From Bacteroidota bacterium (GTDB lineage Bacteria; Bacteroidota; Ignavibacteria; OLB7): a stretch of 64,000 bases of DNA. The position numbers and the translations under genes were made by a program. Shown one piece after another: positions 1 to 64,000 of this stretch (position 1 is its first letter; each line of letters opens with the position of its first letter). The stretch lies in assembly GCA_018266795.1 (NCBI GenBank), contig JAFDZV010000011.1:54129-118128 (forward strand), given 5' to 3'. The notes below the pieces were generated by a model that saw nothing but the letters and a program-made list of their open reading frames with translations, was not told where the DNA came from and made no database searches.

Positions 1-1380
1 CGCCAGGCGACCAAGGATGCCGGCAAGCTCGCGGGGCTGGACGTGCTGCGCATCCTCAACGAACCCACGGCCGCAGCCCTGGCATACGGCCTGGACCGCG
101 AGCGGCAGGGAATCGTTGCCGTATACGATTTCGGCGGCGGCACGTTCGACATCTCCATTCTCAAGCTGGACAGCGGCGTCTATCAGGTCCTGGCCACGGG
201 CGGCGATACCTACCTGGGCGGCGACGATATCGATCAGGCGTTGATGGTGCTTCTCACAAGGGAGCTGTCCGATCGGCATGGCGTGGAGGCACTTACACCT
301 CGGGAGCTTCAGCAGCTTCGGGATGCCGCCGAACGTGCGAAGAAGGAGACATCGTTCAGCCAGCGGGTGGAGATATCGCTTCAGCTTGCCGATCACGACG
401 TTGCATATACACGGACGCTTACGCGTGAGGAGCTGGAATCGATTGCGCGCCCCATCGTGGAACGCACAGTTGGCCCCTGCCGCACGGCGCTGGAGGATGC
501 CGGGCTCACACCGGCGGAGATCGACGCCGTTGTACTTGTGGGAGGTTCCACCCGCATGCCTCTGGTGAAACGCACCGTTCAGGAGATCTTCGGAAAGGCC
601 CCGTACGATTCACTGAACCCGGATGAGGTGGTGGCCGTCGGCGCTGCGATTCAGGCCGACGTGCTGGGCGGAAACCGGCGCGACACGCTGTTGCTGGACG
701 TTGTTCCCCTCTCGCTGGGAATTGAAACCGTTGGGGGGATGATGTCCGTTCTGATTCCGCGCAACACCACGATCCCGACCCAGTTGCGCGAACACTACAC
801 TACGTTCGTGGACAATCAGACCGGCATCAACATCAATGTTTACCAGGGCGAGCGGGAGTTCGTGCGCGACAACCGGCATCTCGCATCGTTCACGCTTGGC
901 CCGCTTCCCGCACTGCCGGCCGGCATGCCGAAGATCGAGGTGACGTTCACGATCGATGCAGACGGCATTCTGCACGTACGGGCACGCGACATGCGCACCG
1001 GAACGGAGCAGGGAATGGATATCCGGCCAAGCTACGGGCTCACGGAAGAGGAGATTCGGAGGATGCTGATGGAATCGGTGGAGCGGGCAGAGCAGGACAT
1101 CGGCGAACGGATGATTGCCGAGGCGCGCAACGAGTCTCAGGCACTGCTTCACGCCACCAGGAGAACGTTGGAGAAGCACCCTGATCTGATAGATGCGGAG
1201 GAGGCTCAGGCGGTGGAATCGGCGATCAGGCACCTGGAAGAGGCCGCAGCCGGGCAGGACCATCGGAGCATGCGCCGGGCGGCCGAGGAGCTGGAGCGGA
1301 TCACCGAACCGTTCGCCCAGCGTGTGTTGAACAGCACCGTTCAATCCGGCTTCGCAAAACGCGGCATCGAAGAAGTGTAG
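1..1380 (+). CDS. hscA: Fe-S assembly Hsp70 chaperone HscA, 5' end outside window
   Basis: Hsp70-class ATPase that, with HscB, helps pass Fe-S clusters from the IscU scaffold to client proteins. The reading frame is open from base 1 and lacks about the first 155 residues. Visible are the [13 protein letters not shown] segment, the phosphate-loop motif [12 protein letters not shown], the [10 protein letters not shown] motif and the C-terminal substrate-binding region. The stretch [16 protein letters not shown] matches HscA better than DnaK, and the total length (about 600) and lack of an acidic DnaK-like tail fit HscA. Fdx and IscX lie a few kb downstream, as expected for an ISC locus, but unrelated genes sit between. 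A DnaK paralogue remains the alternative. Confidence 0.85.
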
Positions 1381-1415
1381 CTCCTTCGGGGACCGCTCGT
1401 ACGTGGGGAAACACA

Positions 1416-1444
1416 TTGACCATAGCATCCAAAAATGTTATTAT
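1416..1444 (+). promoter_or_regulatory. Predicted sigma70-like promoter of the kelch/T9SS gene
   Basis: TTGACC (1416-1421), a 17-base spacer and TATTAT (1439-1444) lie about 165 bases before the start at 1612, in an AT-rich pocket after hscA. It implies a long 5' leader. Inferred from sequence only; FCB-group bacteria often use a divergent promoter consensus. Confidence 0.45.
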
Positions 1445-1611
1445 CGGCCCCAGTGTAAAAAGGTGTTGGGAGCGGCGTAACGTTTTTATAACCTTGCAGC
1501 GCTCAACACCATCGCATGGTTGGAGTACAGCCATGTTTTCGTTCATGAGTCAGAACGCTCTTCTCTCTAAGTCTTCATACACTCTCAACTCACCTTAATC
1601 CGGAGTTTAGC

Positions 1612-4020
1612 ATGTCACATGCTTACAGCCGAGTCTGGCGCGGAGTCTTCGCGCTGGCGTTGCTATTACTGACGGCAGCGAGCACCGGCCTCGCACAATG
1701 GGTCGAGGCGCCTAGTGTTCCATCGGCGCGCACCATGGCGATGATCGCTGCGTCCACCGATAAGGTATATGTCTTTGGTGGAGCTACCGACGGGATCGTC
1801 CCGAACGGCTATCTCCCGTCGACTGCAACCAGCACCGCATGGGTGTGGAACGTTGCAGGCAGCGCGTGGACACAGTTGACCGGCATGCCGCAGACCCGCG
1901 CGGCCGGCTACGTCGCATATTCGAACCTGAACGGCAAGTTCTATATCGTTGGCGGCGTCTCCTACTCTGGCACTACTCGCACCTTCCCGGCGAGCGTTCT
2001 CGAGTTCGACCCGACGACCAACGCCTACACCGCAAAGGCCAACATGCCGATTCCGGTCTGCGGCTTCACGGGTGCCTATGTTGGCGGCAAGATCTACGTG
2101 ATGGGCGGCATCGCTCCGAGCGGAACCAGCTATACCTTCCCCACCACGATTCAGGTTTATGATATCGCAACCAACACCTGGTCGCAGTCGCCGAACGATG
2201 CCCCGTACGCGGTGATCTACGGCAGCGCCACCTCCGTTGGCAGCGACATCTTCCTCGTCGGCGGCGCGGACGCCAGCCAGAACTTCACCGTGACGCAGAA
2301 CGCCTACAAGGGCACCGTCTCGCCGAACGGAATCGTGTGGTCCCAGCTCGCCGACTATCCGCTTCCGGCCCTCTCGGTCGCCGGCGGCTCGCTGGCCAAC
2401 AAGCCGTACTTCTCGGGCGGCCTGGACCAGAACGATCAGCCGATCCGCAACAGCTACATCTGGGACAACGCTTCCAGCAGCTGGAAGGGCGGCTACGGTC
2501 TGCCGATCGCTCTCGGCAACGTGAGCGAGATGCCGACCGACGGCACCTCCCTGTTCTACGTCAGCGGCACGGGGGGCAACAAGAAGACCTTCAAGCTCAG
2601 CCCGGGTGCTGACCAGGCCGTGGCCGAGGTCGGCCCGACGCACTTCGTGCTCACCACGAAGACCGGTACGTCTGCCGCTGCGGTGATCAAGGTCACCAAC
2701 TGGGGCACCGCTCCGCTCAGCGGCAGCATCGAGATCGGCGCGGCTGACCAGGCATGGCTCAGCACCTCGAACCTGAACTTCTCGGACATCGCTCCGGGCA
2801 CGTCGCAGAATCTGACGATCAACGCCGGCAGCTCGGGCACCGCCCAGGGCAACTATACCGGAACGGTCACGGTTCACACCAACGACCCGACACATGCCAC
2901 CAACGCCGTTACCGTCTCGCTGTATGTGCGCGACCAGCTTGCACAGCAGAAGACGAAGGTCGTGGTCGAGGAAGGCACCGGTACGTGGTGCGGATGGTGC
3001 CCGTACTCGCATCGCATCCTCGATGACATCCAGTCGCAGCACGGCCAGGACATGATCCTGATTGCCTATCACGGCTACGTGGGCACGAACGATCCGTGGG
3101 TCAGCAGCACGATCGACAACCTGACCACGCGCCTCGGACTCACCGGCTATCCGAACGCATCGTTCCAGCGCTGGTACTTCCCGGGTGAGCCTGCCCAGAT
3201 GGTCAGCCGCGACAAGTTCGCGTCATACTTCGATGCAGTGCTCGCAACCCAGCCGAACGCTCCGATCAAGCTGGACGTGACCAAGTACAAGTACGATGAC
3301 GCAACCAAGACGGTGACCGCCACGCTGCACGTGACCACCGCCCAGGCGATGGAAGTCACCAGCAGCGTCAAGTTCAACGTCAACGCTGTGGTGAAGGAGG
3401 ATGGCATCGTTCATCAGCAGACCGAATACGGCACGCCGCAGGGTACCGTTGAGCACGACGACTACGTGCACAACAACATCGTGCGCACGCTGTGGCCTGA
3501 TGAGAAGGGCCGCCAGATCACGCTGCCGGGTGATGCAATCCAGGACAACGTCCTGCTTCCCGGCTCCGAGTTCGACGTGGACGTCACCTTCCCGGTGACC
3601 TGCGACAATCCGGACAACTGCAAGACGGTGTTCCTGATCCAGACCAGCATCGGCACCAGCTCGCTGGGACCGATCCTCCAGGGAACGGAGCTTGCACTGA
3701 AGTCGTCGATCGGTCAGGGCAGCACCGAGGGCGTGAACAACGCTGCTACGGCCGGCCTGGCGATGTCGCTTTCCACCGGCGCACCGAACCCGGCCTCCAC
3801 GTTCGCAACCTTCGAGTACTCGGTGCCGACGCCCGGCAACGTGTACGTCGAGGTGTATGACATGGTCGGCAAGAAGGTGCTCTCGAACAATGTTGACCAT
3901 GTCGAGGCTGGCTCGCACAGCTTCAACCTCAACGTCAACAGCCTGGTCAGCGGCGTCTACACCGTTCGCCTTACGTCGAACGGCGCGAGCACGTCGCAGA
4001 TGATGACGATCGCCCGCTGA
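1612..4020 (+). CDS. Exported kelch-repeat protein with thioredoxin-like CxxC domain and T9SS sorting domain
   Basis: Secreted or surface protein of 802 residues. A signal peptide (basic start, hydrophobic ALALLLLTAAS, cleavage near GLAQ) is followed by kelch-type beta-propeller repeats (about residues 40-320, recurring V-Y-V-x-G-G). An Ig-like/HYDIN-type beta segment follows (about 340-440), then an Omp28-like thioredoxin-fold region with the motif GTGTWCGWCPYS around residue 460, and finally a C-terminal PNP-initiated Por/type IX sorting domain. The CGWC motif could make it a redox-active or disulphide protein, but the substrate is unknown. It has its own promoter and a strong terminator, so it is probably monocistronic. 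The start is fixed by the signal peptide. Confidence 0.8.
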   Translation: MSHAYSRVWRGVFALALLLLTAASTGLAQWVEAPSVPSARTMAMIAASTDKVYVFGGATDGIVPNGYLPSTATSTAWVWNVAGSAWTQLTGMPQTRAAGYVAYSNLNGKFYIVGGVSYSGTTRTFPASVLEFDPTTNAYTAKANMPIPVCGFTGAYVGGKIYVMGGIAPSGTSYTFPTTIQVYDIATNTWSQSPNDAPYAVIYGSATSVGSDIFLVGGADASQNFTVTQNAYKGTVSPNGIVWSQLADYPLPALSVAGGSLANKPYFSGGLDQNDQPIRNSYIWDNASSSWKGGYGLPIALGNVSEMPTDGTSLFYVSGTGGNKKTFKLSPGADQAVAEVGPTHFVLTTKTGTSAAAVIKVTNWGTAPLSGSIEIGAADQAWLSTSNLNFSDIAPGTSQNLTINAGSSGTAQGNYTGTVTVHTNDPTHATNAVTVSLYVRDQLAQQKTKVVVEEGTGTWCGWCPYSHRILDDIQSQHGQDMILIAYHGYVGTNDPWVSSTIDNLTTRLGLTGYPNASFQRWYFPGEPAQMVSRDKFASYFDAVLATQPNAPIKLDVTKYKYDDATKTVTATLHVTTAQAMEVTSSVKFNVNAVVKEDGIVHQQTEYGTPQGTVEHDDYVHNNIVRTLWPDEKGRQITLPGDAIQDNVLLPGSEFDVDVTFPVTCDNPDNCKTVFLIQTSIGTSSLGPILQGTELALKSSIGQGSTEGVNNAATAGLAMSLSTGAPNPASTFATFEYSVPTPGNVYVEVYDMVGKKVLSNNVDHVEAGSHSFNLNVNSLVSGVYTVRLTSNGASTSQMMTIAR

Positions 4021-4060
4021 TTTGCCTGAAAACGGCATCAGCTCGAGATTGAGCATACAG

Positions 4061-4094
4061 GAGCCCCGGCAGCGATGCCGGGGCTCTCTTTTTG
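4061..4094 (+). terminator. Rho-independent terminator
   Basis: Perfect 11-bp stem GAGCCCCGGCA / TGCCGGGGCTC with a GCGA loop, followed by TCTTTTT. It lies 40 bases after the kelch gene's stop codon. Confidence 0.9.
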
Positions 4095-4244
4095 GTGCAG
4101 ATCTTCTCCTCCAAACATGTATTTTCATCCGCATAATTCCGCCGCAAACCCGCGGCGCGCGGTATGAGCCTTCACCCTCGGACGGTGGCGCTCTTCAACC
4201 GATCCGAACCGGATGGTGTTGCCGAATTCAACAGGACTGGTGCT

Positions 4245-4982
4245 ATGAATACACGTTCACTCCTCGCCATTGCCGCAGCCGTCATCGCAGCCTCGGCATG
4301 TGCGCCGCGCATGAATGCGCAGACCATGCCCTACAGTGTCGACCTTCAGGAGCAGCCGACGATTTCGGTTGAGCCGGGGGGCTACCGCGAGTTCCACATG
4401 ATGGTCACCAATCTGACCAGTCGGAATCTGCAGGTGATCGTTGTTCGCACTGCGAACGATCTCAGCAACAACAAGTGGGAGTCCTCGATCTGCTTCGATG
4501 ATCTCTGCTTCGGTGATACGGTATCGCATCCCCCGACGCTTCAGTTGAAGGCAAACGAGACGCGCCTTGTGAAGGTGAACATCTCTGCCGACAGCGTTCC
4601 CGAGACGCATGCGCACGTGGTGATCCAGTTCTCCACACTCGGCGAGCAGAACATCTCGCAGAAGGAGATCAACGTCACGGTGCAGGCCGCCGGAGTGGCC
4701 GCGCCGGTTGCCGAGAACAGCCGCGCCGTCTATCCGAACCCCGCGGTGGCATATGTCTCCATCCCGCTTCCCGAGGCCGTTCCGGCGCGCAATGTGGAGC
4801 TCGGGATCTACAACGACATCGGCGAGCACGTAGCCGACCACTCGGACGCCGCCGCGGCAGCGATGAGCGGCGGTGCAGCGCGCCTGACCGTGGATCTTGC
4901 CGGCTTCAAGAGCGGAACGTACTTCTATCGCCTGGCAGTTGATGGTGCCGCACGAACCGGCTCCTTCGTGGTTGCCCGCTGA
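4245..4982 (+). CDS. Exported protein with T9SS sorting domain
   Basis: About 245 residues. The ATG at 4245 is chosen because a clear signal peptide follows (NTR then hydrophobic LLAIAAAVIAASA, cleavage near NAQ); an upstream in-frame ATG at 4164 would add 27 unlikely residues. The middle region is beta-rich with two cysteines (ICFDDLCFGD) and resembles Ig-like protein-protein domains. From about residue 160 it has a PNPAVAYVSI-type start of a type IX secretion sorting domain, ending SGTYFYRL...FVVAR. No enzymatic motif is seen. It is flanked by terminators on both sides, so it is probably transcribed alone. Confidence 0.7.
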   Translation: MNTRSLLAIAAAVIAASACAPRMNAQTMPYSVDLQEQPTISVEPGGYREFHMMVTNLTSRNLQVIVVRTANDLSNNKWESSICFDDLCFGDTVSHPPTLQLKANETRLVKVNISADSVPETHAHVVIQFSTLGEQNISQKEINVTVQAAGVAAPVAENSRAVYPNPAVAYVSIPLPEAVPARNVELGIYNDIGEHVADHSDAAAAAMSGGAARLTVDLAGFKSGTYFYRLAVDGAARTGSFVVAR

Positions 4983-5017
4983 TCGTACGCGCCGGCACAT
5001 ATCGATCGTGAACACGT

Positions 5018-5050
5018 GAAGGGGTGCGCCTGTCGCACCCCTTCTTCGCT
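5018..5050 (+). terminator. Rho-independent-like terminator
   Basis: Stem GAAGGGGTGCG / CGCACCCCTTC with a five-base loop, starting 36 bases after the preceding stop. The tail TTCGCTT is only weakly T-rich. Confidence 0.7.
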
Positions 5051-5401
5051 TCCGGCCCGCGGAATCCCTTCATCCCGTGTTGCATCGCTCGCGATCGCAG
5101 CACGCATCAGGAAATCGTAACGAGGCATCCCGAGCCGTACCGCGGCGCATCGTGCGCTCAGGCCGTTGGCCCCCCTTCCTCGAATGCGCTGCGGACAGGC
5201 GATGCAGCGCACGCTCGACATCCCGATTGCCATCGAACGACAAACGTGTTCGAGAGCTTGCATGGCAACACTTTCTCACCCCGCCGATATTCGCAATAAT
5301 GAGGAAAAGTGGCATGTTAGCCGCACTGCGGCCTCCTGGCTGGCCCTCCAGACTGCGCCAATCCAAAATCTATCTTCATCCTTATCAGGGAGATCGCTTC
5401 C
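5051..5401. other. Gene-free spacer before superoxide dismutase
   Basis: About 350 bases with no convincing coding frame, RNA fold or repeat; the open frames here have no recognisable protein character. It must contain the sod promoter, but I see no clear -35/-10 pair. Confidence 0.4.
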
Positions 5402-6055
5402 ATGGCATATCAGTGGCAATTCAATCCGCGGCCGTACTCTGATGCGGACGCAGGTACACTCCTTGCACCTGTCATCGATGCCGAAACAGCAGACTGGCAT
5501 TACAACAAGCATCACAAGGGCTACGTCGATGCCCTGAACAAGATCGAGCAGGAGCTCGAAGGCTGCGACCGGGGCGCTGCGAACGGCAACTATTCACAGG
5601 TTGGCGAATTGAAACGCCGCTTCTCCTGGAATCATGCCGGCGCACTCCTGCACGACATATACTGGGACGTCATGGGCGGTGATGGCGATACCAGCAAGGG
5701 CCCTCAGGTTGTGGCCGCCATCGAGTCGCACTTCGGTTCGTTCGATGCTTGGAAGGCGGACTTCAAGGCTAGCTGCGTCGCAGCCAAGCTTTCCGGCTGG
5801 GGCGTGCTTGCGTTCGACTCGCTCTACTCGCAGCGCCTCCTCAATCTCGAAGTGGACGAACACCACTACGGCGCGATGTGGGGAGCGTTCCCCCTGATCC
5901 CGTGCGACGTGTTCGAGCATGCCTACTATCACAAGGATGGCTGGGCGCGCGCCGCTTATATCGACAACTTCATCGCCAACCTGCACTGGGGACGTATCAA
6001 CGATCGTTATTTGAAGTACGTTGCTCCGTTCGTTCAGAACGCGAGCGCAGTGTAG
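5402..6055 (+). CDS. sodB: Fe/Mn-type superoxide dismutase
   Basis: Converts superoxide to oxygen and hydrogen peroxide; 217 residues, no signal peptide, so cytoplasmic. Metal ligands can be placed at H33 (WHYNKHHKGYV), H84 (LLHDIYW), D169 and H173 (CDVFEHAYY), the family's H-H-D-H set. The sequence is divergent: the usual D-W-E-H-A appears as D-V-F-E-H-A, and the segment NHAGALLHDIYW resembles archaeal or mycobacterial forms. Metal choice (Fe or Mn) cannot be told, so the symbol is a guess within the family. It sits between hscA and fdx, which would link oxidative defence to Fe-S biogenesis if co-regulated, but a long spacer precedes it. Confidence 0.9.
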   Translation: MAYQWQFNPRPYSDADAGTLLAPVIDAETADWHYNKHHKGYVDALNKIEQELEGCDRGAANGNYSQVGELKRRFSWNHAGALLHDIYWDVMGGDGDTSKGPQVVAAIESHFGSFDAWKADFKASCVAAKLSGWGVLAFDSLYSQRLLNLEVDEHHYGAMWGAFPLIPCDVFEHAYYHKDGWARAAYIDNFIANLHWGRINDRYLKYVAPFVQNASAV

Positions 6056-6141
6056 GCAGCAACGCAACGATTGCCGCATGAGGCGAAGAACGGCAGATGC
6101 CGCAGCTTCGCCTCATCGCCCTCCGTCAGGCAAATCATTCT

Positions 6142-6492
6142 ATGGCCGATAAGCTCCATACAGTCACCTATCTCCCGTTCAACATCACGGTCCAGGCTCC
6201 GGACGGCGAGAACCTTCTGGATCTTGCACTGGACAACGGCATCGATCTTCAGCATAACTGCGGCGGCGTCTGCGCCTGCTCCACCTGTCATGTGATCATC
6301 CGCGAGGGGGAGGAGAATCTTTCGGAGATGCAGGACGACGAGGCGGATCAGCTGGACGAGGCCGAAGGCCTCACCATCAGCTCCCGCCTTGGATGCCAGG
6401 CGAAGATTCACGGCGATGTCGTGGTGGAAATCCCGCTCCTCAACGAGGAGATTCGCTACCTCTTCCACGAAGGGGCGCGCAAAGAGGATTGA
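6142..6492 (+). CDS. fdx: ISC-type [2Fe-2S] ferredoxin
   Basis: Electron carrier for Fe-S cluster assembly; 116 residues. The cluster-binding pattern C-x5-C-x2-C (CGGVCACSTC) with a fourth cysteine in RLGCQAKI is typical of adrenodoxin-like ISC ferredoxins, as is the acidic helix EENLSEMQDDEADQLDEAEG. The ATG at 6142 (MADKLHTVTY) is preferred over an upstream in-frame ATG at 6097 because homologues start here. IscX follows about 65 bases later on the same strand. Confidence 0.92.
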   Translation: MADKLHTVTYLPFNITVQAPDGENLLDLALDNGIDLQHNCGGVCACSTCHVIIREGEENLSEMQDDEADQLDEAEGLTISSRLGCQAKIHGDVVVEIPLLNEEIRYLFHEGARKED

Positions 6493-6556
6493 TGATTCGC
6501 GCGGATCCGTTCCACGCCCACATTCACGCGGCCTCTGCCGCTCAATTCGATAGTAC

Positions 6557-6760
6557 ATGACCTGGCAGGACATCGAGGATATCGGCATTGCTCTCCACGA
6601 GAAGTTTCCGGAGATCGATCCGCTCACCGTCCGCTTCACCGATCTTCTCCGCTGGATATCGGAACTCGAGGAGTTCACCGACAATCCGAAGGAGTCCAAC
6701 GAGAAGAAGCTGGAAGCCGTTCAGATGGCATGGTATGAGGAATGGAAGGATAATCAGTAG
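6557..6760 (+). CDS. iscX: IscX/YfhJ, Fe-S assembly regulator
   Basis: 67-residue acidic protein of the IscX family, which binds IscS and iron and modulates cluster assembly rate. Diagnostic features are the DIEDIGIALHEKFPEIDPLTVRF start, the FTDL...WI core, and the KLEAVQMAWYEEW end. Length matches the E. coli family member (66 residues). Its stop codon directly abuts the ATG of the next gene, indicating translational coupling. Confidence 0.95.
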   Translation: MTWQDIEDIGIALHEKFPEIDPLTVRFTDLLRWISELEEFTDNPKESNEKKLEAVQMAWYEEWKDNQ

Positions 6761-7423
6761 ATGCAGACAATCGGTCTGTTCCCACTCAACATCGTTCTGT
6801 TCCCGGGTTCTTCCTACCCGCTGCACATCTTCGAAGCCCGCTACAAGATCCTGATCCGCGAAGCCATTGACACCAACGGCGAGTTCGGAATCAATCTCGT
6901 GGACGAGGGGAAGATGTTTCAGACCGGATGCAAGGCCCGGGTCTCGAACGTGCTCACCGTTCACGACGACGGCAAGATGGATATTGTCGTCACGGGAACG
7001 GATCGCTACGTTGTCCGGACGTACCATACCAACGAGCACGAATACATCACGGCCGATGTCGATCCACTGGAGGACGAGGAGCCGAATCCCGAGTTCGAGA
7101 TGCTGGAACGCACCATCGGCCTGTACAATCGGCTGGTGGAGTCAGTCTACGGCGAAGCGGAGGAGTTGCTGAATCCGAGCGACTGGGTTACCGGCGGCGC
7201 CTCGTTCCGGATTGCACAGAAGTCCGGACTGGAACTGGTTGTGCGGCAGCAGCTGCTGGAGATGCGCTCGGAGAACGAACGCCTCGCGTTTCTCTGTACG
7301 TATCTGGAGGAGATTCTTCCAAAGATCAGGCAGGTGGAGAAGATTCAGATGCTGGTACGGAACGATGGCTACGTGAAGCCTGATGTATCGTGGAACGATA
7401 CCGATGACGAGGGGCAGAGCTAG
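6761..7423 (+). CDS. Lon N-terminal (substrate-binding) domain protein, YcfA/LonN-like
   Basis: 220 residues resembling only the N-terminal LON substrate-binding domain: IGLFPLNIVLFPGSSYPLHIFEARYK at the start is characteristic, and a helical C-terminal part follows (about 120-210). No ATPase or protease domain is present, so it is not Lon protease; such stand-alone domains are common, with an uncertain role in protein quality control. It begins at the base after the iscX stop codon and closes this operon. Confidence 0.85.
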   Translation: MQTIGLFPLNIVLFPGSSYPLHIFEARYKILIREAIDTNGEFGINLVDEGKMFQTGCKARVSNVLTVHDDGKMDIVVTGTDRYVVRTYHTNEHEYITADVDPLEDEEPNPEFEMLERTIGLYNRLVESVYGEAEELLNPSDWVTGGASFRIAQKSGLELVVRQQLLEMRSENERLAFLCTYLEEILPKIRQVEKIQMLVRNDGYVKPDVSWNDTDDEGQS

Positions 7424-7564
7424 ATCAGGCCGGACGTTGGGTCTGGGTATTTCGTGCCTGGTACGTCCCGTTGCTTGATGCCGTGGTCAGTTGTGAGTAG
7501 CACGCCCGGATGCACCTCGCTGTAGTGCCTGGTGCCCACTGCCATCTCATTCGGTTGTTCCGCC

Positions 7565-9409
7565 TCACGAACCGCCGCGCAGGGCCCGAACCCGTGCGCG
7601 CGCCTGGACGGCGAACTGCGATTTCGGATACTCCGCCAGCAGGCGCATGTACAGTTCCATTCCCTTCACCCGGTCCCCCAGCTTGCGATCGGTGATCTCT
7701 GCAGCGTGATACAGCGCCCGATCGGCAAGGTTCCCCGTTGAATAGCGAGCCACCACTCCCAGCAGCGTCGCAACGGCATCGGCGTTCCTCCCCAGCATCT
7801 CCATCGCCTCCGCCTCCGCCACAAGCGATTCATCCGCCAATGCACCATCAGGATTGGACTTCGCCACCGTCTGCAGCCCGTCGATCGCCTCCTTCCATCT
7901 GTGCTGCCTGAGCAGCAGCATACCGGCCGCATATCGCTTCAACGCGTCGGCATTGTTCTCCATGTTCTCCTGCAGCAGGAACTGATAGCTCAGTGCATCG
8001 TTCGCAACGTCGGTGCCGGGATCGTCCGCAAGCGTTGCGAAGGCGGATGCGGCATCCTTGAATGCGCCGTTGAAGAAATAGATCTCCGCCGAACGGAGCA
8101 GGTTCAGATTACGATACTTCCGCCCCTCCTCGGAATCCCCCGCTCTCGCGGCTCCTTCCGTGTAGAGCCGCTGGGCAAGCTCCACATCCCCCGTACGCAG
8201 CCGCAGATCGGCCTCCAGCAACCGCACCTCTTCCATGTCCGGATAGGCTCCGTAGTCGCGGCGAAGCGCCTCGATCGTCTTCAACGCTGCAGCCGGATCG
8301 TCCAGATCGTCCGCCTCCAGCCGAGCACGGCGCAGCAACGACTGCGGCGCAACCGCCATCACCGGATTCTCGCGGGCAATCGTGCCGTACCGCTCCGCCA
8401 GTTCCTCCGCATCCTTGCGCGAGCGGCTGGGCATCGCACGGTAACGCAATTCCAGTGCCCGCGCATAGGCGAGCACTGCCATGCCGTAGAGCGGATTATC
8501 GTGGGGATAATGGCCGGTGAAATACTCCAGTGCAGGGATCGCAGCCGCGAATCTCCCTTCCTGGATCGCCCGATCGGCGTACTCGTAGACATCGGAGCCG
8601 TGCCCCTTGCGCGCATCGTCCAGTTGCTTCACCACATCCAGCGCGCCGGCATCGTCGCCACGCTCACCGTACAGCCATGCAAGCAACTTCAGGTACCGCG
8701 GATCGCCGGCGCGGGTCTTCAACCGGGCACGCACCGCGGCGATCGCAGCATCCGCGCCGTCCGTGTTCGTCGTGAACCGGCTGAACCCTCCCATCACATA
8801 GCCAAGGCGGGTGGGGTCCACATCCAGCATCAGCAGATACTCCTCGGCGGCATCCGCATAGCGCTGCAGCGCCCCGTAGATCGGCGCCAGCACGTCCATG
8901 AACGCAGTGGGATCCGCAAGCCGCTGGCGCCCCGTCTTGAACGTCTCCACGGCCCGCTCGTACTGCCGGTTGTCCACCTGCGACTGCGCAACGATCTGGT
9001 AGGTCAGCGGATCGTCCGGCCGAAGATCCAGCGCGGCGCGCCACTCCTTTTCCGCGCGATCGGCATGCTCCGTCCGGTAGAGCAGATCCGCGTACTGCGT
9101 GCGAAGCACCACATCGCTCGGGAATCGATTCACACGCTCCTCCACAATCGGCAGCAGTTCGTCGAACCGCGCCAGCGCGATGTACGTGCGGCGCACCGCT
9201 TCGAAGTAGACATTGGATTGCCGGTCACGCTGGTAGAGCTCCATGTAGACGCGCGACGCGTTCACATTGTCGCCGCTGGACTCGTATCCCTGCGCCAGAT
9301 GGAAACGCCGCGCCTCCTCGGCCGGCTGTGCGTGCAGAGGAATGGCCCACCAGGCTCCAAGCACCACGGCCCACATACCGATCACACGGTTCACAGCACC
9401 ACTCGTCAT
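7565..9409 (-). CDS. Exported tetratricopeptide-repeat protein
   Basis: 614 residues. Signal peptide at the N-terminus (hydrophobic VIGMWAVVLGAWWAI, cleavage near LHAQ), then many TPR-like helix pairs through nearly the whole length (for example FEAVRRTYIALARFDELLPIVEE and the C-terminal ALYHAAEITDRKLGDRVKGMELYMRLLAEYPKSQFA). The last repeat resembles those of YbgF/CpoB or BamD-type envelope scaffolds. Probably periplasmic or outer-membrane associated, mediating protein contacts; no catalytic motif. It lies 49 bases downstream of the M24 peptidase gene on the same strand, suggesting one transcript. Confidence 0.75.
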   Translation of the reverse strand: MTSGAVNRVIGMWAVVLGAWWAIPLHAQPAEEARRFHLAQGYESSGDNVNASRVYMELYQRDRQSNVYFEAVRRTYIALARFDELLPIVEERVNRFPSDVVLRTQYADLLYRTEHADRAEKEWRAALDLRPDDPLTYQIVAQSQVDNRQYERAVETFKTGRQRLADPTAFMDVLAPIYGALQRYADAAEEYLLMLDVDPTRLGYVMGGFSRFTTNTDGADAAIAAVRARLKTRAGDPRYLKLLAWLYGERGDDAGALDVVKQLDDARKGHGSDVYEYADRAIQEGRFAAAIPALEYFTGHYPHDNPLYGMAVLAYARALELRYRAMPSRSRKDAEELAERYGTIARENPVMAVAPQSLLRRARLEADDLDDPAAALKTIEALRRDYGAYPDMEEVRLLEADLRLRTGDVELAQRLYTEGAARAGDSEEGRKYRNLNLLRSAEIYFFNGAFKDAASAFATLADDPGTDVANDALSYQFLLQENMENNADALKRYAAGMLLLRQHRWKEAIDGLQTVAKSNPDGALADESLVAEAEAMEMLGRNADAVATLLGVVARYSTGNLADRALYHAAEITDRKLGDRVKGMELYMRLLAEYPKSQFAVQARARVRALRGGS

Positions 9410-9458
9410 ACCATTACCTGCACATCTCTCATTGCGTTCGATTGCCCGCGCATGCGGC

Positions 9459-10658
9459 CTATTGCAGAGCCATGATCGCCACCACCTCCCGCTGAAGCGG
9501 CTCGCTCGTCGCCATCACGGCGCCGTTGGCATCGATTACCACATCCAGCTCGCTCCTGATGCCGAACTCCCCCGGAAGATAGATACCGGGCTCGATGGAG
9601 AACGACGTGGCAGAGAGAATGGTGCGTGTATCCATCGTCTCGAAGTTGTCCAGGTTGGCTCCCGCCCCGTGCAGCTCCGTGGTGATGCTGTGCCCGGTTC
9701 TGTGCGTGAAGCAGCTGCCGTAGCCGGCCGCGGCGATCACATCACGCGCCGCATCATCCAGCTCGGCCCCCGTTACGCGCTCGCCGCGGCTGAAGGCACC
9801 GCGGACCCGGTTCAGGGCCGCATCGCGCGCGTCGCGCACCACGGCGAATACCTCGGCACACCGAGCGGGAATGCTCTCGCCGACGTATCCCACCCAGGTA
9901 ATGTCGCCATAGATGGAACCCTCCACGTCCTCCCGTGCCCACAGATCGATCAGGACGAAGTCGCCGGCATGGATCTCCGCGGCACCATTCTCCGTGGGTT
10001 CGTAGTGGGGGTTGGCGCTGTTCGGCCCAACCGAGCAGTTCGGCGCGTGATCGGTCACCAGGCCGCGCCGTGCGAACTCTGCAAGCATGAACTGCTGCAC
10101 GTCGAATTCCGTACACCGCGTTCCGCCGGCAACGCGATCGCGGATCGCGCGAAACGCGTCGGTCACGATCTCGCGCACTGCCGCGCCGGCACGGCGCGCG
10201 GAGGCGATCTGTTCATCGGTGAGCCGGGCCTCGAGGTGCGCAATCAGATCGGCGGAGGTAATCACCCCGACGCCAAGCGACCGCACAAGCTCGATGGTTC
10301 CCGCGTCCACGCGGGACACAACCGGAACGGCGTTGCCCGGCGAGTATTCCATCGCCACCACATCGTGCCCCTCCGCCAGCCACTCCAGCCCGTCGCGAAA
10401 CTCCGCGTGGCTGGAGTACTGCCGCACATCCCCGATCATCAGTGCCGATATGTGCGGCTCGATGCGGTGGCCGATCCCCCTCGGGGTTCCATCCGCCGGT
10501 ATGAGATACGCCCAACGTCTTGTCTGATGGCCGCCCGCGGGTATCCCCAACATCCGGGAGGCGATCGGGTTGGAGTCTCTGAAGTTGTAAAGAAGCCACG
10601 CACCGAGGCCGAGTGTGCGCAGTGTCTCCTGGATCCGTTCAAGCTGTTGCTGTGTCAT
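9459..10658 (-). CDS. M24-family metallopeptidase (Xaa-Pro aminopeptidase-like)
   Basis: 399 residues with a creatinase-like N-terminal domain and a pita-bread C-terminal domain. The five metal ligands of the family are visible in order: D in LIDLWA, D in GDITWV, H in HRTGHSI, E in SIEPGIY and E in GIRSELDVV. The enzyme is predicted to remove N-terminal residues from Xaa-Pro peptides in the cytoplasm (no signal peptide). Substrate is not provable from sequence; prolidase-like activity is an alternative. First gene of a probable two-gene unit with the TPR protein. Confidence 0.85.
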   Translation of the reverse strand: MTQQQLERIQETLRTLGLGAWLLYNFRDSNPIASRMLGIPAGGHQTRRWAYLIPADGTPRGIGHRIEPHISALMIGDVRQYSSHAEFRDGLEWLAEGHDVVAMEYSPGNAVPVVSRVDAGTIELVRSLGVGVITSADLIAHLEARLTDEQIASARRAGAAVREIVTDAFRAIRDRVAGGTRCTEFDVQQFMLAEFARRGLVTDHAPNCSVGPNSANPHYEPTENGAAEIHAGDFVLIDLWAREDVEGSIYGDITWVGYVGESIPARCAEVFAVVRDARDAALNRVRGAFSRGERVTGAELDDAARDVIAAAGYGSCFTHRTGHSITTELHGAGANLDNFETMDTRTILSATSFSIEPGIYLPGEFGIRSELDVVIDANGAVMATSEPLQREVVAIMALQ

Positions 10659-10808
10659 GATCCCGGAAGATAGATCGGTGTGCCCGCGCAGGGCAACCGC
10701 TATATTTCAACAAACCTGCAATCGTTCGTTGCCAATTTCAGGGCACCGATCTATGTTTGCCGCGACGCACTCACCTCTCCCCAGCTGCGTTCGATGAGAC
10801 TGAAACGA

Positions 10809-10832
10809 AGGTATCATCGACACATGATACCT
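10809..10832. promoter_or_regulatory. Perfect inverted repeat before the DUF5684-like gene
   Basis: AGGTATCAT, six bases (CGACAC), ATGATACCT; 28 bases before the start codon at 10861. It could be an operator or a 5'-leader hairpin; no ligand can be assigned. Confidence 0.4.
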
Positions 10833-10860
10833 GCTCTCAATCACATACAGGGAGTTCTCA

Positions 10861-11226
10861 ATGGAGAATTACAATCAGACCGTATCTACGGGGCTTCTGG
10901 CGGGTTTCGGCATCGCTTACTTTGTGTTCCTGCTGCTGGTACACCTGTTCTACGGCTACTGCCTCAAGATGATTGCCGAGAAGACCGGGAATGGTGACCA
11001 GGCCGGAATCTGGTGGGTTCCGTTCTTCAACCTTCTGATTCCGATCCGAATCGCAGGCAAGCCGAGCTGGTGGATCATCCTGTTTCTGATTCCGATTGTG
11101 AACATCGTCGTGGCAATCATCGTGATGATGGCGGTTGCCGAGGCGCGCAAGAAGGAGAGCTGGTGGGGCATCATTGCAGTCCTGTTCAGCATCGTTGGAA
11201 TCCCCTACCTCGCATTCAGCGAGTAA
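10861..11226 (+). CDS. Small integral membrane protein, DUF5684-like
   Basis: 121 residues with about three to four hydrophobic segments: 12-34, 52-60, 70-90 and 100-115. Short aromatic motifs characterise the DUF5684 family: AEKTGNGDQAGIWWVPFFNLLIP and a second copy of the theme, GKPSWWIILFLIPIVNIVVAI. Function is unknown; related domains occur next to signal peptidase I. A good ribosome binding site (AGGGAG) lies six bases before the ATG. Followed by a strong terminator, so a single-gene unit. Confidence 0.75.
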   Translation: MENYNQTVSTGLLAGFGIAYFVFLLLVHLFYGYCLKMIAEKTGNGDQAGIWWVPFFNLLIPIRIAGKPSWWIILFLIPIVNIVVAIIVMMAVAEARKKESWWGIIAVLFSIVGIPYLAFSE

Positions 11227-11255
11227 CAGCCCCCCAAGGCCGTTCGCACTTTCAA

Positions 11256-11296
11256 GCACCGGCGCACATCACACGATGTGCGCCGGTGTTGTTGTA
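11256..11296 (+). terminator. Rho-independent terminator
   Basis: 14-bp perfect stem CACCGGCGCACATC / GATGTGCGCCGGTG with an ACAC loop, then TTGTTGT; 30 bases past the preceding stop. Confidence 0.85.
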
Positions 11297-11518
11297 TTGG
11301 TCAGTAGTTAGTAGTCAGTAGAAATTTTCTCATAACCATCTCCCCGTGTTATCACGGAGTTTACTCCGCGATCTCCATCTGATTGGTCGGTCGTCAGTAG
11401 AAATTTTCTCATAACCATCCGCACTGGCATCACGCATGATAGGGATGGCTTCTCGTCGGTCGTACTCGCATGGGACACCAACAACTGACTACTGACCACC
11501 AACAACTGACTACTGACC
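11297..11518. repeat. Inverted-repeat-flanked element of GTCAGTAGTCAGT-type short repeats
   Basis: The left end reads GGTCAGTAGTTAGTAGTCAG. The right end has two perfect tandem 21-bp units (11477-11497 and 11498-11518) of ACCAACAACTGACTACTGAC+C, the reverse complement of the left motif. Inside, a perfect 27-bp direct repeat occurs at 11314-11340 and 11393-11419. No coding frame. A related element lies at 23044-23336. Confidence 0.8.
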
Positions 11519-11659
11519 GCACCGATTGATTCTGTGACCCACGATCGGTATGTTGTCCGCCGGTGCCGGTGCATTCAGCTGTCGTAATGGCCGGCGCCGG
11601 AGTACCGAAGGCCGGAGTACCGGCGGCCGGAATGCCGGCATGCCAATCAGCACACGACT

Positions 11660-12118
11660 ATGAACAAGCTCACAATCCGACGGATCCTCGCCCCCACCGA
11701 TTTTTCCGACCACTCCTGCCAGGCGCTCAGTTATGCGCGCACCTTTGCGGAACGTTGGGATGCCGACCTGCATCTTCTCAATGTCATCGAGCCCACGGTG
11801 TTTCCAACGGAGGCAGGGCTTACGCCGATGGGAATGATCAATCTGGACAGCGAGCTCAGCGTCGCGGCGGAGCGGGCGATGAGCGAGCTTCTGAAGCGGG
11901 ACGAACTTCAGGGCCTGCGCACCACCACCGCCATTGCACATGGCCGCGCAAGCTCGGCGATCATCGACTATGCCCGCGTTCACGAGATCGATCTGATCGT
12001 CATCGCAACCCATGGCAGAACCGGATTGGAGCATTTCATCTTCGGCTCCACGGCTGAACGCGTGGTTCGCGAGAGCCCCTGCCCCGTGCTCACGGTACGC
12101 CCGCGCCGCGAGCCTTGA
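11660..12118 (+). CDS. Universal stress protein, UspA family
   Basis: 152 residues, a single Usp domain. The family's start (RRILAPTDFSDHSCQALSYA) and the ATP-binding loop A-x2-G-x9-G-S/T (ATHGRTGLEHFIFGST) are present, suggesting the nucleotide-binding MJ0577-like subgroup, although the first loop glycine is alanine. Cytoplasmic stress-resistance protein of general role. No partner gene is evident; FBPase follows after 160 bases. Confidence 0.92.
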   Translation: MNKLTIRRILAPTDFSDHSCQALSYARTFAERWDADLHLLNVIEPTVFPTEAGLTPMGMINLDSELSVAAERAMSELLKRDELQGLRTTTAIAHGRASSAIIDYARVHEIDLIVIATHGRTGLEHFIFGSTAERVVRESPCPVLTVRPRREP

Positions 12119-12281
12119 CATCGCGAAGCCCAACCGCGTTGCAGCCTGTCACGGTTCACACCCGGCGGAACCTCCATCCCTCGCGCAGATTCCTCGTAGC
12201 TTTCAATCCCCAGTCCCGGGCGTGTGCACGCGCGCATGCCGGAGACGCGAGCCGAACGATCCTCCATTGAAAACATATTCC

Positions 12282-13328
12282 ATGCCATCAAACCAGCTCA
12301 TCACGATTGAGCGGCATATCGCCGACCAGGAACACATGCACTCCGAGGCTTCCGGCAAGTTCAGCCGCCTGCTGCGCGATCTCATGCTCGCCGTGCGCGT
12401 GATCCAGCGCGAAGTGCGCCGCGCCGGTCTCTCCGACATCTTCGGCATGGCCGGAGGGAAGGAGAACATTCATGGTGAGATGGTGAAGAAGCTCGATGTG
12501 CTTTCGAACGATACCATCATCCGGGCCATGCGGTACGGCGGGCATCTCTGCGCGATGGCATCGGAGGAATCCTTCGGCCTGATCCCGATCCCGGACGATG
12601 CCGAAAAGGGATCGTACGTCCTGCTGTTCGATCCGCTGGATGGTTCGTCCAACATCGAAGTGAACGCGCCGATCGGCACCATCTTCTCCGTACTGCACCG
12701 CGTGACGCCGGACAACGGCTCGGAGGGAACCATGCGCGATCTTCTGCAGCCGGGCTACAGGCAGGTTGCCGCCGGTTACGCACTCTACGGCTCCAGCACG
12801 GTGCTCGTCTATACCAGCGGCGACGGCGTGGATGTCTTTACCTACGATCACACGCTCGGCGAATTTCTCCTCTCGGCACGGGGCCTCCGAATCCCGAAGC
12901 GCGGCCGCTACTATTCCATCAACGAGGGGAACGCGGTCAACTGGTATCCCGGCACCCGCCGCTACATGGAGCATCTCAAGTCCAACGACAAGGCGAGCGG
13001 ACGCCCGTACAGTCTGCGCTACATCGGAACCGCCGTTGCGGACATTCATCGAACGCTGCTGCACGGCGGCATCTTCCTCTATCCCTCCGACAGGAAGTCG
13101 CCCAACGGCAAGCTGCGCCTGATGTACGAAGTGAATCCGCTGGCGATGCTCATCGAGCAGGCCGGAGGCACGGCCACGGACGGCCGTGGCCGTGTGCTCG
13201 ATGTTGTCCCCACCGATGTGCACCAGCGTGCACCGATCATCTGCGGCAGCTCCGACGATGTGGCCGAGGCGATGAAGTTCCTCGCCGAGGACATTGAAGC
13301 GATCGAGGCGGAGCGCATTGCCAAGTAG
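12282..13328 (+). CDS. fbp: Class I fructose-1,6-bisphosphatase
   Basis: Gluconeogenic enzyme removing the C1 phosphate from fructose-1,6-bisphosphate; 348 residues, cytoplasmic. The metal-binding signature FDPLDGSSNIEVN (about residues 118-130) is intact. Also present are the regulatory N-terminal helix, GTIFSV, and the C-terminal substrate region (LRYIGTAVADIHRTLLHGGIFLYP, KLRLMYEVNPLAMLIEQAGG). The start at 12282 gives the family's usual length; an upstream in-frame start would add 90 residues lacking family similarity. Confidence 0.95.
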   Translation: MPSNQLITIERHIADQEHMHSEASGKFSRLLRDLMLAVRVIQREVRRAGLSDIFGMAGGKENIHGEMVKKLDVLSNDTIIRAMRYGGHLCAMASEESFGLIPIPDDAEKGSYVLLFDPLDGSSNIEVNAPIGTIFSVLHRVTPDNGSEGTMRDLLQPGYRQVAAGYALYGSSTVLVYTSGDGVDVFTYDHTLGEFLLSARGLRIPKRGRYYSINEGNAVNWYPGTRRYMEHLKSNDKASGRPYSLRYIGTAVADIHRTLLHGGIFLYPSDRKSPNGKLRLMYEVNPLAMLIEQAGGTATDGRGRVLDVVPTDVHQRAPIICGSSDDVAEAMKFLAEDIEAIEAERIAK

Positions 13329-13472
13329 CACGCATGAGCGCGGCACCGTTGAGCGGCCACGCCGACCGGTGCGATCGGCCACGCCGGAAGAGGCCCGAAG
13401 CAGCCGGCTCGAAGCGGCCGGCCCGCAACCGCATCGCAGCGCAGAGCATAATCTTCAACGCATGAGCTATCG

Positions 13473-14486
13473 ATGACGCCTCCTCGCATCGCATTCACTA
13501 TTGGGGACGTTAACGGCATCGGGCCGGAGGTTCTCCTCAAGGCACTCGCCCAACCGGAACTGCAGGCCATCTGTTCGCCGGTCGTTGTTGGGAATGCGCG
13601 TCTTCTGGCGAGCTGCACCGCGCTGCCGGGCGCGGGCGATGCCTCCGTTGCCGGCCAGGAGCTTCGTGTTGGCCGATACTCTGTCCCGATTGCGGAGTGC
13701 CCGAGCCAGGCCGTGCTGGCTCCCGGCATGCACGATCGCCTTGCAGGGCAGCTTGCCGGCAGCGCAATCGAACGTGCGGCAGGCATGGCCACAGGGGGTG
13801 AGGCAGAGGGCATCGTGACGATGCCGATCTCCAAGGAGGGGCTGAATGCCGGAGGCTATCACTTCCCCGGCCATACGGAAATGCTCGCCGCGCTCGCCGG
13901 CGGCGAGCCGCTGATGATACTTCTCACCCGCGGCATGCGCGTCGCTCTGGTCACCATCCACATCCCGCTGGCAGCCGTTCCGGAGGAGGTCACCGTGGAA
14001 CGCGTCGGCCGTCGGCTGGAGGCGTTCGCATCCTCCCTGCAGAACGACTTCGGAGTCAGCGATCCGCAGATTGCCGTGCTGGGCCTGAACCCGCACGCCG
14101 GCGAGCATGGAACGATCGGCCTCGAGGAGCGCGACGCCATCCGGCCCGCGATCGAGCAGGCGCGCAGGTCGGGTACCCGGGCCGATGGACCGTTCCCGGC
14201 CGACGGATTCTTCGCCCGTTACGATCCGGCACGATACCATGGGATCCTCGCCATGTATCACGACCAGGGGTTGATTCCGCTGAAGATGATGGCACGCGGC
14301 CACGGTGTGAACGTCACGGCCGGACTTCCCATCGTCCGCACGTCGCCGGACCACGGGACGGCCTACGACATCGCAGGGCGCGGCATCGCGGATGCGGAGA
14401 GCGCGCTGGAGGCGGTGCGAGTGGCAGTTGAGATCATTCACAACCGAAGGAAGCGGCCGGGGGTGGGAGGTGATGATGTGCGCTGA
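13473..14486 (+). CDS. pdxA: 4-hydroxythreonine-4-phosphate dehydrogenase
   Basis: NAD-dependent enzyme of the DXP-dependent pyridoxal phosphate pathway; 337 residues. Recognised by TIGDVNGIGPEVLLKAL at the start, a metal-binding histidine in GYHFPGHTEML, GLNPHAGEHGTIGLEE, and MYHDQGLIPLKM...GVNVTAGLPIVRTSPDHGTAYDIAG near the C-terminus. Full length. Convergent with the exonuclease gene 33 bases downstream. Confidence 0.96.
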   Translation: MTPPRIAFTIGDVNGIGPEVLLKALAQPELQAICSPVVVGNARLLASCTALPGAGDASVAGQELRVGRYSVPIAECPSQAVLAPGMHDRLAGQLAGSAIERAAGMATGGEAEGIVTMPISKEGLNAGGYHFPGHTEMLAALAGGEPLMILLTRGMRVALVTIHIPLAAVPEEVTVERVGRRLEAFASSLQNDFGVSDPQIAVLGLNPHAGEHGTIGLEERDAIRPAIEQARRSGTRADGPFPADGFFARYDPARYHGILAMYHDQGLIPLKMMARGHGVNVTAGLPIVRTSPDHGTAYDIAGRGIADAESALEAVRVAVEIIHNRRKRPGVGGDDVR

Positions 14487-14519
14487 TAATCCCGAAGGAA
14501 GAATGCGGCGCGCCGGCGG

Positions 14520-15368
14520 CTACATCTGGAACTGCATTCCCCATGTCCGGCGGATCGATTCGATCAGCTCGGTGTCCGCGCTGAAGAGATTCCGTGCAAC
14601 CGGCTCCGTCGCCGGCACGGCATGTGTGTTGGCGAACGGCGTCTCCTCCAGCTTCATGTTGTAGGCAAGCTGCATCAGCCGCTCCAGGTTCACCGTATCC
14701 TCCACGTTGTACGCAAGGAGCGTCTCCAACGCCGCCGGATTCCCCGTCCGCTGATACTCGTGCCAGAGAAGCACCGCGAAGTAGCCATCCACGCCCGCGA
14801 GATTCCCGCGATCCAGACCAAGCTGCGCCTCGCATCCCTTCAGGCCTCCACGGTAGCCGAGACTATGAAGCACATATCGCAGATCGATATGTGCATGCGG
14901 GAGGCTCATCATGAAATAGCTCTCGATCACCGGCACGTCGAAGCACTTGCCGTTGTAGGTGATCAGCATGTCGTACGCATCGATATCGTCGCGGAACTGG
15001 CGGAGGTTCTCTCCGGACACATACGTGCGGACCTCGCGGCCGTCGTACAGCGCAATCGTGGTGATGCCGTCGCTGTATCCAACGCCGGTGGTCTCGATAT
15101 CCAGATAGGCTGCGCGGCCGCGGAACTCACCGAACAACCGCCACGACTCCGAGGCCGGGAGGCTCTCCGCGAAGAAGCCGATGTCGTCATCATCCAGCGC
15201 CTCCATGGAGCGCTCCAGCCCCTCCGTCATGGCGGCGCCGCGAGCGCCGCGCAATGCAAGCCCCCCCATCTCCAGATATTCGTCCCACGTACGAATCCCC
15301 TCCTCCCAGAGCTTCTGTTCGGTACGAAGGCCGATGCCGGGTATGTGGCAGAATGTGTTGCGCAGCAT
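14520..15368 (-). CDS. YprB-like RNase H-fold exonuclease
   Basis: About 282 residues. A short helix-hairpin-helix-like N-terminus (FCHIPGIGLRTEQKLWEEGI) precedes a DEDD-type 3'-5' exonuclease fold: AYLDIETTGVG (first D and E), ITYNGKCFDVPVIE (second D), and YNVEDTVNLERL (final D). This matches the YprB / RNase_H_2 family; the substrate, DNA or RNA, is unknown. The start at 15368 (MLRNTFCHIPG) places the family's first conserved block at the N-terminus. Longer upstream frames overlap the neighbouring gene. Confidence 0.82.
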   Translation of the reverse strand: MLRNTFCHIPGIGLRTEQKLWEEGIRTWDEYLEMGGLALRGARGAAMTEGLERSMEALDDDDIGFFAESLPASESWRLFGEFRGRAAYLDIETTGVGYSDGITTIALYDGREVRTYVSGENLRQFRDDIDAYDMLITYNGKCFDVPVIESYFMMSLPHAHIDLRYVLHSLGYRGGLKGCEAQLGLDRGNLAGVDGYFAVLLWHEYQRTGNPAALETLLAYNVEDTVNLERLMQLAYNMKLEETPFANTHAVPATEPVARNLFSADTELIESIRRTWGMQFQM

Positions 15369-15423
15369 GGATCGAAGGTAGGGAATCGGCGCGATGCATG
15401 CCATTCCGTGGTGTTTCGAACAC

Positions 15424-18156
15424 CTACCGGAACTCGTATGTGGCCCGCAGCATTGCCAGGCGCCCAAGCGCGGGCGTACCCACGAACTCCGCATGGCGAA
15501 GCGTGAACGGACTCTCGCTGGATCCCTCCACCCACGTCAACAGGTTCTGCACCGAAAGGCTGAGATTCATTCCCTCCACAAACGGCAGGCGGTAGCCCAC
15601 GTTCACGTCCACCACCGAATAGGACGGCACCGAACCGATGTAAACGCCGGAGTTCACGGCGAATCCATCCACATGCCGCAGACGCGCATCGGCGTTGAGT
15701 CCGATCGTGGGATTGCGGTACTCCGCACCGACGGAGTATTTGAACTTGGGGGCGTTGAGTGCAAGATCGCTCACGCCGTCGAGGTTGTGAAAGAAGTTCT
15801 TGTCCACATAGGAGGCCGTTCCGTTCAGCGTCAGCTCGCGCGTCACCGCCGCCTCCACTCCGATATCGTACCCGTAGATCGTGATGTCGCCGTAGTTGCG
15901 GGAGGCGAAGAGGACCGCGTTCGGATCGGTCGCCCCAACCGGCGAGATGACGCCGAATGGAATCTTCGAGGCGGTGTCGGCCAGCACCCGTGCCAGCTCG
16001 GCAAGCTGCGCGCTGTCTCCCACGTTCTTCATCCTGGACAACGCATCCAGCAGGTACGCCGTGAGCGCCGTCTTGTTGAAGAACACGTTCGGCGTCATCG
16101 CCTGCAGAGGCCCGATGAAGTCGTGATAGTGCGAGCGATACAGGTCCACGCTCAGCACGATGCTCTTCTCGATCACACCACGATATCCGAGTTCGAATGT
16201 GGAATTGATCGTGGGTCTGATGCCGGGCCTGTCGGCCGGCTCGCCGGTGGAATCGAAACCACCCGTCCCCGCATTCACCGTGCGCAGCTCGACTGTCGAA
16301 GCCGGCGGCGGCGCCACACTGTCCAGCAGCCCGATCCCGGACGCGCGCACCAGCGCCTGCAGCGCGTGCCACGCGGGCGCAACGTCGCTCACAGGCCGCG
16401 GCGATGCATCGTAACCGAAGAGCGGGTTGCCATGCATCAGCGCATGCCCGTCCGCGCCGCGCTGGAACGTGAATCCGTTTTCGGGAACGCCGGTGGCGCG
16501 CACGTCGAACACCGGTGTATGCTGCGCAACGATGTCCAGGAAGAGATCGTTCGTGGTGGGAGCGCTGTATGCCGTGTTGAAGGTTGCGCGAATCGTCTGG
16601 TCAGCGGCAGGCGTGTACACGAGGGCCGCCCGAGGAGAGAAGATCGGATCGGTCAACCGGCTGTGCTTGTCCACGCGCCCTGCGGCAACCAGATCCAGCT
16701 TCTCCGGAATCAGCGTTGCCTCCGCCTGCACATAGGCTCCCACCTCCGTGATATCATCGTTCCCCTCGTTCCCGCCGGTGATCGTGGAGTCCGTTACCGG
16801 ATTGGTCAGCAGATAGTCCACGCCGTAGGCAAGCCTTCCGAGGCCTTCGAATGTGTTGGAGTACTGCGCCTGCGCAACGAACTGCGTGGACCGGTCAACC
16901 ACCGGCGCGCCCGTCCGCAGGAGATAGCTTTGCCCCGCATCGCTTCGATTCAGAAACGCCTGCACGAACAGATCGCGATACAGCACGCGCGCCTGATAGT
17001 AGGTGTAGAGCCAGTTGCGCGCCTGCGCCCCGCCGACTCCGGTGATATCCGGGTTCCTGACCGCCATGTTCGCGCCAACGGCGAGGATCGCGGTGAGGTC
17101 ATCGGTTGGAGCATAGTCCAGACGCACCTCGCCGGCAACACGCTCGATGCCGCTGTCGCGCTTGGCAATCCGGAGCGTATCGGGGAGCACGCCGCGGTGT
17201 GCCGTATCGGCAAGGAAGTCACGCCGGGCTGCAAGCTCCACCGAATCCACGAAGCCCCAGTCCGTGCCGCGCATGTACTGCGCCGAGACCTTGTAGCCCA
17301 GGCGTTCGCCGATCGTGCCTGCATGACGCACCATGCCCTGGAACAGATCGCGCTCACCGCCGGCCACGGAGAGCCATGTCCCCGTGGAGGAGAAGGGGGA
17401 GCGCGTGAGAATGTGCAGCACGCCGTTCGCCGTGTTCGGCCCGTAGAGCGCGGAGCCGGGCCCGCGGATCACCTCGATCTGCTGAATGTCCTCGTTGACA
17501 AGCGGGATGAAGTTGTACGCGTTCAGCCGCAGCGAGGGAACGCTCGCGATGCGGTTGTCCGTGAGCACCATCAGCGTTCCGGAGAAGGCGTTGTTGAACC
17601 CGCGCGCAACAACGTTGCTCTGCGTAAGGCCGGACTGCACGATGTCCAGACCGGGGATCCCCTTCAGATGTTCGACCGTCGTCAGCGCAGGCTGCTCCTG
17701 AATCTCCCGCGCGCTCACCACCGAGACAGAGGCCGGCGCGCTGGTGATCTTCTCCGGACGCCGCGAGGCGGACACCACGACCTCGTCGATCGAGAGTGCA
17801 TGCTGCGCGAGCGCCGCGTCCAGGCGCGTCGTCTCTCCGGCGGCGATCTTCACGTCCGTTCTGTGAAACGTGGTGTAGCTTACGTAGGAGATCTCCACCG
17901 TGTACGTTCCGGCCGGAATCCCCTTCACCGTGAAGCTGCCGTCGGAATGGCTGATCCCACCGCTCACCTGGGCTCCGGCGCCGGGTCCGTTTACGCGAAT
18001 CGTTGCCCCGGAAAGCGGCGCTCCCGATCCCTCCTCCGTCACACGGCCGGCAAGCACTCCGGTCTGGGCATGCGCGATCGCGGCATACAACAGGAGAATC
18101 GAAACAAGCAGGAACCTGGAGCGAGGAATGCGTTCGATGCGAGAGAAGAAGCGCAT
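15424..18156 (-). CDS. TonB-dependent outer-membrane receptor with CarboxypepD-reg-like domain
   Basis: 910 residues. The start at 18156 gives a signal peptide (RSRFLLVSILLLYAAIAHAQ). A carboxypeptidase-regulatory-like beta domain follows (about 32-115, GVLAGRVTEEGSGAPLSGATIRV...YVSYTT), then the plug (about 120-240: VVVSASRRPEKITSAPASVSVV, QQIEVIRGPGSALYGPNTANGVLHILT) and a 22-strand-type barrel ending in a terminal aromatic strand (ATYEFR). Imports an unknown ligand using TonB energy, by homology a siderophore, cobalamin or vitamin. No SusD partner is adjacent, so it is not a typical glycan uptake pair. Confidence 0.9.
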   Translation of the reverse strand: MRFFSRIERIPRSRFLLVSILLLYAAIAHAQTGVLAGRVTEEGSGAPLSGATIRVNGPGAGAQVSGGISHSDGSFTVKGIPAGTYTVEISYVSYTTFHRTDVKIAAGETTRLDAALAQHALSIDEVVVSASRRPEKITSAPASVSVVSAREIQEQPALTTVEHLKGIPGLDIVQSGLTQSNVVARGFNNAFSGTLMVLTDNRIASVPSLRLNAYNFIPLVNEDIQQIEVIRGPGSALYGPNTANGVLHILTRSPFSSTGTWLSVAGGERDLFQGMVRHAGTIGERLGYKVSAQYMRGTDWGFVDSVELAARRDFLADTAHRGVLPDTLRIAKRDSGIERVAGEVRLDYAPTDDLTAILAVGANMAVRNPDITGVGGAQARNWLYTYYQARVLYRDLFVQAFLNRSDAGQSYLLRTGAPVVDRSTQFVAQAQYSNTFEGLGRLAYGVDYLLTNPVTDSTITGGNEGNDDITEVGAYVQAEATLIPEKLDLVAAGRVDKHSRLTDPIFSPRAALVYTPAADQTIRATFNTAYSAPTTNDLFLDIVAQHTPVFDVRATGVPENGFTFQRGADGHALMHGNPLFGYDASPRPVSDVAPAWHALQALVRASGIGLLDSVAPPPASTVELRTVNAGTGGFDSTGEPADRPGIRPTINSTFELGYRGVIEKSIVLSVDLYRSHYHDFIGPLQAMTPNVFFNKTALTAYLLDALSRMKNVGDSAQLAELARVLADTASKIPFGVISPVGATDPNAVLFASRNYGDITIYGYDIGVEAAVTRELTLNGTASYVDKNFFHNLDGVSDLALNAPKFKYSVGAEYRNPTIGLNADARLRHVDGFAVNSGVYIGSVPSYSVVDVNVGYRLPFVEGMNLSLSVQNLLTWVEGSSESPFTLRHAEFVGTPALGRLAMLRATYEFR

Positions 18157-18253
18157 GGTATGTCGTAGGCTGGCGCTGGTTGCTGGTTGCGGGCGAGGCC
18201 TCGCCCGAATCGGCGTGAACATAACACACCGTGGCCGATACGCCATCGGCGCG

Positions 18254-18841
18254 CTATGCCGCGGTGCCGGAGGGGGCGTCTGCGAGAATCATGAACATAT
18301 CGTGGTCCTCCCACACCCCGTTGATCTTCAGCATCCGCGGCGACCGGCCGATGTGCGTGAAGCCGCACTTCAGAAGCACGCGGCGCGAGGCGGCGTTGCG
18401 CGGGAGCACGTTGGCCTCGAGACGGTGCAACTCCAGATCGGTAAACGCATGCCGGATCACGGCGCGCAGGGCGCTGGTGGTCACACCGCGATTACACTCG
18501 GCCGCATCCACCGAATATCCCAGACACCCGTTCTGGAACACGCCGCGAACGATGTTCGTGAGCGTGATCGTCCCGATAAGCCCGCCGCTCACCGAATCGG
18601 CAGTTTGCATGCTGAAGACGCCGAAGCGATATTCCCGGTCGTCTCGCCGAAGTTCGGCCGAACGGATCAGCCGTTCACGCTGCACTTCCTCGGTGAAGAA
18701 ACCGGGAGGAGGCACCGGCGACCACTGGCGATGGAACGGAATGTTCCGCTCCAGGTAGGCCGAGAGTATGCCGGCGTCATCGGGACCGAGTATCCGCACC
18801 TGCAGTCCGGGCAGGGCATCGAGTTGGATTGCGTCGTTCAT
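18254..18841 (-). CDS. GNAT N-acetyltransferase, RimJ/RimL type
   Basis: 195 residues. Acetyl-CoA-dependent transferase family: N-terminal LQVRILGPDDAGILSAYLERNIPFHRQWSP, central beta strands with GLIGTITLTNIVRGVF, and the C-terminal pattern HRLEANVLPRNAASRRVLLKCGFTHIG, the hallmark of the ribosomal-protein acetyltransferase subgroup. The actual target is unknown. The start at 18841 (MNDAIQ) is chosen over one 33 bases upstream. Divergent from the polyketide synthase gene 79 bases away. Confidence 0.85.
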   Translation of the reverse strand: MNDAIQLDALPGLQVRILGPDDAGILSAYLERNIPFHRQWSPVPPPGFFTEEVQRERLIRSAELRRDDREYRFGVFSMQTADSVSGGLIGTITLTNIVRGVFQNGCLGYSVDAAECNRGVTTSALRAVIRHAFTDLELHRLEANVLPRNAASRRVLLKCGFTHIGRSPRMLKINGVWEDHDMFMILADAPSGTAA

Positions 18842-18920
18842 TGTTCGATCGATTGATCCAGGTGGACGTCCCATGCGTCGCCATTGCGCTCGTGCCTCGC
18901 CTCACCCTTCGAGATATTAC

Positions 18921-19994
18921 ATGCCCAGCATAGATGCCGTCGGCACGGCCCTTCCGCCGTACACGCTCGCGCAGGACCGCGTCAAGGAATTCGCCCGCGC
19001 GATGTTCGGCGATGCGTTCCCCGATATCGACCGGCTCATCGCCGTCTACGACAACTCTGAAATCGAGTGCCGCCACTTCTGCATGCCGCTGGAGTGGTTT
19101 ACCCTCGAGCAGAGCTTCGAACACCGGAACGATCTCTATATCGAGAACGCAATCCAACTCTCCGCGCAGGCAACGGCCCGTTGCCTGGAGAACGCCGGGC
19201 TGCGCCACGAAGATATCGACTACATCCTCTTCGTCTCAACCACGGGCATCTCCACGCCGAGCATCGACGCGCACCTGATCGAGCGTCTTCCGTTCCGCCG
19301 AACCATCAAGCGCCTCCCCATCTGGGGGCTCGGCTGCGCAGGCGGCGCCGCATCGCTCTCCCGCGCAATGGAGATTGCACGCGCCGTTCCAACGGCCCGC
19401 ATATTGATCGTGGTAACGGAGCTCTGCGGACTCACGTTTCTCCGGAACGATCTCGGCAAGTCCGCATTGATTGCAAGTTCGCTCTTCGCCGACGGCTCCG
19501 CAGCCGTCCTGGTTACCGGCGACGGCGTTCCCTCCTCCCCATCCGCACCGCGCCTCGTCGCCTCCTACACGAACACGCTGAGGAATTCGCTCGAGGTCAT
19601 GGGCTGGGACATCGGGAACGAGGGGTTCAGAGTGATGATCTCGCGAGACATCCCGACGATCGTGCGCACCTTCATGCGCGAATCCATCCAGGCATTTCTC
19701 GCGGAGCAGGAACTCACCATGGAGTGCGTGGATCACTTCATCGCACATCCCGGAGGCGCCAAGGTGCTGGACGCCTATGCCGAATCGCTCGGGCTCGCGG
19801 AGAGCAGGCTGCGGCACACCCGCGCCATCCTTCGCCACTGCGGAAACATGTCCGCCGTCTCCGTCCTCTTCGTGCTGGAGCGATTCATGCGCGAGATCGC
19901 CGCCGCCCCGCCGGCTGAACCCCAGTACGGCCTGGCATGCGCACTCGGCCCGGGCTTCGCGTCGGAACAGGTGCTGCTTCAATGGACTCCGTGA
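18921..19994 (+). CDS. Type III polyketide synthase (chalcone/stilbene synthase family)
   Basis: 357 residues, homodimeric ketosynthase family that condenses an acyl-CoA starter with malonyl-CoA units to alkylpyrones or alkylresorcinols. The catalytic triad is visible: C139 in WGLGCAGGAAS, H276 in FIAHPGGAKVL and N309 in RHCGNMSAVS. The C-terminal GLACALGPGFASEQVLLQW is also typical. The start ATG at 18921 (MPSIDAVGTALPPY) is preferred. It overlaps the next, membrane protein gene by 13 bases, implying translational coupling; the membrane and nitroreductase genes probably act with it. The product cannot be predicted. Confidence 0.9.
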   Translation: MPSIDAVGTALPPYTLAQDRVKEFARAMFGDAFPDIDRLIAVYDNSEIECRHFCMPLEWFTLEQSFEHRNDLYIENAIQLSAQATARCLENAGLRHEDIDYILFVSTTGISTPSIDAHLIERLPFRRTIKRLPIWGLGCAGGAASLSRAMEIARAVPTARILIVVTELCGLTFLRNDLGKSALIASSLFADGSAAVLVTGDGVPSSPSAPRLVASYTNTLRNSLEVMGWDIGNEGFRVMISRDIPTIVRTFMRESIQAFLAEQELTMECVDHFIAHPGGAKVLDAYAESLGLAESRLRHTRAILRHCGNMSAVSVLFVLERFMREIAAAPPAEPQYGLACALGPGFASEQVLLQWTP

Positions 19995-20563
19995 TGGGCT
20001 GGCTTCCGGACATCGCTCTCGACGAAATGCTGGGCATCGCCTACGCGACGTTCCTCGCGAACTTCGTCTTCGGCCTGCTGGTGAAGATGCGGGCCATCCG
20101 AACCCGGCGCTTCCGCTTCGTTCATCATCTGCTTTACGCGCTGGTGATGGGAACGATTCTGACCGCGACGGCGCTGGCCGTTGTCCGCGCTTCATGGCCC
20201 ACAGCGCTGTGGCCCGGCATTATGGCGCTACTCCTCCTCGCGATGCCCGCATTCCGCGGCGCCGGCCGTGCGCATTCCATCTTTGCCACCCTCTGCCTGC
20301 TGCTGTACACGGGAATTGCGGTTCCGATCGTTCCCCTTGCACAGTTCGCCTCCACACTGATCCACGCGGCCCCGCCGGAGCCCGAGGCCGGCGGCACTTC
20401 CGGCAATGCACTGAAGGCGTGCCGCATCAGGCGCGCACGCCACTACGTGCTGGATGCAACAAACGATTCATGTCCGCCACTACGGATCACACCGCAATGG
20501 AACTACTTGACGCCATTCGCAACCGACGCACGACAAACTCGCGATTCCTGGACAGGCCCCTGA
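19982..20563 (+). CDS. Hydrophobic membrane protein downstream of type III PKS
   Basis: About 193 residues with four likely membrane segments in the first 130 (IAYATFLANFVFGLLV, HHLLYALVMGTILTATALAVV, ALWPGIMALLLLAMPAF, FATLCLLLYTGIAVPIVPL). The frame continues as a non-hydrophobic, charged tail and overlaps the nitroreductase start by about 70-94 bases, which is unusually long. The tail may therefore be spurious, or a frameshift may have lengthened it. Many type III PKS operons carry a membrane methyltransferase at this position, but no such motif is seen. Function unknown. Confidence 0.55.
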   Translation: MDSVMGWLPDIALDEMLGIAYATFLANFVFGLLVKMRAIRTRRFRFVHHLLYALVMGTILTATALAVVRASWPTALWPGIMALLLLAMPAFRGAGRAHSIFATLCLLLYTGIAVPIVPLAQFASTLIHAAPPEPEAGGTSGNALKACRIRRARHYVLDATNDSCPPLRITPQWNYLTPFATDARQTRDSWTGP

Positions 20564-21312
20564 GCGATGAGCACATCCGCGTGCTGATGGAGGCCGCGAG
20601 CTGTGCCCCCAGCCACTTCAACTCGCAGCCCTGGCGCTTCGTGCTGATACGCGACCGCGAGCGACGCAATCACCTTGGACGAATCGCCGGGCGCTCGATG
20701 GTGGAGGTGATGGGAAAGGGACAGTTCTGGCGCCGCTATCTGAAATACTTCCGCTTCTCTTCGGACGAAACCAGGAAGACAGGGGACGGGATTCACATCG
20801 ACAACATGCCTGCCCCGCTCCGCCCCTTCATTCGCTTCCTCTTCTCGGAGAAGGGAGGCGAGGTGATGAACAAACTCAGGGTCCCCCACATCCTCGCCAT
20901 CGATTCGCGAAAACTGATCACCACCTCCCCGCTGATCCTCGGCGTGATGCTGACGCGCGAGGAATACCGCAAGGGAGAACTCTCGGCGATGTATTCCATG
21001 CTTGCACTCGGCATGGCCATCGAGAACATCTGGCTCACCGCCACATCGCTCGGCATCGGTGTGCAGTTCATATCGCTCCCGATGGAGGCCGGGGGAAGCT
21101 ACTGGCAGGAGTGCGTGGAGATGATCGAAGCGCCGGAGGATTATGAAGTGATCGCACTCTTCCGGCTTGGCTACATCGACCCCAACGCAAAGCGCCCCAC
21201 GATCGACTGGTCCAGCACGCAGCGCCGCAACATCCAGGACTACTGCTTCGACGAACGCTTCGGCAACGGATGGCAGCCGGCCGGCTCCGCTTCACAGACG
21301 GCGGAGCCCTGA
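20470..21312 (+). CDS. Nitroreductase-family FMN oxidoreductase
   Basis: About 280 residues (272 from an alternative ATG at 20494, which begins with the family-typical [14 protein letters not shown]). Flavin-binding pattern at the start (R-R-x-x-x-x-F-x-x-R-P and [17 protein letters not shown]) and later [29 protein letters not shown]. Predicted to reduce nitro, quinone or unsaturated substrates with NAD(P)H. Together with the PKS it may tailor the polyketide. A central insertion (about 75-130, [17 protein letters not shown]...) is longer than in small nitroreductases. Confidence 0.85.
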
Positions 21313-21431
21313 GCACGCCGGGAATATTCGGCGTGACGAACGGCATATCATTCTGCCGAGCGGATCAACGCGATGCACTCCCCGGCGCGGATCGACCATT
21401 GATAACAGCCCCCTTGAAGGAAGAGAACACG

Positions 21432-21977
21432 ATGAAGATTGCAGCCCACGTCCCGGCACTGCTGGCACTGATTCTGATAACCGCGTGTGGAGCGCAGAGC
21501 TCCGGCCGAAGCGCCGCCGATGAACGGCCGCAGGACCTCCCCGCCGCGAACGCGAACGCATCGGCCCCGGCATCGGACACCGTGCAGAAGATTGTGAAGA
21601 CCGATGAGGAGTGGCAGAAGGTGCTGACGCCGGAGCAGTTCGAGGTGATGCGCAAGAAAGGGACGGAACGTCCGTTCACCGGAGCATACTGGAACAATCA
21701 CGATGCGGGCACCTACGTCTGCGCCGCGTGCGGACTGGAGCTGTTCTCCTCCGATGCCAAGTTCGACTCCGGCACCGGCTGGCCGAGCTTCTTCCAGCCG
21801 ATAAGCGAAACCCATGTCATTCGCCAGCCCGATCACAGCTTCGGCATGGACCGCAACGAGTTGCTCTGCGCGCGATGCGGCGGGCACCTTGGCCATGTGT
21901 TCGACGACGGCCCGAAGCCTACCGGGCTCAGATACTGCATCAACTCCGCATCGTTGCAGTTCAGGAAGAAGACCTGA
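21432..21977 (+). CDS. msrB: Lipoprotein peptide-methionine (R)-S-oxide reductase
   Basis: 181 residues. N-terminal lipoprotein signal (LALILITAC, cysteine at residue 19) followed by a low-complexity linker, then a complete MsrB domain. It has two zinc CxxC pairs ([25 protein letters not shown]), [11 protein letters not shown] and the catalytic-cysteine segment [11 protein letters not shown]. It repairs oxidised methionine in envelope proteins. The ATG at 21432 is selected by the signal peptide. A GC-rich hairpin follows the stop. No MsrA is fused or adjacent. Confidence 0.93.
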
Positions 21978-21987
21978 GCCCGCGCTC

Positions 21988-22026
21988 GACCCGCCGGTTG
22001 ACTGCCTTCCGGCGGGTCCGCTGTTT
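21988..22026 (+). terminator. Hairpin after msrB
   Basis: Stem GACCCGCCGG / CCGGCGGGTC with an 11-base loop 11 bases after the msrB stop, then CGCTGTTT. The weak T-tract makes its efficiency uncertain. Confidence 0.6.
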
Positions 22027-22474
22027 GCAGAACGATAGTTGGCTGCGTTCCCACGGATAGCCTGGAACGCACGGCCAATGGCGGCACGGCAACACCACCC
22101 TTCACCCGCAGCACGCCGTATTTGTAGCAGCCGTTCCCGCGACCTGTGTTCTCAGCTCCGCCGTGAGTGCGGTCTCTCTCTGTCGCGGTGAAGCAGAGGC
22201 CGCTCCCTGCGGCGAGCCTGCGATCACGGCGCGTTGCATGTGCTACAGATAGAACGCGCTGAACCAACTACGCCGATGCGCACCACGGTGCCACCGAGAT
22301 TGGTCCGATGCCCGATCATTCATCCCTCTCCGCAGCGCGCAGCCGCAGACGGTGCCGATGACCACCACGGAACGCAGGCCGTTCTGTCTGCAGCAGCCAT
22401 TCCCGGTCCTCTCATCGTAGTCCCACCAGGTGTGTGGTGGCGTAGCTACAGATAGTCCAGACGCACGGCCAATT
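22027..22474. repeat. Gene-free repeat-rich region, includes R2 copy 22193-22260
   Basis: No credible gene. Bases 22193-22260 carry an imperfect dispersed repeat (R2: GAGGCCGCTCCCTGC ... GCTACAGATAG) also found at 54616-54685 and, inverted, at 32282-32354. Another GCTACAGATAG occurs near 22443. Imperfect hairpins are common; no T-rich terminator or promoter is clear. Confidence 0.6.
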
Positions 22475-22963
22475 CTAGTACGTGAACAGATTCCGTGGAT
22501 GCTCCTCCGCCTTCTCCATGGAAATGATATGCACCACCGGCACGCCCGCCTCCACAACAGCATCGGCAACCCAGAAGCGATGGCAATGCGCGGGATCGGC
22601 CTCGGCGCACATCAGCGCAATCCTCCGCTCCCCGGCCAGCGCAAGCACATGCTCCAGCCCTCGCCTGAACGGCGGGGTCTGCATATAGCCGGCGAAGCCG
22701 CGCGATCGCTCGCTACAGGACTTCGCCCGCTCCACTACTTCCTGCGGGGGCCGCACCCCTCCAAGGTCATCGCAATGCTCGTAGGCGATGCCCGCCTCCG
22801 GCATTGCCCGCATCATATCCTCCCGATTGAACTGCGGGTTGTAGCGTGAGTAGGGGATCTTCCTGATATCCACGAGAAGCTCGATGCCGTAGTGCCGCAA
22901 CAGCTTTATGAGCTCGCCCCGTGTGCGCGTGGAATGGCCGATGGTATGGATTGGGGTGTTCAT
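22475..22963 (-). CDS. DUF488 family protein
   Basis: 162 residues; starts with the family's IHTIGHSTRTRGELIKLL, then VDIRKIPYSRYNPQF and the cysteine-histidine motif ALMCAEADPAHCHRFWVAD. DUF488 proteins have no firmly proven function; the conserved Cys and His residues suggest a metal-binding or catalytic site. The start at 22963 (MNTPIHTIGHS) matches the family; the upstream extension is repeat-like DNA. Confidence 0.85.
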   Translation of the reverse strand: MNTPIHTIGHSTRTRGELIKLLRHYGIELLVDIRKIPYSRYNPQFNREDMMRAMPEAGIAYEHCDDLGGVRPPQEVVERAKSCSERSRGFAGYMQTPPFRRGLEHVLALAGERRIALMCAEADPAHCHRFWVADAVVEAGVPVVHIISMEKAEEHPRNLFTY

Positions 22964-23043
22964 AGTGTCCGGCAATTTACAAGGAGGAATCGGTTGGTAC
23001 GCTCGGCACGATGCGATTGCATCGGCCTCGCCCCGGTGGGTTG

Positions 23044-23336
23044 TCATTGGTCAGTTGTCAGTTGTCGGGAAGCCTTTAGTTGTTGGTTGAAGCGGATGGA
23101 ATACAGATCCAGCCGAACAAGCGCGGAAGGATCGCTGAACCATGCCAGCCACGTGAGGCAAGCCCGCACGCGTCCCCACGGATTCGCTGCGCGAAGCCTC
23201 GCGAAGACCATGGGCCGATCATTGCAGAGGGACGCCCGATGCGCCGAGGTTGATGTGCTCACGATGAACCAATGGAATCCGGCGCCGGTAATTCCACGAC
23301 CACCAACCACTGACTACTGACCACCAACCACTGACT
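23044..23336. repeat. Second inverted-repeat-flanked GTCAGT-type element
   Basis: The left end reads TTGGTCAGTTGTCAGTTGTC; the right end (23296-23336) has ACCAACCACTGACTACTGAC and a following ACCAACCACTGACT, i.e. the reverse complement of the left motif. It resembles 11297-11518 in arrangement but not in interior sequence. No gene. Confidence 0.7.
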
Positions 23337-23463
23337 CCCCGCTAACATCTCGTATCTGCAATCCGCATCGCTCCATCCTATCTTCTTCGAGCGCTGCGCG
23401 TTCTCGCCAACGGGTTCGTATCTTCGGCGCAATCGCATTCCGAATCACAACAGAGCACGGACA

Positions 23464-26184
23464 ATGGCCGAACTCCCGAAAGCATACAATCCTGCAGAAG
23501 CCCAGGCGCGCTGGTATCCCTACTGGTATCAACATCATCTGTACGATGCCGAAGTCAACACGGAGCGCCCGGCATTCACGGTCGTGATTCCGCCCCCCAA
23601 CATCACCGGGATGCTCACGCTTGGCCATGTTCTGAACAATACGCTGCAGGATATCTACGTGCGCTGGCATCGCATGCGGGGGTACGAGGCCTGCTGGATT
23701 CCCGGCACCGATCACGCCGGCATCGCAACGCAGTCGCGCGTGGTGGGAGCGCTGGCGAACGACGGCATCAACTTCCGCGACCTTGGGCGGGAGAAGTTCG
23801 TTGAGCGCGTGTGGGAGTGGCGGACCGAATACGGCGGCATCATTCTCGAACAGCTGCGGGCACTCGGCGTCTCGGTGGACTGGAGGCGCGAGCGATTCAC
23901 ACTCGATGAAGGCCTCTCCACTGCCGTGAAGGAAGTGTTCGTGCGCCTGTACGATCGCGGCCTGATCTATCGCGGCAAACGAATCGTCAACTGGTCACCC
24001 AAGGCGCAGACAACGCTGAGCGATGAGGAGGTGCACCACCGCGAGGTGACCGACCGGATGTACACGCTCCGCTACCATCTGGAGGACGGGAGCGGAACGC
24101 TTCTCGTCTCCACGGCGCGGCCGGAGACGGTGTTCGGCGATGTTGCCGTTGCCGTGAACCCGAACGACGAGCGCTACCGGGCGCTGCTCGGCATGAAGGT
24201 GCGCGTGCCGCTGGCGGGCCACCTTGTGACGATCATCGCGGACGAGTATGCGGATCCGGAGTTCGGCACCGGCGCGGTGAAGATCACGCCGGCTCACGAT
24301 CCGAACGACTACGAGGTCGGCATGCGGCACAACCTGCCGATGCCGAACACGATCAATCCGGACGCGACGATGAATCAACTGGCCGGGCCGCTCGCGGGGA
24401 TGGATCGCTTCGATGCGCGCAAGGCGGCCGTGGAGATGCTGCGCGCGGCGGACCTGATCGAACGCGACGAGGAATATCGCCACTCGGTCGGCTTTTCCGA
24501 ACGCGGCGGCGAACAGATCGAGCCCTATCTCTCCGATCAGTGGTATGTGAAGATGAAGCCGCTGGCGGAGCCTGCGCTGGCCGCCGTGATGGACGGGCAC
24601 ATTCGTTTCTATCCGGAACACTGGCTGAAGACGTACGAGCACTGGATGGCGAACATCCGCGACTGGCCGATCTCGCGCCAGCTCTGGTGGGGCCATCGCA
24701 TCCCGGTCTACTATGCGGAGGACGGCCGCTCCACCGCGGCCCGCAGCGAGGCCGAGGCCCGCGAGCGGCTTGGGCTGGACGCGGCTGCGCCGATCCGGCA
24801 GGACGAGGATGTGCTGGACACCTGGTTCTCCAGCTGGCTCTGGCCCTTCTCCGTGCACGGCTGGGGAAGCGACGCGAAGAACGACAGGGATCTCGGATAC
24901 TTCTATCCCACCGATCTTCTGGTGACCGCCCCGGACATCATCTTCTTCTGGGTGGCCCGCATGATCATGGCCGGCATGGAATTCATGAAGGGGGAGCCCA
25001 AGGCGGACGGAACGCCGCGACGGACCGTTGAGGATCTGATTCCGTTTCGCGACGTCTACTTCACCTCGCTGCTCCGCGATGCGAAGGGGCGCAAGCTCTC
25101 CAAGTCGCTCGGCAACTCGCCGAATCCGCTGGATGTGATCCGGGAGTACGGCGCGGACGCCCTCCGCTTCACCATCGTCTACCTTGCTCCCACCGGTCTC
25201 GACGTTCGCTTCGACACGGAGATGTGCGAGGTGGGACGCAACTTCGCCAACAAGATCTGGAACGCCGGCCGCTTCCTGATGATGAAGCGCGACGAGGCCG
25301 GTGGCGGCGCGGAGCATGCGGCCACGGTCGATGAGCTGGCGCCGGTTTCGGAATCCGACCGGTGGATACTCTCCCGCTTCCACTCCACGCTCGCGCTGGT
25401 GGAGAATGCATTGAACGGCTACCGGATCAACGAGTACACGAAGATCCTGTACGACTTCGTATGGCGCGACTTCTGCGACTGGTATGTGGAACAGATGAAG
25501 GCGGAGATCGCGTCGAGCACGGAAGCGAACGAGACCTTGGGAATGATCCGCTTCGCGATGGGCCTGTTCGATCAGATCCTGCGCATGGTTCATCCGGTAA
25601 TGCCGTTCGTGACCGAGGAGATCTGGCAGAACCTTGCATCGCGGAAGGATGGTGATTCGGTATCGGTTGCGTCCTTCCCGGCGCGCGATGCATCCAGGAC
25701 GATCGAACGCATCGAGCAGGAGTTCGCGTTGATGCAGGAGTGCGTGGAGGCAATCAGGCGCATGCGCAGCGAAGCCAGCGTCCCTCCATCGCGCGGCGTT
25801 GTAGTGACGATGAACGCGGTGGACGGCCCTGCTCTCGACACGCTGAAGCGAAGCGCCGATCTGCTCCGCCGCCTGGCGCGCATCGAGACGCTGGCGATCG
25901 CGGCCGATGCCGCCAAGCCGGGACTATCGGCAACGGAGGTTGTTCGCGGCGTGGAAGTGCACGTGCATCTGGAGGGGCTGATCGATGTGGAGAAGGAGCG
26001 TGCGAAAACCGAGAAGGAGATCGCGCGCCTGGAAGCACAGGTGAAGGCCACGCAGGCCAAGCTTTCCAACGAGAAGTTCGTTGCCAATGCACCCGCGGAG
26101 GTGGTGGAAAGCGAACGGACGAAGCTCCAGAGCTACACCGAGACGATCGACAAGCTGCGCGACACGCTTGCCTCGTATGCGTAG
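23464..26184 (+). CDS. valS: Valyl-tRNA synthetase
   Basis: 906-residue class I aminoacyl-tRNA synthetase charging tRNA-Val. The HIGH-like motif appears as PPNITGMLTLGHVL (about residue 40-53) and KMSKS as GRKLSKSLGN (about residue 543). The editing (CP1) domain is complete (STARPETVFGDVAVAV, TGAVKITPAHDPNDYEV), followed by an anticodon-binding domain and the C-terminal coiled-coil arm (about 840-906: EKERAKTEKEIARLEAQVKAT). Full length. No T-box or other leader element was found upstream. Confidence 0.98.
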   Translation: MAELPKAYNPAEAQARWYPYWYQHHLYDAEVNTERPAFTVVIPPPNITGMLTLGHVLNNTLQDIYVRWHRMRGYEACWIPGTDHAGIATQSRVVGALANDGINFRDLGREKFVERVWEWRTEYGGIILEQLRALGVSVDWRRERFTLDEGLSTAVKEVFVRLYDRGLIYRGKRIVNWSPKAQTTLSDEEVHHREVTDRMYTLRYHLEDGSGTLLVSTARPETVFGDVAVAVNPNDERYRALLGMKVRVPLAGHLVTIIADEYADPEFGTGAVKITPAHDPNDYEVGMRHNLPMPNTINPDATMNQLAGPLAGMDRFDARKAAVEMLRAADLIERDEEYRHSVGFSERGGEQIEPYLSDQWYVKMKPLAEPALAAVMDGHIRFYPEHWLKTYEHWMANIRDWPISRQLWWGHRIPVYYAEDGRSTAARSEAEARERLGLDAAAPIRQDEDVLDTWFSSWLWPFSVHGWGSDAKNDRDLGYFYPTDLLVTAPDIIFFWVARMIMAGMEFMKGEPKADGTPRRTVEDLIPFRDVYFTSLLRDAKGRKLSKSLGNSPNPLDVIREYGADALRFTIVYLAPTGLDVRFDTEMCEVGRNFANKIWNAGRFLMMKRDEAGGGAEHAATVDELAPVSESDRWILSRFHSTLALVENALNGYRINEYTKILYDFVWRDFCDWYVEQMKAEIASSTEANETLGMIRFAMGLFDQILRMVHPVMPFVTEEIWQNLASRKDGDSVSVASFPARDASRTIERIEQEFALMQECVEAIRRMRSEASVPPSRGVVVTMNAVDGPALDTLKRSADLLRRLARIETLAIAADAAKPGLSATEVVRGVEVHVHLEGLIDVEKERAKTEKEIARLEAQVKATQAKLSNEKFVANAPAEVVESERTKLQSYTETIDKLRDTLASYA

Positions 26185-26343
26185 CCATTGCGGTTGATCG
26201 GAAGGATGTGCATCGGGCCGGACGCTCCATGCACATCCGGAGGCCCCGATGCCGGGCCGGCGGCGGGGTCCGCACATCCTGCGCGCCTCGCGGCTCCAGG
26301 GCCTCGCTTCCGGCAGCCATCAACCAACCAATTCGGAACGAGT

Positions 26344-26862
26344 ATGAGAATACTTGTCATGGGGGCCTCCGGATCGGGCACGACAACCCTGGGGCGTGCG
26401 CTGAGTGAAGAGTTGGGAACTGCATTCTTTGACACCGACGACTATTTCTGGCTCCCCACCTCTCCCCCGTTTCAGCAGCGGCGCCAGGTGCACGAGCGGC
26501 ATGCGCTTCTCCTCGGCGATCTGGACCAGGTGCCGGCAGCAGTAGTTTCCGGCTCGGTAGTGGGCTGGGGGAGTGCGATCGAGGACTCCTTCACGCTCAT
26601 CGTCTTTCTCACACTCGCGCCCGGGATTCGCGTTCAGCGGCTGCGGGAACGGGAGATGGCGCGGTTCGGCTACGTGGACGAGGCATTCATCGAGTGGGCG
26701 GCGCAGTACGACGAGGGCCGCCTGGAGGGACGAAGCCGTTCGCGCCACGAGGCATGGCTCGCCGAACGGCAGGCGCCGATCCTCCGCATCGACGGCGACC
26801 TCACCGTCCGCGACCGGCTGGAGCGCGTGCTCGAAGCATTGTGCCGAACGCCGAAGGACTGA
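26344..26862 (+). CDS. Small P-loop NTPase / adenylate-kinase-like protein
   Basis: 172 residues. Walker A is MGASGSGTTTLGRAL, with the unusual T in place of the canonical K before T/S, as in a known subgroup of shikimate/adenylate-kinase-like proteins. DTDDYFW (acidic substrate-site pair) follows. Predicted cytoplasmic kinase of unknown substrate. Starts 159 bases after valS stop; possibly co-transcribed. The first ATG giving a P-loop at the N-terminus is at 26344; longer in-frame extension upstream is non-homologous. Confidence 0.75.
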   Translation: MRILVMGASGSGTTTLGRALSEELGTAFFDTDDYFWLPTSPPFQQRRQVHERHALLLGDLDQVPAAVVSGSVVGWGSAIEDSFTLIVFLTLAPGIRVQRLREREMARFGYVDEAFIEWAAQYDEGRLEGRSRSRHEAWLAERQAPILRIDGDLTVRDRLERVLEALCRTPKD

Positions 26863-27100
26863 GATGCGCGGCGTACATTCCGGCACCATCCCGATAGGTA
26901 CACAGACCACTTGCAGTGCCACTCCCGTCGCAGTGCCACTCCCGTCCACGCCGGATACCCGCAATGGGTACTTGTCGCGATGTGGTCAACTCCCGCTTGC
27001 CCCCCCAACCTTTACCGTATGTTGCGCCGTTAACTATGCCACACATGTCTGTTCGCGGCACCTCCCGCCGCCTCTTGTTCACGTGATCGGAGGATCTGTT

Positions 27101-27364
27101 ATGAGGCGATCACCAGCATTCGCCGCAGGTTTGCTTCTTGCTCTCGTGTCCGTCCAGGCACACGCACAAACCGCCATGCCGGCATCATCGAAGGCAACTC
27201 GGATTGAGTACACCGCGCCGTATGCGGCGATGAGTATTACCACCAGGACCGTGTTGACTGACGGCCAGTTGCATACACCAACGTCCTGGCTCGATAAATT
27301 TTCTGTCACCATCACCGCGGTTCTTGCCACTGGATGTGCGAATGCGGTATACTGCCGTTTGTAG
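27101..27364 (+). pseudogene. Truncated paralogue of the exported protein at 49267-49887
   Basis: 87 residues. The first 55-60 closely match the protein at 49267-49887: a shared signal peptide MRRSPAFAA-LLLALVS followed by AQTA-P-SKATRIEYTA-YAA, then TVLTDGQ. The rest (LHTPTSWLDKF...) is unrelated and soon stops. The upstream DNA (about 27010-27100) is also nearly the same as that before 49887, including the GGAGGA ribosome binding site. This is a duplicate cut short by recombination or deletion; it may still be translated, but probably without function. Confidence 0.7.
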
Positions 27365-27449
27365 AACGCTCGCGGCCCCTGAGCACACCGCTTCGCGGAC
27401 GGTATCGTCTGCGCAGCGGTCTCTCCCAGTGAACATCCGATTCGAAACG

Positions 27450-28466
27450 ATGATGACACGTTCCATACGCATTTGGCTCCTGTGCACGGCGGCGCTTCTT
27501 CCCCTTGCAGGGCCCGCGGCGTTGCATGCGCAGGATGCAGCAACGGAAGATTCGTTGAACTGGGTCAAGGTGGACACGATCACACCTTCGGCAGGGAGTG
27601 CGTTCACGGTGGAGAAGGCCGCCGGCGTGGACCGCCGCTACGTTCCGTTGATCAAGCGCCTGGAGCATGACGGATGGCCGGCGGATTGGGTTGCAGCGCA
27701 CTTCGCGGACAAGCGCACGGTGTTCATTCCGAAGATGACCATCGTGAAGCCGAGGACGAAGACGGTGTCGGACAAGTCCGCCTACCTCTGGGTGAACACG
27801 TCGGAATCCGCGGAGGCCTGCAAGGCGTTCATGGCCAAGTACGACAAGATTCTCAGCGACGCGCAGGCCCGCTACGGTGTGGATCGCGAGACGATCACGG
27901 CGCTGCTGCGATGTGAGACGCGCCACGGCACAGTCACCGGCAACTATCACGTCTTCAGCGTGTACGCATCGATGGCGCTGATGGATCATCCAACATTTCT
28001 GAAGCAGAGCATCGGACGCGCGAAGGAGACACTGAAGGACCGCAAGGCGAGCGACAGTGAGATCCGGACGGAGGTGGAATGGATTCGCGGGCGCGCCACC
28101 AGCCGTTCCCGATGGGCCTACCGGGAGCTCGAGAATCTGCTGAAGATCGATCGCCAGGGGCTTACCGACGCGCTCGGCATCTACGGCTCGTGGGCTGGTG
28201 CATTCGGCTGGGCACAGTTCCTTCCCTCCTCCTACCTGCTTCGTGCGGTGGACGGTGATGGTGACCGGAAGATCGATCTCTTCAATCCATCCGACGCGAT
28301 TCATTCGGTGGCGAACTATCTGAGCAAGGCAGGCTACAAGATCGGCGACGATGCGAGCCGCCGCCGCGCAATCCACAACTACAACAACTCCACGGCGTAC
28401 GTGGAGTCGATCATGGGACTTGCCGCGCGGGTGAAGGCGTCGATGCCGGAGACGGCCGCACAGTAG
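27450..28466 (+). CDS. Lytic murein transglycosylase, MltB family
   Basis: About 338 residues with a signal peptide (IWLLCTAALLPLAG, cleavage near LHAQ). Cuts peptidoglycan glycan strands to give 1,6-anhydro ends. The catalytic glutamate is in LLRCETRHGTVTGNY, and the family signature GAFGWAQFLPSSY plus VDGDGDRKIDLFNPSDAIHSVANYL is clear. No lipobox, so periplasmic rather than lipid-anchored as in E. coli MltB. The start at 27450 has a second ATG in frame three bases later; longer upstream frames overlap the truncated paralogue. Confidence 0.88.
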   Translation: MMTRSIRIWLLCTAALLPLAGPAALHAQDAATEDSLNWVKVDTITPSAGSAFTVEKAAGVDRRYVPLIKRLEHDGWPADWVAAHFADKRTVFIPKMTIVKPRTKTVSDKSAYLWVNTSESAEACKAFMAKYDKILSDAQARYGVDRETITALLRCETRHGTVTGNYHVFSVYASMALMDHPTFLKQSIGRAKETLKDRKASDSEIRTEVEWIRGRATSRSRWAYRELENLLKIDRQGLTDALGIYGSWAGAFGWAQFLPSSYLLRAVDGDGDRKIDLFNPSDAIHSVANYLSKAGYKIGDDASRRRAIHNYNNSTAYVESIMGLAARVKASMPETAAQ

Positions 28467-28643
28467 GAGCGTGGCGGGAGCTCTCTCTCCGCGGCTCTCG
28501 CCGGCGTGCTGCAGCGCATTCACCCGGCCCCGTGAGTTGCAACGTTCCGGCGCTCTCCTCCTCGAGAAGCCTGCCGCTCCGTGCACGCCGGCTTCCAATC
28601 ACATCACTTCGTTGAACGGGGCACTCCCCTCACACCATCGTAC

Positions 28644-29840
28644 ATGAAGGTTCTACTGCTGGAAAATGTCCACGCGAACGCATCGAACGCGTTCACGGCT
28701 GAGGATGTGACGCTCGATCTGGTGCGCGGTGCGCTGCCGGAGAAGGAGCTGACCGAGGCGCTTGCCGATGTAGAGGTGTTGGGCATTCGCTCCAAGACGC
28801 AGATCACACTGCCGGTGCTGGAGCATGCGCCGCGTCTGGCCGCCATCGGAGCATACTGCGTCGGCACAAATCAGATCGATCTGCACGCCTGCTCCACGCA
28901 TGGCGTCGCCGTGTTCAACGCTCCATACTCCAACACGCGCTCGGTTGTGGAACTCGCCATCGGCGAGATGATCATGCTGATTCGCCGCATCGTGGACAGG
29001 TCCGTCAGGCTTCATCAGGGGATCTGGGAGAAGTCCGCCGGAAGCAGCTACGAGCTGCGCGGGAAGAAACTCGGCATTATCGGCTACGGCAACATCGGCA
29101 CGCAGCTCTCCGTGCTGGCTGAGGCGCTCGGGATGGAGGTCTACTACTACGACGTGCTGGACCGCCTCTCGCTGGGGAACGCGCGGCAGTGCGGATCGCT
29201 GGAGGAGCTGCTGGCGGTTGCGGACATCGTGAGCATTCACGTTGACGGCCGCGACTCCAACACGGAGATGATCGGCGCGCACGAGTTCGCACTGATGAAG
29301 CGGGGAGCAATCTTCCTCAATCTTGCCCGCGGGCATCTGGTTCACGTTCCCGCGCTCGTACAGGCGCTGCGCTCCGGACATCTGGGAGGCGCGGCGGTGG
29401 ACGTATTTCCGGAGGAGCCGACCTCCAACGTCGAAGGGTTCGAGAGCGAGCTCCGCGGGCTGCCGAACACCATCCTCACGCCGCATATCGGCGGATCCAC
29501 GGAGGAGGCCCAGGCCGATATCGGCAGCTATGTCTCGAACAAACTCCGGAACTATCTGAAGAACGGCGACACCTACGGCTCCGTGAACTTCCCGGAACTG
29601 CAGCTGCCGGCATTCGAAGGTGCGCATCGCGTGGCACATGTCCACGCGAATGTGCCGGGTGTGCTCTCCAAGATCAATCACGTTCTCGCCGTTCACGATG
29701 CCAACATCGTTGGGCAGTATCTGAAGACGCGCGACGGCATCGGCTATGTGATCACGGACATCGCGATGGAATCCACGCCGGAGATGATCGCCGAGCTGCG
29801 GGCCATCGAGGAGACGATGCGGCTTCGGATACTCTACTGA
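28644..29840 (+). CDS. serA: D-3-phosphoglycerate dehydrogenase with ACT domain
   Basis: First enzyme of serine synthesis: NAD-dependent oxidation of 3-phosphoglycerate. 398 residues: N-terminal substrate domain, a Rossmann domain with LGIIGYGNIGTQLSVLAEALGMEVYYYD (glycine-rich NAD loop), the catalytic LARGHLV arginine, the E of VFPEEP, and histidine in TPHIGGSTEEAQ. A C-terminal ACT domain follows (about 325-398), the site of serine feedback in the family. The start at 28644 fits the E. coli-type short form. A repeat-rich spacer follows. Confidence 0.93.
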   Translation: MKVLLLENVHANASNAFTAEDVTLDLVRGALPEKELTEALADVEVLGIRSKTQITLPVLEHAPRLAAIGAYCVGTNQIDLHACSTHGVAVFNAPYSNTRSVVELAIGEMIMLIRRIVDRSVRLHQGIWEKSAGSSYELRGKKLGIIGYGNIGTQLSVLAEALGMEVYYYDVLDRLSLGNARQCGSLEELLAVADIVSIHVDGRDSNTEMIGAHEFALMKRGAIFLNLARGHLVHVPALVQALRSGHLGGAAVDVFPEEPTSNVEGFESELRGLPNTILTPHIGGSTEEAQADIGSYVSNKLRNYLKNGDTYGSVNFPELQLPAFEGAHRVAHVHANVPGVLSKINHVLAVHDANIVGQYLKTRDGIGYVITDIAMESTPEMIAELRAIEETMRLRILY

Positions 29841-30629
29841 GAGTTCCGAACGACAGGCTGATCTCGTTATCATCGGCCTCTTACAGAGGAAGGCGCCTGA
29901 GTACAACTCAGGCCCAACGTGCTTCGTTGTACGCTCGCTCGGCTCCGTCCGACGGACGGAGCCCGGCCCGCTGTAGTTCTTGGCCAGTTGCAAGAGGACA
30001 TCGAGCGGAAGAAGACAACACCATGTTGTGTCAGGAACTCCACGTACAGTAAGGATTGATCCGCGTTACTTCCCTCTGCGTTATCGCGAAGGTTACTCCA
30101 CGAGCTCCCTACGGAGGAAGAGGTCCGAGTACAACTCAGGCCCAACGCGTTGTTGAGCGCATGTCAGATTACGTTCTTGCGAGTACGTACAACCGGGAAG
30201 CGCTTCAGAACCTGGTAGTGACTCATTGTGCATTTCGATGGGAGCAGTCTGTGCCTGCATGCCGGATCGGGGCCGCTCCTGATGGAGCTTGAAGATCCCA
30301 TACGCTCCTATGCTACCGACGGGACGCCGCTCCGCGGCTCGATGGCATGACTGGGTGCACCAGTGCCGGGTATTGCAAGCGCCGTCAGGCGCGAACCGTC
30401 GGTAGTATGCAGACGCCCAACGTGAACAAGCACAAAAGGTGCGGCCCATTCGGCGCACGGGCTCCGGCGAACTGAGTCACTACCCGGAACCTACAAGCCG
30501 TGCAGCTCCGAATATTCGGAGCTCTTAAGAGTTCCCGGCCTGTTGCAGGATAACATCGAGCGGACAAGGGGCATCAGGCCCGGCGTTCGCATTCATCAAT
30601 CGTCGCGGATGCACCAGCGGAATGCATCG
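29841..30629. repeat. 790-bp gene-free, repeat-rich spacer (R4, R5, R1)
   Basis: No credible gene. It holds R4 (29931-30042), two related R5 pieces (29885-29919 and 30112-30147, GAGTACAACTCAGGCCCAAC) and R1 (30289-30440). R4 is repeated at 38765-38878. Inside R4 the stem GGCTCCGTCCG / CGGACGGAGCC forms a near-perfect palindrome at 29941-29963. Confidence 0.7.
30289..30440. repeat. R1 structured dispersed repeat, copy 1
   Basis: About 150 bp, about 85-90% like 54872-55025; 54770-54830 is a shorter partial copy. CTACCGACGG (30313-30322) pairs with CCGTCGGTAG (30396-30405). Between are smaller hairpins such as GCCGCTCCGCGGC and GCGCCGTCAGGCGC. The pairing suggests a folded, multibranch element. 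Confidence 0.75.
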
Positions 30630-31196
30630 ATGACTACTTCGGATTTTCAACACGACATTCCACGTCTGACCGGTGACGCGGTGCTGCTGGCGCCGCTGGC
30701 GGAGCGCGACCGGAGGGAACTGGAGGGGCAGCTGCCGGAGTCATCTCGCCGGCTGCTGCAATCGGAGAACGACGCACAGCCGATGTCGCCGGCATCGTTC
30801 TTCGTACAGGCCGGCATCCAGTCGCTTCCGCCATGGGGCATCTACAACCGGCATTCGGCACGGCTCTCGGGCATCTGCCGGTTTGCGGCATGGCACCTTC
30901 AGCATCGGCGTGCCGAGCTCGCCTTTGCCGCAGATGGATCGCCGCGCTCGGAGGGATTGCTGCTCGAGGCGCTTCGTCTGGCGATCCGCTTCGGCTTCAC
31001 GACGCTGGAGATCAACCGCATCGAGAGCTTCTGCCTCGCAGGAAATCCGGCCACCTCCGGCGCCGCACAGGGGGCCGGCATGACCCGGGAGGCGCTGCTT
31101 CGCGGCTACGTGCGAGATGATGACCACTCCGGCAACCGGCCGGCATGGCACGACGTGCAGCTGTTCGCGATCCTCCGCTCCCAGTGGTCCGGCTGA
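30630..31196 (+). CDS. Divergent GNAT acetyltransferase-like protein
   Basis: 188 residues. Weak GNAT pattern: N-terminal LTGDAVLLAPLAERDRRELEGQLPE, C-terminal TLEINRIESFCLAGNPATSGAAQGAGM... and ending LFAILRSQWSG. It parallels the next gene, which ends VFSVLRSEWAP. In this copy the acetyl-CoA segment N-x-x-S-x-x-x is altered to NPATSGAAQGAGM (usual NHASARVLLKCGM), so catalysis may be impaired. The start at 30630 gives the family-like N-terminus. Next gene follows after 54 bases. Confidence 0.65.
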   Translation: MTTSDFQHDIPRLTGDAVLLAPLAERDRRELEGQLPESSRRLLQSENDAQPMSPASFFVQAGIQSLPPWGIYNRHSARLSGICRFAAWHLQHRRAELAFAADGSPRSEGLLLEALRLAIRFGFTTLEINRIESFCLAGNPATSGAAQGAGMTREALLRGYVRDDDHSGNRPAWHDVQLFAILRSQWSG

Positions 31197-31250
31197 ATTG
31201 CAGACGCTCCTCCATTCACAACCCCGCGCACATATTGGGCAGATGCAGGC

Positions 31251-31814
31251 ATGGCGAACACATCCATCTTCACAGACCTTCCCACACTCGAGACCGAACG
31301 TCTGATTCTGCGACCACCTCGCATGGAGGACGACGAATCGGTCTTCGCCTACGCGTCCGATCCCGTTGTCTCCATGCATACCGTCTGGGAAACACATCGC
31401 ACCATCGATGACTCCCGCTCCTTCCTTGCGATGATGCTGGAGTTCCTGAAACATGGGGAGCCGGCCAGTTGGGCGTTCGTGGAGAGGAGCACCGGACGGA
31501 TGATCGGCACCGGTGGCTTCGGGAGTTGGAACCAGCAGCATGCGCGAGCCGAAATCGGCTACACGCTTGGCCGCTCGTGGTGGAACATGGGCTACACCAC
31601 GGAGGCCACGCGCGCAATCATTGCGTTCGGGTTCTCGCGTCTGAGCCTGAACCGGATCGAGGCCTACTGCTTCGTGGAGAACCACGCATCAGCACGCGTG
31701 CTTCTGAAGTGCGGCATGCAGCCTGAAGGGCTGCTGCGCGAACGCATTCACTCGAAGGGAGCGTATCGCGATCTGAACGTGTTCTCCGTTCTCCGCTCGG
31801 AGTGGGCGCCGTGA
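31251..31814 (+). CDS. GNAT N-acetyltransferase, RimJ/RimL type
   Basis: 187 residues, canonical RimJ/RimL-like pattern: TLETERLILRPPRMEDDESVFAYASDPVVS, MIGTGGFGSWNQQHARAEIGYTLGRSWWNMGYTTEA, and NRIEAYCFVENHASARVLLKCGMQPEGLLRERI...YRDLNVFSVLRSEW. Acetyl-CoA transferase of unknown target. It is a tandem relative of the preceding gene, suggesting local duplication. A long repeat-rich spacer follows. Confidence 0.88.
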   Translation: MANTSIFTDLPTLETERLILRPPRMEDDESVFAYASDPVVSMHTVWETHRTIDDSRSFLAMMLEFLKHGEPASWAFVERSTGRMIGTGGFGSWNQQHARAEIGYTLGRSWWNMGYTTEATRAIIAFGFSRLSLNRIEAYCFVENHASARVLLKCGMQPEGLLRERIHSKGAYRDLNVFSVLRSEWAP

Positions 31815-32636
31815 CGCCGACACCGTACGACGCATCGCACACGCAATGATTCTTCGATGCGTGCGGAAGGGGCCTGAGTAACACTCAGGCCCGACGTGAG
31901 ATGCCGGCCGGCGCAGGTTGCCACGTCGGTGTCCGGGAAGTCTGCCATCAACAGTTCATGCGTTCTCCCGACCGGCCCCGCTGCACGACGGCATCGAGGT
32001 ACCGCCGAGAGCAGTTCGGCCCACTCTCCCCGTAGCCTGCACCATCTTCCCACCATCATTCAGATCCCCGCAGGAGGCGCCTGTGCGTTCCCGGGTTTGT
32101 CGCGGAGAGAACTCCGCGACAACGAAGAGCACGCTCCTGACGGAGTTTGATGAGAAGAATGGGAACGGCTGCTACTGAGAGGATGGGCTGCATCCCATGA
32201 TGCATGGAGGTACCGAATGCGGCAGTGGATGCGATCGGTATCGCCTGCGTCAATGTCGATTATGATGCGCTGCCGTGCAGGTGATTCAATGCGTCCTATC
32301 TGTAGCCGATACGATCTCAGACGATTGCAGCTCCCCGCAGGGAGCGACCCATGCGTTCACGGTGACAGAGAGGCCGCTCCTGGGCGGAGCTCAGGAGGAA
32401 GAAGAAGGCGGCTCCTACAGAGAGATTGTTCCGCTGGTGCATTGCGGCATTGGCACGCAATTGCCGGATGATAGCTCCGCATCGCGAAGCTGGGGATCTG
32501 TTACTGACAACTGATTGCACGCCCGCCGCTCCGTGCCGTACAGGGGATTGCAATTGGCATAGCGCCGGCCGATCCTCACGATCTATCTTCCTTCCCTGCG
32601 AACGAATTCCATTTCAGGATCAACCGGGGGAAGCAC
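31815..32636. repeat. 820-bp repeat-rich spacer (R3 copy 32133-32232, R2 copy 32282-32354)
   Basis: No gene. Bases 32133-32232 match the reverse complement of 55120-55219 (R3), and 32282-32354 match the reverse complement of R2 at 54616-54685 and 22193-22260. Short R5-like palindrome CCTGAG-TAACA-CTCAGG is at 31872-31888. Nothing resembles a promoter or terminator of known type. Confidence 0.7.
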
Positions 32637-33122
32637 ATGCACCTACTCCTCTGCCTTCTAATCGGAATCACCCTCACAACCGGCCTGGCGGCACAGACAT
32701 CCGGAGCACATCCCACCGAGGCCGGCGCAGCGGGTTCGGAGCCGTTCAGGCGCGCCAACCGTCCGTTCGGCGTCAAGCTTGGATATGCAGGACCGGACTG
32801 GGCAGGCGGGCTCGGCGTCGGGTTCGACGCGATTCTGTTCAATCATCTCGGCCTCGAGGCCAGCACCACGATCACCCGAACCAGCGCGCGCGTGCGCTGG
32901 TATCCGTTGAACGGAGCGGCGTCGCCGTTCCTGGGAGCGGGCGCGGGATTCGCCATTACGCCGGACGGCAGCCCGGATTCCTGGCGCGAGGTGCTGGTGG
33001 GATTCGAGCATGCCTTCCGAAGCGGCATTGTACTACAGGTTCAGCTTGTTAGCTTCGTAGATGCACGGTGGTCGCATCTGATGCGATACACCATTTCTCC
33101 CGGCATTGGTTTCCGCCTCTAG
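32637..33122 (+). CDS. Small exported beta-barrel-like outer-membrane protein
   Basis: 161 residues. Signal peptide (LLLCLLIGITLTTG, cleavage near LAAQ), then a repeated amphipathic-strand pattern (VKLGYAGPDWAGGLGVGFDAILFNHLGLEASTTITRTSARVRWYP) with a final strand YTISPGIGFRL ending in a bulky hydrophobic-arginine-leucine. Looks like an OmpW/OmpA-type small barrel or porin-like fragment. Function unknown. Confidence 0.6.
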   Translation: MHLLLCLLIGITLTTGLAAQTSGAHPTEAGAAGSEPFRRANRPFGVKLGYAGPDWAGGLGVGFDAILFNHLGLEASTTITRTSARVRWYPLNGAASPFLGAGAGFAITPDGSPDSWREVLVGFEHAFRSGIVLQVQLVSFVDARWSHLMRYTISPGIGFRL

Positions 33123-33328
33123 GCTGCGTCTGACAACCTTATTCGGGCCGGATCGCGGAGCCTCCGGCGCTCCTGGCTACGTTGCACTCGCTCGATGTAG
33201 CGCCGATACGCCTCGTTCGTGCGCCTTGCCACTCGCACCGTTCGCTCGCGACCGGCTCACAAAACAATTATCAGACACAGCCTAGCCGTCGATGCCGAGC
33301 GGCCCGGGCACCAACAATAGATGGCACG

Positions 33329-35323
33329 ATGAGAAAGTTCGCCTTCGTACTCGCACTCGCGTTCGCTGCGAACGTTGCAGCAGCCACGGCGCAGCGGCAC
33401 GCCGCGCACACGGCCACTACGATCTCCTCGCCGACGCAATTCGAGCAACAGCAGTTCGACGTGCTCCACTACGATGCATGGATCGATCTGACGAAGGCTC
33501 CGGCCAAGACGATGAGCGGCGTCTGCGAGATCCGGCTGCGATGGACGGGCGATCCGGCTGCGGGGCCGTTCTACTTCCACCTCCGAAGCCTGACGATCGA
33601 TTCCGCCTACTACAACGGCGCCGCCGTGATGGTGGCCCCTGTCGGCGACTCCACCTCCGCCACCTATCACTACAATCTCGTTCCCCCTGCCTCCGCGCAC
33701 CAGGGCGATACCGCGATTGTCCGGATCGTGTATCACGGCGAGATGACGGACGAGCTGGGCGCCGGATACTGGGGCGGCGTTACGTCGAGCGGAGGGACGC
33801 TCTTCGCGCTCGGAGTCGGCTTCCTCAACAACTACGTCTCGGCAACGGAACACTGGCTCCCCTGCTACGATCACCCGTCGGACAAGGCGACGTTCCACGG
33901 CTGGTTCACGGTGAAGCAGGGGCTCACCGTGGCATCAAACGGGCATCTGGTGTCCGCGACTCCGGGACCGGACAGCACCGTGACGTTCGAGTGGCAGCAC
34001 GATATTCAATGCGCAACGTACCTGCTCACGTTCGCGGTGGACCACTACGTGCCCCTCACCATTCAATCCGGACCGCTCCCGATGGTGGTGTATGCGCGGC
34101 CTGCCGATACGCTCGCCACGCACGCCTCCTTCAAATTGCTGCCGCGCATGGTGGCCACGTTCGAGCGGCACTACGGAACGTATCCGTTCGAGAAGGTCGG
34201 CTATGTGAACACGCCGCTGGGGGCGATGGAACATCAGACGATGATTTCCTTCCCCACCAGCCTCTCGCAATCGGGCGACACCATCAACACAACGGGAGCG
34301 CACGAGCTGTCGCACCAGTGGTTCGGCGATCTGGTATCGCCGCAGGACTTCCGCCATGCATGGCTGAACGAAAGCTTCGCCGTGTTCTGCGAGTCCGTGT
34401 GGCTGGAGGAGCTGCGCGGATACGCGGGATATCTGGCTTCGCAGACCGGAAAGATCGACCGCTACATCAACACGGTTGCTCCGCAGGAGGGGATCTTTCC
34501 GCTCTACGATTTCCCGCGTACGCCTCCCTCCTCCAACTATCCCGAAACGATCTATCAGAAGGGAGCCGCCGTTGTCGGCATGCTTCGCTTCGAGCTCGGC
34601 GACTCGCTCTTCTTCCAGGGGCTGCGCGACTATCTCACCGCACACGCCTACGGCACGGCCACCACAGAGAATCTGCGCGCGGCGCTGGAGGCACGCTCCG
34701 GACGTTCGCTGGACACGTTCTTCAACCAGTGGGTCTACGGCAGGGGATGGCCGGTTGTACGGGTGAACGCGGCGAAGACCTCCACGGGCGCAGGCATCTG
34801 CCGCGTGACGCTCGATCTCAGCCAGACGCAGGCGGACTCGCTCCCCACGTTCACCAATCTTCCGCTCGAGTTCGGCTTCCAGGCAACGGGCGGACAGTGG
34901 GCCTACCGGCTTGTCCGGATGAACGGGCGCACCCAGCGGATCGTGCTGGACTCCGTGCCGGAGTTCACGAAGATGAATTTGAACAGCGGCCCGTCGGTGC
35001 GGGTACTCCTGCGGAGCAACATCAGCGTGGCCGGTGTCGAGCAGCATTCGGGTATGCTGCCGGACTCCAACGGCATAGAGTTCGTTGTGCACCCGAATCC
35101 CCTTTCCAGCACCAACGCGTTCACCGTGGAGGTGCACAACGCGCCGAACTGCGACGGCATCGATTACTGGCTGTACGATTCCGCGGGCCGCCGCCTGCTT
35201 GTGGGCCACACCGATGCATGCGAGTTCCCGATACCGATCTCCGGCTTCAACTCCGGCATATACGTTATCCGCTTCCGCTTCCACGACCTCTTCTACGACG
35301 TCCCGGTGATGATTGCCCGCTGA
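33329..35323 (+). CDS. Exported M1-family zinc metallopeptidase with T9SS sorting domain
   Basis: 664 residues. Signal peptide then an aminopeptidase-N-like fold. The zinc site is HELSH (residues 325-329) with E348 in WLNESF, and the GAMEN exopeptidase motif is GAMEH (298-302), an N-to-H variant. The C-terminal 85 residues (PNPLSSTNAFTVEV...IRFRFHDLFYDVPVMIAR) form a type IX sorting domain, so the enzyme is probably surface-exposed or secreted and would remove N-terminal residues of extracellular peptides. The start at 33329 is set by the signal peptide. A paralogue without the sorting domain is at 39483-41909. Confidence 0.88.
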   Translation: MRKFAFVLALAFAANVAAATAQRHAAHTATTISSPTQFEQQQFDVLHYDAWIDLTKAPAKTMSGVCEIRLRWTGDPAAGPFYFHLRSLTIDSAYYNGAAVMVAPVGDSTSATYHYNLVPPASAHQGDTAIVRIVYHGEMTDELGAGYWGGVTSSGGTLFALGVGFLNNYVSATEHWLPCYDHPSDKATFHGWFTVKQGLTVASNGHLVSATPGPDSTVTFEWQHDIQCATYLLTFAVDHYVPLTIQSGPLPMVVYARPADTLATHASFKLLPRMVATFERHYGTYPFEKVGYVNTPLGAMEHQTMISFPTSLSQSGDTINTTGAHELSHQWFGDLVSPQDFRHAWLNESFAVFCESVWLEELRGYAGYLASQTGKIDRYINTVAPQEGIFPLYDFPRTPPSSNYPETIYQKGAAVVGMLRFELGDSLFFQGLRDYLTAHAYGTATTENLRAALEARSGRSLDTFFNQWVYGRGWPVVRVNAAKTSTGAGICRVTLDLSQTQADSLPTFTNLPLEFGFQATGGQWAYRLVRMNGRTQRIVLDSVPEFTKMNLNSGPSVRVLLRSNISVAGVEQHSGMLPDSNGIEFVVHPNPLSSTNAFTVEVHNAPNCDGIDYWLYDSAGRRLLVGHTDACEFPIPISGFNSGIYVIRFRFHDLFYDVPVMIAR

Positions 35324-35416
35324 CCGCGCCACGCCGCCCCTCGAGCAACACTGCCTCACGGCGTTCGCGCGACACAGGAGCAATCCCACGCATCATCAAC
35401 CATTGGCTGAGAGCAG

Positions 35417-36100
35417 ATGACCATCGCAGAGCTTGCCTCGCGTATCGACCACACGGACCTGCAACCGGATACAACGGAGTCCCGGATCGAAACGCTCTGC
35501 GCCGAGGCGCACCGGTACGGATTCGCAACGGTGTGCGTGATGCCGTACTTCGTACGATACGCATCGCGGCTGCTGAACCAGGCGGGATCCGGCGTGGTGG
35601 TCTGTACAACGGTCGGCTTCCCGAACGGCGCGCACATGACGATCGCGAAGCTGGCGGAAGCGGAGCAGGCGCTTGCCGACGGCGCAACGGAGCTGGACAT
35701 GGTGTTGAATCTGGGAGCGCTCAAGTCCGGGCGGATCGGTGTGGCTGAGGAGGATATCCGTGCAGTGGTGGAAGCCGCGCGTTCGCACCAGGCGATTGTA
35801 AAGGTGATCATCGAGACGGCCCTCCTCTCCGATGAGGAGAAGCGCCTCGCCTGCACAGTCGCCGAGCGTGCGGGAGCGGCCTTCGTGAAGACGTCCAGCG
35901 GTTTCAGCCGCGGCGGCGCCACGGCGGAGGATATCCGGCTGATGCGCCGGACATGCTCGCCGCATGTGCGGGTGAAGGCATCGGGCGGGATCCGCGACCA
36001 TGCAGCGGCGATGGCGATGATCGAGGCGGGAGCGGACCGCATCGGCACCAGTTCGGGCGTTGCCATTGTCTCCGGCGCCGACGGCGGCGATGGGTATTGA
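35417..36100 (+). CDS. deoC: Deoxyribose-phosphate aldolase
   Basis: 227 residues. Cleaves 2-deoxyribose-5-phosphate to glyceraldehyde-3-phosphate and acetaldehyde during deoxynucleoside breakdown. Both lysines of the reaction are visible: Schiff base K in IVKVIIETALL, and the second in HVRVKASGGIRDH. IDHTDLQP, VGFPNGAHMTIAKLAEA, and AGADRIGTSSG complete the family. No other deo genes adjoin it. Confidence 0.95.
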   Translation: MTIAELASRIDHTDLQPDTTESRIETLCAEAHRYGFATVCVMPYFVRYASRLLNQAGSGVVVCTTVGFPNGAHMTIAKLAEAEQALADGATELDMVLNLGALKSGRIGVAEEDIRAVVEAARSHQAIVKVIIETALLSDEEKRLACTVAERAGAAFVKTSSGFSRGGATAEDIRLMRRTCSPHVRVKASGGIRDHAAAMAMIEAGADRIGTSSGVAIVSGADGGDGY

Positions 36101-36137
36101 GCATGAACCGGCCGCAACCCGAGTGAGGCCCCGCAGA

Positions 36138-36155
36138 TACCGGCCCGGGCCGGTA
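36138..36155. repeat. 18-bp perfect palindrome
   Basis: TACCGGCCCGGGCCGGTA, 38 bases after deoC and in the 215-base gap before the convergent regulator gene. Could act as a weak bidirectional terminator or protein site; no T-tract. Confidence 0.4.
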
Positions 36156-36315
36156 CCGATCGATCTGAACCGGTCCCCGTTCCGCGGAAGCACGCGACCG
36201 AGCGCACCGTCGTCACACATGAAGCCCCCCCGGTGCCATCACGGATCTTCGATCACGTAACTCCCTGAGCATGCAGGCGGCTGCCGGAGGATCGCGTCGG
36301 GCCGCCCGGAGCCTG

Positions 36316-37095
36316 TTATGCAGGCATGCCGCCGGCGCTCGAGACGCGGCGGACATCGTCGCGATCGAGCAGGTGCGACGTGAAGTACTTCGAGAAGAGC
36401 TCCGCAAACGAATCCACACCCGCACGGCTGTGTATGGAGTCGATCACCTTCCGAACCGTGCCGGCGGCTATGTGCATCTGCGTTGCGATCGTCTGAACGG
36501 GGTAACCGCACAGATGTACGGCCAGAACCTCCCGGTCCTGTTCGTTCAGGCCGAGCTCCCGGGCTATCTGCTCCAACGCGTTGTCGAAGGCGCGATCGAT
36601 GGGGCGCGCCAGATTGTGGCGCGCAACCACATCGGAGAGAAGAAATGTCATGAACGACCGCAGATCCTCCATCGTCTTCAACGTGGCCGCCGAAGTGTCT
36701 TCGTGCAGGCGTCGGCGGAGCAGAACTATCGTACCGAGATATGAGTTGTCGCCGAGCACATAGGTGAAGATGTGCGGCGGATGATAGTTCATGAGCCGCA
36801 GGTTGCTGGACTGCAGCATGCGCCCCGCGGGATCATCAGGCCCGGCATCTCCGTTCGCGGCGGCGGGACCGGCCCCCTGCAGGCTGCCGGACGGCCAGGC
36901 GGCGGGCGCCTGCGGTTGGTACGATGCCCCGAGCTCGCAGTAATAGTTCACATCCACCATCACCAGATCCACATCACGAAGAAACGAGCGCAGGGCACCG
37001 CGAAAACCACGGCGCCATGCTATCACGTCGCCGCTCATCGGGAGCAGGTTGAGAAACCGGAGGATGGCCTCCGATGAAATATGCGCTGGGTCCAT
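36316..37095 (-). CDS. LuxR-type HTH transcriptional regulator
   Basis: About 259 residues. The C-terminus (about 190-245) is a LuxR/GerE-type helix-turn-helix: ELGLNEQDREVLAVHLCGYPVQTIATQMHIAAGTVRKVIDSIHSRAGVDSFAELF. The N-terminal part (FLNLLPMSGDVIAW, DVDLVMVDVNYYC, ...FTYVLGDNSYLGTIVLLRR) looks like a sensory alpha/beta (GAF-like) domain, without recognised residues. The ATG at 37095 (MDPAHIS) is chosen; another in-frame start is 90 bases upstream at 37185. Signal and targets unknown. Confidence 0.7.
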   Translation of the reverse strand: MDPAHISSEAILRFLNLLPMSGDVIAWRRGFRGALRSFLRDVDLVMVDVNYYCELGASYQPQAPAAWPSGSLQGAGPAAANGDAGPDDPAGRMLQSSNLRLMNYHPPHIFTYVLGDNSYLGTIVLLRRRLHEDTSAATLKTMEDLRSFMTFLLSDVVARHNLARPIDRAFDNALEQIARELGLNEQDREVLAVHLCGYPVQTIATQMHIAAGTVRKVIDSIHSRAGVDSFAELFSKYFTSHLLDRDDVRRVSSAGGMPA

Positions 37096-37467
37096 GGCAG
37101 GAAAGTCGTTTCCGGCATCGCCGGGCAACCCGGGATGGTCCGCATGAGGGAATACGGCCGCGTGAATACCGGTCCGGTATCGCATCTATCCAACGAACAG
37201 GTATGATCTATCTGATGGCAGAACGAATGCCAGATGCTGGACATACGGCATTCGCAACGCTTCACCGTCAGGCTCGTGCGGCGCCGGAACAAACGCAACG
37301 GCCCGCACGTGCAGCGAAGGTACGCGAATCAAGGGCGTCAAACCAAGCCGATCTTTTCGGGGCGAAGCGACGGGGGATCGGCTCACGCGGTGCATGCGAG
37401 CACCGCCCGACAATCGAAACGGTCAACGATGAACGACGATCATTCATATCTCATCGTTCATATCTAT

Positions 37468-38103
37468 TCAACCTCGCGCATCCTGCTGATCGAGAGAACG
37501 CCCGGCCTCGCGCGATCCGAACGGCATATCGGTTCCATTCGCCTCCGGCGCGTTCGCAACTCCGGGAGCTGCATTGGACGTGGCGAACGTATCTTCTCTC
37601 TCCCCTTCGGCCCGCATGAGAAGAAAGGCCTGATAGCGGGCAACCTGCCCGGCTACAAGGCGCCACACCAGCGTCAGCACGATGGCATCGTCGATATAGC
37701 CGATGCCGGGAATGAAGTCCGGCGTGAGGTCAACAGGGAGCACGAAGTAGATAAGCCCCGCCGCCACCAATGCCTTGGTCTTGCCGTCCAGCGAGAACTC
37801 GCTGTCGCGCACCATGTCGAACAGGAGCCGCACGTGATGAACCATCGTCTTCATCCAGGAGACCGTGCCGGCAACCTTCTTCAAGTCCAGGTCGCCCAGC
37901 TTTCTCGGAACCGATTCATCCAGCTCGTCGATATCGCTCTGCTGCACACGCTCGGCATCCTGAAACAGCCGGTTCTTCAGCAGCGATTTGAAAGCACGTG
38001 GGTTCTGCATGCGGGAGTCCGTTAACGTCTCAGGTATCGGGGGCTGCGTGGCCATCGGGCATCGGAGCGCAGTCCGTTCCGGAGGCTTTTGGGGAATGTT
38101 CAT
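37468..38103 (-). CDS. DUF1232 (YkvA-like) membrane-associated protein
   Basis: 211 residues from the longest frame; in-frame starts at 38055 or 38010 are equally possible. The DUF1232 core is clear: KTKALVAAGLIYFVLPVDLTPDFIPGIGYIDDAIVLTLVWRLV, with its hydrophobic helix pair and the P-DxxPD-xxPxxGxxDD signature. The tail is charged and low complexity. Function of the family is unknown. Confidence 0.75.
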   Translation of the reverse strand: MNIPQKPPERTALRCPMATQPPIPETLTDSRMQNPRAFKSLLKNRLFQDAERVQQSDIDELDESVPRKLGDLDLKKVAGTVSWMKTMVHHVRLLFDMVRDSEFSLDGKTKALVAAGLIYFVLPVDLTPDFIPGIGYIDDAIVLTLVWRLVAGQVARYQAFLLMRAEGEREDTFATSNAAPGVANAPEANGTDMPFGSREAGRSLDQQDARG

Positions 38104-38138
38104 CGGCTGTCGGCGCGGTGCGGGAAGTCTGCCCCCAC

Positions 38139-38693
38139 CTACCAGCCGCAGCCGTCGGCGCGAAATCGCGCAACGTAGCTTTCGTAGTTGAGTGCGCCCT
38201 GCGCCACGGCGGCGCGCTCGCTCTCGTTCAATTCACGCACCACCTTCGCCGGCACTCCGGCAACCAGCGTGCCGGAGGGAACCCGGAACCCTTCGCGCAC
38301 AACGGCTCCGGCAGCGATCAACGAGTCGCTCTCCACAACGGAGTTATCCAGCACCTTCGCCCCCATTCCCACAAGAACGCGATCGTGAATCACTGCGCCA
38401 TGCAGAACGGCGCTGTGCCCAACGGTAACGTCATCGCCGATCGTCAGCGAGTACCTGCGGTGCGTTACGTGGCACATTGTCAGGTCCTGAATGTTCGTGC
38501 GCCGCCCGATGCGGATGGAATGCACATCGCCTCGGATCACCACGTTGAACCAGATCGAGCAGAGCTCGCCGATCTCCACATCGCCAATGATGCGCGCACC
38601 GGAAGCAATGAAGGCCGATGGATGGATGCGCGGAACCGCTCCCTCGAAGGGGATCACGGTGATATCTGCGCGGGCTGCACGTTCAGTAGTCAT
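38139..38693 (-). CDS. Gamma-carbonic-anhydrase / transferase hexapeptide (LbH) protein
   Basis: 184 residues; left-handed beta-helix of hexapeptide repeats (IIGDVEIGELCSIWFNVVIRGDVHSIRIGRRTNIQDLTMCHVTHRRYSLTIGDDVTVGHSAVLHGAVI). The carbonic-anhydrase histidines are partly seen (CHVTH, TVGHSAVLHG) with the R and D of RGD, so it is a YrdA/CaiE/gamma-CA homologue; enzyme activity is not certain. The start at 38693 excludes an upstream extension that is R4 repeat DNA. Confidence 0.85.
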   Translation of the reverse strand: MTTERAARADITVIPFEGAVPRIHPSAFIASGARIIGDVEIGELCSIWFNVVIRGDVHSIRIGRRTNIQDLTMCHVTHRRYSLTIGDDVTVGHSAVLHGAVIHDRVLVGMGAKVLDNSVVESDSLIAAGAVVREGFRVPSGTLVAGVPAKVVRELNESERAAVAQGALNYESYVARFRADGCGW

Positions 38694-38764
38694 GGAATCT
38701 GCAGGATATGGGCTCAACGGTCCTGACAAAACGGCCGTTGGGCAACCAGGGGTCTGGTTCTTTG

Positions 38765-38878
38765 CACGCTCGCTCGGCTCCGTCCGACGGACGGAGCCCG
38801 GCTCGCTGTAGTTCTTGGTCAGTTGCAAGGAAGCGTCGAGCGAATTAGGACAACATCCCGTTGTGTCAGGAACTCCAG
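38765..38878. repeat. R4 dispersed repeat, copy 2
   Basis: About 114 bp, closely matching 29931-30042. Shared landmarks are ACGCTCGCTCGGCTCCGTCC, the palindromic GACGGACGGAGCC, CTGTAGTTCTTGG-CAGTTGCAAG, and TTGTGTCAGGAACTCCA. Lies between the carbonic-anhydrase homologue and DinB gene. Confidence 0.8.
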
Positions 38879-38914
38879 GGTTCTCAGCAGAAGCCTGATC
38901 ACATTATCAACCAC

Positions 38915-39397
38915 CTAGCGAATCCCCTCGCGGTTGCGATAGAGCCGGCGCGCAACCGCGATCTGCCCGGCATGCCAGCAGTTGTGGCGCGTCGCCATCA
39001 CGACGAACTCCGCCACGTTCATCGAGCGCACGCACGGCTTCTCCAGATCGTCGCCGGCCGCGGCAATCGCGGCGCGCATTGCAAGCCGCGCATCCTCCAG
39101 CGCGGCGCACAGCTCCGGCAGCGCGGCGCCGGCAGGGGGCGGAGTCTCCGGTTCGTTCGTTACCGGACGCGTGTCGAGAATGCCTGTGTAGTGCCGGACG
39201 CAATGCTCCAGATGCGCCACATGCCAGAGCACGGTCCCCGGCGGCGGAAGCGCTCCATGAGGATCAACAGCCGGGTATCCCGGAGGCTGCCAGCCGGCCT
39301 CCTCCTCCGTGATGCCCGCAAGCGCGGCGTGCACGGACTCCCACTCGTGCACCCACGAGCTGTCGTAGAACATCAGCAGCAGATCGATAGAGCGCAT
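38915..39397 (-). CDS. DinB family metal-binding protein
   Basis: 160 residues, four-helix bundle. The putative metal histidines are in LWHVAHLEHCVRHYTG and RHNCWHAGQIA, the standard DinB/YfiT layout. DinB-like proteins are often thiol-dependent transferases or uncharacterised; no function is asserted. Confidence 0.8.
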   Translation of the reverse strand: MRSIDLLLMFYDSSWVHEWESVHAALAGITEEEAGWQPPGYPAVDPHGALPPPGTVLWHVAHLEHCVRHYTGILDTRPVTNEPETPPPAGAALPELCAALEDARLAMRAAIAAAGDDLEKPCVRSMNVAEFVVMATRHNCWHAGQIAVARRLYRNREGIR

Positions 39398-39482
39398 GGA
39401 TCAAATTTGAACGATGAGATATGAAATGCGATCAACACCCCCTCTCATATCTCGTATCTCCTATCTCGTACCTATGTCCGCC
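39398..39482. repeat. ATCTCGTATCTC-type short repeats
   Basis: Consecutive imperfect TCATATCTCG / TATCTCCTATCTCGTACCTA units (39442-39475), with the complementary GATGAGATATGAAATG just upstream (39412-39427). A similar AACGACG...CATATCTCATCGTTCATATC motif occurs at 37430-37461. It resembles the imperfect short-repeat spacers common in this group. Confidence 0.5.
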
Positions 39483-41909
39483 TCACGCCTCCAGCAGCTT
39501 GGTCATGAAGTCCTTCTCCTCACCGCTCGGCGCGGAATCGCGCATCTTCACGATCCGGCTCTTCAGTTCGGAGTCCATATGCTTGCGCGCGGCGCTGGCC
39601 GCTGCGGCCCGCATCAGCGTTGGCGGGCCTGCCAGCCCGCGCAGGATTGCGAGGCGGATCTCGGCGGTCGTGGAGTCCAGCTTGGCCAGCGTAAAATACG
39701 CCAGCGACCGGGTCTCATCCCGGTACCTGGGAGACGTATACTCCGCAACATCCGGAGCCAGCGCGTTGAAGTGGCCGGCGGCAACGGCGTTCAACCAGGC
39801 GCTCGCAAGGCGGTCGCGCCGGCTCTTCGCTCCCTTCAGCCGGCGAAGCACGGATATCAGATCCGTGGTGTCCGTGGTTGCCATCATGCCGAGCGCGGCG
39901 CTGATCACATTGTAGCTCCGGTCCGAAAGCAGCGGGCGCAACAGCCGGGAGCGGTCGTGCTTGCCGGCGATCACGTAGGAGTACTCCGCAGCCGCACGGC
40001 GAACGTCGGCGGCAGTATCCTTCGCTCCGGCCGAAAGCATCTGCGCCGCAATATCCGGCTCCATCGCAGCCACACGCTCCAGAAGCTGCTGCCGCACGAA
40101 CGGCGAGCCCTCGCGCCTGTAGTGGTCCAGCATTGCCTGCGATCGGCGCTTCATCAGGTCATGGTTCCGCGCCTGGCTGGTGTCGGTCCCAATGGCACGC
40201 ACCGCGAGCAGCCGGTCGATCATGCGGGGCGCATCGAGCTGCGCAAGCAATTCCTCCTCAGGCCGCTCGTAGTCCACCGTCTTCAGAATGGCATCGCCCG
40301 CATCGAACACCACGAAGGACGGCCGCTCCTTCATCACGAAGCTGAACGTCTCCTCCTCCTTCTCCACCCACACCGTATCGGTCCGTACGTGGTCGCGGTA
40401 GTGGAACTCGATCGCCACCGGCATGCGGAACAGATCCGTAAGCGAATCGCGCTCCTGCGTCTGCTCCACACGCATCTGCAGCGTGTCGCCGCTGAAGCTC
40501 TTGCGCACGCGATAGGCCGGAGCCCCAGCCTTGTAGAGCCACTCATCGAAGAACCAGCCGAGGTTGACGCCGCTTGCGTCCTCGAACGCATGCTTCAGAT
40601 CGTCCGTCTCCGCATTGCCGTACGCGTTGCGTTCCAGATAGAGCCTGCAGCCGCGCCAGAACGCCTCCTCGCCGATCACACGGTTCAGCATATGCAGCAC
40701 GCGCGAGCCGCGATCGTAGATGTTGCTGGTAACTCCCTTGCCGTTGGCAATCGGATCGCGGCCGTTCCCCTTGTCGGACTGAATACCGCCGAGGCCGCTG
40801 TCGAAGATCTCCTTCGCGAACACGTCCTGCCCGGAGCGGTAGCCGCGATAGCGCGATGCCAGATAGGTGGCGAAACTCTCGTGCAGCCAGAGATGTCCCC
40901 AGCTTCTGTTGGTCACCAGATCGCCGAACCATTGATGCGCCGCCTCGTGTGCCACCAGGCCGTCCGTGTTGTAGTCCAGCAGCCCGCGCTGGTCAACCAG
41001 CGCATAGTCGTTCAACGTGGTTGCGGAGGTGTTCTCCATCCCGCCGTACATGAAGTCCGCGATCATGATCTGCGCGTACTTGTGCCATGGATACGGCACG
41101 CCAAGCTGGCGGGAGAAGTAGCGGATCACGTCCGGCGTGCGGCTGAACGTGGGCTTCACGCGATCCGGCATGTCCGGATAGGTCCAGTATTCCAGCGGCA
41201 CGCCGTCGACCGTGTCGCGCGTCACCAGATAGTCGCCGGCGGCAAGCATGATCAGATAGCTCGCGTGCGGCTTCTCCTGCATGTAGTGCCAGGTGCGCGA
41301 TCCGTCCGCCTCGCTCTTCACATCGGCCAGGCGTCCGTTGGAGAGCGCGCTCCACGACTTCGGCACCGTGATCCAGAGCTCGCTCGTGGCGCGATCGTTG
41401 GGATAGTCGTAGCAGGGAAGCCAGTAGCGATTGTCCTCGTCCTCCCCCTGCGTCCAGATCTGATGCCGGCGATCGGGGAGGAGTGAATCCGGCTGAATGA
41501 AGTAGAGCCCCTTCGCCGGAACCACGTGGTAGTCGATTGCCACGGTAAACGTATCTCCGTAGCGCCGCACCGAGGGGAGCGTCACCACCAGCGTGTCGCC
41601 GCGCTGCTCATGTGCGGCCGCGACGTTGTCCACCAAAACCTTCTCGATCTCCATCGGCCGGCCGGCATCCAGGCGTATCTGCGCAAGCGAGGAGTCCAGC
41701 GAGCGGATCCGATGCTTCACCGAGCCGATCACCGTGCGGGCGGGATCGTTGAACCGAATCACCGCCGCGATATGGAGCACATCGAACCGATGGGTGCGCG
41801 CCGCGCGGCCGCTTTCAACGCTTCCGTAGAGGATCTGTGCCGGAGAGGAGACCGTAGCAATCGCGAGAAGGAGAAGAGGAAGGATCAGCCATCGAGCGGC
41901 GCGTGTCAT
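39483..41909 (-). CDS. Exported M1-family aminopeptidase with HEAT-like C-terminal region
   Basis: 808 residues. Signal peptide (RWLILPLLLLAIATVS, cleavage near PAQ). Zinc site HEAAH (321-325), third ligand E344, and GGMEN (289-293), so it is an intact exopeptidase of the aminopeptidase-N/LTA4H-type. The last 240 residues are alpha-helical HEAT-like repeats (SFVRQQLLERVAAM, DVRRAAAEYSYVI), unlike the sorting-domain paralogue at 33329. Probably acts in the periplasm. The start at 41909 is signal-peptide based. Confidence 0.9.
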   Translation of the reverse strand: MTRAARWLILPLLLLAIATVSSPAQILYGSVESGRAARTHRFDVLHIAAVIRFNDPARTVIGSVKHRIRSLDSSLAQIRLDAGRPMEIEKVLVDNVAAAHEQRGDTLVVTLPSVRRYGDTFTVAIDYHVVPAKGLYFIQPDSLLPDRRHQIWTQGEDEDNRYWLPCYDYPNDRATSELWITVPKSWSALSNGRLADVKSEADGSRTWHYMQEKPHASYLIMLAAGDYLVTRDTVDGVPLEYWTYPDMPDRVKPTFSRTPDVIRYFSRQLGVPYPWHKYAQIMIADFMYGGMENTSATTLNDYALVDQRGLLDYNTDGLVAHEAAHQWFGDLVTNRSWGHLWLHESFATYLASRYRGYRSGQDVFAKEIFDSGLGGIQSDKGNGRDPIANGKGVTSNIYDRGSRVLHMLNRVIGEEAFWRGCRLYLERNAYGNAETDDLKHAFEDASGVNLGWFFDEWLYKAGAPAYRVRKSFSGDTLQMRVEQTQERDSLTDLFRMPVAIEFHYRDHVRTDTVWVEKEEETFSFVMKERPSFVVFDAGDAILKTVDYERPEEELLAQLDAPRMIDRLLAVRAIGTDTSQARNHDLMKRRSQAMLDHYRREGSPFVRQQLLERVAAMEPDIAAQMLSAGAKDTAADVRRAAAEYSYVIAGKHDRSRLLRPLLSDRSYNVISAALGMMATTDTTDLISVLRRLKGAKSRRDRLASAWLNAVAAGHFNALAPDVAEYTSPRYRDETRSLAYFTLAKLDSTTAEIRLAILRGLAGPPTLMRAAAASAARKHMDSELKSRIVKMRDSAPSGEEKDFMTKLLEA

Positions 41910-41993
41910 GCCTGTGCCCGTAATAGTGAGAGGAAGCGTTGCCGTGGGTGCTGACGCATTGCGCAAACTACTGACCGTGTGAATCGTGCCCAA

Positions 41994-42031
41994 TAACGAA
42001 ATCGCCGATCCTCTGAACGAGAATCGGCGAT
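41994..42031 (-). terminator. Hairpin after tRNA-Thr
   Basis: ATCGCCGAT (42001-42009) pairs with ATCGGCGAT (42023-42031); read on the minus strand the stem is followed by TTCGTTATT. It lies 9 bases downstream of the tRNA 3' end. Confidence 0.65.
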
Positions 42032-42039
42032 GATCGCTT

Positions 42040-42114
42040 TGGAGCCACCACTCGGACTTGAACCGAGGACCTGCTCATTACGAATGAGCTGCTCTACCAC
42101 TGAGCTATGGTGGC
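42040..42114 (-). tRNA. tRNA-Thr (anticodon CGT)
   Basis: 75 nt including an encoded 3' CCA. The acceptor stem GCCACCA pairs with TGGTGGC. The D arm GCTC-AGTGGTA-GAGC, the anticodon arm GCTCA-TTCGTAA-TGAGC with CGT, and the T arm CTCGG-TTCAAGT-CCGAG are all intact. Reads ACG codons. It borders the defence-like island on its 5' side. Confidence 0.97.
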
Positions 42115-42391
42115 ATGTCAAAGGGATTGCGAAGATAAAGCGGCAGCCACGCCGATGCAAGATCGGATAGCGATTGAGAAGAAATTTCACGGGTTCGGGT
42201 CTGGCTGGGAACATCCACGTGAGCAAGCTACTTTGCGTCGGTCGCCTCAAGCCCGCCGATCCACGGATAAAGAATGCGCCGTCAGTGATGGTCCCATTCC
42301 ACAGATGAAGTGGGACAGCCGTGTTTTACAGGCACCGCGCGCTCAGCAGCGATCGCGGCCGTTAGCCCCCGATCCGAGAGACTTTTGATCT

Positions 42392-43423
42392 TCATACGCC
42401 GGCGCATGATACACCCGGTTGTTGGACGACTGGTGGCTGGATGTTCCACTTCGGTGGATACCACTGCGGCAGAGGTTCTAGTTGTGGCGTGTACTTCTGC
42501 TTGATACGAGATCGCCCCGATTCGCCCTCGACGTCCGGGTGAACCACACGCGCATACTTGCTCACCTCGCAGAATACATTCTGGCAATCGATGAGCTGAA
42601 GCCTTCGTCCCCAGAGGTTCTGGAATCTCAGTCCAAGCCGCGCAAATTCTGCGTCCGCGCGCTCGGTCATGACCTGAATGACCTCGGCATCAGTCAGTCC
42701 CGCGACATCCTCAAAGCACTTGCGGATGCCGTCCCGCGCACCAGGCCCTGCGACAACGAACTCCATCTCCGAAAAGTCGATCAGCTCGCTGTAGTTGAGA
42801 TCGATTGCGAATTGGAATGCGAGGAAGTCCCCCAGCGACGGATAGCGGCGCAGCAGCTCGAAGACACTACGCAGCGATTTCGCCTTGACGCACTTTCGCG
42901 GCGCACCGTCAGCCATCATATGTTCGACAAGTCGAAGGTGGTTCCGATGTTTCCGTGGGCTTCCGAACGCTGGCGACGGCATGATGTAGGCTGCCGAGTA
43001 GATGCGTTGCCCATCTCCGATGAGTCGATCCAGAACCTTCGCGTACGCATCAAATGAGAACGCTCGCCAGCTCAGGATTCCGAATTTCGCACACAGCGCC
43101 TCCCACGTGTCGATTCGGTTGAAGAGCTTGAACAGGATCGTTCGAAAGAAGATCTCCTCGGGCTTCGGCGATCCCTCATAAATCACATGGCGGATCAGGT
43201 ACTGGCTTACCCGATCCGAGGCGCGGTAAGCGTTCGTGAAACGATGCGTGCCGAGAATCGGGTCTTCGGTCCACGGTGGCATGTTTCCCTGAACACGGCG
43301 CATGAACATCTCCTGACGCTCCCAGGCGAAGCGCCAATAGGTGTCGAACACAGGTGTCGTTCGCAGCACCGGCCCGTTCTTGAGGTGAATTTTGTAGGGA
43401 GTCCGCATTCTCAATCGGTCCAT
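42392..43423 (-). CDS. Putative DNA-base hypermodification protein (HMUDK/aGPT-PPlase helical-domain-like)
   Basis: 343 residues. Recognised from memory as like the helical domain found with 5-hmdU DNA kinases and glutamyl/putrescinyl-thymine pyrophosphorylases: IFFRTILFKLFNRIDTWEALCAKFG, FSFDAYAKVLDRLIGDGQRIYSAAYIMPSP, PSLGDFLAFQFAIDLNYSELIDFSEMEFVVAGPGARDGIRK. Such proteins are predicted to act on thymine derivatives or nucleotides; exact reaction unknown. No P-loop kinase motif. Its start overlaps the end of the ThsB-like gene by 13 bases. Last gene of the island operon. Confidence 0.7.
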   Translation of the reverse strand: MDRLRMRTPYKIHLKNGPVLRTTPVFDTYWRFAWERQEMFMRRVQGNMPPWTEDPILGTHRFTNAYRASDRVSQYLIRHVIYEGSPKPEEIFFRTILFKLFNRIDTWEALCAKFGILSWRAFSFDAYAKVLDRLIGDGQRIYSAAYIMPSPAFGSPRKHRNHLRLVEHMMADGAPRKCVKAKSLRSVFELLRRYPSLGDFLAFQFAIDLNYSELIDFSEMEFVVAGPGARDGIRKCFEDVAGLTDAEVIQVMTERADAEFARLGLRFQNLWGRRLQLIDCQNVFCEVSKYARVVHPDVEGESGRSRIKQKYTPQLEPLPQWYPPKWNIQPPVVQQPGVSCAGV

Positions 43424-43968
43424 TCGTCGCCTGTGCGGTTCTTGCCGAACGACGCTCGAGAGTTGTCAGGCTGCTTCGTGCTCTTTCGATTGTACGCCTC
43501 GTGAATCCGACTCTGGACGGTCGCGCCGTTCTCCGACCAGTTGTAGATGCTCGCAAATTCGCACCGGATGTTGTCGTAGAGCCGAGGAGGAACGGTTCTC
43601 GGGTTGTACTTCCCGCACTCAACGCTTGTGTGAGACTCGTAGTACGTGGGAAGCAGGATGCCAAGGAGGCCTGAACGTGGATTCAACTTCGTGTCCCGAA
43701 TCGATGAACCAATTTCCCAGTCGACGTGCTTCCGTTGCCAAGTCTGTGCGCCGATCAGGACGACGGTTACCGAAGTATCACGGAGATATTCATCGCGGAT
43801 CTTCTGTCGAATGGTCTCGGCCGGAAGGCTCGGGTCGATGTCGCCGTCCTGCACCGAGCCTGACACAATTGCCTCGAAGACGTTCCCAAAGCGAAGCTCG
43901 AAGATCCTCTTGTACGACTCGTCGAGCGCGTGATGATAGCTGACGAAAACCTTGTGCCTGTTGCTCAT
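43411..43968 (-). CDS. ThsB-like TIR-domain protein 1
   Basis: 185 residues. TIR-like (MTH538/DUF1863) domain: start HKVFVSYHHALDESYKRIFE, GSVQDGDID, SVTVVLIGAQTWQRKHVDWEIGSSI (conserved Glu in the WEI motif, the position of the NADase Glu in TIR domains), then GLLGILLP and PPRLYDNI. In Thoeris defence such proteins (ThsB) sense phage and make a cyclic-ADP-ribose signal. The start at 43968 (MSNRHKVF) is preferred over 43998. Co-directional with MazG-like gene 31 bases upstream. Confidence 0.85.
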   Translation of the reverse strand: MSNRHKVFVSYHHALDESYKRIFELRFGNVFEAIVSGSVQDGDIDPSLPAETIRQKIRDEYLRDTSVTVVLIGAQTWQRKHVDWEIGSSIRDTKLNPRSGLLGILLPTYYESHTSVECGKYNPRTVPPRLYDNIRCEFASIYNWSENGATVQSRIHEAYNRKSTKQPDNSRASFGKNRTGDEWTD

Positions 43969-43999
43969 ACTTTCCTCGCGAAGAGTAAGATATCTCACG

Positions 44000-45106
44000 C
44001 TACGTTCGGTCGTTGTTCGCGACCGGGGGTGTGTAGACGAGCTGGCGCTCGATGAGGTTCAGCGTTACATGCCCGCCGCCGCCGTCGCGCAAGGAGCGGA
44101 AGACGCGGTAGCCGTCGAGAATGGCGGCCTCCCACTGCCACAGCGGCACCATAGCCACTTCGAAACCCTCGACGAACTCTTCGACGGTCTTCAACAGGTC
44201 AAAGTCCACGTGATCGAGACCCTTGAAGAACTTGAGCTGTTTCGCACGGCTGAAGACGATCGCAGAGACGGCTTCCTCGATAACCCCTGCTCGAGCGCCG
44301 TCCTGTGCCTCGTCGATCTCGGGTCGGCTCTTCCGCTTGCTTCGCATGAGCGCACGCACTACTGGTGACCATCCGAGATGCACTGCATACGCGAAGTGGA
44401 AGATGTCATGATACCGGTACCCATCCGGGTCTTTGATGTTGTCGGTAAGGCGGTCGCCGAAGTTGATATCATTGCACCGCAGGATGACAGCTTTCTGCGT
44501 CCCGCGCGAGCGCTCGAGAAACTCGATGTGAAGTTGTCGAGGGAGTTGTTCTTCCACGTGCCAATCGTCATCAAAGAGCGGCGCGTAACTCCTCTCATCA
44601 GGCCAGCGGCTCCTTGTCTTCGCCGTGTTGCGGTCGGCGGCCTCGCAAAGCGAGATCCCACTGTCCTTGCTGATCTCCTTCAGCAAAGCCCATACATGTA
44701 GAAGACGTGGCTTAACTTCGTCGTTGCCCGATGTGCCAATCGATGCTAAGACATCGCCAACGGATGAACCAAAGTCGAGGAACGCCGTGAGACGAGAACG
44801 ACCCGATGTAAGATTTCCAATGTCCTCGTCGCCCATCAATTCATCGGTCAGACCGGGAGCGACAACTGTGGCCAAGCGAACGAAGTACCAGAGGAAGTCA
44901 CCGATTTCCTCGAGCATGCGGTGTCGGTAGACAGGATAAGCCTGCCTTTCTCGGTGCTCTTTCTTCAATTCGGCGACAATACTGCCGGCTTCGCCGAATA
45001 GCCCTGCTCCTAAAAGCGCTGTGTGATCCGGCTTGCCCGCGAGCCGGTCGGTCTTCTCCGCCGTCACTGCAAACTCATGGAGCCAATACAACGAGTCGTT
45101 AGTCAT
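44000..45106 (-). CDS. MazG-like nucleotide pyrophosphohydrolase with C-terminal extension
   Basis: 368 residues. N-terminal MazG-like helical domain: GLFGEAGSIVAELKKE (E39, E46) and LEEIGDFLWYFVRLA (E67, D70), giving a metal-binding ExxS...ExxD in place of the usual ExxE...ExxD. The C-terminal half (about 190-368: DGYRYHDIFHFAYAVHLGW, PEIDEAQDGARAGVIEEAVSAIVFSRA) looks like a second, related helical domain. Predicted to hydrolyse NTPs or modified nucleotides. Start set at 45106 (MTNDSLYW). Neighbours suggest nucleotide sanitising or modification in a defence setting. Confidence 0.75.
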   Translation of the reverse strand: MTNDSLYWLHEFAVTAEKTDRLAGKPDHTALLGAGLFGEAGSIVAELKKEHRERQAYPVYRHRMLEEIGDFLWYFVRLATVVAPGLTDELMGDEDIGNLTSGRSRLTAFLDFGSSVGDVLASIGTSGNDEVKPRLLHVWALLKEISKDSGISLCEAADRNTAKTRSRWPDERSYAPLFDDDWHVEEQLPRQLHIEFLERSRGTQKAVILRCNDINFGDRLTDNIKDPDGYRYHDIFHFAYAVHLGWSPVVRALMRSKRKSRPEIDEAQDGARAGVIEEAVSAIVFSRAKQLKFFKGLDHVDFDLLKTVEEFVEGFEVAMVPLWQWEAAILDGYRVFRSLRDGGGGHVTLNLIERQLVYTPPVANNDRT

Positions 45107-45139
45107 CAATCCTCCTTTATGCCCGACCACTTCCGTGGA

Positions 45140-45793
45140 CTAGCCGTCCGCCCGGTCCCCGCCAGACTGCTGGGTACTCCGCTTGTGCTTGGCGAACTCG
45201 AGCGGATCGTCCTGGAAGCCCCACTTGCTCTGCTCCTCAAGCCAGTGTGCGAAAGCCGCAGCGAGCTCCTCATCGAATACCTGATACCCCTGCGTCTTGC
45301 AGCAGATATCCCGGCCCGTCCTGCGAAACGGCCGAAACCGATTCGGGATCAGCGGCGCGGATGCGCCCCAGTAGACAAACTTCGTAGCCACGAGAAGCCG
45401 ATCAACATCAGTGTCCCACACAATGTTTGCCTTGTTCGGACGCCCCTTCTCCAAGCTGTGGTGCGAATTGGCCTGGATCCACCGCTTCCCATCACGGTGG
45501 TAAATGTTGTCGCCATAGATAACCTTCAGACTGCCGTTGAGGTCGGGGCGCTTCAGAAGGAAACGTGAATCGTTCCAGTAGGTGTCGAAGTCGAGAAGTT
45601 CGCTCACCTGCATTGCGTAGATGAGTCGCCCAGCGAAGTCATACCTCTTCTTGGCTCCAGTCCCGACAATCCAGTCACCGACCTTCGCATGGGCGCGGAT
45701 CGGCGGTTTACATGTGGCTAGAGTGCAAAATCCATGGAATGGATTCGGTGCGAACCCGTAGTCACGAGCAACAATGTATGAGTAGAGCTTCAT
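45140..45793 (-). CDS. Nmad2-like nucleotide-modification-associated protein
   Basis: 217 residues matching, from memory, the Nmad2 family: MKLYSYIVARDYGFAPNPFHGFCTLATCKPPIRAHAKVGDWIVGTG, IYAMQVSELLDFDTYWNDSRF, GDNIYHRDGKRWIQANSHHS, and FVYWGASAPLIPNRFRPF. Nmad proteins were named for their links with DNA base modification and restriction genes; biochemistry is unknown. The start codon overlaps the preceding ThsB-like gene's stop (ATGA), a sign of coupled translation. Confidence 0.75.
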   Translation of the reverse strand: MKLYSYIVARDYGFAPNPFHGFCTLATCKPPIRAHAKVGDWIVGTGAKKRYDFAGRLIYAMQVSELLDFDTYWNDSRFLLKRPDLNGSLKVIYGDNIYHRDGKRWIQANSHHSLEKGRPNKANIVWDTDVDRLLVATKFVYWGASAPLIPNRFRPFRRTGRDICCKTQGYQVFDEELAAAFAHWLEEQSKWGFQDDPLEFAKHKRSTQQSGGDRADG

Positions 45794-46275
45794 GCGCAGC
45801 TAAACCTCTTGATGTCCCAATTGGGAGTAGTCCGCGGGCTGCCCGTAGCGGGGTCGTCCCACTCGCGGGTCTTGCCATTGATCGCGTCCACAACACGTTT
45901 GCCGTGCCAGCCAACGACCACAGCGTCTCCGTACTTCCGAAGCTCGTCGGGAATGTCTGCATCAGTGGCACCTTGTGCGAAGACGCCAACAATGTTCTTG
46001 CCTTGCTCGACAGCATACTTGATTTCCCAGTTCACCCACTTGCTTTGCGCTGTGTCGTGCGAAATCAGAACGACGAGGGTGCTGGCCCATCGAATCTGTG
46101 GTGCGAGGATCTCTCGCTTGATGTAGTCCTCGTTCTGAGCTGCATTGGGCTTGGTGCTATTGATGGAGCTATCGCGCACGTTCATACCCGAACGGCTCAT
46201 GAGATCCTTCAGCTTCGGAAGAAGGTCATCGTTCTCATGTACATGAGAAATGAAGATGTTCTTTATGTCTGACAT
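45790..46275 (-). CDS. ThsB-like TIR-domain protein 2
   Basis: 161 residues. TIR-like domain: KNIFISHVHENDDLLPKL, MNVRDSSINSTKPNAA, WASTLVVLISHDTAQSKWVNWEIKYAVEQGKNIVGVF, ending KRFSCA. The WEI glutamate is conserved. Differs strongly from ThsB-like 1 (no GDID/PRSG blocks), as in Thoeris loci that carry several ThsB sensors for different phages. Start at 46275 (MSDIKNIF); the preceding gene's stop is six bases away. Confidence 0.85.
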   Translation of the reverse strand: MSDIKNIFISHVHENDDLLPKLKDLMSRSGMNVRDSSINSTKPNAAQNEDYIKREILAPQIRWASTLVVLISHDTAQSKWVNWEIKYAVEQGKNIVGVFAQGATDADIPDELRKYGDAVVVGWHGKRVVDAINGKTREWDDPATGSPRTTPNWDIKRFSCA

Positions 46276-46280
46276 GCTTC

Positions 46281-48323
46281 TCACTCCGCGTCGCCGACCG
46301 ATGTCGGCGGATAACATTGCTGCAAGCCGTGGAGGACGAGTTCCACGATTCGTTCCGCTGAACGTGTCATTGCTAGTTCTCTGTTCTCGTCAACGCTAAG
46401 TCCGTTCTTGAGACCTGAGATGCCGCATGCTGTCAACTCGGTTGCGATGGCGTCGTAGTCATCCCACTGCAGCTCCCGATCCGCGTAGAGTCGTCTCAGC
46501 TCCTCCGAGAACGGCAGCTGCACATGGTGGGCCCAAGTCAGCTCCGGACGGGCAATGCCATCGAGTGCGTCCAGGACAAGTCGGGCGCAGCCGCCGAACG
46601 CCCCAATAAGATATACCGGGCGCTGTGCCCGGATGCTGAGTAGCGTCTCCTCGAGAACTCCTGGCATGCGCCCCAGATAGCCATCTCCAATACGCCCAAT
46701 TTTTCCTCCGACAACGATGCGCGCCGCGAGCTCCCTAGTCTGTCGTTCGCGCATGACGGTCAGCCCCCGCGACCATGCGAGGCGGTGAAGAGCCGAGTCG
46801 GACGAAATCTCGACGTCGGGTGAAGCGACGAAGCTCGGGTCAACCGACTCGTCGATGTCCGCAGGCCGTTCGCACCGGCGCACCTCGACAAGAGGACCCA
46901 GTCGAGCTTCGTCACGCACCGAAGCGAGCATCGGCCATGCGAGGTATGTAATAAGCTCAGGGGCGGCTTGGTCCCGAGGCGGCTCGCCGCGCAGTTGCTC
47001 CACGATCGGGTCGTGCAGCAGGTCGGCAAGTTGAAGTGTGTACCCGTCGGCTTTAAGGTGTCCGCCGTAGGCCAGCCGCACGCCCGCCACCAGCAGGTAG
47101 CGGGACAGCTCAAGGAAGATCGAGTCCAAATGCGCCCTTCGAAGACCGAATCGACCAAGATCCTCTGCACCCGAGATCGACAGCGCGACCATGAGTCCGA
47201 GGCTTCTGAGGTCATAGGCATGTGCACGGCGTTCCAGCGGGGTCTCAACACGCACTCCCGTACGCCCCAGAACTTCGAGTTCCTCAGGACCGAGCGGCGG
47301 ATCGGGGTATAAGACTGGCCGGTTCTTGTCACGATGGACGATAGTGACCAACTCAGGACCCGCCGGGAGGATTTCGTCCTCCTCGTGCTTTCGCTGCTCC
47401 AGACTTTCTTTCGCGTAGGCGTGTCGCAACGACTCGCGGAGAAGAAGATCCACGACGTCTTGCGCTTGCCCCTTCCAGCGAATGACTGGCGTGTTGCCCA
47501 AGTACGGGAAGCGGCGGATCTCGCGCTCTTGGACGGCATCGACGATGACGACTGGACGCTGATAGTGCTTCGCGAGCAGCACCTCGCGACGGCACCAGGA
47601 ACGCGAGGAGTACGCGTCAGTCACAACGGCTAGCAGCGCCGTATCTTCGACGCCCTTCTCGATTGCGTTGCCGAACCGCGAGCCCGTCGAGATGTCACCA
47701 CTATCGAACCAGGTCTTCTCGGGCTGGGTGGCCGTCAAGTGGGCAAGCAACGTCTTCACCACGCGTGGCTCGCTCTCCAGATCCATCTTCGTGTGGCTGA
47801 GGAAGATCGTAACGGGCAGGGAGTCCTCGTTCTCGGTGTGCGGTCGAAGCCGGCGAATCAGCAGGTGAACGAGACGCCGCGCGATGAACTTGTGGCGTTC
47901 TTCGGTATTGTCGATCGCCCACGCGCGCAGAAAGTTCATGCCGCTCAGCCGAGTATCGATTGGCCACGCACTCTCCGTGAGCTGCACCGGCATGAATCGG
48001 TGTCCGGCCGCCTCGGTAAGCAGCTGCAACTTCGTTGCGTACTCGCCCCATGTCATTCCGCTCTTCGTTGACCGGCGGGCAGCAGCGGCCAGGTGGTCGT
48101 CTGCCAACAAGACTACGAGCACGCGATCGGCTTCGGTCGCCACGCGAGGCTCCGGCGGCTCGCCAGAGCCGTCGTCGGGCGTGAAGTATGTTGGAATTTG
48201 AAGGCCCGGGACTGCAGGGTCCGCATTCAGTACATCGTGTAGATACGCGGCTGCATCAGCGGCCTCTTTCGACGCCGTGTGGAATTCGAATTGCACGAGT
48301 AATGGAAACCGAACTGCGCTCAT
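46281..48323 (-). CDS. TIR-SLOG fusion protein (Thoeris-like effector/sensor)
   Basis: 680 residues. Residues 1-160 look like a degenerate TIR-like domain. 171-300 form a clear TIR domain: VTIFLSHTKMD, WFDSGDISTGSRFG, and SSRSWCRREVLLA with the catalytic-position E247. 345-600 resemble a SLOG/LSDAT Rossmann domain: VAGVRLAYGGHLKADGYTLQLADLL and RIVVGGKIGRIGDGYLGRMPGVLEE ... VYLIGAFGGCARLVLDAL. In Thoeris the SLOG of ThsA binds the TIR-made cyclic-ADPR signal; here it would be fused to TIR rather than SIR2. Start at 48323 (MSAVRFPL) with AAGGA about 10 bases upstream. First gene of the six-gene operon. Confidence 0.75.
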   Translation of the reverse strand: MSAVRFPLLVQFEFHTASKEAADAAAYLHDVLNADPAVPGLQIPTYFTPDDGSGEPPEPRVATEADRVLVVLLADDHLAAAARRSTKSGMTWGEYATKLQLLTEAAGHRFMPVQLTESAWPIDTRLSGMNFLRAWAIDNTEERHKFIARRLVHLLIRRLRPHTENEDSLPVTIFLSHTKMDLESEPRVVKTLLAHLTATQPEKTWFDSGDISTGSRFGNAIEKGVEDTALLAVVTDAYSSRSWCRREVLLAKHYQRPVVIVDAVQEREIRRFPYLGNTPVIRWKGQAQDVVDLLLRESLRHAYAKESLEQRKHEEDEILPAGPELVTIVHRDKNRPVLYPDPPLGPEELEVLGRTGVRVETPLERRAHAYDLRSLGLMVALSISGAEDLGRFGLRRAHLDSIFLELSRYLLVAGVRLAYGGHLKADGYTLQLADLLHDPIVEQLRGEPPRDQAAPELITYLAWPMLASVRDEARLGPLVEVRRCERPADIDESVDPSFVASPDVEISSDSALHRLAWSRGLTVMRERQTRELAARIVVGGKIGRIGDGYLGRMPGVLEETLLSIRAQRPVYLIGAFGGCARLVLDALDGIARPELTWAHHVQLPFSEELRRLYADRELQWDDYDAIATELTACGISGLKNGLSVDENRELAMTRSAERIVELVLHGLQQCYPPTSVGDAE

Positions 48324-48431
48324 GGTTGATTCATCCTTAGCCAACGATGCTTGCATGCAAACCGGTCGGGAGGATTTGCTGCCCGTGGTCGCCCTTCACC
48401 TTCTGTACTCCCTCAACGATCCGATAGCCAC

Positions 48432-48839
48432 CTATTGCAGCCCCCACGGCGGGATTACCAGTGTGGAGGAACCGTCCGGGATGAAGCTTCGGCAATAGCC
48501 GCTTTCGTTTCCGACGTGGCCGCCATGGCCGGGAGCAACGGTTGCGATCTGATTGCCGGCCGAATCGTACGTGACGGATGTTCCGGTGCCGGTTGTTGGA
48601 AATGTCATACCGTTGCCGCACGGATCGGCAATCCCCTGTTCATCGAAGCACCAGTAGGCAGAACCACAACAGTGGTACATCACAGTCCATGAACGATACT
48701 GCTCGTTGTATTCGTAAAGGTATTCCGAACAGCCGTCCTGCCCCACTACGTACCAGTATTGAAGATCTGCACGCGCGATGCCGTGAGCGGCTGTCAACAT
48801 GATGGCGGCTCCGATCACGGCGAAGATTGCTCGCTTCAT
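48432..48839 (-). CDS. Small exported protein, tandem paralogue A
   Basis: 135 residues. Signal peptide (KRAIFAVIGAAIMLTAAHGIARA). Mature part has several cysteines (CSEYLYEY, YHCCGSAYWCF, DPCGNG, YCRSF) and the shared motif YDSAGNQIATVAPGHGG seen in the next gene. The ATG at 48839 overlaps the stop of its paralogue (ATGA). Probably a periplasmic or surface protein with disulphides; function unknown. Confidence 0.65.
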   Translation of the reverse strand: MKRAIFAVIGAAIMLTAAHGIARADLQYWYVVGQDGCSEYLYEYNEQYRSWTVMYHCCGSAYWCFDEQGIADPCGNGMTFPTTGTGTSVTYDSAGNQIATVAPGHGGHVGNESGYCRSFIPDGSSTLVIPPWGLQ

Positions 48840-49252
48840 CAGTTCAATCCCCCCATGATGCTTGCCGATATCATGAGCGTGGCGCTGTAGTCCTGGGTGA
48901 AGCATACGCCGTTACCACTGCTTCCGGATGAATACACGCCGCCGGTACCCGGTGCAACGGAACAGATAAGATTGCCGTTGCCATCGAACGTTGCAGTCGT
49001 CGCCCCACTGCCACCGGGAGGCATGGTAGTTCCGTCACAGTGCCATCCGTTATCGAGCCATCCGCACTGGTTGGGATCGTCACAATCGCGGGTGAGCATC
49101 TTGTAGCAATTATTGTCCAGCGTGATCAGGATGATATCCGTACAGTGTTCACCAACTTCTGAATGAAGATGTTCAACTTTCGTTGTTGCATGCGCTACCG
49201 TTGTGGGAAGACAAAGCGCCGCCATGACCAAGAGGCCGGCAAGAATTTTCAT
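48839..49252 (-). CDS. Small exported protein, tandem paralogue B
   Basis: 137 residues. Signal peptide (KILAGLLVMAALCLPTTVAHA). Shares the FDGNGNLICSVAPGTGG theme, four to six cysteines and length with paralogue A, so the two arose by duplication. ThsB/TIR operon is directly downstream but not coupled. Function unknown; stop overlaps paralogue A's start. Confidence 0.65.
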   Translation of the reverse strand: MKILAGLLVMAALCLPTTVAHATTKVEHLHSEVGEHCTDIILITLDNNCYKMLTRDCDDPNQCGWLDNGWHCDGTTMPPGGSGATTATFDGNGNLICSVAPGTGGVYSSGSSGNGVCFTQDYSATLMISASIMGGLN

Positions 49253-49266
49253 GGTTGTCTCCAGAG

Positions 49267-49887
49267 TTATTTGATGGTGTACAGGGGTTGTGTGTCTGTG
49301 CAATCGAGAACGGTTCTGCGGCGCGACATTACCATGGGTGCTGTCAAGTCAGGCCGGACAAGCATCACCAAATGCACTCTCTTCCCGATGTAGTGCGAAA
49401 GATCCACACTTCGCTTGAACGAGATAACGGTATCAATCGGAGCTGGCGTGTCGCAGTCAATTTCGGGTGATATCTGCTCCAGGAGCTTTCCCAATGAATC
49501 GCGCAGCCCTATCCGCACTTGCCATAACACGTGGAGCGGAACCCGCCTGAACTCAGGAGGCGGCATAGCTGTGACACGTACAACGGAATAAGCATCGCAT
49601 GCAATCGCCATTCCGGGTGTGACCATGATGGCATCGGTAGCATATGTCTGTTGCCAGAATGCATACGAGGTTATGTCGGTTGAACCTGGAACTTCCGAAA
49701 ACACCAGTGCCGTGGACTGCTGGCCATCAGTCAGCACGGCGCGCGTGATCAGGTTCGTTGCCGCATACGATGCCGTGTATTCGATCCGTGTAGCCTTCGA
49801 TGGTGCCGGCGTGGCGGTTTGTGCGTCTACCTGGGCGGACACAAGAGCAAGAAGCAGGACAGCGGCGAATGCTGGTGATCGCCTCAT
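49267..49887 (-). CDS. Exported protein, intact relative of the 27101 copy
   Basis: 206 residues with a signal peptide (MRRSPAFAAVLLLALVSAQVDAQ) identical in theme to the truncated 27101 gene. The body is beta-rich (TSYAFWQQTYATDAIMVTPGMAIACDAYSVVRVTAM, DLSHYIGKRVHLVMLVRPDL) with no catalytic motif. Ribosome binding site GGAGGA. First gene of a likely operon with the two small exported proteins. Function unknown. Confidence 0.65.
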   Translation of the reverse strand: MRRSPAFAAVLLLALVSAQVDAQTATPAPSKATRIEYTASYAATNLITRAVLTDGQQSTALVFSEVPGSTDITSYAFWQQTYATDAIMVTPGMAIACDAYSVVRVTAMPPPEFRRVPLHVLWQVRIGLRDSLGKLLEQISPEIDCDTPAPIDTVISFKRSVDLSHYIGKRVHLVMLVRPDLTAPMVMSRRRTVLDCTDTQPLYTIK

Positions 49888-49964
49888 AACAGATCCTCCA
49901 TTCAAATGAACAATGGCGGCGGGAGGTGCCGCGAACATACATGTGTGGCATAGTTAACGGCGGC

Positions 49965-49993
49965 AACATACGGCTACGGCTGGGGCATGTCAA
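49965..49993 (-). promoter_or_regulatory. Predicted sigma70 promoter
   Basis: On the minus strand TTGACA (49988-49993), 17-base spacer, TATGTT (49965-49970), about 80 bases before the start codon. The TATGTT and following sequence are conserved before the 27101 copy, where the -35 is poor. Confidence 0.55.
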
Positions 49994-50459
49994 GAGGATG
50001 CCGGTGTCATGACGACAAGTACACTTTCGGGGTATCGACGGCGATGATCACGAGGGGTGTGAATTGATACGGCCGGACATGTTGAGAGAATCGCACGCGA
50101 GGGCGATCCCGCCGGCGCGGACACGCGGAGTCCCGCCGCGAACAGCGGCGCCTGCGCAGTGCAATGGCCCGGCCCTCGATCGGATCATCGGAAAGGCTCA
50201 CCTCCCCATATATCACACTTTCATGTGATTGAGCCGCATGCACGGCCGGAGATAACTTGAGTTCGATGACAGGAGATGTGCGCGACCATGCATCTCCGGG
50301 TTGTCACGAGTGCTTAGAGAGTAGAGAGCACGACGAGAAAACCGCGCGTCCGCTGCACGTAAACAGGAGAGAGAGTGCGGCGGCGCGCGGCGGCTTATGT
50401 AGCCGCAACGCCGTCCACGCAACGCTTCGCGCCATCGGCTTCACCCGTCGCAGTAACGC
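49994..50459. other. Gene-free spacer
   Basis: About 466 bases without a convincing gene, repeat or RNA. Short frames here have no recognisable features. Lies between divergent promoters and the 3' end of the cupin gene. Confidence 0.35.
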
Positions 50460-50819
50460 TCACACCCCTTCCACCCGATCGATGGTACGCTCGTTCCGCA
50501 CGTTCCCCGTGTTGAGCGTGGAGGAAGGTTCCACCAGCATCAGCCAGACCTCCTCCTCCGCAACCGGCCGGTGCTCCACGCCGCGCGGCACCAGCAGCAT
50601 CTCCCCTTCGTTCAACGTCACCACGCGATCGCGAAACTCCAGCCGGAGCGTTCCCTTCAGAACAAGGAACAGCTCGTCCTCCGCCTCGTGGTGATGCCAG
50701 AGGAATTCTCCCTGCACGCGTGCAAGTTTCACGGCCGTATCGTTCACCCGGGCGGCGAGCCGCGGGCTCCAGAGCGCATCGATGCTCCCGAATGCCTCAT
50801 GCAGATTCAACGGTTCCAT
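50460..50819 (-). CDS. Cupin-domain protein
   Basis: 119 residues, a single small beta-barrel cupin. Cupin motif 1 WHHHEAEDELFLVLKG with the metal histidines and glutamate, and motif 2 LVPRGVEHRPVAEEE. Family members bind a metal and range from dioxygenases to isomerases; no substrate assignable. It overlaps the 3' end of the upstream methyltransferase gene by 23 bases. Confidence 0.85.
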   Translation of the reverse strand: MEPLNLHEAFGSIDALWSPRLAARVNDTAVKLARVQGEFLWHHHEAEDELFLVLKGTLRLEFRDRVVTLNEGEMLLVPRGVEHRPVAEEEVWLMLVEPSSTLNTGNVRNERTIDRVEGV

Positions 50820-52011
50820 CGCTGGCTGCCTCGTTCATTTCGTTCATCGTTGGATGCCGGCGGCTGCCGTCGTACAGCTCGTACTCCAGCAGGCGGCAGT
50901 CGATCGTGGTGTTGTAGAGCGGGATGCGCCGCCTGGTGCGAAGCCCGATGCACTTCGCGAGATCGGCGTTGCCGGTGAAGACATATCCGGTGTAGCCGGC
51001 GCAGCGTTGCTTCAGGAAGTCGCCGATGCGCCGGTAGGTGTTCTCCAGTTGCCGCACATTCCCGAGACGCTCGCCATACTCCGGATTCATCACCACCACC
51101 CCGCCGTCGGCGGGGACATCGGTGGCGGCGAAGTCGCAGACGGCAAACTCCATCAGGTGATCCACTCCGGCAGCAGCGGCGTTCTTGCGCGCAGCCGTCA
51201 CCGCCTCCGGGTTCGCGTCGGTAACGATGATGCGCCCCTCGATGCGCCTCCTCCCCGCAGAGCGCACGCGCCGGCCCATCGCCTCCCAGTGAGCGGGGTC
51301 GTAGCCGAGGATGTGCATGAACGCGAAGTTCGGACGGAACATGCCGGGCGGGCGGCCAAGCGCGGCGAGCGCCGCCTCGATCGCCAGCGTTCCGCTTCCG
51401 CACATCGGGTTCACGAACGCATCGTAGCCGTTCCAGCCGGTCTCCATCACAACCGCGGCCGCGAGCGACTCCTGCATCGGCGCCTTCCACGGAATGCGGC
51501 GATAGCCGCGCTTGGAGAGGGGCTCGCCGGATGTGTCCAGGTAGACCGCGCAGGCCTGATCCTTCCAGTAGAGAAACACCACCACGCCGTCGCGTTGCGC
51601 CCCGGAGTCCGGACGTATCCCCGCCTTCTGGCGGATGCGGTCAACGATGGCATCCTTGCACTTCACGTTCGCGAACTGCGTATCGCGAATGCTTGGCGTA
51701 TCCACGGAGGAGACAACGCTCATGTAGCCGTCGGAGGCGATGTACTCCTCCCACGGCAGGTCGCGCACTGCGCGGTACATCTCCTCCGGCGTACGCGCGG
51801 TGAACTCGCCAAGCTGGAACAGCACGCGATGCGACGTGCGTGTCTGCAGGTTCAGCCACATCGCGTCGGCAAGCGTTCCCTCCGCCTCCACGCCGGTGGC
51901 AAGCTCGCGGAGCACGGATATGTCGAGCGCCTCGACCTCCTGACGCAGATAGGAGGAGAGGCGCTTCGGGCATGTTAACAGCAACTTGCTGCGGCGATTG
52001 AATATCTGCAT
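50797..52011 (-). CDS. THUMP-domain RNA methyltransferase, RlmL N-terminal-like
   Basis: 404 residues. THUMP domain (about 60-160) followed by a Rossmann SAM methyltransferase domain of the UPF0020 class: NPMCGSGTLAIEAALAALGRPPG, VTDANPEAVTAARKNAAAAGV and a catalytic NPEYGERLG (usual NPPYGERL, P-to-E change). Resembles the N-terminal half of RlmL (23S rRNA m2G2445); the second domain (RlmK) is absent. Probably modifies rRNA or tRNA guanine. Overlaps the cupin gene, so translationally coupled. Confidence 0.82.
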   Translation of the reverse strand: MQIFNRRSKLLLTCPKRLSSYLRQEVEALDISVLRELATGVEAEGTLADAMWLNLQTRTSHRVLFQLGEFTARTPEEMYRAVRDLPWEEYIASDGYMSVVSSVDTPSIRDTQFANVKCKDAIVDRIRQKAGIRPDSGAQRDGVVVFLYWKDQACAVYLDTSGEPLSKRGYRRIPWKAPMQESLAAAVVMETGWNGYDAFVNPMCGSGTLAIEAALAALGRPPGMFRPNFAFMHILGYDPAHWEAMGRRVRSAGRRRIEGRIIVTDANPEAVTAARKNAAAAGVDHLMEFAVCDFAATDVPADGGVVVMNPEYGERLGNVRQLENTYRRIGDFLKQRCAGYTGYVFTGNADLAKCIGLRTRRRIPLYNTTIDCRLLEYELYDGSRRHPTMNEMNEAASDGTVESA

Positions 52012-52026
52012 GCGTTGAAAGCTCGA

Positions 52027-52941
52027 TTACAACTGCTCGATCCGGTATCCCTTCTGCCGGAGCATCGCGATCACACCGCGGTCGCCAACCAGATGAAGCG
52101 ATCCAACAACCACCATCGTCCGTTCCTTCTCCTTCAGCATCGATTCGATCTGCGGAATCCAGTTCCTGTTGCGGCGAAAGAGCATGCTCTCGTAGAGATC
52201 GGAATCCTTCACCAGATACTTCGAGAGCATCTTCTCCAGCGGCGCGGTATCCCCAAGCTTCCAGGCCTTCACGATCTGGTCCAGCTCATCGCTCCCCTGC
52301 CTGGAGTCCATCATCTGCAGAAGGAATCCCTCCTGCGCCTTGTCCGGCAGATCGGAGAAGATGCTGATCTGATCGTTCAGCGTCTCCAGCCCGGCCACCG
52401 GCTTCTTTGCATCGTTGGCCTTCTTGTGGAAATAGAAGTCGATCCCATACTGCGCCTCGAACCCATCGTCCTGCGCATCCAGCCCCATCATCGTGATGCC
52501 AATCATCCACGGCTTGAAGCGCTCGAACATCGAGATATCCATCCCCATCTTCTTCAGCTTCTTGGCCGCGAGCTTGTAGGTGGACTTCGAGAGAACGGAT
52601 TTGAGCGTGCGCCCGTCCGTGTACATCCCCTTCATCACCATCTCCATCGCCGGCGCCGACTGGCTCACGCTGTCCAAGTTCAGCTCGAACACCACACGCT
52701 GCGCGCTGTCGAACGCGCGCTCGATCGGCGCGTTGAGCGGGTACATCGACTTCGGCAGCATGTGCACCGATCCCAGGATGTAGACAACGGTGCTGTCCGA
52801 CTGAACGCGCCAGAGCATGTTCCTGCCGGCCGTTCCCTGGGCATGCCCGGACGTTGCCAGAAGAAGCTGCGCAACGGCGGCCGCGATCACGCCGGCTCTT
52901 CTGCGAAGCGTCATGGTTCGAGATGTCGTGAGCTCACTCAT
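52027..52941 (-). CDS. TraB/GumN family exported protein
   Basis: 304 residues. Signal peptide (RAGVIAAAVAQLLLATSGHAQ), then the family core: LGSVHMLPKSMYPL near the start and VVVGSLHLVGDRGVIAMLRQKGY near the end. GumN/TraB proteins may be metalloprotease-related (paired GxxH motifs); role in this organism unknown. Starts at 52941; another ATG is in frame at 52914. Six-base gap from the methyltransferase start, so possibly one operon. Confidence 0.8.
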   Translation of the reverse strand: MSELTTSRTMTLRRRAGVIAAAVAQLLLATSGHAQGTAGRNMLWRVQSDSTVVYILGSVHMLPKSMYPLNAPIERAFDSAQRVVFELNLDSVSQSAPAMEMVMKGMYTDGRTLKSVLSKSTYKLAAKKLKKMGMDISMFERFKPWMIGITMMGLDAQDDGFEAQYGIDFYFHKKANDAKKPVAGLETLNDQISIFSDLPDKAQEGFLLQMMDSRQGSDELDQIVKAWKLGDTAPLEKMLSKYLVKDSDLYESMLFRRNRNWIPQIESMLKEKERTMVVVGSLHLVGDRGVIAMLRQKGYRIEQL

Positions 52942-53203
52942 GTGTTGACAAACGATATGAAGAAAGGGTCAGCGCCGCATGCCGCGCTCGGGCTGTTGAA
53001 ACCGAACGGGCCCCTCGACGTTGTTACGACGAACAACCAGGGCGGTCATTGAACTGACGATGGAGGTAACGTCCCCCGGACAGGATCTGCAAGATAGCAG
53101 GTTGCCGCCGAGTAGCGCATCGCACGACGTCGATCCCCAAACTGCCGTCGTCGTGAAACCGGCGGAGTTCATCGCCCCGATTCTCCTTTCGTACCTTCGA
53201 TTT

Positions 53204-53230
53204 CCGGTCCGCAGGATTCGTGCGGACCGG
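53204..53230. repeat. Perfect hairpin in 490-bp spacer
   Basis: CCGGTCCGCA, seven-base loop, TGCGGACCGG. The flanking 490-bp gap (52942-53436) has no gene; it holds GC-rich direct-repeat-like runs (GGTGAATCGCGCC... and GGCGAATCGCGC...). No T-tract follows. Confidence 0.4.
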
Positions 53231-53436
53231 CGCGGTGAATCGCGCCCGCCCAGGCGATCGTGCCCGCCTGTCCGGCCGGGCGAATCGCGCTCGCGGTAAT
53301 GCTCGCGCTCCATGCCCGGATGGTTCTCCTCCGACAAGAGACCGGCAGAGATGGCTAACCGATTCGCACATCTACGATCAACGGGCGGCGGCATAGCTCA
53401 CGGTTTCCACGTTCGATCCTTCAATCACTCGTCGAC

Positions 53437-54603
53437 ATGCAACCAGTCTTCAACAACGTTCTGATTCTCTCCGCCTCGGCCGGCGCCGGCCACGTGCGCG
53501 CCGCGCAGGCAACACTGCAGGCCTTTCAGGAACTTGGCGCCGCGCGCGAGGTTACCCATGTGGACACGCTGGAATACACCAACAAGCTGTTCCGGAATCT
53601 CTATTCGAAGGCGTATCTGGACATGGTGAACCGCGCACCGGACGTGCTGGGCTGGCTGTACGATCAGTGGGATCGCCCATGGCAGAACGAGAGGCAGCGC
53701 CTTGCATTCGACAAGCTCAACACCGGCCCGCTGATCAAGTTGCTGAAGCGGACGCAGGCGGAGTTCGTTGTCTGTACGCACTTCCTTCCCGCCGAGTTGA
53801 TATCGTGGCTGAAGGCGAAGCAGCGAATCAGTTACCGGCAGGCGATCGTGGTTACCGATTACGACGTGCACGCGATGTGGCTGGCGCGCCATCACGAACA
53901 TTACTTCGTGGCGCTCGACGAGACGAAGGAGCATCTGGCGCGCCTCGGGATTCCCCGCGACAACCTCACGGTGAGCGGCATTCCGATCGACCCCGTCTTC
54001 TCGCAGAAGAAGGACAAGCGGGAGATGCGCGCGAAGCTCGGCCTTGAGGCGGATCGCGCCACGATACTCGTCTCCGCGGGAGGCTTCGGCGTTGGGCCGA
54101 TCGATCACATGATGGAGGCGTTGCTGGAGATGCGCCATGCTGCGCAGGTGCTGGTGATGTGCGGACGCAACGAGAAGATGCAGGAGCGGATCGAGGCAGT
54201 GGCGCGGCGCGCCGGCGATTCCGCCAACGTTCGGATCCGCGCGGTTGGGTACACCACGGCGATGGACGAATACATGGCTGCCTCCGATATCGTGCTGGGC
54301 AAGCCTGGAGGGCTTACGATGAGCGAGGCGCTGGCGCGCGGGCTGGTGTTCGTGATCGTGAATCCGATCCCGGGACAGGAGGAACGGAATGCGGACCATC
54401 TGCTGGAGGATGGCGCCGCGATTCGCTGCAACAATCTGCCGGTGCTGGGCTACAAGATCGATGCCCTGCTGGACCGGCCCGCACGCATGGAGGCGATGCG
54501 CGAGAGCGCCCTTCGCATTGCACGACCGAATGCGGCGCGGACAATCGTGGAGCGCCTGGTGCAATTGCAGCGCGAGCACCTCGAGACGCAGGTCATGCTC
54601 TGA
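53437..54603 (+). CDS. MGDG-synthase-like glycosyltransferase (GT28)
   Basis: 388 residues. N-terminal ILSASAGAGHVRAAQAT and EYTNKLFRN...LYSKAYLDMVNRAPDVLGWLYD are the MGDG synthase/UgtP type block; C-terminal UDP-sugar binding with GKPGGLTMSEALARGLVFVIVNPIPGQEERNADHL. Probably transfers a sugar (galactose or glucose) to diacylglycerol at the membrane surface; donor not provable. The preceding spacer lacks a clear promoter. Followed by repeat-rich DNA. Confidence 0.85.
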   Translation: MQPVFNNVLILSASAGAGHVRAAQATLQAFQELGAAREVTHVDTLEYTNKLFRNLYSKAYLDMVNRAPDVLGWLYDQWDRPWQNERQRLAFDKLNTGPLIKLLKRTQAEFVVCTHFLPAELISWLKAKQRISYRQAIVVTDYDVHAMWLARHHEHYFVALDETKEHLARLGIPRDNLTVSGIPIDPVFSQKKDKREMRAKLGLEADRATILVSAGGFGVGPIDHMMEALLEMRHAAQVLVMCGRNEKMQERIEAVARRAGDSANVRIRAVGYTTAMDEYMAASDIVLGKPGGLTMSEALARGLVFVIVNPIPGQEERNADHLLEDGAAIRCNNLPVLGYKIDALLDRPARMEAMRESALRIARPNAARTIVERLVQLQREHLETQVML

Positions 54604-55314
54604 ACGCCGCCGGATGCGGAGGCCGCTCCCTGCCGGGAGCTTGGGATCGTCTGCGATCGTGCAGGCTACAGATAGAGCGCATCGAATCGCGCGGGCATGT
54701 CTATACTTCACTCACCAACAACGGAGCATCCGGCATTGCGTTGAGGGGAAGGCCGCTCCGCTGGAGCTAGAAGATTCCATACGCTCCTATACTACCGATG
54801 GGACGCCGCTACGCGGCTCGACATCATGACCGGCGGGAGCATCGCCGTCTCCCGGGGAGCGCCGTCGAGCTCGAAGATTCCATACGCTCCGCTGCTACCG
54901 ATGGGACGCCGCTACGCGGCTTGATGGCATGACCGGCTGCACCAGTGCCGGGTATCGCAAGCGCCGTCAGGCGCGAACCGTCGGTAGCATGCACACGCCC
55001 AACGCGAACAAGCACCGTAGGTGCGAACCATTCTTCGCCGCCTGTTATCACAGGTGAGTCAGGTATAGATATGCCATCACATGCACCGCAGCACATCATC
55101 TTGACCAGGCGCTGCCGAGCATCCACTGCTGCATTCGGTACCTCCATGCGTCATGGAGTGCAGGCCATCCTATCTGTAGGAATCGTTCCCATTCTTCTCT
55201 TCAAAGCTCCGGCAGGAGCCGTGCGGGAAAGGTCGCCGCGGCTTTACCGCGCTCGCCTCGCGAAGACCCGATGGGCCATTGCCGAAGGATACCCCGACAA
55301 CGGACCAGGAACCT
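54604..55314. repeat. Repeat-rich spacer: R2, R1 (partial and full), R3
   Basis: 54616-54685 is an R2 copy; 54770-54830 a partial and 54872-55025 a full R1 copy; 55120-55219 an inverted R3 copy. No gene seen in 710 bases. In the full R1 copy CTACCGATGG and CCGTCGGTAG face each other, with one T-G (wobble in RNA) where copy 1 has C-G. Confidence 0.75.
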
Positions 55315-56715
55315 TCAGCGCATCACCTGCTCCGGTGTGTGGAAGACGTCTCCGAGGCCAATGCCGATGCCGAGATATGGTGCCGACCAGTTGGCGGAGG
55401 CGCCGAAGCTCTGCAACCCGTTGGAGAGGTTGACGTTCGCGGCGCCGGCGGCATATCCGGCAGCAAGATCAACCGTGGCATACTCGAAGATCCGCAACGA
55501 CAGCCTGGCGCCGAGATGGATGATGCCTTGCGGATAGTAGGTATACTCCGCGAACGGCTCCAGGTTGATCTCGTCGTAGAGCACATTGAAGCGATAGCCG
55601 ACGCGGACGGGGAGGAAGCCGAATCCCACCTGCGTTGCGGAGATCGCGAGCACATTCAGCAGCGACGTCCCCACGAAGAGACGACGCTCGCCGAGCGGGA
55701 GCGGATATGTGGCCGAGGCGAGACGGACGATTGCTCCGGTGAGCGGAATGGAGGCGAGCGGCGAGGCCGCGCCCGGCGTGACGGTGGGCTGGAACTGTCC
55801 GACATTGGAACTCAGGCTGCGAACCAGTTCCAGGTTCAGCACGCTTATCTCGAGCGCGGAATGTTTCTGATCCTTCCACTCCGTGTACAGCTCCTCGGTC
55901 TTGTTCACGAAGTCCAGCGCGGAGATGCCGATGCCGGCGTAGGGAAACGCGGCGCCGTAGTTGCGCGTGTCCACAAAGCGGCGCGTGTTCCGCCGGAACA
56001 GGCTGGAAGTACCCGCTATGTAGCCGACGTAGCCGCGCAGATTGAAGCCGCCGAACGATCCCACATCCAGTGTCACCCCCGTGTTGACGTATTGCGACGG
56101 AAACACCGCAATGCCCGCAAACGGCACGATCATCACATACGGGATCTCCTCCCGCAGAAAGAAACGCCGGCGCAGATACAGCGGCAGAACGCCGAGCAGA
56201 AACCGTCCGGGGATGAGGCTGTCCGTGAGATTGCTCTCCTGCATGAACAGCTCGCCCGCGGCCGTGCCGACGGTCCAGTCGGGAGCATCGTGAAGCCACC
56301 GCAGCCGCACTTCCAGCGGCATGACCCGGTACATGTTTGCACCGAAGATGCGCGCGCCTCCCTGCTGGTATGAGGCCCCCAGGCCGTAGAGCCCGAAGAG
56401 CCCCGCTCCCGGACCGTACCGGGAGATGCCGGAGGTCACCGCCCCCATTGCCTCGATGCCTCCGAGACGCAGGAAGGCGGGATACGATCGTGTGATGTCG
56501 GAATCGTGCTGCACGTATCGCCGCACGGCCTCCGTGGATGTTGGCGATGGGTAGATGGTGCCGTTGTCCCGGTCCCCGGGAGCGTTGTTCATGGACCGAT
56601 GCGTGAGCGTATCACGTTCGATGATGGTATGCCGGTCCCGTTCCACCCTGGTCAGTGGGAAGCAGCCGGCGAGAAGCACGAGCCCCGCGAGCGCGAACAG
56701 AGTTTTCTGCTGCAT
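55315..56715 (-). CDS. Outer-membrane beta-barrel lipoprotein-like protein
   Basis: 466 residues. Lipoprotein-type signal (ALAGLVLLAGC) at the ATG at 56715. Then many alternating amphipathic strands (PYVMIVPFAGIAVFPSQYVNTGVTLDVGSFGGFNLRGYVGYIAG, FEYATVDLAAGYAAGAANVNLSNGLQSFGASANW), fitting a membrane barrel or extended beta protein. No enzyme motif. Role unknown. Confidence 0.65.
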   Translation of the reverse strand: MQQKTLFALAGLVLLAGCFPLTRVERDRHTIIERDTLTHRSMNNAPGDRDNGTIYPSPTSTEAVRRYVQHDSDITRSYPAFLRLGGIEAMGAVTSGISRYGPGAGLFGLYGLGASYQQGGARIFGANMYRVMPLEVRLRWLHDAPDWTVGTAAGELFMQESNLTDSLIPGRFLLGVLPLYLRRRFFLREEIPYVMIVPFAGIAVFPSQYVNTGVTLDVGSFGGFNLRGYVGYIAGTSSLFRRNTRRFVDTRNYGAAFPYAGIGISALDFVNKTEELYTEWKDQKHSALEISVLNLELVRSLSSNVGQFQPTVTPGAASPLASIPLTGAIVRLASATYPLPLGERRLFVGTSLLNVLAISATQVGFGFLPVRVGYRFNVLYDEINLEPFAEYTYYPQGIIHLGARLSLRIFEYATVDLAAGYAAGAANVNLSNGLQSFGASANWSAPYLGIGIGLGDVFHTPEQVMR

Positions 56716-56995
56716 CAACCGTAGTCCTTCACCAACCGCGCTGCCGGCACATATCAATGCAACGCTGCGCGGGAATCGGGGTGCGTGTGCCCGGGCCTCG
56801 ACGCCGCTCCCCATGTTCATCCATGACATCCCCGGATGCTGCCGCGTCACTGCCGCGCGTTCGGGGGCCGGCTGCATGTGCGGTTGCCGGCAATGCCGTT
56901 GTATCGACACGCATGCGGTCCCTCACCGGACAGTCTCCGGAATTGTGACGCATGACGGTTGTCGCGAGACCTGGAGTGCCGATGAGATCGGCACA

Positions 56996-57137
56996 GTGGA
57001 ATGCCCAGGGCGCAAGCCCTGGGCAACGGGTGGAACCGTGGTGCCGGCAGCCCTGAAAAGGCGGCAGTGGAAAGCCCAGGGCACAGGCCGTGGGCAACGG
57101 GTGGAACCGTGGTTCCGGCAGCCCTGAAAGAGCGGCA
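56996..57137. repeat. Two tandem 71-bp units with GCCCAGGGC hairpin
   Basis: Unit 1 is 56996-57066, unit 2 57067-57137; about eight mismatches. Unit 1 has a perfect stem GCCCAGGGC / GCCCTGGGC with a GCAA (GNRA-type) loop; in unit 2 the loop and one arm base differ. They sit in a 430-bp gap (56716-57145). Motif GGGTGGAACCGTGGT is identical in both. Confidence 0.85.
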
Positions 57138-57145
57138 GGCGGCTC

Positions 57146-58492
57146 CTACGCGATGTGCCGCTCCAGAACGGCGGCCACTTCGGGCGAACCCATGCCGGCG
57201 TTGGTGGAGCCCGGATCGGCGCCGGCCGCGATGATCGCCTCAACGATCGCAACGTACTCGCTCTGCGGCACCTGTCCCCAGTTGTGCGAGCCGTGTACCG
57301 CCCAGTCCAGCGGCGTCCCGCTGTACGCCGCGCATCTGGCGTCGACCGGCGCGCCGCGATCCAGCAGCAGCTCCACAAGCGCTCGATGGCCACGCCATGC
57401 CGCGGCATGCAGCGCCGTTGCTCCGGCCTCGCCCGTCGCCGCGATATCGAATCCGACGTTGAGCATCAGACGAACCGTTGCAAGGCGATTCGTGGTTGCG
57501 GCTTCCACGATCAGCCCGCGATCCTCATCGTCCAGCAGCCGCAGCAGTCCCGGATTCTCCAGCAGCATCTCGCGCACGGTATCCTCATCCGCGCGCGCAG
57601 CGGCGCCAACGAAGTAATCGATCAGCGTCGGCTCCTCCGTTGCCCCCCGTTCGGCGAGCAGGCGGGCAAGGTCCGGATGACCGCAGCGCACGGCCAGCAG
57701 GTACGGCGTGCGCCCATCCTTCCGCCGCGCGTTCACATCCGCACCATGATCCAGCAGCATCGCAACGTCCTCCACACTCCGGCCCAGACGCACCGCCAGG
57801 TGAAGCGGCGTCTCCTCGATGTCGTAGCTGGTTACGTTCGGATCCGCACCGTGCTCCAGAAGCCATCGCGCACCCGCGGTGGCGGTCGCTGTGTTGGGGT
57901 TGAGCGATCGATAGCCGAACAGGAAGTAGAGGGGCGTGGGCCATTGAGGGCCGCCCCTGGCGCTCAACTCCGCGCCGTGCCGGGCAAGCAGTTCCAGGCA
58001 TTCACGATTGTTCGCCTCGGCAGCATGGTACAGGGATTCGCCGTCGTTCGGATTGGCGCCGGCTTCCAGGAGGATGCGGGCAACACCGGGATTGTTGGTG
58101 ACACCGGTTGCCGCGTAGAGCGCGGAGAGCGGCGGCGCTCCATCCCAGTCGCCGGCATGCGTCGTATCGGGATCGGCGCCGTGCGCAAGGAGCGTCCGTG
58201 CTGCGCGCTCGGATGCCTCCTGCCTCCGTGGCCACATCGCATGTGCGCGCGAGTACGCCAGGTAGAGAAGCGGCTGGAAGTTGTGCGGCCCGCCGGACGC
58301 AACCGCCAGTGAGGGATCGGCAGCAAGGAGGCGATCGACGGCATCGGCATCCGCCATCGATGCCGCAACGAAGATGTCGGCACCGGTTATCGCCGGATCG
58401 GCGGCGACGATGCTCCCTGCCTCCTCACGGTTCCCCGCCTCCACGGCAGTGATAAGTGAAGCGATCTGTTCTGTCTTCATGGGCGTATTCAA
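57146..58492 (-). CDS. Ankyrin-repeat protein
   Basis: 448 residues composed of about ten ankyrin-like repeats: ARTLLAHGADPDTTHAGDWDGAPPLSALYAA, ARWLLEHGADPNVTSYDIEETPLHLAVRLG, VAMLLDHGADVNARRKDGRTPYLLAVRCG, HRALVELLLDRGAPVDARCAAYSGTPLDWAVHG. No signal peptide. Likely a protein-interaction scaffold. Its start (MNTPMKTEQIAS) lies 8 bases from the GNAT gene's stop region on the same strand. Confidence 0.88.
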   Translation of the reverse strand: MNTPMKTEQIASLITAVEAGNREEAGSIVAADPAITGADIFVAASMADADAVDRLLAADPSLAVASGGPHNFQPLLYLAYSRAHAMWPRRQEASERAARTLLAHGADPDTTHAGDWDGAPPLSALYAATGVTNNPGVARILLEAGANPNDGESLYHAAEANNRECLELLARHGAELSARGGPQWPTPLYFLFGYRSLNPNTATATAGARWLLEHGADPNVTSYDIEETPLHLAVRLGRSVEDVAMLLDHGADVNARRKDGRTPYLLAVRCGHPDLARLLAERGATEEPTLIDYFVGAAARADEDTVREMLLENPGLLRLLDDEDRGLIVEAATTNRLATVRLMLNVGFDIAATGEAGATALHAAAWRGHRALVELLLDRGAPVDARCAAYSGTPLDWAVHGSHNWGQVPQSEYVAIVEAIIAAGADPGSTNAGMGSPEVAAVLERHIA

Positions 58493-58573
58493 TAGATGCG
58501 GCTAGATGCGGCCCCGGCTGCGGGCCGTGATGTCTGCTGCGAAGAAGTTGGAAGCGGGGGATGGGAGGATTTG

Positions 58574-59413
58574 CTATGGATATGGATAGAGGCAGAGCGT
58601 GTGCGTCCGCTCCACCGGCCTGAAGCCGAGACACTCGTAGATGCGGGCCGCATGATAGTTCGGATCGGCAACCATTGCAAGCTGCCCGCATCCCCAACGC
58701 CCAAGGCCGATCCCGGCAACATGATGTACCAGTGCGGCACATACGCCGATGCGCCGGAAATCGGGATGAGTCATCACATCCTGGAATCGCCCGATGCCGT
58801 CCCGATGAAACAACCCGAGCGTGCCTGCAAGCCGATCGCCGAGGAAGGCGCCGAACCATGCCCCCATCCCCAGGCCGATCATATGCCGACGGTTGCCGAT
58901 GCGGCGCCGGAGAAAGCGCGCGTATCCCTCCGGCTCGAACCGTTCCGAACGGCAGGCGAATTGAACGTCGAACACCATCTCCCACTCCTCTGGGCGCCCG
59001 ATCTCCCGGATCACAATCTCGCCGTTCGCAGGCGCGGGCGCACATACGGCGCTCGCGGCAAGCGTTATCTCCTCCTCCGTCTCGAAGCCCGCGGCATGGA
59101 ACGGAGCCACCGCATCCGCCTGCGCGGCCGCACCCGGCCAGTAGAACATTCGATGCACGATCTCCGGACGATGGCCGAACTCGGACTGGAACAGACGGCT
59201 CCACCGCTCGAAGTCACCAACGCCCGGAGGGTGCGGAAGGATCAGGAGGTTGCCACCGTACCAGCCCGGCGCCTCCGGCGTAGCCACCACGATGTACTCC
59301 CCGCGATCGATGATGCTGCTGGTAGCGCTCCAGAGCATCAACTCGGTTGCCAGAGCAAGGCTGTTGTGCTGCATCGTGATACGCGGAAGCTGGTTCAATC
59401 CGGCCGCGATCAT
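58574..59413 (-). CDS. GNAT-family acetyltransferase-like protein
   Basis: 279 residues. The C-terminal half has GNAT character: GAFLGDRLAGTLGLFHRDGIGRFQDVMTHPDFRRIGVCAALVHHVAGIGLGRWGCGQLAMVADPNYHAARIYECLGFRPVE. The middle third (EIVIREIGRPEEWEMVF) resembles a second, weaker acetyl-CoA-binding fold; substrate unknown. Sits 9 bases from the amidohydrolase gene's stop, same strand. Confidence 0.75.
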   Translation of the reverse strand: MIAAGLNQLPRITMQHNSLALATELMLWSATSSIIDRGEYIVVATPEAPGWYGGNLLILPHPPGVGDFERWSRLFQSEFGHRPEIVHRMFYWPGAAAQADAVAPFHAAGFETEEEITLAASAVCAPAPANGEIVIREIGRPEEWEMVFDVQFACRSERFEPEGYARFLRRRIGNRRHMIGLGMGAWFGAFLGDRLAGTLGLFHRDGIGRFQDVMTHPDFRRIGVCAALVHHVAGIGLGRWGCGQLAMVADPNYHAARIYECLGFRPVERTHTLCLYPYP

Positions 59414-59421
59414 CGGGAGCG

Positions 59422-60744
59422 CTACTTCGTGAGCCCCGGCTCGCGCTTGATGAACTCCTTGTACAGCTCGATGTGCCGGTTGGTCATCGGCACCCTGTAG
59501 CCATCGATGAAGAGATCGCGGACTTTGGTTGCGGGCTCGAAGGGGTCGCCGTCGGCAACGAAGAGCGTCGCCTGCTTGCCTACGTCGAGCGAGCCGAGCA
59601 GCGAGTCCACACCGAATATCTGCGCCGGCACGATCGTCACGGCGCGCAATGCCTCATCGCGCCCCATGCCGTACGCGGCAGCGAAGCCGGCATTGTACGG
59701 AAGGTTGCGGACGTTGGAGCTCTCGTTGGTCCGGATCGCCACCTGCACGCCCGCCTTCCGGAGCAATCCGGCATTGGCGTATGCCTTGTCGTAGCGGTCG
59801 GAGGAGCGGCTTGGCATGGAGATCACCGGCCCGACAATGCACGGGACGCCGGCCGCGGCAATCCTGTCCGCAACGCGCCACCCCTCTGCAACGCCGGTGA
59901 AGATCGCGCGCACCTTGTTTGCCTTCACCCATGCGAGTGCGGAGTCGATGTCGCGCGCCGCATTCACCTCGATCATGATCGGCATCGTGCCGCGCACAAC
60001 CGGCGCAAGCGCGGCAAGCTCCGGCTGGAACTCCGGAACGCGATCGTCGCTCCTGCCGGCGCGATATCCCGAATCGATCCGCGCGTACAGCACCGCACGC
60101 TGCCACGCGTCGGTCATCCGGTCCTTCGCCTTCTTCATGCTCTTCTCCGCCTCGTCATCCGGGCGATCGTCCCACCAGGGACGTGCGGAGCTGGGGAAGT
60201 TCATCACCATGGCGTGGTAGTTGCCCACCAGCATCTGATCGGGCGTATAGCCGAGCAGATTGATGAGCGCGGCGGTGCCCGGGAACAGGCCGCCGGTCGG
60301 CGCGGTGATCACCGTGGTCACACCGCTGGTACGGGTTACTGGAATCGAGACGGAGTTGGGGTTGACGGCCGTAAGCGCCTGCATCTGCGGCGTGATCTCC
60401 CCCATCTCGTCGGCATCCTGAGTCTCCGGAAGCGATCCCACCTCCACAAGCCCAAGCTCCGTGCCGGCATCGATGAAGCCGGGGTAGATGGTCATGCCGG
60501 CGCAGTCGATCACCTGCGCATCGCCGGGGGGCGTTACGTTCGGCCCCACGGCCACGATCTTCCCGTCGCGAATCACCACCGTTCCGTTCGGGATCATCCC
60601 GTGCGAGATCGTCTCGAGACGCGCGCCCACCAGCGCAAACGTTCCCTTGGTCGCCATCTGCGCGTGAAGCCCGCCTGGGGCGAGAGCTGCGAGAAGAAGA
60701 AGCGCCGCAGCGCGGAGAACGATTCTGGTCATCTTGGTATTCAT
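59422..60744 (-). CDS. Exported amidohydrolase-superfamily protein, likely lacking catalytic metal ligands
   Basis: 440 residues. Signal peptide (RAAALLLLAALAPGGLHAQ) then an imidazolonepropionase/TatD-like amidohydrolase fold: TVVIRDGKIVAVGPNVTPPGDAQVIDCAGMTIYPGFIDAGTELGLV, and C-terminal GSLDVGKQATLFVADGDPFEP. The canonical GFIDxHxH is GFIDAGTE: the metal histidines are missing, and no replacement HxH or second histidine is obvious. It may be non-catalytic or use another site. It precedes the tandem amidohydrolase gene by 18 bases on the same strand; likely co-transcribed. Confidence 0.75.
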   Translation of the reverse strand: MNTKMTRIVLRAAALLLLAALAPGGLHAQMATKGTFALVGARLETISHGMIPNGTVVIRDGKIVAVGPNVTPPGDAQVIDCAGMTIYPGFIDAGTELGLVEVGSLPETQDADEMGEITPQMQALTAVNPNSVSIPVTRTSGVTTVITAPTGGLFPGTAALINLLGYTPDQMLVGNYHAMVMNFPSSARPWWDDRPDDEAEKSMKKAKDRMTDAWQRAVLYARIDSGYRAGRSDDRVPEFQPELAALAPVVRGTMPIMIEVNAARDIDSALAWVKANKVRAIFTGVAEGWRVADRIAAAGVPCIVGPVISMPSRSSDRYDKAYANAGLLRKAGVQVAIRTNESSNVRNLPYNAGFAAAYGMGRDEALRAVTIVPAQIFGVDSLLGSLDVGKQATLFVADGDPFEPATKVRDLFIDGYRVPMTNRHIELYKEFIKREPGLTK

Positions 60745-60762
60745 GGTTGATAACTGCATGGC

Positions 60763-63660
60763 CTACTCCCCCAGGATCAGCTGGTGAAAGGCCTGCGTTC
60801 CCTTCATGCACTCGTCGACATCTCCCTTCCAGATTCTGGAAGCATCCACCGGACGCTTCAGGTCGATATTCATGCGCATGTCGTCCGGATCCTTGTCGCG
60901 ATCGAAGCGGATCACGCCATCCACGATCGTCTTCTGGCAGATCGCATAGATCGAGAGCGGATGAGCGTTGAAGATCGCGATGTCCGCTTCCTTCCCAACC
61001 TCGAGCGAGCCCACGCGGTCGTCGATGCCGAGCTGCTTGGCGGGATTGATCGTGACCAGCTTCAGTGCCTCATCCCTGGACAACCCGCCGTACTTCATCG
61101 TCTTCGCGGCCTCGTGATACAGGTGGCGGTCCAGTTCCGGCGAGTCGGAGTTGATGGAGGTTACCACGCCGTTGCGCGTGAGGATTGCGGCATTGTAGGC
61201 GGTGGAATAGTAGACCTCGAACTTGTAGGCCCACCAGTCGGAGAAGACCGACGCCATGGCGCCGAACTGTGCAAGCTCCGGTGCAACCTTGAATCCCTCG
61301 TTCACATGCTGGAACGTGATCCGCTTCACACCGAAGTCGTGCAGCACGTGCATGAGCATCAGGATCTCGTCGGCGCGATAGGAGTGGCAATGGATGATGA
61401 TCTCGCCGCGAAGAATCGCCGCAAGTGTCTCCATCCGGAGATTGTACTCCGGGCCGGTTGCCCGCAGGTTGCTCTTCTTCTCCTTCTCGTAGCGATCCTT
61501 CGCCTCCATGTATCGCCTGGCCTCGGTGAATGCGCGGCGGAATACATCCTCAACCCCCATGCGCGTGTTGGGATGCACGCCGAAGCCGCGCCCGTGAACG
61601 CGCGTGGGGTTCTCACCCAGGGCAAACTTGATCGTACGCGGCGCTCCCTCCATCACCAGCCCTTCCGGATCGGTTGTGCCGTAGCGATGCTTGATCGTCT
61701 CGCACTGCCCGCCGATCACGTTCGCGGAGCCATGCATCACATGCGAGGTGGTAACCCCGCCGGCAAGCGCGCGATAGAGCGCGATGTCGTACGGGTCCAG
61801 CACGTCGCCGGTCCATACCTCCGCGGTGACAGGGTTGGTCCACTCGTTCACGTCGCTGATGGCGATGTGCGAGTGCGCATCGATGATGCCCGGCATCACG
61901 AACATGCCGCTGGCATCGATCGTCTCTGCGCCGCCCGGCGCGGAAAGCCCCTTGCCGATCGCAGCGATCTTGCCGTCGCGCACCAGCACGTCGGTGTTCT
62001 CCAGTGTGCCGTTGGTCACCGTGAGAACGGTGCCGTTGCGGATCAGCAGGTTGCCGCGCCTGCCGGCATCGCGGCGCTGCGCGAGCGCCGGGTTCGGCAC
62101 CAGCGTATCCTGCGCCGGTGCTGCCGCTGCCACCGAGGTCTTCGAGCTGTCACTCCGCGTGGAGTCCGGCTTGGCTCCGGGCGCCGGCGCCTGCGGGCGA
62201 TTGTACTCGTACATGCGGCCGTCGGCAAACACGTAACGAACCTGCGACTTCTCGTTGAAGTAGTTGCCGCTGGTCACCACCACGTTGGCCATCTTGCCCC
62301 GCTCCACCGTACCGAGCGTCTTCTCCAGACCAAGCATGCGTGCGGCATCAACGGTAAGCGCGGCGAGTGCATCGTCCTCGCTGAGCCCGTTGGCAATCAT
62401 CAGCCGAAGGTTCTCACGGATATCACCGAGCTTCATATCCGCCGTGGAGAACCCGAAGCGCACTCCCTCCCTGTGAAGAGTCGCGGGCGTGCCGAAGAAT
62501 ATGCGCCGGCTGCCGCGCTGCTGGCGGGTGAGCCAGTTCTGCTCGTCCGGAACGTCGCGCCACGTGTCGGCCCGGCGACGCTCCGCAAAGAAATTCGTGA
62601 CGCTCGTATCCGCACTCTTCGAAACGGTATCGTCCTTCTTTTTCGACGTATCCGCCGCTGCAGGCGGGGTATTCTTCTTCTCCTTCGGAAGATCGAGCGA
62701 AAGGAAGAGCGGCAGATTGTGCTGCTTCAGCACGGGCTCGATGTCGTACGCCTCCTTCAGCCCGCCCAGCATGAGCTGGAAGCCAAGGTCCTTCTGGAGC
62801 GCAAGCGCACGGTACACTTCGAGCGGTGAGGTAACCTGGAACATCACAGGCTTCGCACCATCGATCACCGGGTAGAACGCTGCCAGCGTGGGATCGAATA
62901 CCGGCCGCTGCATTCCTCCAGGATTCTCCGAGTAGAGATTCCCGAGGCCCTTGCGCCGGCCGGCCTCGCGGTACATCTGGCGGAACTTCGCCATGATGGC
63001 CATGGAGGTTGCCGGATAGATATCATCGGCAGGTGCGAAGCGGGCGCCAAGCGATGCGTCGCCCCGCAGCACCATGTCGCCCGGCTTGTCGCCGGAGAGC
63101 GTGATGATGGCGCCGTTGCCCGGAAGCATCAGGCCGTAGGGCATCACGTGTGCAACGGTGAAGCCGGCCATGCGAAGCGAGTCCACGGATGCATCCCCCG
63201 GCTGAAGCATGTTCCGCACGTCGCGATCGCTCTGGATGCCGGCACGATCGTTCGGCGGATCGCCCGGCTTCGGCACGCGCGGCAGATTGGTCTCCGCCTT
63301 CGGCTGCACCAGTCCCGCATGCGACAGGCCGTCGATGAAGCCGGCGTACACCACGAGCGAATCACCTTCGATCACACGCGCATCGAACGGGATCTCAACG
63401 TCGGCACCGACGGCAGCTATCAACCCGTCGCGCATGACGATGGTCGCATGCTCGATGACATGCCCCGGCGACTGAACGATCTTCGCATTCCGGATCGCGA
63501 ACGTGCGCGTGGTGCGCCCGAGATCGTTGTCGTTCTCCTTGATCGCATCGTCCTGCGCACGAGCGCCGGCAACGCGCAGAAGAAGCGCAAGGAGAACCAC
63601 GAACGCACCGACCAGCGATCTTGAAACGGATGGCAGACTTGGTAATGCTGTGAGGCGCAT
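60763..63660 (-). CDS. Exported tandem amidohydrolase (degenerate plus active domain)
   Basis: 965 residues. Signal peptide (SLVGAFVVLLALLLRVAGARAQ). The first amidohydrolase-like half (about 40-500) has YAGFIDGLSHAGLV in place of HxH, so probably inactive. The second half (about 560-965) is intact: FVMPGIIDAHSHIAISD (HxH around residue 595), IIHCHSYRADE, ITFQHVNEGF, and NSDSPELDRHLY, ending with the cyclic GVGSLEVGKEADIAIFNAHPL. Predicted metal-dependent hydrolase in the periplasm; substrate unknown (imidazolonepropionase or dipeptidase-like). Probably forms a complex or cofunctions with the preceding paralogue. Confidence 0.8.
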   Translation of the reverse strand: MRLTALPSLPSVSRSLVGAFVVLLALLLRVAGARAQDDAIKENDNDLGRTTRTFAIRNAKIVQSPGHVIEHATIVMRDGLIAAVGADVEIPFDARVIEGDSLVVYAGFIDGLSHAGLVQPKAETNLPRVPKPGDPPNDRAGIQSDRDVRNMLQPGDASVDSLRMAGFTVAHVMPYGLMLPGNGAIITLSGDKPGDMVLRGDASLGARFAPADDIYPATSMAIMAKFRQMYREAGRRKGLGNLYSENPGGMQRPVFDPTLAAFYPVIDGAKPVMFQVTSPLEVYRALALQKDLGFQLMLGGLKEAYDIEPVLKQHNLPLFLSLDLPKEKKNTPPAAADTSKKKDDTVSKSADTSVTNFFAERRRADTWRDVPDEQNWLTRQQRGSRRIFFGTPATLHREGVRFGFSTADMKLGDIRENLRLMIANGLSEDDALAALTVDAARMLGLEKTLGTVERGKMANVVVTSGNYFNEKSQVRYVFADGRMYEYNRPQAPAPGAKPDSTRSDSSKTSVAAAAPAQDTLVPNPALAQRRDAGRRGNLLIRNGTVLTVTNGTLENTDVLVRDGKIAAIGKGLSAPGGAETIDASGMFVMPGIIDAHSHIAISDVNEWTNPVTAEVWTGDVLDPYDIALYRALAGGVTTSHVMHGSANVIGGQCETIKHRYGTTDPEGLVMEGAPRTIKFALGENPTRVHGRGFGVHPNTRMGVEDVFRRAFTEARRYMEAKDRYEKEKKSNLRATGPEYNLRMETLAAILRGEIIIHCHSYRADEILMLMHVLHDFGVKRITFQHVNEGFKVAPELAQFGAMASVFSDWWAYKFEVYYSTAYNAAILTRNGVVTSINSDSPELDRHLYHEAAKTMKYGGLSRDEALKLVTINPAKQLGIDDRVGSLEVGKEADIAIFNAHPLSIYAICQKTIVDGVIRFDRDKDPDDMRMNIDLKRPVDASRIWKGDVDECMKGTQAFHQLILGE

Positions 63661-64000
63661 GGCTTGCAAATAGGCTGTTGGTACCGATAGCCGCCGGCAC
63701 CGCATTCGGCACGGCGATGCGGGCACAGATACGCTCCGGCTATCGATGGATGCTGTGTGAGCTGGGGCCCGAACGGGATTGCAGTTCCGATGCGCACCGG
63801 CGCGGCACATCGGCACCGGCGGCGCGGGCCGACCGGGACTTCAAACCCAACCGCTTCATGCGGGCAAATCGGCATTTCGCGGAACTTGAAAGTTACGCAA
63901 CCACGCGCTTCCGCACGCTCCGGAAACGCATGGACATCACACCGAATATCGCTCGATGATCCAGACGGGCAGGGTGGTCATGCGTCCGCTTGCACCATCC
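63661..64000. other. Terminal gene-free stretch
   Basis: 340 bases before the window end. I see no convincing gene, terminator or RNA; a short open frame on the plus strand lacks recognisable similarity and is probably a composition effect. Confidence 0.35.

Follow-up and report, generated by a model that had tools for sequence, protein, structure and literature searches.

An operon of TIR and nucleotide-enzyme genes

The window, that is, the whole stretch of 64,000 nucleotides that was analyzed, contains a minus-strand operon of six genes at positions 42392 to 48356, in which a trio of nucleotide-enzyme genes is joined by genes for two ThsB-type TIR proteins and one TIR-SLOG protein. Consecutive genes overlap or abut one another (gaps of -37, -4, 9, 1, and -13 bp), and a tRNA-Thr(CGT) gene (42040 to 42114, minus strand) lies at the edge of the cassette. 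The TIR-SLOG protein, a candidate effector of 691 amino acids (46281 to 48356), is the sole SLOG protein of the operon and consists of a conserved N-terminal domain (residues 1 to 175) that carries no Pfam name, TIR_2 at about residues 184 to 272, and SLOG LD_cluster2 at residues 388 to 661 (Pfam, E = 7e-63). Next to it lies the gene for ThsB1 (45790 to 46317), which matches both the Pfam ThsB_TIR profile (E = 7e-24) and the PADLOC ThsB profile (E = 6.7e-56). The remaining genes encode an Nmad2 protein (45140 to 45793; PF18753, E = 1.3e-67, 227.6 bits against a cutoff of 26.1, whole domain), a predicted MazG nucleotide pyrophosphohydrolase domain fused to MazG_C (44000 to 45130; PF03819, E = 1.5e-4, and PF18722, E = 1e-78), ThsB2 (43411 to 43998; PF08937 ThsB_TIR, E = 2.1e-16), and an HMUDK_hel protein (42392 to 43423; PF18723, E = 1.3e-114), all on the minus strand.

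The initial annotation singled out HMUDK-helical-like, MazG-like, and Nmad2-like proteins at 42392 to 45793. Pfam confirms all three with strong matches, apart from MazG proper, which is marginal (22.4 bits against a cutoff of 22), and the HMUDK-like protein is a helical domain alone. The same span also includes the ThsB2 gene, and the trio is not a unit in itself but half of a six-gene cassette. Because the identical gene order recurs across other phyla, this grouping does not reflect chance. Among the six proteins, PADLOC and NCBIfam gave no match to a ThsA effector (SIR2-SLOG or TM-macro), profile searches found no nucleotidyltransferase that could be the CD-NTase cyclase marking CBASS, and Pfam found no restriction partner, transferase, or nuclease.

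Retained residues and predicted folds

The Glu at the catalytic position is retained in all three TIR domains. In the TIR-SLOG protein, the TIR motif SxWCxxE with E258 and the SLOG glycine motifs are invariant in 9 homologues; in ThsB1, which can be aligned to B. cereus ThsB, the catalytic-position Glu98 is invariant in 20 homologues; and in ThsB2, W94 and E95 are invariant in 10 homologues. A Tyr at the active site characterizes ThsB of the deoxynucleoside transferase type (PMC11204291), and this type was rejected for all three TIR domains, which have Phe at that position. In the fusion protein, the homologue alignment shows conservation of E47, E54, K56, K57, E74/E75, and D78 in MazG and of Y238, H241-D242, H245, D277, and E286 (HDxxH type) in MazG_C. 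The ExxE/ExxD metal site of MazG retains E47, E75, and D78, with Ser50 in place of the second Glu of ExxE, a usual metal ligand.

The analysis shows domain content, operon structure, and retained catalytic-position residues, along with horizontal transfer, constant and exchangeable parts, and predicted folds. The profiles of HMUDK_hel and Nmad2 had no meaningful match among PDB sequences, and therefore their folds were predicted. The AlphaFold2 model of HMUDK_hel (pLDDT, 93.5) resembles a phage 5-PmdU glycinyltransferase, the queuosine salvage enzyme DUF2419, and HhH DNA glycosylases, with Z scores of 7 to 11, a size that helical proteins can reach by chance. Individual comparisons gave a Z of 10.9 and an rmsd of 3.9 over 223 aligned residues for 8z2n, a Z of ~10 for DUF2419, and a Z of 7 to 9 for AlkA/OGG1-type proteins; Foldseek matches are weak (E = 0.1), and the glycosylase-like fold is a tentative prediction. 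The Nmad2 model (pLDDT, 76.6) matches ASCH, YTH, EVE, and McrB-N structures in the PDB; the best Foldseek hit is weak (ASCH, E = 0.027), and YTH structures give a Z of ~8 with an rmsd of 3.5 to 3.9 over ~135 residues. A PUA-like (ASCH/YTH/EVE) fold is the tentative prediction for Nmad2. Such folds are typical of modified-base readers, and some ASCH proteins are enzymes too.

Horizontal transfer and exchangeable parts

The cassette has been horizontally transferred. Homologues of the operon with 66 to 83% identity per protein are found in Planctomycetota, Myxococcota, Burkholderiales, Spirochaetes, Actinomycetota, and Azotobacter, the six-gene operon is absent from all 15 of the nearest relatives searched, and the chromosomal genes flanking it are only 59 to 62% identical to those of a congener that has no cassette. 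Synteny with a congeneric genome reaches the tRNA-Thr(CGT) gene and is lost beyond it. Classical tRNA-end integration was considered and is unsupported, because the cassette is located 5′ of tRNA-Thr and a repeat search found no attachment-type direct repeats; no link between the cassette and mobile genes was found within the window. In two relatives (L011 and L013), the cassette is found inside a type I restriction-modification (R-M) operon, with hsdM on one side and hsdS on the other. Its ends overlap the R-M genes; in L013, whose hsdM was identified by Pfam, each of the two overlaps is 4 bp long.

Comparison of loci reveals a constant core of Nmad2 and ThsB1 with a variable effector, which may be TIR-SLOG2, TIR plus SLOG3, a patatin phospholipase, or SLATT. 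All 34 loci that have a close Nmad2 also carry a ThsB-type TIR gene (33 by profile, plus L008), mostly directly next to it. The proposed tie between the trio and TIR proteins is thus supported, and one outcome that the initial annotation named as refuting its reading, a lack of association with TIR elsewhere, is contradicted. This association also bears on whether the TIR and SLOG proteins act as an ordinary Thoeris system, doing everything while the nucleotide genes are independent hitchhikers. The strong score of ThsB1 against PADLOC ThsB and the role of SLOG as the signal-binding domain in known ThsA (PMC11204291) are in keeping with that explanation, but Nmad2 adjoins ThsB1 in nearly all close-Nmad2 loci (in the window the two genes overlap), the operon lacks a ThsA-type effector, and a slot for MazG_C, thymidylate synthase (TS), or radical SAM is occupied in 34/34 of these loci; we consider independent hitchhiking quite unlikely.

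Exactly one of MazG_C, TS, and radical SAM occurs in 82 of the 88 HMUDK_hel loci. A dTMP kinase accompanies TS in 26/31 TS loci, and one operon of otherwise matching gene content (L012) has a TS gene (PF00303, E = 1.5e-16) in the MazG_C slot. These patterns fit alternative enzymes making alternative products. MazG_C (or TS with dTMP kinase, or radical SAM) and HMUDK_hel might thus make a modified pyrimidine nucleotide whose own role would be that of an alarm or of an inhibitory decoy; it would be read by the SLOG or Nmad2 protein, and phage interference would trigger the TIR effector. The conserved HDxxH-type residues of MazG_C are consistent with such synthesis, as are the thymidine-nucleotide defense signals known from Clover (PMC12265719). 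On the other hand, the genome lacks ThyA, loci of the MazG type have no obvious synthetic enzyme unless MazG_C is one, and the substitution of uracil-DNA glycosylase (UDG) for HMUDK_hel, with which it never co-occurs (0 co-occurrences; Fisher P = 2e-4), points to base removal. Overall, we regard signal synthesis as somewhat unlikely.

The exchange with UDG likewise bears on the self-marking idea of the initial annotation, by which host DNA would receive a thymine-type modified base from the trio and be spared by other genes. Phages commonly carry HMUDK_hel (490 of 50,697 phage records, at <60% identity), its predicted fold resembles the phage 5-PmdU glycinyltransferase, and relatives carry the cassette inside type I R-M operons. 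However, the whole genome has no PF00303 match to a ThyA-type dUMP hydroxymethylase/synthase and only ThyX is present, a Walker A motif or P-loop kinase is absent from all six operon proteins, HMUDK_hel included, and the operon has no restriction partner, transferase, or nuclease. Moreover, Nmad2 has a predicted reader-type fold and no homologue in the 50,697 phage records at tblastn sensitivity. The DNA “writer” reading is weakened by these results, and self-marking appears highly improbable; the cassette looks more like a virus alarm. The other suggestion of the initial annotation, a nucleotide acting as a signal for the TIR proteins, may hold.

Proposed working and relation to known systems

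The best reading is that of a Thoeris-like abortive-infection system that guards pyrimidine nucleotides or bases. We infer its trigger, signal chemistry, and killing step as follows. Nmad2, with its base-reader-type fold, HMUDK_hel, with its glycosylase-type fold, and MazG/MazG_C would form a nucleotide module that recognizes or processes an abnormal pyrimidine base or nucleotide arising in the course of phage infection. With the license that this gives them, the ThsB-type TIR enzymes would produce a signal derived from NAD. The TIR-SLOG protein would bind the signal through its SLOG domain, whereupon its TIR domain would destroy NAD+ and stop the infected cell. We give this mobile six-gene antiviral cassette, as a whole, about an even chance of having been read correctly. 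Counting against it are the weak Foldseek matches, the marginal MazG domain with its Ser50, and the existence of enzymes among PUA-like ASCH proteins. The sharing of one slot by MazG_C, TS, and radical SAM also counts against the alarm reading, as it is likewise expected from a synthesis pathway with alternative products.

A very unlikely variant is a base-exchange alarm, in which HMUDK_hel, or UDG in relatives, would free one specific pyrimidine base from the DNA or nucleotides of the phage, the TIR partner would exchange nicotinamide for that base on ADP-ribose, and the resulting base-ADPR would act as a second messenger to SLOG, patatin, or SLATT effectors. If true, it would account for the joint occurrence of a PUA-like protein, a TIR enzyme, and a base-releasing fold. 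Base exchange by TIR with heterocycles is known (PMC11204291), and no case in which a dedicated partner frees the base was found in the literature searched.

The alarm reading would shift proteins named for base modification from “DNA writers” towards a NAD-signaling immune cassette. Its logic is modular: TIR and Nmad2 are a fixed pair, one slot is of the glycosylase type, another takes MazG, TS, or radical SAM, and the killer can be exchanged. This modularity makes the role of nucleotide enzymes in defense testable by part swapping. The reading also suggests that some TIR systems may monitor nucleotides of the uracil or thymine type, a frequent target of phage alteration.

Like Thoeris, the cassette has ThsB-type TIR proteins that retain the catalytic-position Glu, and its candidate effector contains SLOG and is of the NAD-consuming type. 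That effector, however, is TIR-SLOG (LD_cluster2) rather than SIR2-SLOG or TM-macro, and the cassette adds a constant Nmad2 partner and the MazG_C and HMUDK_hel genes. It has the HMUDK_hel domain family in common with the phage thymidine hypermodification pathway (ViI and M6; 5-hmdU DNA kinase) but is a host-side operon with TIR effectors that lacks the ThyA-like hydroxymethylase, P-loop kinase, and transferase. Unlike CBASS, it has no CD-NTase cyclase. The nucleotide-centric conflict systems of Burroughs et al. 2015 reportedly include SLOG, TIR, and SLATT components.

A defensive role has already been predicted for the cassette's domain families, and for some it has been tested. In the parts of the DefensePredictor paper that describe them (PMC13092281), MazG, MazG-C, aGPT-Pplase, and NMAD are predicted defense domains, with Burroughs et al. 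2015 cited for the predicted roles of several cassette domains; systems with 5-hmdU kinase, thymidylate synthase, and NMAD domains are validated, those with 5-hmdU kinase and thymidylate synthase domains being protective in E. coli. Compared by description, those systems (5-hmdU kinase, thymidylate synthase, dNMP kinase, and NMAD) draw on the same domain families as the cassette, which differs in carrying MazG_C in contrast to TS and dNMP kinase and in its TIR and SLOG domains, which these parts of the text leave unmentioned (PMC13092281).

Operon architecture and part exchange

The initial annotation had grouped HMUDK-helical-like, MazG-like, and Nmad2-like genes (42392 to 45793) as a trio. 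Pfam confirmed all three as real genes, but a TIR gene already lies within that interval, and the transcription unit is roughly double its size. This minus-strand cassette encodes TIR-SLOG (46281 to 48356), a ThsB1-type TIR (45790 to 46317), Nmad2 (45140 to 45793), MazG plus MazG_C (44000 to 45130), a ThsB2-type TIR (43411 to 43998), and HMUDK_hel (42392 to 43423), with successive intergenic gaps of -37, -4, 9, 1, and -13 bp. Pfam matches were far above cutoff except for MazG proper, which is marginal and has Ser in one usual metal-ligand position; in MazG_C, an H-D-x-x-H pattern is invariant, accompanied by acidic residues. The ThsB proteins were the only named-system component recognized by PADLOC. 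Between the cassette and an rRNA-methyltransferase-like gene at 50797, three overlapping small ORFs without Pfam matches (48432 to 49938), of which two or more start with a secretion-signal-like segment, occupy the region of lowest G+C in the window (0.54).

To compare loci, we built one profile per family and then annotated neighborhoods. Scanning genome contigs with the HMUDK_hel alignment gave 80 loci; plasmid and same-phylum loci were added via Nmad2 itself, so that share of the sample was not HMUDK selected. ThsB1 was present in all 34 close-Nmad2 loci (33 by profile and L008 by separate evidence), of which 23 carried MazG_C, 10 TS, and 2 radical SAM, and 26 carried HMUDK_hel and 5 UDG. 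MazG_C and TS tend to exclude each other, with one locus holding both, 22 only MazG_C, and 9 only TS (P = 1e-5). HMUDK_hel and UDG do likewise, occurring at 26 and 5 loci and never together (P = 2e-4). Neither P value takes relatedness into account. Exactly one of MazG_C, TS, and radical SAM occurred in 82 of 88 HMUDK_hel loci, across which dTMP kinase accompanies TS. The cleanest instance of part exchange is L012, where ThsB1, Nmad2, ThsB2, and HMUDK_hel are 74 to 83% identical to those of the window, a TS gene (PF00303) fills the slot of MazG_C, and in place of the effector there is an unrelated protein predicted to lie in the membrane. Effectors elsewhere include TIR-SLOG2, TIR plus SLOG3, patatin phospholipase, and SLATT. 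A changing killer on a fixed core is the pattern of abortive-infection signaling systems such as CBASS and Thoeris.

A reduced form (L114, 6610 to 10000) comprises MazG_C, TIR, Nmad2, a second TIR-like protein, and a SLATT membrane effector. It has neither HMUDK_hel nor UDG, and the glycosylase-type slot may therefore be dispensable.

Horizontal transfer and defense surroundings

The operon recurs, whole, clipped by contig ends, or with one part swapped (L012), at loci L006 to L014 in Planctomycetota, Myxococcota/Polyangiaceae, Azotobacter, Microbacteriaceae, Spirochaetes, and Burkholderiales. This identity across distant taxa (~66 to 83% per protein), the absence of the TIR-SLOG gene from the 15 nearest genomes searched, a congener among them, and a lower G+C (0.54 to 0.61 in the cassette region versus about 0.62 to 0.65) indicate that the cassette was acquired horizontally. 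So do its flanks: the congener's aminopeptidase and methyltransferase are only 59% and 62% identical to the neighboring genes of the window, and its aminopeptidase still adjoins tRNA-Thr(CGT), beyond which synteny is lost.

In L013 (988 to 15322), the whole cassette lies between HsdM (PF12161/PF02384) and HsdS (PF01420) of a type I restriction-modification operon, overlapping these genes by 4 bp at both ends, with a Schlafen-AlbA_2 gene and then HsdR downstream; L011 (1128 to 15346) has the same layout. HsdR lies immediately upstream of the cassette in L008 and L014, and HsdS immediately downstream in L010. On a Cupriavidus plasmid (L088, 9460 to 11634), genes for a SIR2-family protein, with a C terminus SLOG-like by eye, and a ThsB-type TIR adjoin a TIR, Nmad2, MazG, and UDG cassette and may form a complete Thoeris pair.

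According to the available text of the DefensePredictor study (PMC13092281), validated systems include 5-hmdU kinase, thymidylate synthase, dNMP kinase, and NMAD domains, listed across systems and not necessarily together, and systems with MazG, MazG-C, aGPT-Pplase, NMAD, and UDG are predicted to be defensive, citing Burroughs et al. 2015. TIR and SLOG, both present in our cassette, are unmentioned in that text. To this our analysis adds the form with six genes including TIR and SLOG, how widely it is distributed, the logic of its slots, and two predicted folds (HMUDK_hel and Nmad2).

Functional modules and proposed mechanism

HMUDK_hel has no P-loop. The closest match to its AlphaFold2 model (pLDDT 93.5) was the 5-PmdU glycinyltransferase of phage PaMx11 (Z 10.9 and rmsd 3.9 over 223 residues), followed by queuosine salvage enzymes of the DUF2419 family (Z of about 10 at rmsd 6) and, at Z 7 to 9, HhH DNA glycosylases. 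The Nmad2 model (pLDDT 76.6) resembled ASCH, YTH, EVE, and McrB N-terminal domains. Each of these matches is weak on its own, but as lists they are coherent. The exchange of HMUDK_hel for UDG is consistent with a base-handling role. The proposal that the trio marks self DNA by phage-type hypermodification is unlikely, because the genome carries ThyX and no ThyA-type enzyme, so that the known 5-hydroxymethyl-dUMP route is missing, the cassette has no kinase or transferase, and Nmad2 was found in none of 50,697 phage records (HMUDK_hel was found in 490). The main rival to the reading that we favor, synthesis of a modified nucleotide as a signal or decoy, seems to us rather unlikely.

All three TIR domains keep a catalytic-position glutamate (E98 in ThsB1, E95 in ThsB2, and E258 in TIR-SLOG). 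Where the deoxynucleoside-transferase-like ThsB subfamily has an active-site tyrosine (PMC11204291), all three have phenylalanine, as does Bacillus cereus ThsB, with positions matched by reading alignments. Residues 1 to 175 of TIR-SLOG form a conserved domain without a Pfam name, possibly a degenerate TIR-like fold.

Beyond the directly established architecture, retained residues, swaps, transfer, and defense context, we favor, with a confidence that is evenly balanced, a Thoeris-like alarm. Nmad2, HMUDK_hel, and MazG_C would recognize or process an abnormal pyrimidine base or nucleotide, the ThsB enzymes would then emit an NAD-derived signal, and SLOG would bind it, whereupon the TIR of TIR-SLOG would deplete NAD+. 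A base-exchange version, in which a TIR joins ADP-ribose to a freed pyrimidine base, making base-ADPR the messenger, appears improbable.

Other Nmad2 and HMUDK_hel families

A divergent Nmad2 subfamily (L096 and L116 to L124; 40 to 180 bits on our Nmad2 profile) had no TIR, MazG_C, TS, radical SAM, HMUDK_hel, or UDG nearby at any of its 10 loci. A second large HMUDK_hel operon family (L070, L058, L077, and about 50 others) accounts for 52 of the 62 loci that lack Nmad2. Its operons encode an ImmA-like peptidase and a divergent protein that looks like TS to the eye but has no match in Pfam. Many also have an XRE regulator and a small acyl-carrier-like protein, likewise unmatched in Pfam, and some have a phosphopantetheinyl transferase (PF01648). 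The carrier hints at chemistry on a nucleotide that involves acyl or aminoacyl groups.
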